From assembly GCA_903862245.1 (NCBI GenBank), contig CAIOXL010000159.1, positions 1 through 34,054 of the forward strand: DNA of 34,054 nt. Reading direction: 5' to 3'. Every line of letters starts with the position of its first letter. The first letter of the stretch is position 1. The DNA comes from an uncultured Geobacteraceae bacterium (GTDB lineage: Bacteria; Desulfobacterota; Desulfuromonadia; Geobacterales; Pseudopelobacteraceae). The position numbers were made by a program, and so were the translations under genes. The notes below the pieces were generated by a model. It worked only from the letters and a program-made list of their open reading frames with translations, did not search any database and was not told where the DNA came from. Positions 1 to 34,054 of the stretch are shown here, one piece after another.

Positions 1-1
1 C

Positions 2-577
2 ATGATTCATACAAGGATTTTTATAACCGTACTGGCAATCACTCTTGGAGTGCTATATCAAACAGTAATTGCTGCTTCTGGACCACCACCACTGCAGCCA
101 GTTCACTATGTTGATTTAAATAAATATGCTGGCTTATGGTATGAAATTGCCCACAATCCGAACAAAAATGAAGAAGGTTGCCAAAATAGTGTTGTAAGAT
201 TTTCGATCAGAGAAGATGGCGAAATAGATATCCTGAACAGCTGTCGTGATAGAAAGGATGGTAAGTTACACCATGCTGATGCTCGTGGATGGGTAGTAGA
301 TGCATCCAGTAATTCAAGACTGAAAGTGTCTTACTTTTGGCCTTTCAGAAAAGAATACATGATTATTGACCAAGGGGAAGAGTACGAGTATGCAGTTTTC
401 TGTACTGCAGACAGAAAGTATATCTGGATAATCTCACGTACCCCTACAATTAGCAGCGACATGTTAGCCAAGGTTATCAGCAATATTGAAAAACAGGGAT
501 TTAATACTGGCGATTTAGAATATACTGAGCACTCTAAACACTCCCGATCAAATGCGGTGATATCCAAGAAACCATAA
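2..577 (+). CDS. Lipocalin family protein (Blc-like), secreted
   Basis: The 191-residue product starts with a hydrophobic signal segment (about residues 5-24, ending near VIAAS), so it is probably exported. The mature part opens with the lipocalin signature KYAGLWYEIA (about residues 41-50, the G-x-W motif), followed by alternating strand-like segments and a late YIWIISRTP stretch that matches the end of bacterial Blc-type lipocalins. Blc proteins bind fatty acids or lysophospholipids at the envelope. There is no lipobox cysteine, so this one would be periplasmic rather than a lipoprotein. The ATG lies at the second base of the window, so an upstream start or promoter cannot be assessed. The gene is clearly AT-richer than genes further right. 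The family call is secure; the ligand is unknown. Confidence 0.8.
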   Translation: MIHTRIFITVLAITLGVLYQTVIAASGPPPLQPVHYVDLNKYAGLWYEIAHNPNKNEEGCQNSVVRFSIREDGEIDILNSCRDRKDGKLHHADARGWVVDASSNSRLKVSYFWPFRKEYMIIDQGEEYEYAVFCTADRKYIWIISRTPTISSDMLAKVISNIEKQGFNTGDLEYTEHSKHSRSNAVISKKP

Positions 578-611
578 TAGTTCTAATGAGATGACAACGT
601 AACAACAATTG

Positions 612-1130
612 ATGCAGGCACTCTATAAAAGGTATCTCCACGTGCCCACTACGCGAAAAATGATTACACCTTCTGAAGCGACTCTTGCGGCTAATAAATG
701 GCGCTATTCACATCCTCTTGCCTTTGAACAACATCGAGCAGCAGCTTTTTTTGTGAGCGCAGTGATACTGGCGCTATTGAGTAGTTTGGATTTTTTGACA
801 GGCTACGAATTCGGCTTTTTTATATTCTACTTCATACCGGTTGCTATAGCAGCTTGGTATGGTGGAAGAAAAGAAGGCATTCTAATGGCTATAATGTGTG
901 GAATCTTTTGGTATCTTGCGGATCGGCTAACGCATCATCCGTATTCTCATCCATATTTTATATACTGGGAAACGTCCATGCGGTTGGTATCGTTTCTAAC
1001 TACTTCACTTACTCTATCCAGAATCAGGGATCTCGTGCTCAACGAAGAACAATTACTACAGGAACTTCTTGTTACCCGCGAAGAGTTAAGCCTGCATCAA
1101 CAATCAGATAAGGGAAGTACTTCCAAATAA
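612..1130 (+). CDS. Membrane protein resembling an N-terminal sensor domain without an output domain
   Basis: The protein of about 172 residues has a hydrophilic N-terminus of about 40 residues, then four likely membrane segments (about residues 45-62, 67-86, 91-108 and 122-140) and a short charged, Leu/Glu-rich C-terminal helix that could be a coiled coil. The motifs LDFLTGYEFGFFIFYFIPV, WYGG and YWETSMRLVSF are of the kind I recognise at the N-terminus of many Geobacter histidine kinases and diguanylate cyclases, where a coiled coil leads into GGDEF or kinase domains. Here the frame stops right after the coiled coil. It may be a stand-alone sensor subunit or the remnant of a larger signalling gene. 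The start is uncertain: TTG at 609 and ATG at 612 are adjacent and the ribosome binding site is weak. The function is not known. Confidence 0.6.
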   Translation: MQALYKRYLHVPTTRKMITPSEATLAANKWRYSHPLAFEQHRAAAFFVSAVILALLSSLDFLTGYEFGFFIFYFIPVAIAAWYGGRKEGILMAIMCGIFWYLADRLTHHPYSHPYFIYWETSMRLVSFLTTSLTLSRIRDLVLNEEQLLQELLVTREELSLHQQSDKGSTSK

Positions 1131-1230
1131 ACATGCAACGGGTCCACGTTGAAAACCGTCAATTAGTCACCGGTGGCATCAAGCATATCCCACTCGCCAA
1201 TCAGCAGTCCGGCACCATCCGGATAAGCTC

Positions 1231-1260
1231 AAAAGCCCCCGAGAAATCAGGGGCTTTTTC
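1231..1260 (+). terminator. Rho-independent terminator
   Basis: AAAAGCCCC (1231-1239) pairs with GGGGCTTTT (1250-1258) around a 10-base loop, and the descending arm ends in a run of T. It closes the transcription unit at 609-1130 and, because the ascending arm starts with four A, may act in both directions. Confidence 0.85.
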
Positions 1261-1331
1261 TATAATATATTGTCCAACTCCGTCCGATAGTGTACCTTTG
1301 CCGCCAAACTGCATGTATTGGAGGCACCCAT

Positions 1332-1883
1332 ATGAAGCGTTTCACTCTTTGTTGTTTTCTTGCCGTAATTTCACTGCTGGTTTTATCTGCCTGCACGAAA
1401 CAGGAAAAAACAGCTGATGCAGATAAAGCAGCCGTTAAAAGCCTGATGAAAAAATACTGCACAGCTGACTTGAACGGCGTGAACCTCAGCACAGAAAATT
1501 TCCTGAAATCAGGAATCAGTTCATTCATGGTTGCGGGTGATTCGGAACCGCCCGGATGGGACACGGTTACGCTGATAAAAGAATATGCCGTCACCTCAGT
1601 AGAATTACATGGCACAACTGCAACGGCCACCGTTTCCTACGATGTTCTGGGCGAAGTCCCCGGTGCTGAAGAGGTCGCCATTGACAAGAAGAAGGTACAG
1701 TACAGCTTTAGACTTGTAAAAAAAGAAGGCATCTGGAAACTGGTGACCCCTTCAGACCTTCAGCCGCACGTTTCTGTTCCCACCGCACTCCAGCATATTC
1801 AAAATCTCTATGACACCCAGAAAGAAAATCAGCCTAAGGCGCCGTACGTCATGCAGCGCTTAAAGCAGTTAATGGAGCAGTAA
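1332..1883 (+). CDS. Putative outer-envelope lipoprotein of unknown function
   Basis: The ATG at 1332 follows a GGAGG ribosome site at about 1320-1324. An in-frame codon further upstream at 1290 has no such site, so I start at 1332 (183 residues). The N-terminus is a lipoprotein signal: a KR n-region, a hydrophobic stretch, then LSAC with Cys at about residue 21, followed by Thr-Lys, not Asp, which fits outer-membrane sorting. The rest is a small alpha+beta domain (KSLMKKYCTADLNG, later strands such as TATATVSYDVLG and YSFRLVKKEGIWKLV) similar in style to NTF2-like or DUF4878-type lipoproteins, in which a strand pair ends in G-x-W-K-L. I cannot name the family with certainty. It lies directly upstream of the lpxL-type gene on the same strand. 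Confidence 0.75.
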   Translation: MKRFTLCCFLAVISLLVLSACTKQEKTADADKAAVKSLMKKYCTADLNGVNLSTENFLKSGISSFMVAGDSEPPGWDTVTLIKEYAVTSVELHGTTATATVSYDVLGEVPGAEEVAIDKKKVQYSFRLVKKEGIWKLVTPSDLQPHVSVPTALQHIQNLYDTQKENQPKAPYVMQRLKQLMEQ

Positions 1884-1975
1884 GCGGGTGAATCGCACCC
1901 GCAGCGGTGAGCACGTCTGGCACAAATCTTCCGTACAAATCACAACTACGTACTCAAAAGGAGCTTGGCTCGGTC

Positions 1976-2887
1976 ATGAAAGGTATAATCTGGTTCTTTC
2001 AAGTGGCGGTTTTTTACTGCTGTACTCTTGCATTTGCCTTTATCCCCGCAGGCCTGATCCGACCGGTTGGATGTTTCACAGGAAGGCTGGGTGGCATCCT
2101 GATTGCCAAGAGACGGCGTGTAGCCGTCGAAAACATCCGACTGGCACTGCCGTTTATGACGAACCACCCTGATTGGAACGGCCCCAGTCAGGATCCGGAG
2201 GAGTTGGCCCGCATGATGTTCTGCCATTTGGGAATGTCTTTTGTTGAAACATGCCGCCTGTACCATGGCAGGGGTAAAGAGGCATTGGAACGGATTGAAA
2301 TCAGGGGGTGGGAACATCTGGAAGCTGCCAAAGCACGCGGCAAAGGGGTAATCGTTCTTACCGGCCACTGCGGTAATTGGGAGTTGGCCGCGCTGACAAT
2401 TCCCCGGCGCTTCAACAGTGCCATGTCAGTTGTAGCCAGACGCCAGAACAATCCCTATCTGAACAAAATGGTCGAAAAGATGCGGCTGAATTATGGCAAC
2501 CAGATCATTTACAAAAACAACGCGTTAAAAAACATGCTGACAGTTATCCGCAAGAACGGTTTGATAGGGCTTCTGGCGGATCAGGCGGCATTTCCGAAGG
2601 ATGGCGCGCTGATCGATTTTCTTGGCCGCAAGGCATGGGCGACCAAAGCACCGGTACTTGTAGCTCGCAGGTCAGGGACCGCTGTTGTCCCGGCATTTAT
2701 CCATCGTGAAGCGGACCGGCATGTCATAGAGATGCATCCGGAACTTGTTTTTTCCGATGACACCTCCGAAGAGGGGGTAGCGCTAGATGTCCAGAACTAC
2801 TCCCGAACTATCGAAGACTTCGTTGTCCGGCATCCGGTTGACTGGTACTGGGTTCATCGCCGGTGGAAACGAGCCGAAAATTTATAA
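1976..2887 (+). CDS. lpxL: Lipid A biosynthesis lauroyl/myristoyl acyltransferase (LpxL/HtrB family)
   Basis: The 303-residue inner-membrane-anchored enzyme would transfer an acyl chain from acyl-ACP to Kdo-lipid A, a late step of lipopolysaccharide assembly. The start at 1976 is chosen because AAAGGAG lies just upstream (about 1957-1963); an in-frame ATG at 1907 has no such site. The protein has an N-terminal hydrophobic segment (about residues 3-30) and then the HX4E catalytic box of the lysophospholipid acyltransferase superfamily, TGHCGNWE, with His131 and Glu136. GLLADQ and VVPAFIHRE follow as expected, and the C-terminus PVDWYWVHRRWK is typical of the family. The length is normal (about 300). 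Acyl-chain specificity cannot be read from sequence; paralogues LpxM/LpxP are alternatives. Confidence 0.88.
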   Translation: MKGIIWFFQVAVFYCCTLAFAFIPAGLIRPVGCFTGRLGGILIAKRRRVAVENIRLALPFMTNHPDWNGPSQDPEELARMMFCHLGMSFVETCRLYHGRGKEALERIEIRGWEHLEAAKARGKGVIVLTGHCGNWELAALTIPRRFNSAMSVVARRQNNPYLNKMVEKMRLNYGNQIIYKNNALKNMLTVIRKNGLIGLLADQAAFPKDGALIDFLGRKAWATKAPVLVARRSGTAVVPAFIHREADRHVIEMHPELVFSDDTSEEGVALDVQNYSRTIEDFVVRHPVDWYWVHRRWKRAENL

Positions 2888-2897
2888 CCGATGAGGT

Positions 2898-2967
2898 TCT
2901 TGCAAAAGTCCAAAAAGGTCCCCTCCCGTCAAGGGAGGGGGAGAATGTTTTTAAGACTTTTGCAAGA
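2898..2967. repeat. 70-bp nested palindrome (possible dispersed extragenic repeat)
   Basis: Outer 13-bp arms TCTTGCAAAAGTC (2898-2910) and GACTTTTGCAAGA (2955-2967) are perfect inverted repeats. Inside them is a second perfect stem, CCCCTCCC (2920-2927) with GGGAGGGG (2933-2940) around a GTCAA loop. It fills most of the gap between lpxL and the MazG-like gene. It could form a strong structure in RNA and might terminate transcription, but there is no proper T-run after the inner stem. The two-tier symmetry resembles miniature mobile or extragenic palindromic elements; only one copy is in this window. Confidence 0.65.
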
Positions 2968-3023
2968 GTCTCAGCTGTTCGCAGTAGTACGTACCTCAAG
3001 GCAGACAGGAAAAATGAGGACAC

Positions 3024-3353
3024 ATGAAAAGTACGAATTTTAGAGCAATCGTTGAACGTTCCGTGCACATTCGCACGCTCTACCATCAGTTAGAAAGGCA
3101 GCACCATGAAACAGAATGGAGTGTAGAAGAGGATGCATTAGCTTTTCTGACAGATGCCGGCCTGGTCGGGCGCCTGGCCATGGCTCAACAGGGACGGTGG
3201 CCGACTGAGGAGGAACCCGCACCAGAACTGGAGCATAAGCTTGGCGAATGTATCTGGTGGCTGATTATTTTGGCTGAACGTATGAACATTGACAGTTGTG
3301 ACGCGTTGGAGATTTTTTTGTCCAAAACAGAGGAGCAGTTAGCACGCCGCTAA
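3024..3353 (+). CDS. MazG-like all-alpha nucleotide pyrophosphohydrolase family protein
   Basis: This is a 109-residue, mostly helical protein. Its second half, ELEHKLGECIWWLIILAER then IDSCDALEIFLSKTEEQL, follows the MazG pattern of an E-x-x-E/D metal-binding helix, a W-rich hydrophobic helix and a K-x-x-E-x-L helix near the end. MazG-type enzymes hydrolyse (d)NTPs to NMPs and pyrophosphate, often for house-cleaning. The usual Asp of the second E-x-x-D element appears to be Glu here (GEC), and the first acidic cluster (WSVEEDALAFLTD) is short, so activity is uncertain. The start ATG has an AGGA ribosome site about 6 bases upstream. It stands alone between the nested palindrome and a gene-poor region. 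Confidence 0.6.
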   Translation: MKSTNFRAIVERSVHIRTLYHQLERQHHETEWSVEEDALAFLTDAGLVGRLAMAQQGRWPTEEEPAPELEHKLGECIWWLIILAERMNIDSCDALEIFLSKTEEQLARR

Positions 3354-3451
3354 GGGCTATCGCTATAACAGTTGGCCTCGACTGAATTTTTATTTATTTT
3401 CACTAAACAGCAGTGTCGTCATCGAACAGGTAACTGCTGGGAGAGTTGATA

Positions 3452-3662
3452 GCTGCGGAAGAGGCTACAAAAACAGGAGTCATCACTGGAGCTGGCTTTT
3501 TGCGTGGTTTTGTCAGCCGGTGGTGCCTTCAAGTCGACTGCTATATCCAATGGCTTTAACGCTCTACTCAGAACTGACAAAGACGCATACCAGTGGTATC
3601 AGGATAACCTGTATATCCTCAACAAGGGGTTCCTGTATGATCCACCTGTAGCGGGACAGTAA
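3452..3662 (+). pseudogene. Possible degraded or frameshifted small ORF
   Basis: The 520-bp stretch 3354-3874 has no intact gene. Within it, the frame ending at TAA 3660-3662 reads a plausible C-terminus (SNGFNALLRTDKDAYQWYQD, then a tail ending DPPVAGQ) with no in-frame ATG; a stop lies at 3447-3449. Another frame reads AAEEATKTGVITGAGF (about 3452-3499) just upstream, as if one frameshift near 3500-3520 separated the two halves. A terminator follows at 3726. I do not recognise the family. This may be a remnant or coincidence. Confidence 0.3.
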
Positions 3663-3725
3663 TGCTGCTGTAATAATGGCAGAAAAACTGGTATAGTTGC
3701 TGACAGGTGCATGGCCACCGCCCCG

Positions 3726-3754
3726 AAAACCCGCTGGAAACAGCGGGTTTTTTA
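3726..3754 (+). terminator. Rho-independent terminator
   Basis: AAAACCCGCTG (3726-3736) pairs perfectly with CAGCGGGTTTT (3741-3751) around a GAAA tetraloop, followed by more T. It is a strong hairpin that ends whatever transcribes 3354-3725, which supports a former gene in that stretch. The A-rich ascending arm could also terminate from the other side. Confidence 0.88.
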
Positions 3755-3874
3755 GTTGCATGATACCCATACGCTCAACTGATGTGCGGTTATGGTGTCC
3801 CTTGTATCCGGCAATACAGACGGCCCGTTATCAGACTGTGAACAGAAACTCCGTCTCCCGAAAGGAAGTGCCGC

Positions 3875-5128
3875 ATGCACCCTCCGTCCGCCCACATTCA
3901 GCCCAGCCTCAGCGAAGACACCCGCCAACAGATGATCGACGCCAACCGCCGTGAGTACGGCCGCCTGTACGACCTGCTGACCTTTGCCACTCCTGATCAG
4001 CTGGCAGCGGCATCCGCCGAGCGGGCGGAGCTGCTGCAGTGGCTGGACCAGCGAGCCGCCTTTGGCTACGCCGAAACCAAGGTGAACTGCACCGGCCTCT
4101 CCCCCGGCTGCAGAAGCTGCGGGGACGGCAGCTGGTCCTGCCTGTTCATCAATGGCCGCTGTAACGGCCGCTGTTTCTACTGCCCCACACCGCAGGACGA
4201 TGACGGGCCGCCGGTGACCAATGGCCTCCCCTTCACCTCTCCGGAGGATTATGCCGCCTATGTGGCCGCACTCGGCTTCAACGGCGTCAGCATCAGCGGC
4301 GGCGAACCACTGCTGACACCGGAACTGGCCATCTCTTACCTGAGCGCAGTCCGCAGGCGCTGCGGAGACACACTTCACCTCTGGCTCTATACCAACGGCA
4401 CCCTGCTCACGGCCGATCTCTGCAGCCGACTCCGGGATGCGGGGCTGAACGAGATCCGTTTTGACCTGGGCGCCGTCCGGTATAATCTCAAAAAACTGCG
4501 TCTGGCCATCGGCTGTATTGAAACGGTAACGGTGGAAATCCCGGCGGTGCCGGAGGATGAGGAATTGCTGAGGGGGAAGATGGTTGAAATGGCCGAGGCG
4601 GGGGTCAAGCATCTCAATCTGCATCAGATGCGCTTGACGCCCCATAACTTCGGCCCGCTGACGGAGCGGGGCTACACTTTTCTCCATGGTGAAAAAATCA
4701 CGGTTCTGGAATCGGAACTTTCTGCCCTCCGCCTGGTTCGTTACGGGCTGGAGCAGGGTATTCCGCTACCGGTAAATTACTGTTCATTTCCCTACAAACG
4801 CCGCTTCCAGCATGCCGCCGCCCGGCGCCGGGCGGCCCTCACCGTCTGCACGCCCGATGAAACGGTGACGGAGTCCGGCTATCTGCGGACCATTTCAGCA
4901 GCGGGGGTTCGTTACTTCGAAACGGCCTTCCTGCAGCATCCAAGCTACCGCTGTCCCTTTGAAAAAATTGTGCTGGAAACCGGCCGCGCCCTGTATCTGG
5001 AGCGACGACCGCTGACGCCGGTACTGGAACTGTCGACCGCAGAACGGGCCGCTTTGGCAGGGGGGGAGCCACCGGAGAGGATTGCCCGGTTTGAGCAGAT
5101 TGTGTGCGGCATGGCCGAATATTTCTGA
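3875..5128 (+). CDS. Radical SAM protein with extra N-terminal cysteines
   Basis: The 417-residue protein carries the radical SAM cluster motif C96-x3-C100-x2-C103 (CNGRCFYC), which binds a [4Fe-4S] cluster that cleaves S-adenosylmethionine. GGEPLL downstream is the SAM-binding GGE motif, and VSISGGEPLL and LWLYTNGTLL fit strands of the TIM barrel. Unusually, four more cysteines (C72, C79, C82, C89; C-x6-C-x2-C-x6-C) sit directly ahead of the canonical motif, and two more occur in the C-terminal half (CSFPYKRR and LTVCTPDE). These could ligate an auxiliary cluster. The start has AAAGGAAG at about 3861-3868. No substrate peptide or partner gene lies next to it. The substrate is unknown; it is clearly a radical SAM enzyme and not recognisably PflA, BioB, MoaA or a standard SPASM maturase. 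Confidence 0.85.
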   Translation: MHPPSAHIQPSLSEDTRQQMIDANRREYGRLYDLLTFATPDQLAAASAERAELLQWLDQRAAFGYAETKVNCTGLSPGCRSCGDGSWSCLFINGRCNGRCFYCPTPQDDDGPPVTNGLPFTSPEDYAAYVAALGFNGVSISGGEPLLTPELAISYLSAVRRRCGDTLHLWLYTNGTLLTADLCSRLRDAGLNEIRFDLGAVRYNLKKLRLAIGCIETVTVEIPAVPEDEELLRGKMVEMAEAGVKHLNLHQMRLTPHNFGPLTERGYTFLHGEKITVLESELSALRLVRYGLEQGIPLPVNYCSFPYKRRFQHAAARRRAALTVCTPDETVTESGYLRTISAAGVRYFETAFLQHPSYRCPFEKIVLETGRALYLERRPLTPVLELSTAERAALAGGEPPERIARFEQIVCGMAEYF

Positions 5129-5144
5129 TAGGTTCAACGCCCGA

Positions 5145-5585
5145 TTACGGCAGAACGACAAGCAGTACCCCGCCAGCAAGCACGCCCAGATTACAGAGCG
5201 CGGAAACACCGTGCAGCCGGGAGAATTCCTTTCTGAGGGGGTGATCTGGTCCGGTTGACTCAAAGGAGACGATCTGGCGTTTCAGTTCAGCGGCACGGGG
5301 CACCACGTAGATCGACTGGAATGATGTTACCACCAGCATGACCACCAGCACGATGACCGGCAGCTTGGCATCGAAGCCGCGACCGGCCAGACGACAGATC
5401 AGTGCTATCACCCCGCAGGCCAGACTCCAGCGGAAATACCCAGGGAACAGGTTGCCCACAATACGTCCGGCAACATCACGGCTTTCGGTTTTGAAGAGAA
5501 TCGGTGTCAGCATCAGGGTAAAGATGGCGTTGCCGCCGGCCCAGAGACTGATTGCCAACCGGTACAGCATATCCAGATACTGCAT
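5145..5585 (-). CDS. DUF4149-type integral membrane protein
   Basis: The 146-residue protein has four predicted membrane helices (about residues 5-27, 48-67, 74-93 and 125-145). The opening LAISLWAGGNAIFTLMLTPILF and AGRIVGNLFPGYF are characteristic of the DUF4149/TMEM205-like group, whose bacterial role is not established. The loop between helices 3 and 4 holds a charged segment and RKEFSRLHGVSALCN, which is also usual in this group. The gene converges on the radical SAM gene, with a gap of 16 bases between the stops. Its ATG has AAGGAGT just upstream (reading the minus strand). It is probably monocistronic. Confidence 0.72.
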   Translation of the reverse strand: MQYLDMLYRLAISLWAGGNAIFTLMLTPILFKTESRDVAGRIVGNLFPGYFRWSLACGVIALICRLAGRGFDAKLPVIVLVVMLVVTSFQSIYVVPRAAELKRQIVSFESTGPDHPLRKEFSRLHGVSALCNLGVLAGGVLLVVLP

Positions 5586-5738
5586 ACATAACTCCTTGTT
5601 TTTAGAGGTTTTCTGGCTGAGCTCTTCACCACATAGAGCGGCTCACTTCAGTAACTTGTCACTGTTCAGCAGAAAAATGATTTCCGGCTGACAGCATCTG
5701 CCCTACCCTTCTACCACAGTATCTCTGATAAAACCACG

Positions 5739-5767
5739 TTGACGGTGCCCTGTTCCAGTGTTACGTT
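5739..5767 (+). promoter_or_regulatory. Possible sigma-70 promoter of the ABC transporter operon
   Basis: TTGACG (5739-5744) and TACGTT (5762-5767) are separated by 17 bp, about 70 bp before the binding-protein start. The rest of the 249-bp gap 5586-5834 shows nothing else clear. This is a consensus-style match only. Confidence 0.38.
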
Positions 5768-5834
5768 ACCTGCTATCCACCATACCGGCATGAAGAGGGA
5801 GGCATGGATGAATAATTTGCTCAGGAGGTCACAG

Positions 5835-6830
5835 GTGAAGAACATGATAAAAGTGGTTGTGGCGTTGTTGTTAAGTTCACTCGTTCCGGTTGCAACGGTT
5901 ATGGCAGCCGCCCCGCCCCAGAAGATCGTCATCGGGATTTCCAAAATCGTTGCCCATCCGGCACTGGACGCGGTCGAAAAAGGCATTCAGGATGAGTTGG
6001 CTGCTGCAAAGATCACCGCAACCTTTGATCTGCAGAACGCCAATGGTGATATCGGCACAGCCGCCTCCATCGCTAACAAGTTCCAGACGGAAAAGGTGAC
6101 CCTGGCCGTCGGCATCGCCACCCCCACCTCCCAATCGCTGGTCAATACCCTGAAAGGGATTCCAATTGTATTTTCTGCGGTAACCGACCCGGTCAAAGCC
6201 GGTCTCGTTCCGTCGCTGAAGGGTTCTATCAAGCCGGTCACCGGTGTGTCGGATATGACCCCGGTTAAACAGCAGATCGAACTGCTGCTCAGAATGAAAA
6301 AAATCAAGCGTCTCGGCCATATCTACACCAGCTCCGAGGAAAATGCTGTTGTCCTGGCGGATGTCGTCAAGCAGGCCTGCAAAGAAATGGGAATCGAATA
6401 TGTGGAAACAACGGTTTCCAAGTCAGCCGAGGTGAAGCAGGCGGTTCAGGCGATTATCAAACGGGTGGATGCACTCTACATTAGCACCGACAACACCGTG
6501 GTATCAGCCCTGAGCGCCATCACTGACGTCGCCGCCAAGAACAAAATTCCGATCATGTCGGCAGATCCGAGCTCGGCAGAGAAGTACCCGGTCCTGGCAG
6601 CATGGGGATTTGATTATTACAAAATGGGACGGGCAACCGGAAAGATCGTCATTGAAATTCTGAACGGCAAGAAGGCCGAGAAGATCCCGACCCTCTTCAT
6701 GAGTAAAGCATCCGATGTTGACCTGCTGATCAATCTTGATGTCGCCAAAAAACTTGGTATTACCATCCCGAAAGACATTGTGAAAGTCGCCAACAAAGTC
6801 GTTGAAAACGGCAAACTGCGCACTAAATAG
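5835..6830 (+). CDS. ABC transporter periplasmic substrate-binding protein (PF04392-type, TrpX-like)
   Basis: The product of about 331 residues has a Sec signal peptide (KNMIKVVVALLLSSLVPVA, cleavage near VMAAAPP). The mature protein begins KIVIGISKIVAHPALDAVEKG, typical of the PF04392 group of binding proteins that work with LivH-like permeases. Typical later segments are ASIANKFQTEKVTLAVGIAT, IPIVFSAVTDPV and GFDYYKMGRATG. I start at GTG 5835 because AGGAGGT lies 5 bases upstream; ATG 5808, also preceded by a purine-rich site, is an alternative. It is the first gene of an operon with the permease and ATPase. Characterised relatives bind aromatic amino acids (TrpX), but no ligand can be assigned here. 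No lipobox is present, as expected in a Gram-negative. Confidence 0.85.
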   Translation: MKNMIKVVVALLLSSLVPVATVMAAAPPQKIVIGISKIVAHPALDAVEKGIQDELAAAKITATFDLQNANGDIGTAASIANKFQTEKVTLAVGIATPTSQSLVNTLKGIPIVFSAVTDPVKAGLVPSLKGSIKPVTGVSDMTPVKQQIELLLRMKKIKRLGHIYTSSEENAVVLADVVKQACKEMGIEYVETTVSKSAEVKQAVQAIIKRVDALYISTDNTVVSALSAITDVAAKNKIPIMSADPSSAEKYPVLAAWGFDYYKMGRATGKIVIEILNGKKAEKIPTLFMSKASDVDLLINLDVAKKLGITIPKDIVKVANKVVENGKLRTK

Positions 6831-6839
6831 CCTCTCTTC

Positions 6840-6870
6840 TGCCCGGCAGCCGTTCGCCGACTGCCGGGCA
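6840..6870 (+). terminator. GC-rich intercistronic hairpin without T-tract
   Basis: TGCCCGGCAG (6840-6849) pairs perfectly with CTGCCGGGCA (6861-6870), 9 bases after the binding-protein stop codon. There is no T-run, so it more likely protects the 3' end of the binding-protein mRNA, or attenuates, than terminates fully. This is common where the binding protein must outnumber the membrane parts. Confidence 0.6.
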
Positions 6871-6912
6871 TCCTCACCCCACCACTTCTAAAAAGGTTGA
6901 AACGGTTCTGTC

Positions 6913-7821
6913 ATGATTGAAGCAATTCTGGTTGAAGGTCTGATCTATGGAATTATGGTGCTGGGGGTTTTTATCACCTTCAGGGTGTTGGACTTCCCCG
7001 ACCTGACGGTTGATGGCACCTTCCCGCTGGGAGCAGCACTGATGGTCCAGGGCATCCTGCTTGGCATGAACGGCTGGCTGGCACTCCTGATCGCCTTTAT
7101 TGGCGGCGTCCTTGCCGGTGTCGTCACGGCACTGATTCATAACCACCTGAAAGTCCCGAATCTGCTGGCCGGCATTCTGACCATGACCATGCTCTACTCA
7201 ATCAACATCCGCATCCTCGGCAACCGCGCCAATGTCCCGGTCCTCGATCAGAAAACGCTCCTGTCGGATGTTTCCGCCCGCCTGTCGGGCATCGTTCCGG
7301 ATGAATACGCCCTGCTGCTGTTTTTTGTTGCGGTCGCTCTCACCATCAAACTTCTGGTTGATCTGTTTTTCCGCACCGACCTCGGCATGACCATCGGTGC
7401 CATGGGGAACAACGAGCAGATGATCGTTTCCCAGGGGATCAACCCCAAGGTCCTGAAAACCATCGGGCTCGGGCTGTCAAACGGTCTGGTCGCCGTATCC
7501 GGCGCTTTTGCCGCGCAGTATCTCGGCTTTGCCGACGTGGGACTCGGCCAGGGGATCATCATCTCCGGTCTGGCCTCGGTCATGATCGGCGAGTTTCTGA
7601 TCATGAAAAGCAACCGCATTAGTGTACTGACATTCTGTGCGCTGGCCGGCTCCGTGCTGTTCCACGCCGTCATGTACCTGGGGCGCTATTACGGCTATAT
7701 CATCAAGATGACCCCCAACGACCTCAATCTTATCAAAGGCCTGCTGATCATTGTCCTTCTGGTTCTGACCCAGTCCAGAAAACTCAATATGGCAGCCCTC
7801 AAAGCGATGGTGCAGAAATGA
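6913..7821 (+). CDS. ABC transporter permease (LivH/BPD_transp_2-like, TrpY-type)
   Basis: The 302-residue polytopic protein has roughly eight or nine hydrophobic segments. Early LVEGLIYGIMVLGVFITFRV and FPDLTVDGTFPLGAAL are typical of the permeases paired with PF04392 binding proteins. The loop DLGMTIGAMGNNEQMIVSQG matches the cytoplasmic coupling region of LivH-type permeases that touches the ATPase. The C-terminal half includes SGAFAAQYLGFADVGLGQG and several further membrane segments. It would form the channel as a homodimer in the inner membrane. The stop overlaps the ATPase start (ATGA), so the two are translationally coupled. The ribosome site is modest (AAAAGG about 15 bases upstream). 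Confidence 0.87.
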   Translation: MIEAILVEGLIYGIMVLGVFITFRVLDFPDLTVDGTFPLGAALMVQGILLGMNGWLALLIAFIGGVLAGVVTALIHNHLKVPNLLAGILTMTMLYSINIRILGNRANVPVLDQKTLLSDVSARLSGIVPDEYALLLFFVAVALTIKLLVDLFFRTDLGMTIGAMGNNEQMIVSQGINPKVLKTIGLGLSNGLVAVSGAFAAQYLGFADVGLGQGIIISGLASVMIGEFLIMKSNRISVLTFCALAGSVLFHAVMYLGRYYGYIIKMTPNDLNLIKGLLIIVLLVLTQSRKLNMAALKAMVQK

Positions 7822-8612
7822 TTGCGCTCAAGAACGCTTCCGTCATGTTCAACCAGGGTACGGTGAATGAGAACCAGGCCCTGAGCACCATCAACCTGAA
7901 CGTCGCAGAGGGAGACTTCATCACCATTATCGGCAGCAACGGCGCCGGGAAATCGACCCTCTTCAATCTCATCGCCGGAACGATAACCCCGACGAGTGGC
8001 TCAATCCATGTTAACGACCGCAACGTAACCCGCGACCCGGAATACAAGCGGGCCCGATATATCGGCAGAATCTTTCAGAACCCGTTGCTTGGCACCGCCT
8101 CCAACATGAGCCTGGAAGACAACATGATGATCACCTACCGCAAGGGCTTTAAATGGCTCAAGCGGAGTCTGAACAGTGCGATGAGGGAGTTTTTCCGTTC
8201 CGAGCTGGTCCATCTGAAAATGGGGCTGGAACATCGTATGAAGGAGAATATGGTCATGTTTTCAGGGGGGCAGCGTCAGGCCCTCACCCTGCTGATGATG
8301 GTCCTCTCGAAACCGTCTCTGATCATGCTGGACGAACACACCGCAGCACTTGACCCGAAAAATGCCGAGATCGTTCTGGATCTTACCAACCGTTTTATCA
8401 GTGAGCACCGGCTCACCTCCATGATGATCACCCACAATATGAGTCATGCCATTGAATACGGCAACCGCCTGCTGATGATGGACCGGGGCGAGATTATTTT
8501 CGATGTTTCCGGTGATGCCAAGAAGGAGCTGACGGTGGAGAAGCTGATCGAAAAGTTCCATGAACTCCGTCACCACGGTTTCGGCAACGATCGGGCCCTG
8601 CTTTCCGAATAA
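7818..8612 (+). CDS. ABC transporter ATP-binding protein (TrpZ-type)
   Basis: The 264-residue nucleotide-binding subunit has Walker A GSNGAGKST (residues 39-47), Q-loop FQNPLLGTAS, signature motif FSGGQRQALTLL, Walker B SLIMLDEHTAALDP and H-loop MITHNM. It energises uptake through the adjacent permease. The signature is FSGGQ instead of LSGGQ, which is normal for this subgroup. Its start overlaps the permease stop by 4 bases. No clear terminator follows; the next 107 bases contain the promoter of the marR-type gene. Confidence 0.92.
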   Translation: MIALKNASVMFNQGTVNENQALSTINLNVAEGDFITIIGSNGAGKSTLFNLIAGTITPTSGSIHVNDRNVTRDPEYKRARYIGRIFQNPLLGTASNMSLEDNMMITYRKGFKWLKRSLNSAMREFFRSELVHLKMGLEHRMKENMVMFSGGQRQALTLLMMVLSKPSLIMLDEHTAALDPKNAEIVLDLTNRFISEHRLTSMMITHNMSHAIEYGNRLLMMDRGEIIFDVSGDAKKELTVEKLIEKFHELRHHGFGNDRALLSE

Positions 8613-8648
8613 CCCCCCTGCACCAATTCCCCTGATTGCAAAAACATA

Positions 8649-8692
8649 TTGACATATGTTCTTTGACGGTATAGTTTGATATCAAATGATAT
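8649..8692 (+). promoter_or_regulatory. Promoter with palindromic MarR-type operator
   Basis: TTGACA (8649-8654) and TATAGT (8670-8675) form a promoter with a short 15-bp spacer. The perfect 12-bp palindrome TTTGATATCAAA (8675-8686) overlaps the -10 element and is followed by an overlapping dyad ATATCA-AA-TGATAT (8679-8692). The position just ahead of a marR-type gene is what autorepression predicts. Confidence 0.6.
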
Positions 8693-8719
8693 GACATTGA
8701 CCTTTACAGGGGCACCGTA

Positions 8720-9157
8720 ATGACTTCTGAAAACAGTACAACATATCTGGCGCTGAACACCTACACGAAGCTGATGAGAGCGGCCGAATCGGTAACAAGT
8801 CGCGTGAGCCGCATCATGTCGGCAGCCGGCCTTACCATCAGCCAGTTTGGGGTACTTGAGGCGCTGCATCACAAGGGGCCACTCTGCCAGCGGGATATCG
8901 CTTCAAAAATCCTCAAAAGCACCGGCAACATCACCCTGGTTATTGATAATCTGGAAAAGCAGGGCCTGGTCAGGAGAGAGCGGATCAGCGACGACCGGCG
9001 CTACCTGACGGTCAGCCTTACCCCGGAAGGGGAAACTCTCATCGCCGCCGCCTTTGCCAACGTTGAAGCGGCCATCGTGTCAGAACTGGGAGCGCTGTCT
9101 GCAGCGGAACAGGAAAGCCTCGGCCGGTTGTGCAAAAAACTCGGATTACGGCAGTAA
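8720..9157 (+). CDS. MarR family transcriptional regulator
   Basis: The 145-residue winged-helix regulator has a helical N-terminal dimerisation part and the wHTH at about residues 38-105. LTISQFGVLEALHHKGPLCQ and KSTGNITLVIDNLEKQGLV form the helix-turn-helix, and ISDDRRYLTVSLTPEG is the wing with the family's D-x-R motif. MarR proteins usually repress their own promoter and nearby genes and release DNA on binding small aromatic or oxidised ligands. An operator-like palindrome overlaps its promoter. The downstream yceI and dioxygenase genes, on the same strand, are the obvious targets. No conserved redox cysteine of OhrR type is visible; the protein has a cysteine in PLCQRDI and one in GRLCKK. 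Confidence 0.88.
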   Translation: MTSENSTTYLALNTYTKLMRAAESVTSRVSRIMSAAGLTISQFGVLEALHHKGPLCQRDIASKILKSTGNITLVIDNLEKQGLVRRERISDDRRYLTVSLTPEGETLIAAAFANVEAAIVSELGALSAAEQESLGRLCKKLGLRQ

Positions 9158-9230
9158 ACCACTACTTCCGGACGTGCCGCAGTGAAACAAACAGTCATAC
9201 CAAGCAGCCAAAACCAAAAGGAGAACCACC

Positions 9231-9824
9231 ATGAAACGCTTACTTGCATCTATCAGCACCATCATCGCCCTTTCCCTTCCAGCCATGGCTTCCGCCACAG
9301 CCTGGAATATCGACTCTGATCACTCGAACGTCGGCTTCAAAGTCCGCCATCTGATGGTATCTAACGTCAAGGGGAGTTTTGAAAAATTTGCCGGCGTGGT
9401 TGATATCAACGACAAGGACCTCAGCAAATCAAAAGTGGAGGTCACCATAGACACGACATCGGTCAACACCAATGTGCAGAAGCGGGATGAGCATCTGCGC
9501 AGCGCCGATTTTTTCGATGTTGCCAAATATCCGACCATGAAGTTTGTCTCGAAAAAAGTGGTCGCCGCCGGCAAGGATAAACTGAAAGTTAGCGGCGACC
9601 TGACGCTGCACGGCGTAACCAAAGAGGTTGTTCTTGATGTGGAAGGACCGGCCGCCGTGAGCAAGGACCCGTGGGGTAATTTCAGAAGCGGCGCTGTTGC
9701 GAGCACAAAGATCAACCGCAAGGACTTTGGTCTGGTATGGAACGCAGCGCTGGAAACCGGCGGAGTTGCCGTAGGGGAAGAAGTGACTATCAGTCTGGAA
9801 ATCGAGATGATCAAGGCCAAGTAA
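9231..9824 (+). CDS. YceI family periplasmic lipid-binding-type protein
   Basis: The 197-residue protein has a signal peptide (residues 1-22, cleavage near AMASA). The YceI fold is evident from the start of the mature protein, WNIDSDHSNVGFKVRHLMVSN, through VKGSFEKFAG and DEHLRSADFFDVAKYPTM to LTLHGVTKEV and FGLVWNAALETGG. YceI proteins form a lipocalin-like barrel that binds polyisoprenoid or other lipophilic molecules in the periplasm; the E. coli homologue is induced by base and stress. The ribosome site AAAAGGAG is strong. It lies 73 bases after the MarR-type gene and is probably in the same transcript. Confidence 0.93.
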   Translation: MKRLLASISTIIALSLPAMASATAWNIDSDHSNVGFKVRHLMVSNVKGSFEKFAGVVDINDKDLSKSKVEVTIDTTSVNTNVQKRDEHLRSADFFDVAKYPTMKFVSKKVVAAGKDKLKVSGDLTLHGVTKEVVLDVEGPAAVSKDPWGNFRSGAVASTKINRKDFGLVWNAALETGGVAVGEEVTISLEIEMIKAK

Positions 9825-9860
9825 TACGAAAAGATTCGGGACAGAAAAAGCAGAAACAGG

Positions 9861-9896
9861 GGGCCTGATCATCATTTATGATGGCCAGGCCCTTTT
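9861..9896 (+). terminator. Hairpin with short T-tract between yceI and the dioxygenase gene
   Basis: GGGCCTG (9861-9867) pairs with CAGGCCC (9886-9892), with an inner CATCA/TGATG stem and TTTA loop, followed by TTTT. It ends 12 bases before the next start codon, so it could act as a leaky terminator that lowers expression of the dioxygenase. Confidence 0.65.
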
Positions 9897-9908
9897 GGAG
9901 ACAAGATC

Positions 9909-10688
9909 ATGAAACGGAGATTACCAACACTATTTATTTCACACGGAGCGCCTTCCATACTGTACGAGCAGGGTGCGGCGCGCGATTTCCTGACTGGGGT
10001 GGCATCCACACTGGAGCGGCCGCAGGCCATACTCTGCATATCGGCACACTGGACATCAGCATCGCCATTGGTCACCGGCGCTGCGGCACCGTCGCTCATC
10101 TATGATTTCGGCGGGTTTTCCGACGAGCTGTACCGCGCCGTCTACCCCGCTCCGGGTGCCCCGGAACTGGCCGGGCGCATCGTCACGCTGCTGAAGGAGC
10201 ATGGCGTGGAAGCCGGTATGGAGGCGCACCGCGGGCTGGACCACGGCGCCTGGGTACCGCTCACCCTGATGTACCCGGAGGCCGACATCCCGGTGCTCCA
10301 GCTGTCGGTCCAGCCGCACCGGTCACCGGAGCATCACCGGGCGCTCGGACAGGCGCTGCAAAGCCTGCGGGACGAAGGGGTCCTGATTCTGGCCAGCGGC
10401 TCCGCCACCCATAATCTCAGGGATTTTTTCGGCAGAGCAATTGATGCTCCCCCTCCGGAGTATGTCACCGTTTTTGATGAATGGTTGAAGGATTCTATTG
10501 AGAAGAATGACCGGGCAGCGTTGCTGAACTACCTGGATACGGCTCCGCATGCAGCGGCCAACCACCCTACCCCTGAACATCTGCTCCCGCTCTTCACCGC
10601 TCTTGGCGCGGGAGAAACGGCGGGACGCATCCTGCACCGTTCCTATACCTTCGGGGTGATCTCCATGGCTGCCTACGCATGGGATTAA
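9909..10688 (+). CDS. Class III extradiol ring-cleavage dioxygenase family protein (YgiD/DODA-type)
   Basis: The 259-residue protein begins LPTLFISHGAPSILYE, with His12, and continues ILCISAHWTSASP with His47. These are the first metal ligands in the LigB/DODA superfamily. RGLDHGAWVPLTLMYPEADIPVLQLS and LILASGSATHNLRDF complete the usual pattern and length (about 260). E. coli YgiD cleaves L-DOPA in vitro with a divalent metal; the physiological substrate of most members is unknown. Metal and activity here are inferred from family. In what looks like an anaerobe, an O2-using enzyme downstream of a MarR regulator suggests a response to aromatic or oxidative stress. The ribosome site is GGAG 9 bases upstream. 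It converges on pepN. Confidence 0.88.
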   Translation: MKRRLPTLFISHGAPSILYEQGAARDFLTGVASTLERPQAILCISAHWTSASPLVTGAAAPSLIYDFGGFSDELYRAVYPAPGAPELAGRIVTLLKEHGVEAGMEAHRGLDHGAWVPLTLMYPEADIPVLQLSVQPHRSPEHHRALGQALQSLRDEGVLILASGSATHNLRDFFGRAIDAPPPEYVTVFDEWLKDSIEKNDRAALLNYLDTAPHAAANHPTPEHLLPLFTALGAGETAGRILHRSYTFGVISMAAYAWD

Positions 10689-10731
10689 CCAACAACCGCC
10701 GTTGTTCCGCATACGCCGGGAACCGTGTGGG

Positions 10732-13380
10732 CTATCCTTCCAGACTTTTGCTCACAACTTCATGCACATCCCGCGGCAGGTCGGGAACGGCCTGAATCCG
10801 CTGCAGCTGCTGCCGCATCTGAACGCTCCGCCCCTCCTCGATACGTTTCCAGGAGGTAAGCGGAGCGAGCATCCGGGCGGACACCTGCGGATTTACCGGA
10901 ATCAGCCGCAGCAGCTGATCCGTAAGAAACCGGTACCCGGCACCGTCCGGGCGGTGGAAACAGGCCTGGTTTCTCTGACTGAACACCCCCACCAGGGAGC
11001 GAAACCGGTTCGGATTGGTCAGCTCAAAGGCGGGGTGATCCAGCAGCAGCTGGAGCTCAGCCAGAGTCCCGGGGAGCGTGGCAGCTGCCTGCAGCGAAAA
11101 CCATTTATCCACAACAAGACGATCCCCCTGCCAGCGGCGGTAAAAATCATCCAGCACATCCCGGCGTTCCGGACAACTGCATGAGGCGAGCGGCGTCAGC
11201 GCGCCGATCATGTCGGTCATGTTGTCCGCCTGGTGGTACTGCTGCAGACAGAGGTCGATTTCGCTCTGCCCGCCGCCGCTCGTCAGGTACGCCAGACAGA
11301 GGTTGGCCAGCCGCCGGGCACCGGAGCGACCGTCATCCGCTGCATACGGCTGCAGGCAGAGGCTGCGGGCACGTATCGCCAGAAATTCATTCCTGAACTG
11401 CTCAGCAAGGGTACGGATGACAAACTGGCGGGCTTCGTGAATCGCCGTCGGATCGACCACCGATACAAGCTCGGCCAGATATTTTTCCGACGGCAGTGTC
11501 ACCGTTTCAGCCAGAAAGGCGCTATCCGGATGAGAACTGGTGAGCGACGCCCGGAATGCCGCAGCAAAAACGGGGTCAAGGGTCAACTCCCCGCCATTCT
11601 GACCGTCTGCCGCCAGCCCGAGAATGACATCGGCCGCCATCCGCTGCCCCGCTTCCCAGCGGCAGAACGGGTCCGGTTCATGAACCATCAGCAGTGCCAG
11701 CTGTTCCTGCCGGTAGGGGTACTGGAGCTTCACCGGCGCAGAAAAGCCGCGCAGAAGCGCAGGGGTCGGCTCCTCGGCCAGGCCGGTGAAGCAGAATGTT
11801 TCGGAGGCGGCACCAAGATGCAGAACCCGTGTTGTTTCCGTTCGGGCCGTTTCTCCAGCCAGCACCAGCGGCAGCTCTTCCCCGTTACGCCCGAGCAGGC
11901 CGACCGCCAGCGGCATATGCAGCGGATGCTTGTCCGGCTGCCCCGGAGTAGGCGGACAGCGTTGACTGACGGTAAGGGTAAAGGTTTTGTCAGCGGCGTT
12001 AAAGAACCCGCCGGCGTTCACCTGCGGTGTGCCGGCCTGACCGTACCAGAGGGAGAACCGCTCCAGATCGGCTGCAGAGGCTTCAGCCATGCACTGCACA
12101 AAATCATCGACCGTTACCGCCTGCCCGTCAAAACGGCTGAAATACAGATCCGTCCCCTGGCGGAACCGCTCCACACCAAGCATGGCATGCAGCATCCGGA
12201 TCAGTTCGGCCCCCTTGTTGTAAATCGTCGCCGTATAAAAGTTATTGATCTCCATGTATGAATCCGGACGGACCGGATGAGCCATCGGACCGCCATCCTC
12301 GGCAAACTGGGACGTCCGCAGGGTGCGCACGTCTTCGATCCGCTTCACCCCGCGCGACTGCATATCCGCAGAAAACTCCTGATCGCGGAACACGGTCAGC
12401 CCCTCCTTCAGGGAGAGCTGAAACCAGTCGCGACAGGTCACCCGGTTGCCGCTCCAGTTATGAAAATATTCGTGGGCGATGACCTCTTCAATGGCGTGAT
12501 AATCATCATCGGTTGCGCTCTCCGGAGTGGCAAGGACATAGCAGGAATTGAAGATATTGAGCCCCTTGTTTTCCATGGCCCCCATATTGAAATCATCCAC
12601 CGCCACGATCATGTAGCAATCCAGATCATACTCCCTGCCATAGACCTGCTCGTCCCAGGCCATCGCTTTTTTGAGGGAGCGCATGGCATGGTCACATTTA
12701 TCCCGGTTATGCTCATGCACGTAAATCTGCAGTGCCACATCCCGCCCGGAACAGGTGGTAAAACGATCCGTACGGCAGACCAGATCACCGGCCACCAGGG
12801 CAAACAGGTAGCTTGGCTTCCGGAACGGATCATGCCAGGTGGCAAAGTGGCGACCGTCCGGCAACTCCCCCTGCGCCAGGAGGTTGCCGTTGGAGAGGAG
12901 CACCGGATTGTGCAGGCGGTCGGCAACGATCGTTGTGGTGAAGAGCGCCAGGACATCGGGACGGTCCGGATAGTAGGTGATGGCGCGGAACCCCTCCGCC
13001 TCGCACTGGGTGCAGAACATCCCGCCGGAACGATAGAGCCCCTCCAGGGAGCTGTTGTCCTGCGGGCGGAGTTCGGTTGTCACTTCCAGGATGAATGCCG
13101 GAGGCACCTGGTGAAGCGTCAGCGCTTCGTCGGTGAGACGGTAGCGCTCCGGTGGGAGCGGCAAACCGTCCAGCTTGAGTTCCCGCAGAACAAGACGACG
13201 ACCGTTCAGGACCAGCGGGCGGCTGCCGGATGCACCGTCGTACGTTGACTGGAGCGACATGCGGGAGGTGACCAGTGTTGAATCATCGCCAAGTTCAAAA
13301 CGGAGGTCGATACGGTCAACACGGTAGTCAGGGGGGGTGTACTGGGTGCGATATATGGTGCGGTAGGCGGTTTGTGTCAT
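10732..13380 (-). CDS. pepN: Aminopeptidase N (M1 family zinc metallopeptidase)
   Basis: The 882-residue enzyme removes N-terminal residues from peptides in the cytoplasm; E. coli PepN has 870 residues. The exopeptidase motif GAMEN is at residues 267-271, the zinc site HEYFH at His303, Glu304 and His307, and the third ligand Glu326 in SLKEGL. The N-terminal saddle domain (YRVDRIDLRFEL) and a long helical C-terminal domain are present. There is no signal peptide. It is a single gene on the minus strand, converging on the dioxygenase gene with 43 bases between stops (a small AACAAC/GTTGTT stem is there). The opposite strand carries long open frames that are compositional shadows. Confidence 0.96.
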   Translation of the reverse strand: MTQTAYRTIYRTQYTPPDYRVDRIDLRFELGDDSTLVTSRMSLQSTYDGASGSRPLVLNGRRLVLRELKLDGLPLPPERYRLTDEALTLHQVPPAFILEVTTELRPQDNSSLEGLYRSGGMFCTQCEAEGFRAITYYPDRPDVLALFTTTIVADRLHNPVLLSNGNLLAQGELPDGRHFATWHDPFRKPSYLFALVAGDLVCRTDRFTTCSGRDVALQIYVHEHNRDKCDHAMRSLKKAMAWDEQVYGREYDLDCYMIVAVDDFNMGAMENKGLNIFNSCYVLATPESATDDDYHAIEEVIAHEYFHNWSGNRVTCRDWFQLSLKEGLTVFRDQEFSADMQSRGVKRIEDVRTLRTSQFAEDGGPMAHPVRPDSYMEINNFYTATIYNKGAELIRMLHAMLGVERFRQGTDLYFSRFDGQAVTVDDFVQCMAEASAADLERFSLWYGQAGTPQVNAGGFFNAADKTFTLTVSQRCPPTPGQPDKHPLHMPLAVGLLGRNGEELPLVLAGETARTETTRVLHLGAASETFCFTGLAEEPTPALLRGFSAPVKLQYPYRQEQLALLMVHEPDPFCRWEAGQRMAADVILGLAADGQNGGELTLDPVFAAAFRASLTSSHPDSAFLAETVTLPSEKYLAELVSVVDPTAIHEARQFVIRTLAEQFRNEFLAIRARSLCLQPYAADDGRSGARRLANLCLAYLTSGGGQSEIDLCLQQYHQADNMTDMIGALTPLASCSCPERRDVLDDFYRRWQGDRLVVDKWFSLQAAATLPGTLAELQLLLDHPAFELTNPNRFRSLVGVFSQRNQACFHRPDGAGYRFLTDQLLRLIPVNPQVSARMLAPLTSWKRIEEGRSVQMRQQLQRIQAVPDLPRDVHEVVSKSLEG

Positions 13381-13511
13381 TGATCAGTCCAATCCGGAAA
13401 AGTGAGTTAAGAATAACGCCGCTGCAGGTGAGTAGAGGCATGGTTTTCGATACATACCACAATCATCAGCCCAGTATTCATAATTTTTATTGGTAAGAGC
13501 GCCCGGTTTCT

Positions 13512-13524
13512 GGTAACTGTTACC
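13512..13524. promoter_or_regulatory. Short perfect dyad upstream of zinc-ribbon gene
   Basis: GGTAAC-T-GTTACC is a perfect 6-1-6 inverted repeat 31 bases before the start at 13556, in the 175-bp gap between divergent pepN and the zinc-ribbon gene. It could be an operator or part of the 5' untranslated region. No clear -10/-35 pair is visible nearby. Confidence 0.35.
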
Positions 13525-13555
13525 CGCGAAGCAGACAGATAAAGGGGGGCTGATG

Positions 13556-14149
13556 ATGGAAGAGACTATTACCTTCTGGCTCGACAACAAAATATCGTCC
13601 GGATTCAAGGTGGCGGAAATCGGCAGCCAGACCCTCGTTTCCTATCGGGACAAATATTATATCGTCGTGGGCGGGGCGGCGCAGATGAAGGGGGTCAGGC
13701 CGCTGCACTATTCCAAAACATCCATGCCGCTGATCTGGAAAAAGGCGCTGAAAGGGATTATGCCGCCCCAGGTTGCCGCGATTGAGCAGAGCGAAGACGA
13801 ATATCTTCCGGTGACAACATCGAGCAAAAAGGAGAGAACGGCGATGCCAAAGAGCACTGTTACCCCGTCAGAAAGATTTGAAGATCAACCACCGGCAGCG
13901 GCACCGCTGCACAGCGCACAGAAGAGAACAGCACCCTCAAAAAGCTCGTCCGACATCAAGCCGGTCAAAATTGCGCAGTCCGTGGTTGCAACAATATGCC
14001 CCTACTGCAGCCACAAACAGGATATCCCCTTTGAAAAAGGGAAAAACGGCAAGCCGTTTTTCGTGGTATGCCCCAGATGCTCAACCGAATTTGCCGTGCG
14101 TTTCGTGCCGGTTACCCTGTATCAGGCACAGGTTGCGGCATTTAAATAA
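13556..14149 (+). CDS. Hypothetical protein with C-terminal zinc ribbon
   Basis: The protein of about 197 residues has three parts: a small N-terminal alpha/beta domain (about 1-80, ending near MPPQVAAIEQ), a Ser/Pro/Lys-rich flexible linker (about 85-140), and a C-terminal zinc ribbon with two CPxC knuckles (CPYC and CPRC) about 25 residues apart that flank a KGKNGKPF turn. The ribbon resembles MJ0042-type or DUF-like ribbons found on regulatory and membrane-associated proteins. The ATG at 13556 is 6 bases after AAAGGGGGG; ATG 13553 is the alternative. The DUF1456 gene follows 36 bases later, so the two are probably cotranscribed. I do not recognise the N-terminal domain. Confidence 0.7.
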   Translation: MEETITFWLDNKISSGFKVAEIGSQTLVSYRDKYYIVVGGAAQMKGVRPLHYSKTSMPLIWKKALKGIMPPQVAAIEQSEDEYLPVTTSSKKERTAMPKSTVTPSERFEDQPPAAAPLHSAQKRTAPSKSSSDIKPVKIAQSVVATICPYCSHKQDIPFEKGKNGKPFFVVCPRCSTEFAVRFVPVTLYQAQVAAFK

Positions 14150-14185
14150 GGGAGTGCAGCTCCGCTGCCCCAGGAGAATTAACAG

Positions 14186-14671
14186 ATGAATAACAACGAT
14201 ATACTCCGCAGGGTGCGCTACGCCCTGGACATCAGCAACCCTGCCATGATCCAGATTTTTCAGTTATCCGGCTGCAGCCTGGAGCTGCCGACGCTGCTGA
14301 AACTGCTGAAGAAGGAAGAAGAGGAGGAATTCATCTCCTGCAGTAATCCCCTGCTGTCGTTTTTTCTTGATGGCCTGATTATCCACAAACGGGGCAGACG
14401 GGAGTCCGATGACGGACAGGCGCCAAAGCCAGATGCCGGATTGAACAACAACGCTATTTTGAAAAAGCTGCGCATTGCTCTTGATCTGAAAGAGGAGGAT
14501 ATGCTCGCGGTTATGCATCTGGCCGGTGTTGTCCTGTCAAAGTCGGAGCTGAGCGCCCTGTTCAGAAACAAAGGGCACAAGCATTTCAAGGAGTGTGGCG
14601 ACCAGTTTCTCAGAAACTTTCTGCAGGGACTGACAATCAAATTCCGGGGTGCCAATCCCGGGCAGCAGTGA
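14186..14671 (+). CDS. DUF1456 family protein (YehS-like)
   Basis: The 161-residue protein is an internal duplication. Residues 1-70 begin MNNNDILRRVRYALDIS and residues 86-155 begin LNNNAILKKLRIALDLK; each half continues with a hydrophobic helix and ends in an FL-x-GL-x-I motif. This is the DUF1456/YehS arrangement, an all-helical fold of unknown function. An acidic stretch (KKEEEEEF) lies in the first repeat. The ribosome site CAGGAG is about 10 bases upstream. It sits with the zinc-ribbon gene and is followed by a weak hairpin and the ilv promoter. Confidence 0.85.
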   Translation: MNNNDILRRVRYALDISNPAMIQIFQLSGCSLELPTLLKLLKKEEEEEFISCSNPLLSFFLDGLIIHKRGRRESDDGQAPKPDAGLNNNAILKKLRIALDLKEEDMLAVMHLAGVVLSKSELSALFRNKGHKHFKECGDQFLRNFLQGLTIKFRGANPGQQ

Positions 14672-14687
14672 CCTCAGCATAGTTGAT

Positions 14688-14714
14688 GGGTGCCGGGGCG
14701 CTGCACCGACACCC
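14688..14714 (+). terminator. Weak candidate terminator
   Basis: GGGTGCCGG (14688-14696) pairs with CCGACACCC (14706-14714) with one mismatch, followed by TCTTC instead of a clean T-run. It lies 16 bases after the DUF1456 stop. Confidence 0.35.
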
Positions 14715-14808
14715 TCTTCAGACAACGTTCTCCTTTCTCCGCTCCAAGCTGTTTGTTCCCCCAGCCTGTTTCTACTGCCGGCAATATCTGCCGATATGGG
14801 CATTCCGG

Positions 14809-14837
14809 TTGACACATCACGTCATCTATATTATTGT
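14809..14837 (+). promoter_or_regulatory. Sigma-70-type promoter of the ilvD-ilvB-ilvN unit
   Basis: A perfect -35 TTGACA (14809-14814) and -10 TATTGT (14832-14837) are 17 bp apart. This places the start of transcription about 65 bases before ilvD. No leader peptide rich in Ile, Leu or Val codons is visible, so attenuation of the enteric kind is not evident. Confidence 0.65.
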
Positions 14838-14907
14838 TCACAACCCGTAAAATCCGGCCGATCACAGGTTTAGCGGCATCAAACAACCGTGCCACAAGGA
14901 CATTCAT

Positions 14908-16569
14908 ATGCGCAGCGACATGATAAAAAAAGGGTTGGAGCGGACACCGCACCGCGCCCTATTAAAAGGGACCGGTGTCCCGCACAACCAGATGGACAAG
15001 CCGTTTATCGGTGTGGCGACCAGCTTTACCGACCTTATCCCGGGGCACGTCGGCATGCGAGATCTGGAACGGTTCATTGAAAAGGGCGTCCACTCCGGCG
15101 GCGGCTATGCCTTCTTTTTCGGTATTCCGGGCGTCTGTGACGGCATGGCCATGGGGCACAAGGGGATGCACTATTCCCTGCCGACCCGCGAACTGATTGC
15201 CGACATGGTCGAGTCCGTGGCGGAGGCGCATCGCCTGGACGGACTGGTGCTGCTGACCAATTGCGACAAGATTACCCCCGGCATGCTCATGGCCGCTGCA
15301 CGACTGGACATCCCCTGCATCGTTGTTACCGCCGGGCCGATGATGAGCGGCCGCGGTGCTGCCGGACGGAAGTATTCCTTTGTTTCCGACACCTTTGAGG
15401 CAATGGCCCGCTACAAGGCCGGTGTTATCAATGACAAGGAGCTGCAGGTCTGCGAAGACAACGCCTGCCCCGGCATGGGTTCCTGCCAGGGGCTGTTCAC
15501 CGCCAACACCATGGCGATCCTGACGGAAACCATGGGCATGAGTCTGCCGCGCTGCGGTACCGCTCTGGCCGTTTCCGCGCTTAAACGCCGCATCGCCTTC
15601 GCTTCCGGCGAAAAGATCGTCGAACTGGTTCATAACAACGTCACCCCGCGCAGCATTCTGACCCGTGAAGCATTTGAAAATGCCATCCGCGTCGACCTGG
15701 CACTGGGGGGATCATCCAATACGGTGCTGCACCTGCTGGCAATCGCCCACGAAGCCGGTGTTGAACTGCCGTTGGAGCTGTTCGACGTTCTGGCAAAAGA
15801 TACCCCGCAGCTGGCTTCCATGAATCCGGCCGGCGAACATTTTATGGAAGACCTGGACATCGCCGGCGGCGTCAGCGGCGTCCTCAAGCAGCTCGGCAGC
15901 AAAATTCATGATGTCCCCACTCTCTTCGGTCTGACCACGCATCAGCTGGCCGAAAGCATCCAGAATGTGGATGAGGAGATTATCCGCCCGCTGGGGAATC
16001 CGATAAAGCAGGAGGGAGGCATCGCCATCCTCTCCGGCAATATCGCTCCCAAAGGGGCCGTGGTCAAGCAGTCCGGCGTTTCTGCCGCCATGATGAACTT
16101 TGAGGGCACCGCCCGCTGTTTCGACGCCGAAGAATTGGCCATGGCAGCCATTATGGAGGGGAAAATCGTTTCCGGTGATGTCGTGGTTATCCGCTATGAA
16201 GGGCCGAAAGGGGGCCCCGGCATGCGGGAAATGCTGGCTCCGACGGCAGCAATCATGGGGATGGGACTGGGCGACAGTGTGGCATTGATCACGGACGGAC
16301 GCTTCTCCGGAGGGACCCGGGGACCATGTATCGGTCACATTTCACCGGAAGCTGCCGAAGGCGGCCCGATTGGCCTGGTGAAAGACGGCGACCGGATTCT
16401 GCTTGATATCCCGAACCGGCGCCTTGAGCTTCTGGTGGACGATGCAACTCTGGCAGCCCGTCGTGAGGGATGGCGGGCACCGGAGCCAAAAATCAGGGGG
16501 GGGTGGCTGGCACGCTACGCCAAAGCCGTTACTTCGGCCCATACCGGAGCGGTAACAACAGCAGACTGA
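14908..16569 (+). CDS. ilvD: Dihydroxy-acid dehydratase
   Basis: The 553-residue Fe-S enzyme dehydrates 2,3-dihydroxy-isovalerate and -methylvalerate to the 2-oxo acids, the third common step of valine and isoleucine synthesis. [12 protein letters not shown] (Cys119) and [10 protein letters not shown] (Cys187, Cys193) carry the cluster-binding motifs. The early segment is [12 protein letters not shown] rather than an NSW-x-x-C motif, so the first cysteine of [2Fe-2S]-type enzymes is not at its usual place; this is also so in the [4Fe-4S] E. coli enzyme. The late region [12 protein letters not shown] and [13 protein letters not shown] matches the family. It is first in the ilv operon. Confidence 0.96.
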
Positions 16570-16595
16570 TACGTTTGTTACGTTTGATACCTGTG

Positions 16596-16641
16596 CCCTG
16601 TTTTCAGGGTCGGGTGAGGCTTTCCACCTCTCGTCGAGGTG
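16596..16641 (+). promoter_or_regulatory. Two small hairpins in the ilvD-ilvB gap
   Basis: CCCTG-TTTT-CAGGG (16596-16609) and CACCTC-TCGTC-GAGGTG (16625-16641) lie in the 98-bp gap before ilvB. No T-tract follows, so they may stabilise or process the message. A good ribosome site AGAGGGA precedes ilvB. Confidence 0.4.
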
Positions 16642-16667
16642 AAATTCAGCATTCATAGAGGGATTGT

Positions 16668-18368
16668 ATGAAAATGAACGGCGCACGAATAATGTTGGAA
16701 TGCTTGAAAAAAGAAGGGGTGGATACCATATTCGGCTACCCCGGCGGCACGGTCATAAATCTGTATGACGAGCTTTTCAGCTTTAAGGAAATTCACCACA
16801 TCCTGCCACGGCACGAGCAGGCCGGCACCCATGCGGCAGACGGCTATGCACGGGCAACCGGCAGGGTCGGCGTTGCTCTCGCCACATCAGGACCGGGTGC
16901 GACCAACACCGTTACCGCCATCGCAACAGCCTATATGGACTCGATCCCCATGGTCATTATTACCGGTCAGGTGCCGACGGCGCTGATCGGCAACGATGCG
17001 TTCCAGGAGGTCGATATCATCGGCATTACCCGCCCCTGTACAAAGCACAGCTTCCTCATTCGTGATGTCAAGGATATCGCCCTGACCATGAAGAAGGCGT
17101 TCTATATTGCACGCAGCGGCCGTCCCGGCCCGGTGCTCGTCGATTTCCCGAAAGATGTCCAGATGGCCCAGGGAGAGTTCCATTACCCGGCAACCGTTGA
17201 TATCCGCGGGTATAAACCGAACCTTTCCGGTCATCCCCGCCAGGTGGAAAAAGCGGTCGCCATGATTCTCGATTCCCGCCGTCCGGTCATGTATGTGGGG
17301 GGCGGAGCGGTGCTGGGTGATGCCTCAGAATCAGTGACCGAGTTGGCCCGCAAGCTGTCGGTACCGGTAACAACGACTCTCATGGGTCTCGGCGCATTCC
17401 CGGAGAGTGACTACCTTTCGCTCGGCATGCTCGGTATGCACGGTGCCTACTGCGCCAACATGGCCATGACCCACAGTGACCTGATCATTGCCATCGGTGC
17501 CCGTTTTGACGACCGGGTCACCGGCAAGCTCTCGACCTTTGCCCCGCATGCAAAAATAATCCATATCGATGTTGACCCCACCTCCATCAAGAAAAATGTC
17601 CGCGTTGACCTGCCGATTGTTGGTGACGTCAAGGATGTGTTGACCAAAATGATCGCGCAGGCCGTCAAGAGCACGGAAAAGCTGCCCGAGTATACCGCAG
17701 CGCTTGCCCCCTGGCATGCGGACATTGACGGCTGGAAGGAAAAGCACCCGCTCGCCTACAAGCAGAGCAGCACGATCATCAAGCCGCAGTACGTCATTCA
17801 GAAACTGCGCGAATTGTCAGACGAGGATGCCATCATCTCGACAGATGTCGGCCAGCATCAGATGTGGACGGCCCAGTTTTTCAAATTCAACAAGCCACGC
17901 ACACTGCTTACCTCCGGCGGCCTCGGCACAATGGGCTACGGCCTGCCGGCGGCAATGGGTGCCCAGGCGGCGTTTCCGAATCGTCAGGTTATCACCATCT
18001 GCGGTGACGGCGGCGTGCAGATGAATATCCAGGAGATGGCAACACTGGTACAGAACAAGCTGCCGGTAAAGATTGTCATCCTGAACAACAATTTTCTCGG
18101 CATGGTGCGCCAGTGGCAGGAACTGTTCTTCGACAAGCGCTACTCATCCACCTGCATGGAACTGCCGATCGATTACATCAAGCTGGCAGACGCTTTTGGA
18201 GCAAAAGGGTTCCTGGCAACAAAACCGGGCGACGTGGAGTCGGTCATCACACAGGGTTTCAAGGAAAATGGGCCGGTAATCATGGAGTTCAGGGTTGCCC
18301 GCGAGGAGAAGGTGCTGCCGATGGTTCCGGCCGGAGCATCACTGAATGAAATGGTACTGAACGCGTAA
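16668..18368 (+). CDS. ilvB: Acetolactate synthase, large catalytic subunit
   Basis: The 566-residue thiamine-diphosphate enzyme condenses pyruvate with pyruvate or 2-oxobutyrate, the first committed step of branched-chain amino acid synthesis. The catalytic Glu50 is in LPRHEQAG. The ThDP/Mg motif runs from GDGGVQMN to LNNNFLGMV, the classic GDG...NN. FAD-binding middle-domain features (IGARFDDRVTGKLSTFAP) and the Trp of RQWQELFF, linked to substrate preference and herbicide response, are present. The length is normal for the biosynthetic type. It is followed after 15 bases by its regulatory subunit. Confidence 0.97.
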   Translation: MKMNGARIMLECLKKEGVDTIFGYPGGTVINLYDELFSFKEIHHILPRHEQAGTHAADGYARATGRVGVALATSGPGATNTVTAIATAYMDSIPMVIITGQVPTALIGNDAFQEVDIIGITRPCTKHSFLIRDVKDIALTMKKAFYIARSGRPGPVLVDFPKDVQMAQGEFHYPATVDIRGYKPNLSGHPRQVEKAVAMILDSRRPVMYVGGGAVLGDASESVTELARKLSVPVTTTLMGLGAFPESDYLSLGMLGMHGAYCANMAMTHSDLIIAIGARFDDRVTGKLSTFAPHAKIIHIDVDPTSIKKNVRVDLPIVGDVKDVLTKMIAQAVKSTEKLPEYTAALAPWHADIDGWKEKHPLAYKQSSTIIKPQYVIQKLRELSDEDAIISTDVGQHQMWTAQFFKFNKPRTLLTSGGLGTMGYGLPAAMGAQAAFPNRQVITICGDGGVQMNIQEMATLVQNKLPVKIVILNNNFLGMVRQWQELFFDKRYSSTCMELPIDYIKLADAFGAKGFLATKPGDVESVITQGFKENGPVIMEFRVAREEKVLPMVPAGASLNEMVLNA

Positions 18369-18383
18369 GGAGAGATGACAGCC

Positions 18384-18875
18384 ATGCAACATACAATATC
18401 GGTTATAGTGGAAAATGATTTCGGAGTGCTTTCCCGCGTTGCGACCCTCTTTTCCGGGCGCGGGTTCAATATCGACTCCCTGTCGGTCGCACCGACCAAC
18501 GAGGAAGGGCTGTCGCGGATGACCATCGTAACCCGTGGCGATGCCCAGATCCTTGAGCAGATTAACAAGCAGCTCAACAAGCTGATTGATGTGCTCAAGG
18601 TGCTTGATTTCTCTGATGGCAGCGCCATTGAGCGCGAACTGGCGCTGATAAAAGTGGCCGCCGAGGATGACGCCCGGGCCGAAGTGTTGAGAATTGTCGA
18701 CATCTTCCGCGCCAAAATAATTGACGTCACACCGAAGTCCTACACGATCGAAGCGACCGGCAATCCACTCAAGATTGATGCGATTCTGGAGCTGCTGAGA
18801 CCGCTCGGCTTAAAGGAAATGGTACGCACCGGCTCGGTAGCCATCGGTCGCGGCGCCAAAGGGTGGAACGGCTGA
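18384..18875 (+). CDS. ilvN: Acetolactate synthase, small regulatory subunit
   Basis: The 163-residue subunit activates IlvB and confers feedback inhibition by valine. The N-terminal ACT domain (TISVIVENDFGVLSRVATLF, GRGFNIDSLSVAPT, LSRMTIV) is followed by the C-terminal ACT-like half (LIKVAAEDDARAEVLRIVDI, KSYTIEATGNPLKIDA). The start at 18384 is preferred because AAGGAG (18367-18372) is too close to the in-frame ATG 18375 but 11 bases from 18384; the residues lost are only three. The length matches the IlvH/IlvN family (about 160). Confidence 0.95.
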   Translation: MQHTISVIVENDFGVLSRVATLFSGRGFNIDSLSVAPTNEEGLSRMTIVTRGDAQILEQINKQLNKLIDVLKVLDFSDGSAIERELALIKVAAEDDARAEVLRIVDIFRAKIIDVTPKSYTIEATGNPLKIDAILELLRPLGLKEMVRTGSVAIGRGAKGWNG

Positions 18876-18927
18876 GTGCATCCACCGGCTCCTTTGGCAT
18901 CTTTATGAGCAAGGGGGCTCTAATAGA

Positions 18928-18957
18928 TTGACAGCTTCAATGCGGTTGTATTATTGT
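18928..18957 (+). promoter_or_regulatory. Separate promoter for ilvC
   Basis: TTGACA (18928-18933) and TATTGT (18952-18957), 18 bp apart, lie in the 148-bp gap between ilvN and ilvC. The -10 region shares the string TATTATTGT-like context with the ilvD promoter, which suggests parallel control. GGGAGG supplies the ribosome site downstream. Confidence 0.55.
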
Positions 18958-18978
18958 GTTCGCTAGTTTTATCAATAG

Positions 18979-20040
<1,062 letters not shown>

Positions 20041-20058
20041 CCGACTCCGTCGGCCTTA

Positions 20059-20096
20059 TTACACCCCTTTCCCGCCCGGAAAGGGGTGTAATATTT
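20059..20096 (+). terminator. Strong rho-independent terminator after ilvC
   Basis: TTACACCCCTTTCC (20059-20072) and GGAAAGGGGTGTAA (20078-20091) form a perfect 14-bp stem with a 5-base loop, followed by TATTTT. It separates ilvC from psd. Confidence 0.92.
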
Positions 20097-20153
20097 TGAG
20101 CGCACCGCAGCATCTGTTGTTTGAATAAAATATTGCAGATCCCAGGCAGGTTT

Positions 20154-20810
20154 ATGACTAATTCCCTATTTGCTAAAGAAGGCTATCCATTCATCGCGTA
20201 TGCTATCGGATTAACGACCCTGCTGTCGTTTTCCGCCTGGAATCTCGGCTCCGCAGTCATGACAGTTTCAGCTGCTGTCGCATTTCTCCTGGCACTGTTT
20301 GTACTCTATTTTTTCCGTAATCCCGAACGGACAGCACCAACTGAAAGGGCTGCCGTCATCGCTCCCGCTGACGGCACCGTCATTGTGGTTGAGCAGGTGC
20401 CGGAAACTCCGCTTGGCGTTCCCGCCCTGAAAATCAGCGTTTTCATGTCGGTTTTCAATGTTCACGTCAACCGCGTCCCTTTTGACGGCACCGTGATTGA
20501 CACGTTTCATCATCAGGGGAAGTTTTTTGATGCCCGTGACGGTCGCGCCTCCTGCGAGAACGAGCGTAACGGCATTATTATGGAGACCGCCGGCGGCATC
20601 CGGATAGCATTTGTTCAGATTGCCGGTCTGGTGGCCCGCCGGATTATCAGTTATCCGCTGGTTGGAAATGTGCTTGTCAGGGGCGAACGGTACGGCCTGA
20701 TTCGCTTTGGCTCCCGCGTCGATGTGTATCTGCCGACTGACGCCGAACCACTGGTAAAACTGGGTGACACGACAGTCGCCGGTGAAACCGTGCTGGCTAG
20801 AATGGTCTAG
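20154..20810 (+). CDS. psd: Phosphatidylserine decarboxylase proenzyme (short, archaeal-type)
   Basis: The 218-residue inner-membrane enzyme decarboxylates phosphatidylserine to phosphatidylethanolamine. It has membrane segments at about residues 12-31 and 36-53 and the motif YFFRNPERTAP. The self-cleavage site is GLIRFGSRVD: cleavage between Gly186 and Ser187 would turn the serine into the pyruvoyl group. SVFMSVFNVHVNRVP carries the conserved His pair. It is shorter than the E. coli enzyme (about 320), as in the PSD-A subgroup. The start ATG follows GGCAGG. The gene leads directly into pssA, which makes its substrate. Confidence 0.95.
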   Translation: MTNSLFAKEGYPFIAYAIGLTTLLSFSAWNLGSAVMTVSAAVAFLLALFVLYFFRNPERTAPTERAAVIAPADGTVIVVEQVPETPLGVPALKISVFMSVFNVHVNRVPFDGTVIDTFHHQGKFFDARDGRASCENERNGIIMETAGGIRIAFVQIAGLVARRIISYPLVGNVLVRGERYGLIRFGSRVDVYLPTDAEPLVKLGDTTVAGETVLARMV

Positions 20811-20826
20811 GCAAGGATGTGACTTT

Positions 20827-21630
20827 ATGAGCGAAGAAACTGCGGTAGTTGAGAACGATAAGAAGGAGAGTATGCGGCGCGGGATCTATATTCTGCCCAA
20901 TCTCGTGACGGCTGCAAGCCTGTTTGCCGGTTTTTACAGCATGGTAGCAACCCTGAACGGCAACTACAGCACGGCCGCAATCTGGATCTTCATCTCTGCC
21001 ATATGTGACGGGCTTGACGGTAAAGTAGCCCGCATGACCGGCACCACCAGCAAATTCGGAGTTGAGTTTGACTCACTTGCCGACCTTGTTGCCTTCGGCG
21101 TTACCCCGGCTCTGCTCATGTTTGCATGGGCACTCAAACCGTTCGGCAGGCTTGGCTGGGTTGCCGCATTTCTGTTTCTGGTCTGTGCCGCGCTGCGCCT
21201 TGCCCGTTTCAATGTGCAGGTCGATACGGTTGAAAGCAAACGTTTCGTCGGCCTGCCGACCCCTGCATCCGCCTGCATGGTAGCCTCGACGGTGCTGCTC
21301 TTCTATCACCAGAACTGGCCCAGTTCTTTTAAAAAGCTTGCCATCCTTGGCCTGATCTACCTTCTTGCCTTCCTGATGGTTTCAAACTTCCGCTACTATT
21401 CGTTTAAAGATCCCGCCTTGATTAAACGCCAGCCGTTCGGTTTCCTGCTGCTTGCGGTGGTTCTGCTGATCGTTGTCGCCGCCGAACCGGTCGTCATGAC
21501 TTTCAGCGTGCTGCTGATCTACATCCTGTCCGGTCCGATCGATTATGTGGTTACCTGGCCGAGACGGCGCAGATTGGAGAAGGCGGTACACAAGGGGAGA
21601 GAGGCACTCAGCAGGGAAGGCGACGCCTAG
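20827..21630 (+). CDS. pssA: CDP-diacylglycerol-serine O-phosphatidyltransferase
   Basis: The 267-residue integral membrane enzyme makes phosphatidylserine from CDP-diacylglycerol and serine. The CDP-alcohol phosphotransferase signature is complete: Asp61, Asp64-Gly65, Ala68-Arg69, Gly78, Asp82 and Asp86 (CDGLDGKVARMTG then GVEFDSLADLVAFG). Several membrane helices follow. The start at 20827 is 17 bases after psd, preceded by AAGGATG. Its stop overlaps the stop of the convergent phosphoesterase gene, with no room for a terminator. Confidence 0.95.
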   Translation: MSEETAVVENDKKESMRRGIYILPNLVTAASLFAGFYSMVATLNGNYSTAAIWIFISAICDGLDGKVARMTGTTSKFGVEFDSLADLVAFGVTPALLMFAWALKPFGRLGWVAAFLFLVCAALRLARFNVQVDTVESKRFVGLPTPASACMVASTVLLFYHQNWPSSFKKLAILGLIYLLAFLMVSNFRYYSFKDPALIKRQPFGFLLLAVVLLIVVAAEPVVMTFSVLLIYILSGPIDYVVTWPRRRRLEKAVHKGREALSREGDA

Positions 21631-22100
21631 TCCATATCACAATGCCGGGCGCTCATACCATCCGGCGTAATGGTAAGGACAGCATAACTGCGCTGACGGC
21701 TGGCAGTTGCCAGTGTCCCGGGGTTCAGCAGCAGAAGGCCCGCATGATTCTCCAGCACCCTCTGGTGAGTGTGGCCGAACAGAGCTGCATCAGCCGCAAC
21801 TTCCTTTGCCCTCTGACGGAGCCGGGTCAAGCCGGATTTCACGTGATACGCATCTCCGTGGGTCAACAGGATCCGCTTTCCTTCGCACTCCCACACACGT
21901 TCACGCGGGGCATCCGAACCGGTATCACAGTTTCCGGCAACTGTGATCACCGGAACATCCAGAGCATGGCGTAACAGATCCGCATCGGCACTCCCATCAC
22001 CAAGATGTATGACGGCATCAACCGGCCCGGAACGGGTACAGGCTGTAACGGCCCGCGTAACATTGCCGTGGGTATCGGATATGACAAGAACGTTTTTCAT
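21627..22100 (-). CDS. YfcE/MJ0936 family metallophosphoesterase
   Basis: The 157-residue calcineurin-like phosphoesterase has all core motifs in order: SDTHGN (residues 8-13), HLGDG, AGNCD, LTHGDAY and GHTHQ. These bind a dinuclear metal centre, usually Mn2+. Relatives hydrolyse phosphodiesters such as bis-pNPP in vitro; physiological substrates are mostly unknown. The last bases overlap the last codon of pssA (the CTAG at 21627-21630 serves as a stop on both strands). Its upstream gap to sppA is 57 bases, so the two genes are transcribed divergently from a very short region. Confidence 0.9.
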   Translation of the reverse strand: MKNVLVISDTHGNVTRAVTACTRSGPVDAVIHLGDGSADADLLRHALDVPVITVAGNCDTGSDAPRERVWECEGKRILLTHGDAYHVKSGLTRLRQRAKEVAADAALFGHTHQRVLENHAGLLLLNPGTLATASRQRSYAVLTITPDGMSARHCDMD

Positions 22101-22157
22101 GGTGGTAGTGTGTAGCAGATACGGTGCGTTACCAAAAGAGTAAATCAGGTGAGTACT

Positions 22158-23051
22158 ATGAACATGCCAAAAAAAATAGCCATAATCACCGTTGGAATCC
22201 TGGTTTCGGTAACGCTTCTATTTATGCTTTCCGTAAAGATTGCCGCAACAATCATCGGTACCGGAGACTCCGGCCTGACGAGCAGAGAAGGGGTCGGCCT
22301 TGTTGAGGTTAAGGGGATGATTCTTGATTCCAAGGAAACTATCCGCCAGTTGCGCTATTTCCTCAAACAGGACTCAATCAAGGCGGTTGTGCTGCGTGTT
22401 GATTCACCGGGCGGAATTGTTGCCCCGTCGCAGGAGATTTATGCGGAAGTTAAAAAGTTTGCCGCCAGGAAAAAAATAGTAGTGTCCATGGGAAGTCTCG
22501 CTGCATCCGGCGGCTATTACATTTCTGCACCGGCAACCTTGATTTATGCAAATCCGGGCACCATTACGGCCAGTATCGGGGTTATTCTCAAGCTGTCCAA
22601 TATTGAAACGTTGATGGATAAAATCGGCATAAAGTCCCATACGCTGAAAACAGGTAAATACAAGGATTCCGGGTCACCGCTGCGCGAGTTTTCCGCCGAT
22701 GACCGGGCCATGCTGCAGGCGGTGATTGACAATACCCACGAACAGTTTATCAGGGCGGTGGCGGAAGGTCGTAAACTGCCGCTTGAAGATGTGCGGAAAA
22801 TCGCCGACGGCCGGATCCTTTCCGGAGAGCAGGCCAAGGGGTATAAACTTGTGGACCGCCTGGGAACTTTGCAGGATGCCATTGAGGAGGCGGGAAAACT
22901 GGCCGGAATTTCGGGCGAACCGGAACTGCTGCTGCCGCCGAAAAAGAAGGTTAATTATCTGGATCTGCTGGTGGAAGGGGCGGAGGGCACATTCAATGGT
23001 CCGCTGGGACGGGCGGCGGGCGGCATGAAGATGCTGTACGAAGCGGAATAG
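22158..23051 (+). CDS. sppA: Signal peptide peptidase SppA, short form
   Basis: The 297-residue membrane serine protease degrades cleaved signal peptides. One N-terminal membrane helix (about residues 6-30) precedes the ClpP-like domain: AVVLRVDSPGGIVAPSQEIY, then SMGSLAASGGYYIS with the likely nucleophile Ser117, and GKYKDSGSP with the likely general base Lys169 (the spacing of 52 equals that of the Bacillus enzyme, recalled from memory). It is the single-domain form, not the 67-kDa duplicated E. coli form. ATG 22158 is preferred because AGGTGAG precedes it; GTG 22149 and ATG 22164 are alternatives. Confidence 0.93.
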   Translation: MNMPKKIAIITVGILVSVTLLFMLSVKIAATIIGTGDSGLTSREGVGLVEVKGMILDSKETIRQLRYFLKQDSIKAVVLRVDSPGGIVAPSQEIYAEVKKFAARKKIVVSMGSLAASGGYYISAPATLIYANPGTITASIGVILKLSNIETLMDKIGIKSHTLKTGKYKDSGSPLREFSADDRAMLQAVIDNTHEQFIRAVAEGRKLPLEDVRKIADGRILSGEQAKGYKLVDRLGTLQDAIEEAGKLAGISGEPELLLPPKKKVNYLDLLVEGAEGTFNGPLGRAAGGMKMLYEAE

Positions 23052-23071
23052 GGGCGGACAGAACCCGCCCC
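23051..23071. terminator. GC hairpin between convergent sppA and DAHP synthase genes
   Basis: GGGGCGG (23051-23057) pairs with CCGCCCC (23065-23071) around a 7-base loop in the 28-bp gap between the two stops. There is no T-tract on either side, so any termination would be weak. Confidence 0.42.
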
Positions 23072-23079
23072 GCCGATGG

Positions 23080-24132
23080 TTACTTTCTCAGTTTCAGCCT
23101 GCTGTGGGCATTCAGCAAAATCTTTTCCGTTGTCGCCCAGTCGAGGCAGGCATCGGTAATGGAAACGCCATACTTCAGCTGACCGATCTCCTCCGGGATC
23201 TTCTGGCTGCCGGCCTCAAGATTGCTCTCAATCATGACCCCCGAAATGGAGCGGTTGCCGGCCAGCAGCTGATCAACAACAGACGCCAGGACTTCCGGCT
23301 GTTTCTGGTAATCCTTGTTTGAATTGCCGTGGCTGCAGTCAACCATTATGGTCGGTAGCAGGCCGTTTTTTATAAGCTGTTCTTCCGTATGGGTGATATC
23401 CGCCGGGTGGTAGTTAACTTTTTTTGCCCCCCCGCGCAGCACAATATGGACATCGGGATTGCCGCTGGTCTGAACAATGGAAGCCCGCCCTTCCCGGTTG
23501 ATGCCGAGAAAGCTGTGCCGATGCTGAGCAGCCTTCATGGCGTCAATGGCAATCTGCAGGTTTCCGTCGGTGCCGTTTTTGAAACCGACCGGAAAAGAAA
23601 GGCCGCTGGACATTTCACGGTGGGTCTGTGATTCGGTAGTGCGGGCACCGATGGCGCCCCAGCTGATGAGGTCGGCAACATACTCCGGAGTGATCGGGTC
23701 TAGCATCTCATTGGCAACCGGCACCTGAAGTGCAGTCATCTGGCCAAGGAGGCCGCGGGCAATGCCGAGACCTTTGGAAATGAGATGGGTGCCGTTCATA
23801 TCCGGGTCGTTGATCAGCCCCTTCCAGCCGACAGTGGTGCGCGGCTTTTCAAAATAAACCCGCATGATAAGCAGAAGCTGGTCGTCAACCCTGCGTGAAA
23901 GTTCGGACAATCGTCCGGCATACTCGATAGCGGCACCGGTATCATGGATGGAGCAGGGGCCGACAACGACCATGAGCCGCTGGTCACGACGCTGGATGAT
24001 CTCCTTGATCTGCTCCCTGCTTCTGCTGACAAATGCCCGGTCTTTTTCTGACAGCGGGAAAACCTGGCGCAGATCAGCGGGCGCAATTATTGGAGTGATT
24101 CCGGTAATTTTCAGATTATTGGTTTTGATCAC
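23080..24132 (-). CDS. aroG: 3-deoxy-7-phosphoheptulonate synthase (class I DAHP synthase)
   Basis: The enzyme of about 350 residues condenses phosphoenolpyruvate and erythrose 4-phosphate, the first step of the shikimate pathway. Motifs of the class I-alpha (E. coli AroG/F/H) type are clear: MVVVGPCSIHD with the metal-binding Cys, MRVYFEKPRTTVGWKGLIND, ARTTESQTHREMSSGL, IVLRGGAKKVNY and VDCSHGNSNKDY. I prefer GTG 24132 since AAGGGAG is 9 bases from it but directly abuts ATG 24141. Which aromatic amino acid inhibits it is not clear, so the symbol indicates the family only. A promoter is visible upstream. Confidence 0.94.
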   Translation of the reverse strand: MIKTNNLKITGITPIIAPADLRQVFPLSEKDRAFVSRSREQIKEIIQRRDQRLMVVVGPCSIHDTGAAIEYAGRLSELSRRVDDQLLLIMRVYFEKPRTTVGWKGLINDPDMNGTHLISKGLGIARGLLGQMTALQVPVANEMLDPITPEYVADLISWGAIGARTTESQTHREMSSGLSFPVGFKNGTDGNLQIAIDAMKAAQHRHSFLGINREGRASIVQTSGNPDVHIVLRGGAKKVNYHPADITHTEEQLIKNGLLPTIMVDCSHGNSNKDYQKQPEVLASVVDQLLAGNRSISGVMIESNLEAGSQKIPEEIGQLKYGVSITDACLDWATTEKILLNAHSRLKLRK

Positions 24133-24164
24133 GCGGCACATCTCCCTTTCTGATATTGAGTGCT

Positions 24165-24194
24165 GTTATAGATGGTTCGGTGCGGAATTGTCAA
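24165..24194 (-). promoter_or_regulatory. Promoter of the DAHP synthase gene
   Basis: On the minus strand, TTGACA (24194-24189) and TATAAC (24170-24165) are separated by 18 bp, about 30 bases before the coding start. No TyrR-like box was seen. Confidence 0.6.
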
Positions 24195-24265
24195 TGCTTC
24201 TCTGCACTAATTGCCCAGTAAATCAGCATGTTAAATCTTGATAAAAAATTGTTCTGGAGGAATTG

Positions 24266-24808
24266 ATGAAGCGGGCGGTATTTCTGGATCGGGACGGCAC
24301 CATCAATATTGAAAAAGAGTACCTGTACCGGGCAGAAGACTTTGAATTTATTCCGGGCGCAGCGGAGGCGATTCGCCTGCTCAATCAGGCGGGGCTGCTG
24401 GTTGTGGTGGTAACCAATCAATCCGGCGTCGCGCGCGGCTATTACACGGAAGATGATGTTGAACTCCTGCATCGCCACATCGACCGGGAACTTGCACGGT
24501 CGGATGCCCACGTAGATGCCTGGCTCTTCTGTCCGCACCACCCCGACGGCAACGGCAGCTATGCCCTCCCCTGCAACTGCCGGAAACCGCTGCCGGGCAT
24601 GCTTCAGGAAGCCGCAAGACGCTATGATATCGATCTGGGCAACTCGGTCATGATCGGCGATAAGCGTGCTGATATTGAAGCCGGAGAAGCCGCCGGAGGA
24701 CGTACTATTCTGGTCCGTACCGGATATGGAGCTGACGAGGAACCGTATGTCGGGCCTCACACAGTCGTCTGTGACGATCTGCTCGCTGCGGTGAAATCCC
24801 TGCTGTAA
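24266..24808 (+). CDS. gmhB: D-glycero-manno-heptose 1,7-bisphosphate 7-phosphatase
   Basis: The 180-residue cytoplasmic HAD phosphatase removes the 7-phosphate in ADP-heptose synthesis for the LPS core. The HAD nucleophile and acid are Asp8 and Asp10 in FLDRDGT; VTNQSG and GDKRADIEAG supply motifs II and IV. The structural zinc site unique to GmhB is present: Cys89, His91, Cys103 and Cys105 (FCPHHPDG...CNCRKP). The start ATG follows TGGAGGA. The anomer (alpha or beta) used cannot be told. The gene is divergent from the DAHP synthase and precedes the mre cluster. Confidence 0.93.
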   Translation: MKRAVFLDRDGTINIEKEYLYRAEDFEFIPGAAEAIRLLNQAGLLVVVVTNQSGVARGYYTEDDVELLHRHIDRELARSDAHVDAWLFCPHHPDGNGSYALPCNCRKPLPGMLQEAARRYDIDLGNSVMIGDKRADIEAGEAAGGRTILVRTGYGADEEPYVGPHTVVCDDLLAAVKSLL

Positions 24809-24814
24809 TCGCAT

Positions 24815-24844
24815 TTGACACCGCTCCGGATAACATGTTACGTA
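24815..24844 (+). promoter_or_regulatory. Possible promoter and palindrome ahead of mreC
   Basis: TTGACA (24815-24820) starts 7 bases after the gmhB stop. TACGTA (24839-24844), 18 bp away, is a poor -10. The perfect palindrome TAACATGTTA (24831-24840) lies within the element. The remainder of the 183-bp gap to mreC shows nothing clear. Confidence 0.35.
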
Positions 24845-24991
24845 AATATCAACAAACAGCAGGCGAGCTATTCGGGGAGTTTCTGTTACCGGCCGGCGAC
24901 TCTGATGACAGCCGGAACACACGATATCCAGCCGATTTGCCCTGAAGCGGAACCGGCCGAAACCTGGCACGAGTAGAACGGAATCATTTCC

Positions 24992-25813
24992 ATGGAATTT
25001 CTGAAAAGATATGTATATCCGATTGTGATCGGCATCGGGATTATCGCAGCTCTGCTGGTTTTTTCGCTGAACGTTCCCCGTAACCGTGAAGCGAACATCA
25101 TCGAGCGTTCGGTCCTCGACGCGCTCTCTCCGCTCCTTCGTCCCGTTTCCTGGGCCGGCGGTTTTGTGGAGGATATATGGGACAGTTATATCCGCCTGGT
25201 TGATACCCGGAGTGAGAACATGCGTCTGCGGGAGGATATCCGTTCCCTTAATCAGCGATTGCTGGAAGGTAATGAAACATTTCTGGCCAACCAGCGTCTT
25301 GAGCTGCTGCTGGATATGAAAAAAAGTGTCAAGGCGCCCACTATTTCGGCAACTGTTATTGGCGAGGACGTCACCTCATGGTTCAGAACGCTGATCATTA
25401 ATCGCGGCAGCTCAAACGGCATCCGGGAGGGAATGGCGGTCATCTCCGCCGACGGCGTTGTCGGCCAGACGGTAAAAGTTGCCGCAGCAACGTCACGCGT
25501 ACTGCTGCTGACGGACCATGCCAGCGGCATCTCCTCGACAATTCAGCGTTCACGTGCCCGGGGTGTTGTCAAGGGGAAGAGCGAAATGCTCTGCACACTT
25601 GAATTTGCCACCCGCGAGGAGGATGTAAAGGTCGGTGACACCGTTATAACCTCCGGCATCGGCGGGGTCTTTATGAAAGGTCTCCCGATTGGAGAGGTCA
25701 CGATGGTCAAGCGGGGGGAGTACGGCATTTTCCAATCCGTGTCTATCCGCCCTGCCGTTAACCTGCCCCATCTGGAGGAAGTTCTGGTCGTGCAGCGGGG
25801 TGGTTATGAGTAG
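24992..25813 (+). CDS. mreC: Rod shape-determining protein MreC
   Basis: The 273-residue protein has one N-terminal membrane helix (about residues 9-27), a coiled coil (about 70-108, SENMRLREDIRSLNQRLL and following) and a periplasmic beta-barrel domain with the family motifs FRTLIINRGSSNGIREGMAVIS, GVVGQ and TSGIGGVFMKGLPIGEV. MreC links MreB to the elongation synthases RodA-PBP2 and activates them. It begins the mreC-mreD-mrdA-rodA cluster, and its end overlaps mreD by 8 bases. mreB is not immediately upstream, where many genomes have it; gmhB is there instead. Confidence 0.95.
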   Translation: MEFLKRYVYPIVIGIGIIAALLVFSLNVPRNREANIIERSVLDALSPLLRPVSWAGGFVEDIWDSYIRLVDTRSENMRLREDIRSLNQRLLEGNETFLANQRLELLLDMKKSVKAPTISATVIGEDVTSWFRTLIINRGSSNGIREGMAVISADGVVGQTVKVAAATSRVLLLTDHASGISSTIQRSRARGVVKGKSEMLCTLEFATREEDVKVGDTVITSGIGGVFMKGLPIGEVTMVKRGEYGIFQSVSIRPAVNLPHLEEVLVVQRGGYE

Positions 25814-26300
25814 ACGCGCCTCTCTCCTGCTGTTGTGCATCGTTGTTGTATCGATTGTTATTCAGGTGGCGTTGTTTCCAGTCTTCGTGCGCCCCCCCTT
25901 CAAGCCTGACCTGCTGCTCATCATCATGGTGTTTATCACCCTGCGCGGTTCATTTCAAGTCGGCGCCCCCCTCGCCTGGCTGCTTGGCCTGCTGGATGAC
26001 GTATGCAGCGGACTGTACCTGGGCCTTAATGCCGCCACGTTTTTGATTTCATTCCTCGTTATCAGGAGTGTTTCGGACCGTCTGTACGCCGACAGTGCCA
26101 TCCTGTTCGTGCTGACCGTCGCCGGCGTTACAGTTGCCGAATTCACCCTGAACCTGCTCCTCATGGTCATGTTCACCACATCCCCCGGCATCGCCTATTC
26201 CATGTTTTCCGACATTTTTCCCCGTCTGCTGGTCAATGCCTTTGTCGCATCGATCGTATCATCATTCCCCGGATTTGACTGCCAGCTGGAAACGTCATGA
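25806..26300 (+). CDS. mreD: Rod shape-determining protein MreD
   Basis: The 164-residue inner-membrane protein has about five helices. It starts SRRASLLLLCIVVVSIVIQ and continues KPDLLLIIMVFITLRGSFQVGAPLAWLLGLLDDVCSGLYLGLNAA-like segments (the G-L-x-D-x-x-x-G pattern is typical of MreD). It works with MreC in the elongasome. Start ATG 25806 overlaps the mreC end, and its TGA overlaps the mrdA ATG (ATGA), so translation is coupled on both sides. Confidence 0.92.
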   Translation: MSRRASLLLLCIVVVSIVIQVALFPVFVRPPFKPDLLLIIMVFITLRGSFQVGAPLAWLLGLLDDVCSGLYLGLNAATFLISFLVIRSVSDRLYADSAILFVLTVAGVTVAEFTLNLLLMVMFTTSPGIAYSMFSDIFPRLLVNAFVASIVSSFPGFDCQLETS

Positions 26301-28228
26301 AAGAGCGCCGCGTTGTCCGGGAATTACTGGAGTCAAAGCAGCGGATCATGTCGCTATCGTTTGTGGTCGGTATTGTCTTTCTGGTCCTGCTGGTGCGGTT
26401 ATGGCATCTGCAGATACTGAGCGCGGATGATTATCACGCCATGTCTGAAAACAACCGTCTCCGTTTTGTGCCGGTGGCCGCATCCCGTGGTGCCATACTG
26501 GACCGCGCCGGCACTGTTCTGGTCAGCAACCGCCCGTCATTCAGCCTTGCGGTAATTCCGCAGGAAGTTAAGGACAAGGAGGCGCTTCTCACACAGCTTT
26601 CCACTCTGCTGGGGCTTGACCGGACGGAAATGGCTGAACGGTGGGAAAAGAATAAGGGGCGGGCCAAATACTACCCGATTGTTCTCGCCTCCAACATCAC
26701 CCGCGACCATGTCGAAATTGTGGAAGAAAACCGCCTCCGGCTGCCGGGAGTCGAGATAGAAATGAAACCGGTGCGGGAATACAGCAGCAAGCAGCTTGCC
26801 GCACATCTGCTCGGATACATTGGCGAGATTTCTGAAAAAGAGCTGGATGTTACCGGCTTCGAAGAGTACAACCCGGGCGATTATATCGGAAAAAACGGCA
26901 TAGAGCGGGCTCTGGAAAAGGAGCTGCATGGCGGTGACGGCGGACGGCAGCTGGAAGTTGACGCTCGCGGCAGGGTTTTACGGACGATTTCCGAAAGCAG
27001 TCCGACCGTCGGCAACAGCGTCGTACTGACAATCGACGCAGCGATCCAGAAGCAGGCGGAACGGGCCTTTGGTGATCAAGCCGGTGCTGCCGTAGCCATG
27101 GACGTCTCCACAGGTGAAATACTGGCGTTTGTCAGCAACCCCGGCTTCGATCCGGCACTGTTCAGCGGCAAAATGCCGGCAGATGTCTGGAAAACATATC
27201 TGGATGACAAGCGGCATCCACTTGAAAACAAGGCGCTCAGCGGGCAATATCCCCCCGGCTCCACCTTTAAAATTGTTACTGCGCTGGCGGCACTTCAGGA
27301 CAACAGAATCAACGAATCAACCTCGTTCAATTGCAGCGGCAGCTATGACCTGGGAACCTCCACGTTCAAGTGCTGGAATAAACGGGGGCATGGGGCCACC
27401 AACCTGCGCAAATCTCTGCGGGAATCGTGCGATGTATTCTATTACAATCTGGGCGAAAAACTTGGCGTTGACAAGATTGCAGCGGCCGCCCAGGCTTTCA
27501 AGCTGGGGACCCCCCTTGGCGTCGAACTGCTGAACGAGCGGAGCGGACTCATCCCCACATCGGAATGGAAACTGAAACGCTTCGGCAAACGGTGGTTTCA
27601 CGGCGAAACCCTGTCGGTCGCCATCGGCCAGGGAGCGGTACTTCTCACGCCGATCCAGCTCGCATCCATGATCGCAACGGTAGCCAATGAAGGTACGATT
27701 TACCGCCCCCATGTGGTCAAGCGGATTGTTGATGCGGACGGGAAAACCCTCCGGGAAAGCAAAAACGAAATCATTGGAACCGCCGTATTTCCCAAAGAAT
27801 CGTACAGACTGGTCAAGCAGGGGCTGCTGGCGGTGGTCAATGAACCGGGCGGCACCGGTGCCATGGCCAGACTGCCCGATATCAAAGTGGCGGGAAAAAC
27901 CGGAACATCCCAGGTTGTCAAACTGCGCGACAGCAAATACGGCACCCCCTATCAGTACCGGGACCATGCCCTCTTTGTGGCATTTGCACCGTTTGAAAAG
28001 CCGGAAATTGCGGTGGCCGTAGTCATTGAACATGGCGAGCATGGCGGTGCAGCGGCAGCCCCCATTGCCGGAAGAATACTGAGGGCATATTTTGACGGTA
28101 AAAAACCGGTGCGCAAGGATGCAGCCGGGTCAGCAGGCAGTGATGAGAGCAATGACGACAACGATGGAACCAGCGGAGCAAACAGCGTGAAAGAGCCGCG
28201 CAACAACGGAGATGCCGCCCATGATTGA
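26297..28228 (+). CDS. mrdA: Penicillin-binding protein 2 (peptidoglycan DD-transpeptidase)
   Basis: The 643-residue elongation transpeptidase has an N-terminal membrane helix (about residues 18-36), the non-catalytic dimerisation domain (RGAILDRAG onwards) and the transpeptidase domain. Catalytic motifs are S322-T-F-K325, S377-C-D379 and K534-T-G-T537. SCD at the second motif is a PBP2-type variant of SxN. After about residue 600 there is a hydrophilic, Gly/Ser/Asp/Asn-rich tail of some 40 residues, longer than is usual. The gene is coupled to mreD (4-base overlap) and rodA (8-base overlap). Confidence 0.96.
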   Translation: MKERRVVRELLESKQRIMSLSFVVGIVFLVLLVRLWHLQILSADDYHAMSENNRLRFVPVAASRGAILDRAGTVLVSNRPSFSLAVIPQEVKDKEALLTQLSTLLGLDRTEMAERWEKNKGRAKYYPIVLASNITRDHVEIVEENRLRLPGVEIEMKPVREYSSKQLAAHLLGYIGEISEKELDVTGFEEYNPGDYIGKNGIERALEKELHGGDGGRQLEVDARGRVLRTISESSPTVGNSVVLTIDAAIQKQAERAFGDQAGAAVAMDVSTGEILAFVSNPGFDPALFSGKMPADVWKTYLDDKRHPLENKALSGQYPPGSTFKIVTALAALQDNRINESTSFNCSGSYDLGTSTFKCWNKRGHGATNLRKSLRESCDVFYYNLGEKLGVDKIAAAAQAFKLGTPLGVELLNERSGLIPTSEWKLKRFGKRWFHGETLSVAIGQGAVLLTPIQLASMIATVANEGTIYRPHVVKRIVDADGKTLRESKNEIIGTAVFPKESYRLVKQGLLAVVNEPGGTGAMARLPDIKVAGKTGTSQVVKLRDSKYGTPYQYRDHALFVAFAPFEKPEIAVAVVIEHGEHGGAAAAPIAGRILRAYFDGKKPVRKDAAGSAGSDESNDDNDGTSGANSVKEPRNNGDAAHD

Positions 28229-29321
28229 TCGCCGCCTGCTAACCAACATTGACTGGGTTCTGGCCGGACTGGTTGTGGCCGTCTGTCTGCTCGGAATACT
28301 TAACATCTACAGCGCAACGACACCCTACAAAATTATCGGAACCGCTTACTACATCAAGCAGTTTTACTGGATGCTGGTCGGTATGGTTGTTTCACTGATG
28401 GTATGCAGCCTTGATTATCACATCCTGGAAGATCTTTCCTACTGGTTCTACGGATTTCTCCTGTTCCTGCTGATTGCAGTGCTTGTTGTCGGCAAACGGT
28501 CAATGGGGGCTACCCGCTGGTTGAATCTGGGCATAATGAACATCCAGCCGTCAGAACTCATGAAGATCGTTATCATCGTGACGTTCGCCCGCTTTTTTAA
28601 CAGTTTTCAGGCGGCAGGGGGGCTGACGGTCAAAGAAGTGCTTATCCCCTTCTCTCTCCTGGCATTTCCGGCAGCATTAATCATGAAGCAGCCGGACCTG
28701 GGCACCGCAACTCTGGTCATCCTGATCGCCCTGTCCATGATCCTGTACGTCGGACTGCGCTGGTCCACCATCATGACGTTTGTCAGCGTTACAATCCCCA
28801 TGGCCTGGGTCGGCTGGTCGTTTCTGTTGCGCCCGTACCAGAAAAACCGTGTTCTCGACTTTCTGGACCCGGAACGGTCGCGGCTTGGCAGCGGCTATCA
28901 CATCATTCAGAGTAAAATTGCGGTCGGTTCAGGGGGATTCACCGGCAAAGGGTTTGTCAAAGGGACTCAGTCGCAGCTCCGTTTCCTGCCGGAACAGCAC
29001 ACCGATTTTGCCTTTTCGGTTTTTGCCGAAGAGTGGGGGTTTCTCGGCTGCCTGCTGCTGATCATCATCTACCTCTCACTGGTCCTGTGGGGGCTCAATA
29101 TCGCCCGGCGCTGCAACGACCGCTTCGGCAGCCTGCTTGCGGTCGGCGTCACCGCCATGCTCTTCTGGCATATCGTCATCAACATGGGAATGGTGATCGG
29201 CCTCTTCCCGGTCGTCGGCGTCCCGCTGCCGTTCTTTTCCTACGGCGGCACCTCCATGATCACCTCCATGGTCGGCATCGGCCTGTTGCAGAACATCAGC
29301 ATGCGGCGGTTTATGTTCTGA
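28221..29321 (+). CDS. rodA: Peptidoglycan glycosyltransferase RodA (SEDS family)
   Basis: The 366-residue polytopic enzyme polymerises lipid II for the lateral wall with PBP2. It begins MIDRRLLTNIDWV, typical of RodA. Family motifs include KRSMGATRWLNLG, NIQPSELMKI, QPDLGTA, LPEQHTDFAFSV and the C-terminal GVPLPFFSYGGTSM. I choose ATG 28221 over 28212 because GGAG (28208-28211) is 9 bases from it and directly abuts the other. The start overlaps the end of mrdA. It is the last gene of the cluster and is followed by a very long-stemmed terminator. Confidence 0.96.
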   Translation: MIDRRLLTNIDWVLAGLVVAVCLLGILNIYSATTPYKIIGTAYYIKQFYWMLVGMVVSLMVCSLDYHILEDLSYWFYGFLLFLLIAVLVVGKRSMGATRWLNLGIMNIQPSELMKIVIIVTFARFFNSFQAAGGLTVKEVLIPFSLLAFPAALIMKQPDLGTATLVILIALSMILYVGLRWSTIMTFVSVTIPMAWVGWSFLLRPYQKNRVLDFLDPERSRLGSGYHIIQSKIAVGSGGFTGKGFVKGTQSQLRFLPEQHTDFAFSVFAEEWGFLGCLLLIIIYLSLVLWGLNIARRCNDRFGSLLAVGVTAMLFWHIVINMGMVIGLFPVVGVPLPFFSYGGTSMITSMVGIGLLQNISMRRFMF

Positions 29322-29348
29322 GGTATAACGAGTAAACACCATGACCCA

Positions 29349-29394
29349 AACAGAAAAGGGGACAGCCGACCGGCTGTCCCCTTTTCTGTTCTTT
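29349..29394. terminator. Long-stem bidirectional terminator
   Basis: Arms at 29349-29368 and 29371-29390 are perfect inverted repeats of 20 bases (core AAAAGGGGACAGCC and GGCTGTCCCCTTTT). The A- and T-rich ends work for both strands. It lies 27 bases after rodA and serves the convergent OFA operon as well. Confidence 0.9.
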
Positions 29395-29407
29395 ACAAGC
29401 CTTTACG

Positions 29408-29427
29408 TCTCCCCTGTTGAGGGGAGA
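29408..29427. repeat. Small extragenic hairpin
   Basis: TCTCCCCT-GTTG-AGGGGAGA is a perfect 8-bp stem with a 4-base loop, followed by TTAAAGGGGTTGGG. It stands next to the long terminator and just beyond the OFA transporter stop (29444). In style it resembles the CCCCTCCC/GGGAGGGG stem at 2920-2940 and may be a second extragenic palindrome type. Confidence 0.5.
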
Positions 29428-29443
29428 TTAAAGGGGTTGGGTA

Positions 29444-30796
29444 CTACCTCGGCACGCGCACCCTCGCCTCTTCATACCCGGCAAACACCTTGGCGCCCAG
29501 CATAAATTCCGCCCAGAATTCTTTCCACTGGGAAGGCTCTGCTTCGGCGTCGCTCACCGGCTTGAGCTCTGCCAGGAAGATGGTCAGCGCAGCACCCCCT
29601 ACCAGCAGAAACCCGGCCAGCATGAATGACTTGCCAAGACCACCCGGCTGAGCGTTGATCATCTCGGAAACCTTACCCATGACGAAACCGCCCACGCCCC
29701 ACGCCGTAAACAGAGCGCCGTAATTAAGACCATAGTTTTTGGTTCCCCAGTAATCCTTGGCAAAGGAGGGGAACAGGCAGAGGTTTGAGCCGTAGTTGAA
29801 GCCGATGAAGGAGGCCAGCAGAACCAGCAGCACGGCGCTGCCGGTGTTGACCACCGCCATGGCGATGAACATCATTACGGCCTGGAACGAGAGCATGATA
29901 AACAGGGTGGCACGGCGGCCGATCTTGTCCGAAAGTACACCGGCCACAACGCGACCACCGGCATTCCCGATCGCCATGATGGCAACGGCCACAAACGCCA
30001 TGGGCCCCATGCTCTTCTTGGCCAGACCGGCAACACTGCCGATGACCATCAACCCGGCGCCCGAGCCGATGAAGAAGGCAACCCAGAGAACGTAGAACTT
30101 ATAGTTGCGTAGCATCTCGCTAACAGTGGCGTTCACCACCGGCTTTGAAGCATTCAGCTTGGCCAGGGGCCCCAGTTCTGCCGGTTCGGCCGGGACAAAC
30201 CCCTGAGGCGGATTGGCAAGCACAAAGGAGAGACCGCAGACAACGGCCGTAAAACCGATTCCCAGAAACATCATCGCCTTCGGGATACCGAATGCGCCGA
30301 TCAGGTAGGATGCAAGCGGTGCGATGTACACCGGGGCGATGCCGAAGCCGGCCACAACGATGCCCGCTATCAATCCGGTTTTGGAGGGGGAAAACCATTT
30401 CAGCGCCGGCGGTGTGGCGGCAGAATAGCCGAAACCAAAGCCGCTGCCGGCGAGGATGCCGAAGCCGAAGACCCAGGCCATGTAGCTGTTGGAGAACGCC
30501 ATCAGCATGAAGCCAGCCCCCACCAGAACCCCGCCGATCAGTGCGGTGCGGGCCGGGCCGATCTTGTCCTGGCACTTGCCGGCCAGAATCATGGCAAATG
30601 CGAAGGCGAGACAGCAGACGGCGTATGGATCATTGATCGAGGCGATATCCCACTGAAAGGCATCCGGGCCCCCTTTTTCGATGGAGGCCTTGATGGCCCC
30701 CTTGAAAATACTCCAGGCATACAGCACTCCGAGGGCCAGGTTGATGGCAAGGCCTGCAGAAACAACGGTCCACCCCTTATTCTTGATCTCAGTCAT
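29444..30796 (-). CDS. OFA-family MFS transporter (oxalate/formate antiporter-like)
   Basis: The 450-residue inner-membrane protein has about 12 helices. The opening KGWTVVSAGLAINLALGVLYAWSIFKGA is the OFA signature, and CQDKIGPARTALIGGVLVGAGF and SDKIGRRATLF are the MFS loop 2-3 motif and its repeat in the second half. FGFGYSAATPPALKWFSPSKTGLIAGIVVAGFG is also typical of OFA proteins. Family members move small carboxylates (oxalate, formate, pyruvate, lactate); the substrate here is not determined. It is the last gene of a five-gene minus-strand operon, 16 bases after its neighbour, with AGGGGAG as ribosome site. Confidence 0.9.
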   Translation of the reverse strand: MTEIKNKGWTVVSAGLAINLALGVLYAWSIFKGAIKASIEKGGPDAFQWDIASINDPYAVCCLAFAFAMILAGKCQDKIGPARTALIGGVLVGAGFMLMAFSNSYMAWVFGFGILAGSGFGFGYSAATPPALKWFSPSKTGLIAGIVVAGFGIAPVYIAPLASYLIGAFGIPKAMMFLGIGFTAVVCGLSFVLANPPQGFVPAEPAELGPLAKLNASKPVVNATVSEMLRNYKFYVLWVAFFIGSGAGLMVIGSVAGLAKKSMGPMAFVAVAIMAIGNAGGRVVAGVLSDKIGRRATLFIMLSFQAVMMFIAMAVVNTGSAVLLVLLASFIGFNYGSNLCLFPSFAKDYWGTKNYGLNYGALFTAWGVGGFVMGKVSEMINAQPGGLGKSFMLAGFLLVGGAALTIFLAELKPVSDAEAEPSQWKEFWAEFMLGAKVFAGYEEARVRVPR

Positions 30797-30812
30797 TAGT
30801 GGCTCCCCTGCC

Positions 30813-31862
30813 CTAGAGTTTCTGGGCCACGGCTTTTTTATCCGGGCCGTTCATACGAATAGCGGTGGCAAACTCCATCCAGAAGACCAGGTAAATCGAG
30901 ATCATCAGCGAAAGACCGACATTCTGATTTTCAGCACCGAGCGCCTTGGCCAGAATCGGCGAAGCGAAACCGGCGCCCAGATCACCGGTTATTCTTTCCA
31001 GCAGATAGAACATGGGCAGGGTCAGCACCGTGCCGATAATCATGATGGCGATACCGGTGGGGCGTTTGATCCAGTACTTGGGGGAGAAACCGTACATGCG
31101 CATGAAGATGACCACCCAGATAATCCAGACCGAATAGTCCACCGCAGCGTCCGGCAGTGCCAGTTTGTTTTTGACCAGCACAACTTCCAACACGGTGACA
31201 ACACCCAGCAGGGTGAACATCCAGTTGAATTTTTCGTTGGCCTGGGTCTGCCAGTTGCGGCTGTCCGGTGCCTTGACTTCGTCGAAGGAGTGGCTGTGGG
31301 TGCCCAAGGCCGAGAAAAGAATGGCGAACCAGATGCCGGCGTTATGAAAGAGAAGGGAGGCATGGTTACCGGCTACGTTGGCGATGCGGGCCATGGGGTC
31401 ACGGGCAAAGTCGCCGGCGATGCGCATCAGGAACAGGTTGACAATTACCGAGCAGCAGATAATGACCGCAATGGTGAAGATCTTTCGCGGCAGCAGATAC
31501 GGATCGACTCGATCCGGGAAGCCGATGATGAAGGCGAACCAGATCAGGTACATAATCAGCGGGATGCCGAAGCAGATGCCGTAGACCGACTTGCCGGCAA
31601 AATCTCCGCTCTGGGCGTAGATGATGTAGTTATTGTCCGGATCGTCATCTGTGTTGGCCGCCTTGACAACATCCTTGGGCACCTTGTTAAGATGCGGCAA
31701 CAGGCCCATGGCGTACCAGCCATGATCCCCCTGAGTCGTATTGAGAACCCAGTACTGGTCGCCCATCATCTCGTCCAGACCACCAAAAAGCTGCATATTG
31801 AAGGCGGCGCAGAAAACGCAGACCACCAGAAGCAAGATTGCATGAGTAATTTTCATCGGCAT
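30813..31862 (-). CDS. Polytopic membrane protein of unknown family, OFA operon
   Basis: The 349-residue protein has roughly eight hydrophobic segments: one near the start (KITHAILLLVVCVFCAAF), then an approximately 65-residue polar, presumably periplasmic region containing YWVLNTTQGDHGWYAMGL and a run of acidic residues (NTDDDPDNNY), then seven more (about residues 93-115, 127-150, 166-188, 213-233, 240-258, 265-290 and 318-340). HNAGIWFAILFSALGTHSHSF has several His residues in a membrane context. I do not recognise the family. The start at 31862 has AGGGGGA 8 bases upstream. Its tight packing with an OFA transporter and two tiny membrane proteins suggests a subunit or sensor of the same system. 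A long open frame on the opposite strand is a shadow. Confidence 0.75.
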   Translation of the reverse strand: MPMKITHAILLLVVCVFCAAFNMQLFGGLDEMMGDQYWVLNTTQGDHGWYAMGLLPHLNKVPKDVVKAANTDDDPDNNYIIYAQSGDFAGKSVYGICFGIPLIMYLIWFAFIIGFPDRVDPYLLPRKIFTIAVIICCSVIVNLFLMRIAGDFARDPMARIANVAGNHASLLFHNAGIWFAILFSALGTHSHSFDEVKAPDSRNWQTQANEKFNWMFTLLGVVTVLEVVLVKNKLALPDAAVDYSVWIIWVVIFMRMYGFSPKYWIKRPTGIAIMIIGTVLTLPMFYLLERITGDLGAGFASPILAKALGAENQNVGLSLMISIYLVFWMEFATAIRMNGPDKKAVAQKL

Positions 31863-31875
31863 GAGCGTATTCCCC

Positions 31876-32127
31876 CTATTCCTTGTGTGTTGTCCAGAAC
31901 ATCGACACCGCATTGGCGGCAAACAGGCCGTAAAGCCACATGGTATTCCAGGCCGGACCGGACCAATGACTGCCATGACCGCCACCGACAACACCGGATG
32001 CGATCACGAAGCCGATCATCGATGTGAAGGCCACCATGGCAACCGAGCGAAGGATCGCACTGTTGCGCCAGGTATGACGCTCCAGTTCCTCTATTCTGTT
32101 CAGCAGTTCAAGCTCTCTTTCGCTCAT
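31876..32127 (-). CDS. Small two-helix membrane protein, OFA operon
   Basis: The 83-residue protein starts with a charged amphipathic helix (SERELELLNRIEELERHTWR) and has two membrane helices (about residues 25-47 and 60-78) separated by a Gly/His-rich turn (GVVGGGHGSHWSGP). A strong site AAAGGAG precedes the start. It overlaps the 3' end of the upstream 40-residue gene by 20 bases, and the next gene begins 13 bases after its stop. I do not recognise the family; the N-terminal helix could mediate assembly. The His-Trp-rich loop between helices may bind metal or contact a partner; that is inference. Confidence 0.7.
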   Translation of the reverse strand: MSERELELLNRIEELERHTWRNSAILRSVAMVAFTSMIGFVIASGVVGGGHGSHWSGPAWNTMWLYGLFAANAVSMFWTTHKE

Positions 32128-32230
32128 TTCTCTTCTCCTTTGTTATCGTTATTGCAAGAAACAGCAAGGTAACTGTCAGGGCCAGTGCCAGACGAAATCC
32201 ATCTAAATTCAGCGTCACGTTGTACAGCAT
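32108..32230 (-). CDS. 40-residue single-helix membrane peptide, OFA operon
   Basis: This short gene is supported by an excellent ribosome site: AAGGAGGT ends 5 bases before the ATG at 32230. The product has a short polar N-terminus, one hydrophobic helix (about residues 12-29, FRLALALTVTLLFLAITI) and a very basic tail (KEKRNERKRA), which puts the C-terminus in the cytoplasm. Its end overlaps the next gene. Small proteins of this size accompany some OFA transporters elsewhere as small subunits; I recall this only generally, so homology is unproven. Annotation pipelines could easily miss it. Confidence 0.65.
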   Translation of the reverse strand: MLYNVTLNLDGFRLALALTVTLLFLAITITKEKRNERKRA

Positions 32231-32264
32231 CGGTACCTCCTTCCATTCCGGCGATCGTTCGTAT

Positions 32265-32450
32265 TCAAGACATCTGAGGAAGCTCGCCATGAAAACGATC
32301 GGCCAGTTCCAGATATTTACTGCACTGGGCGTGTCGACCACAGCAGTAGCGAATGATCATATTCACGTCATGGGGTGATATGTATTCGCATCCGACATCG
32401 CAGTAATCGTCGTTTTTGCCATAAAATGGGCAGATGTCAGGATTTCCCAT
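32265..32450 (-). CDS. Small cysteine-rich protein, first gene of OFA operon
   Basis: The 61-residue soluble protein has six cysteines in its first 43 residues: C7, C17, C21, C36, C37 and C43 (DICPFYG, YCDVGCEY, RYCCGRHAQCSKYLELA). Two His residues (H27, H40) lie among them. The pattern suggests a small zinc or Fe-S binding domain. The ATG at 32450 is preceded by GAGAGGA, and a sigma-54 promoter ends about 35 bases upstream. The 34-base gap to the next gene shows it belongs to the same transcript. It may be a regulator, sensor or metallochaperone for the transport system; the family is not recognised. Confidence 0.68.
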   Translation of the reverse strand: MGNPDICPFYGKNDDYCDVGCEYISPHDVNMIIRYCCGRHAQCSKYLELADRFHGELPQMS

Positions 32451-32483
32451 GGGTGTCCTCTCGTAGAATGTTCACCCGAGTAC

Positions 32484-32500
32484 AGCACTAGTTGTGCCAA
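32484..32500 (-). promoter_or_regulatory. Sigma-54 (RpoN) promoter of the OFA operon
   Basis: On the minus strand, TTGGCACAACTAGTGCT matches the -24/-12 consensus: TTGGCAC with invariant GG at 32498-32497 and GC at 32486-32485, exactly 12 bases apart. Predicted transcription starts near 32473, leaving a leader of about 23 bases before the Cys-rich gene. Enhancer-like dyads upstream support the call. Confidence 0.82.
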
Positions 32501-32529
32501 TAGTGTATACAATACTTATATTTCTTGTT

Positions 32530-32542
32530 TATCAGGTAGTTA
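32530..32542 (+). promoter_or_regulatory. Candidate IHF site
   Basis: TATCAGGTAGTTA matches the IHF consensus WATCAANNNNTTR with one mismatch. It lies between the sigma-54 promoter and the first dyad, where a DNA bend would bring an enhancer-bound activator to the polymerase. Confidence 0.4.
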
Positions 32543-32585
32543 TGCTGTTTAGGCAGTAATTATTGAGGGTGGGGACTTTAGTGTT

Positions 32586-32601
32586 TTTGCATAAATGCAA
32601 A
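32586..32601. promoter_or_regulatory. Dyad operator 1 (TTTGCA-N4-TGCAAA)
   Basis: TTTGCATAAATGCAAA is a perfect 6-4-6 inverted repeat. Its centre is about 120 bases upstream of the predicted sigma-54 start site, a normal distance for an activator binding site. Confidence 0.72.
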
Positions 32602-32647
32602 TAGGTATGGTGAATCTGGAAGGCGGTGGCGGATGCCAGTGAATGAT

Positions 32648-32670
32648 AAAAACAGAAGTCAGCTGTTTTT
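32648..32670 (-). terminator. A/T-flanked hairpin, possible terminator of the methyltransferase unit
   Basis: AAAAACAG (32648-32655) and CTGTTTTT (32663-32670) form a perfect 8-bp stem with a 7-base loop. It reads as a weak terminator in either direction, about 200 bases beyond the methyltransferase stop. Confidence 0.4.
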
Positions 32671-32719
32671 GTATAGGTATATCTGATGGTTAGTTCGATT
32701 TACGGGAAGTGCGGCAGCT

Positions 32720-32737
32720 ATTTGCACAATTGCAAAT
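32720..32737. promoter_or_regulatory. Dyad operator 2 (TTTGCA-N4-TGCAAA)
   Basis: ATTTGCACAATTGCAAAT has 7-bp perfect arms with a 4-base centre. Its 16-bp core at 32721-32736 is the exact reverse complement of dyad 3. The two centres are 33 bp apart, close to three helical turns. Confidence 0.75.
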
Positions 32738-32753
32738 GCCAGAGGAGTAGATA

Positions 32754-32769
32754 TTTGCAATTGTGCAAA
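32754..32769. promoter_or_regulatory. Dyad operator 3 (TTTGCA-N4-TGCAAA)
   Basis: TTTGCAATTGTGCAAA is the reverse complement of the core of dyad 2. It is about 290 bases upstream of the predicted start site. With dyads 1 and 2 it makes three copies of one motif in a 184-bp non-coding stretch. Confidence 0.75.
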
Positions 32770-32872
32770 AGAAATTGGAAAACGAGAACAGTCGCCAGCA
32801 ATGAATAAAGGACCTGATTCTATGGGGTAATAAAAAACTGGGGATCTGCTTGTATGCGGTTTGAACAGATGG

Positions 32873-33706
32873 TTACGACAATTTTTGAGCGACCAGACTC
32901 CCATAAGCGATGGAACCGTAAAAACAGCCACTGGCCACCCTTCGGCGAGCCTCGTTTTTAAGGGCCAGCGCCAGATCTGTGCTGATTCTGCCTGCCGCAA
33001 CAAGCACATCCGCACCTCGATCGGCAATGGTCAGCATATAGTCCGGTTCAGAGGTTTCAACAATACCAAGAGAGCGCTGTTTGACAATGGTGAAACCGAC
33101 ATGCCGAACGAGAGCCGGCAGTTTCTGAATCAGCCAGCGGTCATGGACAAGAGCCGCCATGGCGGCATCGGCACAGGCCTGCAGCGGGTCGAAGTCTCCA
33201 TTTGCCAATGTCGTCGTCGTATAATTGCCGTCGAATACCGCCAGGATACCGCCGGGGCGCAGCACCCGGAACGCCTCTTTCAGGACGCTTTCCGGCGAGG
33301 GGATATGACTCAGGGTGGTGTGGTAGAAAACAGCGTCGAAACTGCAGCTGTCATAGGCAAGATTCCGGGCATCCCCCTCAGTGAAACTCAGGTTCGGCAC
33401 ATCAGATGCCAGTTGACGTGCGGTTGCCAGGAATAGGGGGGACGGGTCAAGACCGATAATACGCCCCCTCGGGATACGGCGGGCGAGCTCCCGGCTGACG
33501 GCACCTGTGCCGCAGCCGATGTCAAGCAGATCGGCGGCTTCCGGAAAATCGATATCGGAAAGATAGGTACTGAGCATGCTGCACTGCTGAGGATCAGCCG
33601 CCCGGCGTTCAAGCACGTCAGCCAGACGTGCCTGAACATCCCGGTCGGCATCGGTAATGGTCGAGTAGACATCCGTTAGATGTCGAGGGCGGATATACGC
33701 GGTCAC
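32873..33706 (-). CDS. Class I SAM-dependent methyltransferase
   Basis: The 277-residue protein has motif [14 protein letters not shown] (about residues 59-71), motif [12 protein letters not shown], then [33 protein letters not shown] and [17 protein letters not shown], the standard order of a UbiE/Methyltransf_11-type fold. The substrate is unknown. The start is a GTG at 33706 that overlaps the TGA of the upstream acyl-CoA synthetase gene (GTGA), so translation is coupled. The association with an acyl-CoA ligase may indicate a shared lipid or secondary-metabolite role, but this is inference. A 422-bp non-coding region separates it from the OFA operon. Confidence 0.88.
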
Positions 33707-34054
33707 GCGGTGGCGCCCATGTCCTCCAGCTGCAGTTCCTTGATGGCCATTTCCCGCATCTTGAATTTTTGGATCTTGCCGGATGCGGTCATGGGGTAAC
33801 CCTCGACAAATTTGACGTATTTCGGGATTTTGTAGTTGGCTATTTTCCCCTTGCAGAATTCGCGTACTTCCTCTTCGCTCATTGCCATACCCTTTTTAAG
33901 TATGATAGCGGCCATGACCTGCTCACCGTATTTCTTGTCCGGTACGCCGTAGACCTGAATATCGGAGACTTTGGGGTGGGTGTAGAGGAATTCCTCGATC
34001 TCGCGCGGGTAGATGTTCTCGCCACCACGGATGATCATGTTTTTGATCCGGCCG
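33703..34054 (-). CDS. AMP-dependent acyl-CoA synthetase, C-terminal part (runs off the window)
   Basis: Only the last 116 or so residues are visible; the gene continues beyond the right edge. The hinge and A8 motif [23 protein letters not shown] opens the piece, followed by [20 protein letters not shown] and the A10 motif [14 protein letters not shown] with the catalytic lysine used in adenylation. The YPREIE form and ending fit medium- or long-chain fatty acyl-CoA ligases (FadD-like), which activate carboxylic acids with ATP and CoA. Chain specificity cannot be read. The ATG at 34038 is internal, not a start. The stop overlaps the methyltransferase start. Confidence 0.9.

Follow-up and report, generated by a model that had tools for sequence, protein, structure and literature searches.

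The three TTTGCA-N4-TGCAAA dyads of the window, which is the whole stretch of 34,054 nucleotides analysed here, are very probably enhancer sites of a dedicated pair formed by a Cache-domain histidine kinase and an NtrC-type regulator, which would drive a sigma-54 regulon for the uptake of short-chain monocarboxylates. The sites, the promoter element, their spacing, their conservation, the target genes and the associated regulator can be read from the sequence. The original prediction, that the dyads form an upstream activating sequence for a bacterial enhancer-binding protein, is supported by comparison with relatives: dyads and -24/-12 elements appear to be conserved jointly, the spacing between them shifts by roughly one helical turn at a time, and a candidate activator co-localises with the dyads, co-occurs with them and seems to be lost with them.

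The dyads, which have no strand, are located at 32586-32601 (TTTGCATAAATGCAAA), 32721-32736 (TTTGCACAATTGCAAA) and 32754-32769 (TTTGCAATTGTGCAAA). All three are exact matches to the 16-bp pattern and are conserved in relatives, and the first is proximal to the promoter. As originally described, the second and third are exact reverse complements spaced 33 bp apart, and the first lies 135 bp from the second. They are all the exact copies in the whole 2.92-Mb assembly, which has three such sites against none for a backwards-read control pattern, and nine sites against four when one mismatch is allowed, the six extra ones being all on other contigs. By simple arithmetic, a pattern of 12 fixed bases is expected by chance about 0.2 times in 2.92 Mb. 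Frequent occurrence of the motif throughout the genome, which by the original prediction would speak against it, is not seen. With up to two mismatches the window alone has five sites, while shuffled sequences have a mean of 2.08 (sd 1.39) and 6 of 100 shuffles reach five; this count is unremarkable, so the signal rests in the exact, clustered copies.

The sigma-54 promoter, which had been placed downstream of the dyads without a position, is located at 32484-32499 on the minus strand. Its -24/-12 element, TGGCACAACTAGTGCT, is a GG-N10-GC sequence before a gene and its counterpart is conserved in relatives, while its -12 half, GTGCT, deviates from the common TTGC. Measured from the first base of this element, the centres of the dyads lie at 94, 229 and 262 bp, and the window thus has more than one dyad-symmetric site in the region roughly 80-250 bp upstream of it, as is characteristic of sigma-54 upstream activating sequences.

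The element is on the minus strand, so it points to an operon that is read leftwards and extends between 32450 and 29444. The first gene (32265-32450, minus strand) encodes a 61-aa cysteine-rich protein of no known family, with homologues at the matching place in many of the loci inspected. It is followed, on the same strand, by genes of two small hydrophobic proteins, one of 40 aa (32108-32230, its start inferred from homologues) and one of 83 aa (31876-32127, of no known family); a longer 77-aa reading frame at 32108-32341 has no family match. Homologues of the small proteins recur at matching places, but not in every locus, among 27 of the 80 relative loci and 20 fetched regions that were viewed. 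MP350, a membrane protein of about 350 aa (30813-31862, minus strand, start inferred from homologues), has no relative in Pfam, NCBIfam or PDB, and AlphaFold gives no usable model of it (mean pLDDT 40.8). It is strongly conserved, with 16 orthologues 71-91% identical to the copy of the window. The last gene (29444-30796, minus strand) encodes an MFS transporter that scores 401.4 bits with NF049980, the NCBIfam model of the SfMCT L-lactate transporter, which is above the cut-off of 320, and matches PDB 6g9x with an E value of 2.7e-46. The protein is therefore of the SfMCT type by this cut-off, and is predicted to transport L-lactate.

Loci encoding relatives of MP350 were collected in a scan of named genomes, and the best 80 of 95 were compared with the window. 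Their titles name the genera Geobacter, Geomonas, Geotalea, Citrifermentans, Trichlorobacter and Pelotalea, and many come from metagenome-assembled genomes (MAGs) labelled only Geobacteraceae, Desulfuromonadales or Deltaproteobacteria; the sampling is uneven and consists mostly of MAGs. In 74 of these 81 loci (the window and the best 80 of 95) the 1.4 kb upstream contain a dyad with one mismatch or none, and 76 have a -24/-12 element that scores at least 17.5 on our own scale. Three of the seven loci that lack a dyad (L096, L120 and L122) end too close to the gene to be judged, and these short contigs were also skipped in the promoter scan. The other four (L131, L141, L158 and L164) have readable upstream DNA with no dyad at one mismatch or fewer within 1.4 kb. 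At L100 and L141 the promoter element scores too low. In 188 pooled dyads the arms are conserved, with a bias to the pattern from the selection at one mismatch, and the spacer is free and leans to A/T. An alignment of 14 loci, hand-chosen among the closer relatives, has 33 of 45 invariant columns in the dyad arms and promoter core and 4 of 345 elsewhere. By this comparison the putative sites and promoter are kept while the DNA between them diverges. The genomes are related, so counts across them are not independent. Some dyads of relatives, several of them single, have no -24/-12 element within 300 bp, and may be due to chance or have another role. A single exact dyad adjoins the gene of a conserved 145-156-aa protein at L198:4537, L212:4453, L215:4756 and L045:1501 (genomes G041, G046, G038 and G050, respectively). 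The other neighbour in L198 and L215 is an outer-membrane beta-barrel protein (PF13505 in L198). A -24/-12 element was not found near these four dyads, and the site possibly has another role there.

Such dyads are also found at transporter genes that do not directly follow MP350. A match to the MFS transporter with an E value of at most 1e-140 is present in 42 of 58 genomes. In 16 genomes a close homologue is not directly behind MP350, being elsewhere in the genome in 15 of them and 0.7 kb behind in G039. All 16 of these genes have an upstream dyad with at most one mismatch, 13 have a scored -24/-12 element and three do not, and the regulator described below is present in all 16 genomes. Where the MFS gene directly follows MP350, in 22 genomes, there is no dyad within 900 bp before it, as is expected for an operon; among these, L236 shows just 139 bp of upstream DNA and L267 has one promoter-like match. 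The second transporter found in relatives, SatP, belongs to the GPR1/FUN34/YaaH family (PF01184, 119.2 and 126.1 bits for two proteins, with a gathering score of 25). Its close homologues have dyads and a scored promoter in all eight cases with readable upstream DNA; a ninth (L276), which has just 125 bp upstream, has the promoter. The regulator is present in seven of the nine genomes with a close SatP. No dyad is found at any of 12 distant paralogues: seven are of SatP and five of the MFS transporter, namely the 58-60% identical paralogues that make up the match in four of the 42 genomes and, fifth, that of L248. The transporter families point to short-chain monocarboxylates as the probable substrates of the regulon. 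The loose link to regulators of short-chain fatty acids, which had been drawn from the dyad arms, agrees with these target genes, the SfMCT-type MFS and SatP/YaaH, but not with the regulator, which is of another type.

The original prediction also proposed a search for a co-occurring enhancer-binding protein, and this leads to an NtrC-type response regulator that co-localises and co-occurs with the dyads and is absent together with them. Among the best 80 of 95 loci, 36 have its gene, recognised by at least 60% identity to the copy of L088, in the neighbourhood of the operon, and in 27 of these 36 it is on the same strand and ends just before the dyads. It is adjacent in under half of the loci, many of which are short contigs. 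The orthologue of L203 has the receiver, sigma-54 activation (AAA+) and Fis-type helix-turn-helix domains that a cognate enhancer-binding protein should have, and its gene follows a kinase gene. Three kinases were examined, including that of the own genome, and have dCache_2, HAMP, HisKA and HATPase domains. At an E value of at most 1e-150 the regulator is found in 45 of 58 related genomes, the own genome being one of the 58. That the own genome lacks the regulator was considered and rejected. Contig G000:C12 (4135 bp) has the kinase gene at 1876-3828 and then, at 3832-4134, the opening 303 bases of the regulator gene, which is cut there by the contig end, and only its receiver part can be read. 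Of the 46 genomes that have the regulator, the own genome counted, 40 contain at least two exact dyads, as do 2 of the 12 without it, namely G020 and G027 (Fisher p 8e-6, kinship ignored). The genome of G002 has the regulator and no exact dyad, and is 76% complete.

The regulator is absent together with its putative sites in G037, G043 and G045. These genomes retain MP350, but a regulator orthologue was not found in them, the best matches being paralogues of at most 45% identity; an MFS match at an E value of at most 1e-60 is absent, and the 1.4 kb before MP350 contain neither a dyad at two mismatches nor a scored promoter. In G040, from the same genus, the regulator is present, a promoter is scored and dyads occur with 0, 1 and 2 mismatches, but the MFS gene is missing here too. 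Since these four genomes are closely related, a small number of events may account for the losses.

It is unlikely, but the best of the alternatives, that another enhancer-binding protein uses the dyads as sigma-54 enhancer sites and that the regulator encoded nearby is just a hitch-hiker. The sigma-54 activation domain has 23 matches in the own genome, and three genomes have dyads with the orthologue undetected, namely G020 and G027, with several exact dyads, and G023, with one exact and two one-mismatch dyads, all of which are fragmented MAGs. Against this stand the adjacency and the co-occurrence across genomes described above, and the three genomes from which regulator, dyads and promoter are missing together although other NtrC-type regulators are kept. 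Autoregulation of kinase and regulator was rejected for the eight loci checked, none of which has a dyad with two mismatches or fewer in the 700 bp upstream of the kinase gene. In L136 and L144, however, a single exact dyad precedes the kinase gene by about 85-90 bp, some 4.5 kb ahead of MP350, and L132 has one at a like place, so autoregulation is possible in one clade. In G039 (L200:7544-9552) the regulator gene is unlinked from MP350, yet a homologue of the 61-aa protein and a pair of exact dyads are found right next to it.

The position of the dyads relative to the promoter was compared in 72 loci that have a dyad, with at most two mismatches, 60-180 bp before the promoter. In most loci dyads are found 80-108 bp and 190-280 bp before the -24/-12 element, and 59 of 71 loci have 29-33 bp between the two dyads most distant from the promoter. 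The nearest dyad is at 80-85 bp in 16 loci, 91-95 bp in 23 and 102-108 bp in 26, which together make 65 of the 72, with steps at about 83, 94 and 105 bp; the remaining seven are at 98, 117, 117, 138, 140, 140 and 161 bp. The best period of this spacing is 11.3 bp (R 0.72), and at 10.5 bp R is 0.58. None of 5000 jittered sets reaches the observed value, either with all loci or with the 54 or 28 values left after collapsing by MP350 identity, and 3 of 5000 reach it with 18 collapsed values. The relatives are not independent and kinship among loci is only partly removed by this procedure, so the evidence that the spacing is constrained by the face of the helix is strong but not clean. At SatP promoters the dyad is at 92-95 bp in all eight that can be read. 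MFS promoters not behind MP350 have it at 103-104 bp in 7 of the 13 scored, and 5 of the 13 have no near dyad at one mismatch; that of L243 has a dyad at 102 bp and another nearer, at 64 bp. Sites for IHF with at most one mismatch are present between the nearest dyad and the promoter in 24 of the 72 loci, one of them in the window, against 11.1 expected from mononucleotide shuffles, which may hint at a role of IHF.

This spacing also bears on the idea, quite improbable in our view, that the dyads are operators of a regulator independent of sigma-54, for example a repressor of the short-chain fatty acid type that binds TTTGCAAA, near a sigma-54 promoter under another activator. The dyad arms resemble the TTTGCAAA sites of regulators of this type, and several single dyads of relatives have no -24/-12 element nearby. 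The placement at 80-108 and 190-280 bp in most loci, with steps of nearly one turn, is however the layout to be expected of an enhancer and not of an operator lying over a promoter. Chance, or a function unrelated to regulation, is scarcely credible and was rejected as largely refuted by the comparative data, since, although the count at two mismatches in the window lies inside the shuffle range, the exact sites of the genome are three against none for the control, the arms are conserved with free spacers and the dyads recur at unlinked MFS and SatP genes.

If the dyads are enhancer sites of the NtrC-type regulator, then binding, phosphorylation, looping, activation and the signal can be proposed as follows, the biochemistry being that of the NtrC family. 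The Cache-domain histidine kinase would sense a signal, for which lactate, acetate or another short-chain monocarboxylate is the likeliest guess from the transporter families, and would lead to phosphorylation of the regulator, dimers of which would bind the dyads. The bound regulator would assemble into an active AAA+ oligomer, which would contact, through a DNA loop, the RNA polymerase-sigma-54 held at 32484-32499 and open the promoter. The output would be transcription of the operon 32450-29444, with its small proteins, MP350 and the MFS monocarboxylate transporter. Sites of this kind would also drive, in relatives, unlinked MFS genes or the gene of a SatP/YaaH-family transporter, and their presence there suggests an uptake regulon kept across the order. 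We lean, with less assurance, to the wider reading that this is an undescribed order-wide sigma-54 regulon, the short-chain monocarboxylate uptake switch of Geobacterales, in which the enhancer layout is constant, re-spacing is by whole turns and unrelated transporters (SfMCT-type MFS and SatP/YaaH) are interchangeable beside MP350 and small partner proteins. The control of small organic acid uptake bears on iron reduction and current production, and acetate is the main electron donor of Geobacter species according to PMC2825233. A DNA site, its promoter, a likely activator and sensor, and the transporter targets are here assembled from sequence alone, so each step is directly testable. The loci also offer a clean natural case in which the distance from enhancer to promoter shifts by roughly whole helical turns.

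Control by sigma-54 and an enhancer-binding protein is textbook knowledge; among the papers listed, judged by title or abstract, no description of this activator, site or target gene set was found. The closest NCBIfam models for kinase and regulator are those of AtoS and AtoC, which act in short-chain fatty acid catabolism in Escherichia coli. An identification of the regulator as AtoC (NF008469) was rejected, as it scores 446.6 bits against a curated cut-off of 714, and the kinase scores 256.9 bits with the AtoS model, the cut-off of which is 646. In the passages of PMC3118216 on its binding site, AtoC also acts in sigma-54 control from an upstream palindrome, and one half of its site contains TTTGCA. 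That site is a 40-bp inverted palindrome of two 20-bp halves, in which, by our reading, TTGC and GCAA are 7 bases apart, against 6 here, and the targets of AtoS/AtoC differ from those described here. In Desulfovibrio vulgaris, DVU3023, DVU0539 and DVU0946 are described, in the parts of PMC3333781 and PMC4641369 that treat them, as sigma-54-dependent response regulators of lactate genes and permeases through short inverted repeats. Compared by description, they are alike in working, but have other transporters and belong to another order; the 2015 paper of this pair states, in the passage concerned, that sigma-54-dependent lactate genes were undescribed in other taxa. In Geobacter sulfurreducens, sigma-54 controls solute transporters such as dcuB, and the passages of PMC2725144 on the RpoN regulon name neither such a dyad nor such a regulator. 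The same source, in its part on this gene, assigns to RpoD an oxalate-formate antiporter, GSU2490. In Pseudomonas, the two-component system CrbS/CrbR controls acetate genes, among them that of a transporter, by way of an inverted repeat, but CrbR differs in belonging to the LuxR family and in acting at putative RpoD promoters, according to the relevant passages of PMC5715377.

The remaining neighbours of the operon lie on both of its sides. Upstream of it, at 33703-34053 on the minus strand, the window contains the C-terminal part of an AMP-binding acyl-CoA ligase. Several relatives (L206, L209 and L203) encode a close homologue of this ligase in the vicinity of the operon or of the regulator gene, so the ligase may share the pathway. 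At 26297-29321 on the plus strand, two reading frames of 643 and 369 aa resemble, by eye, penicillin-binding protein 2 and RodA.
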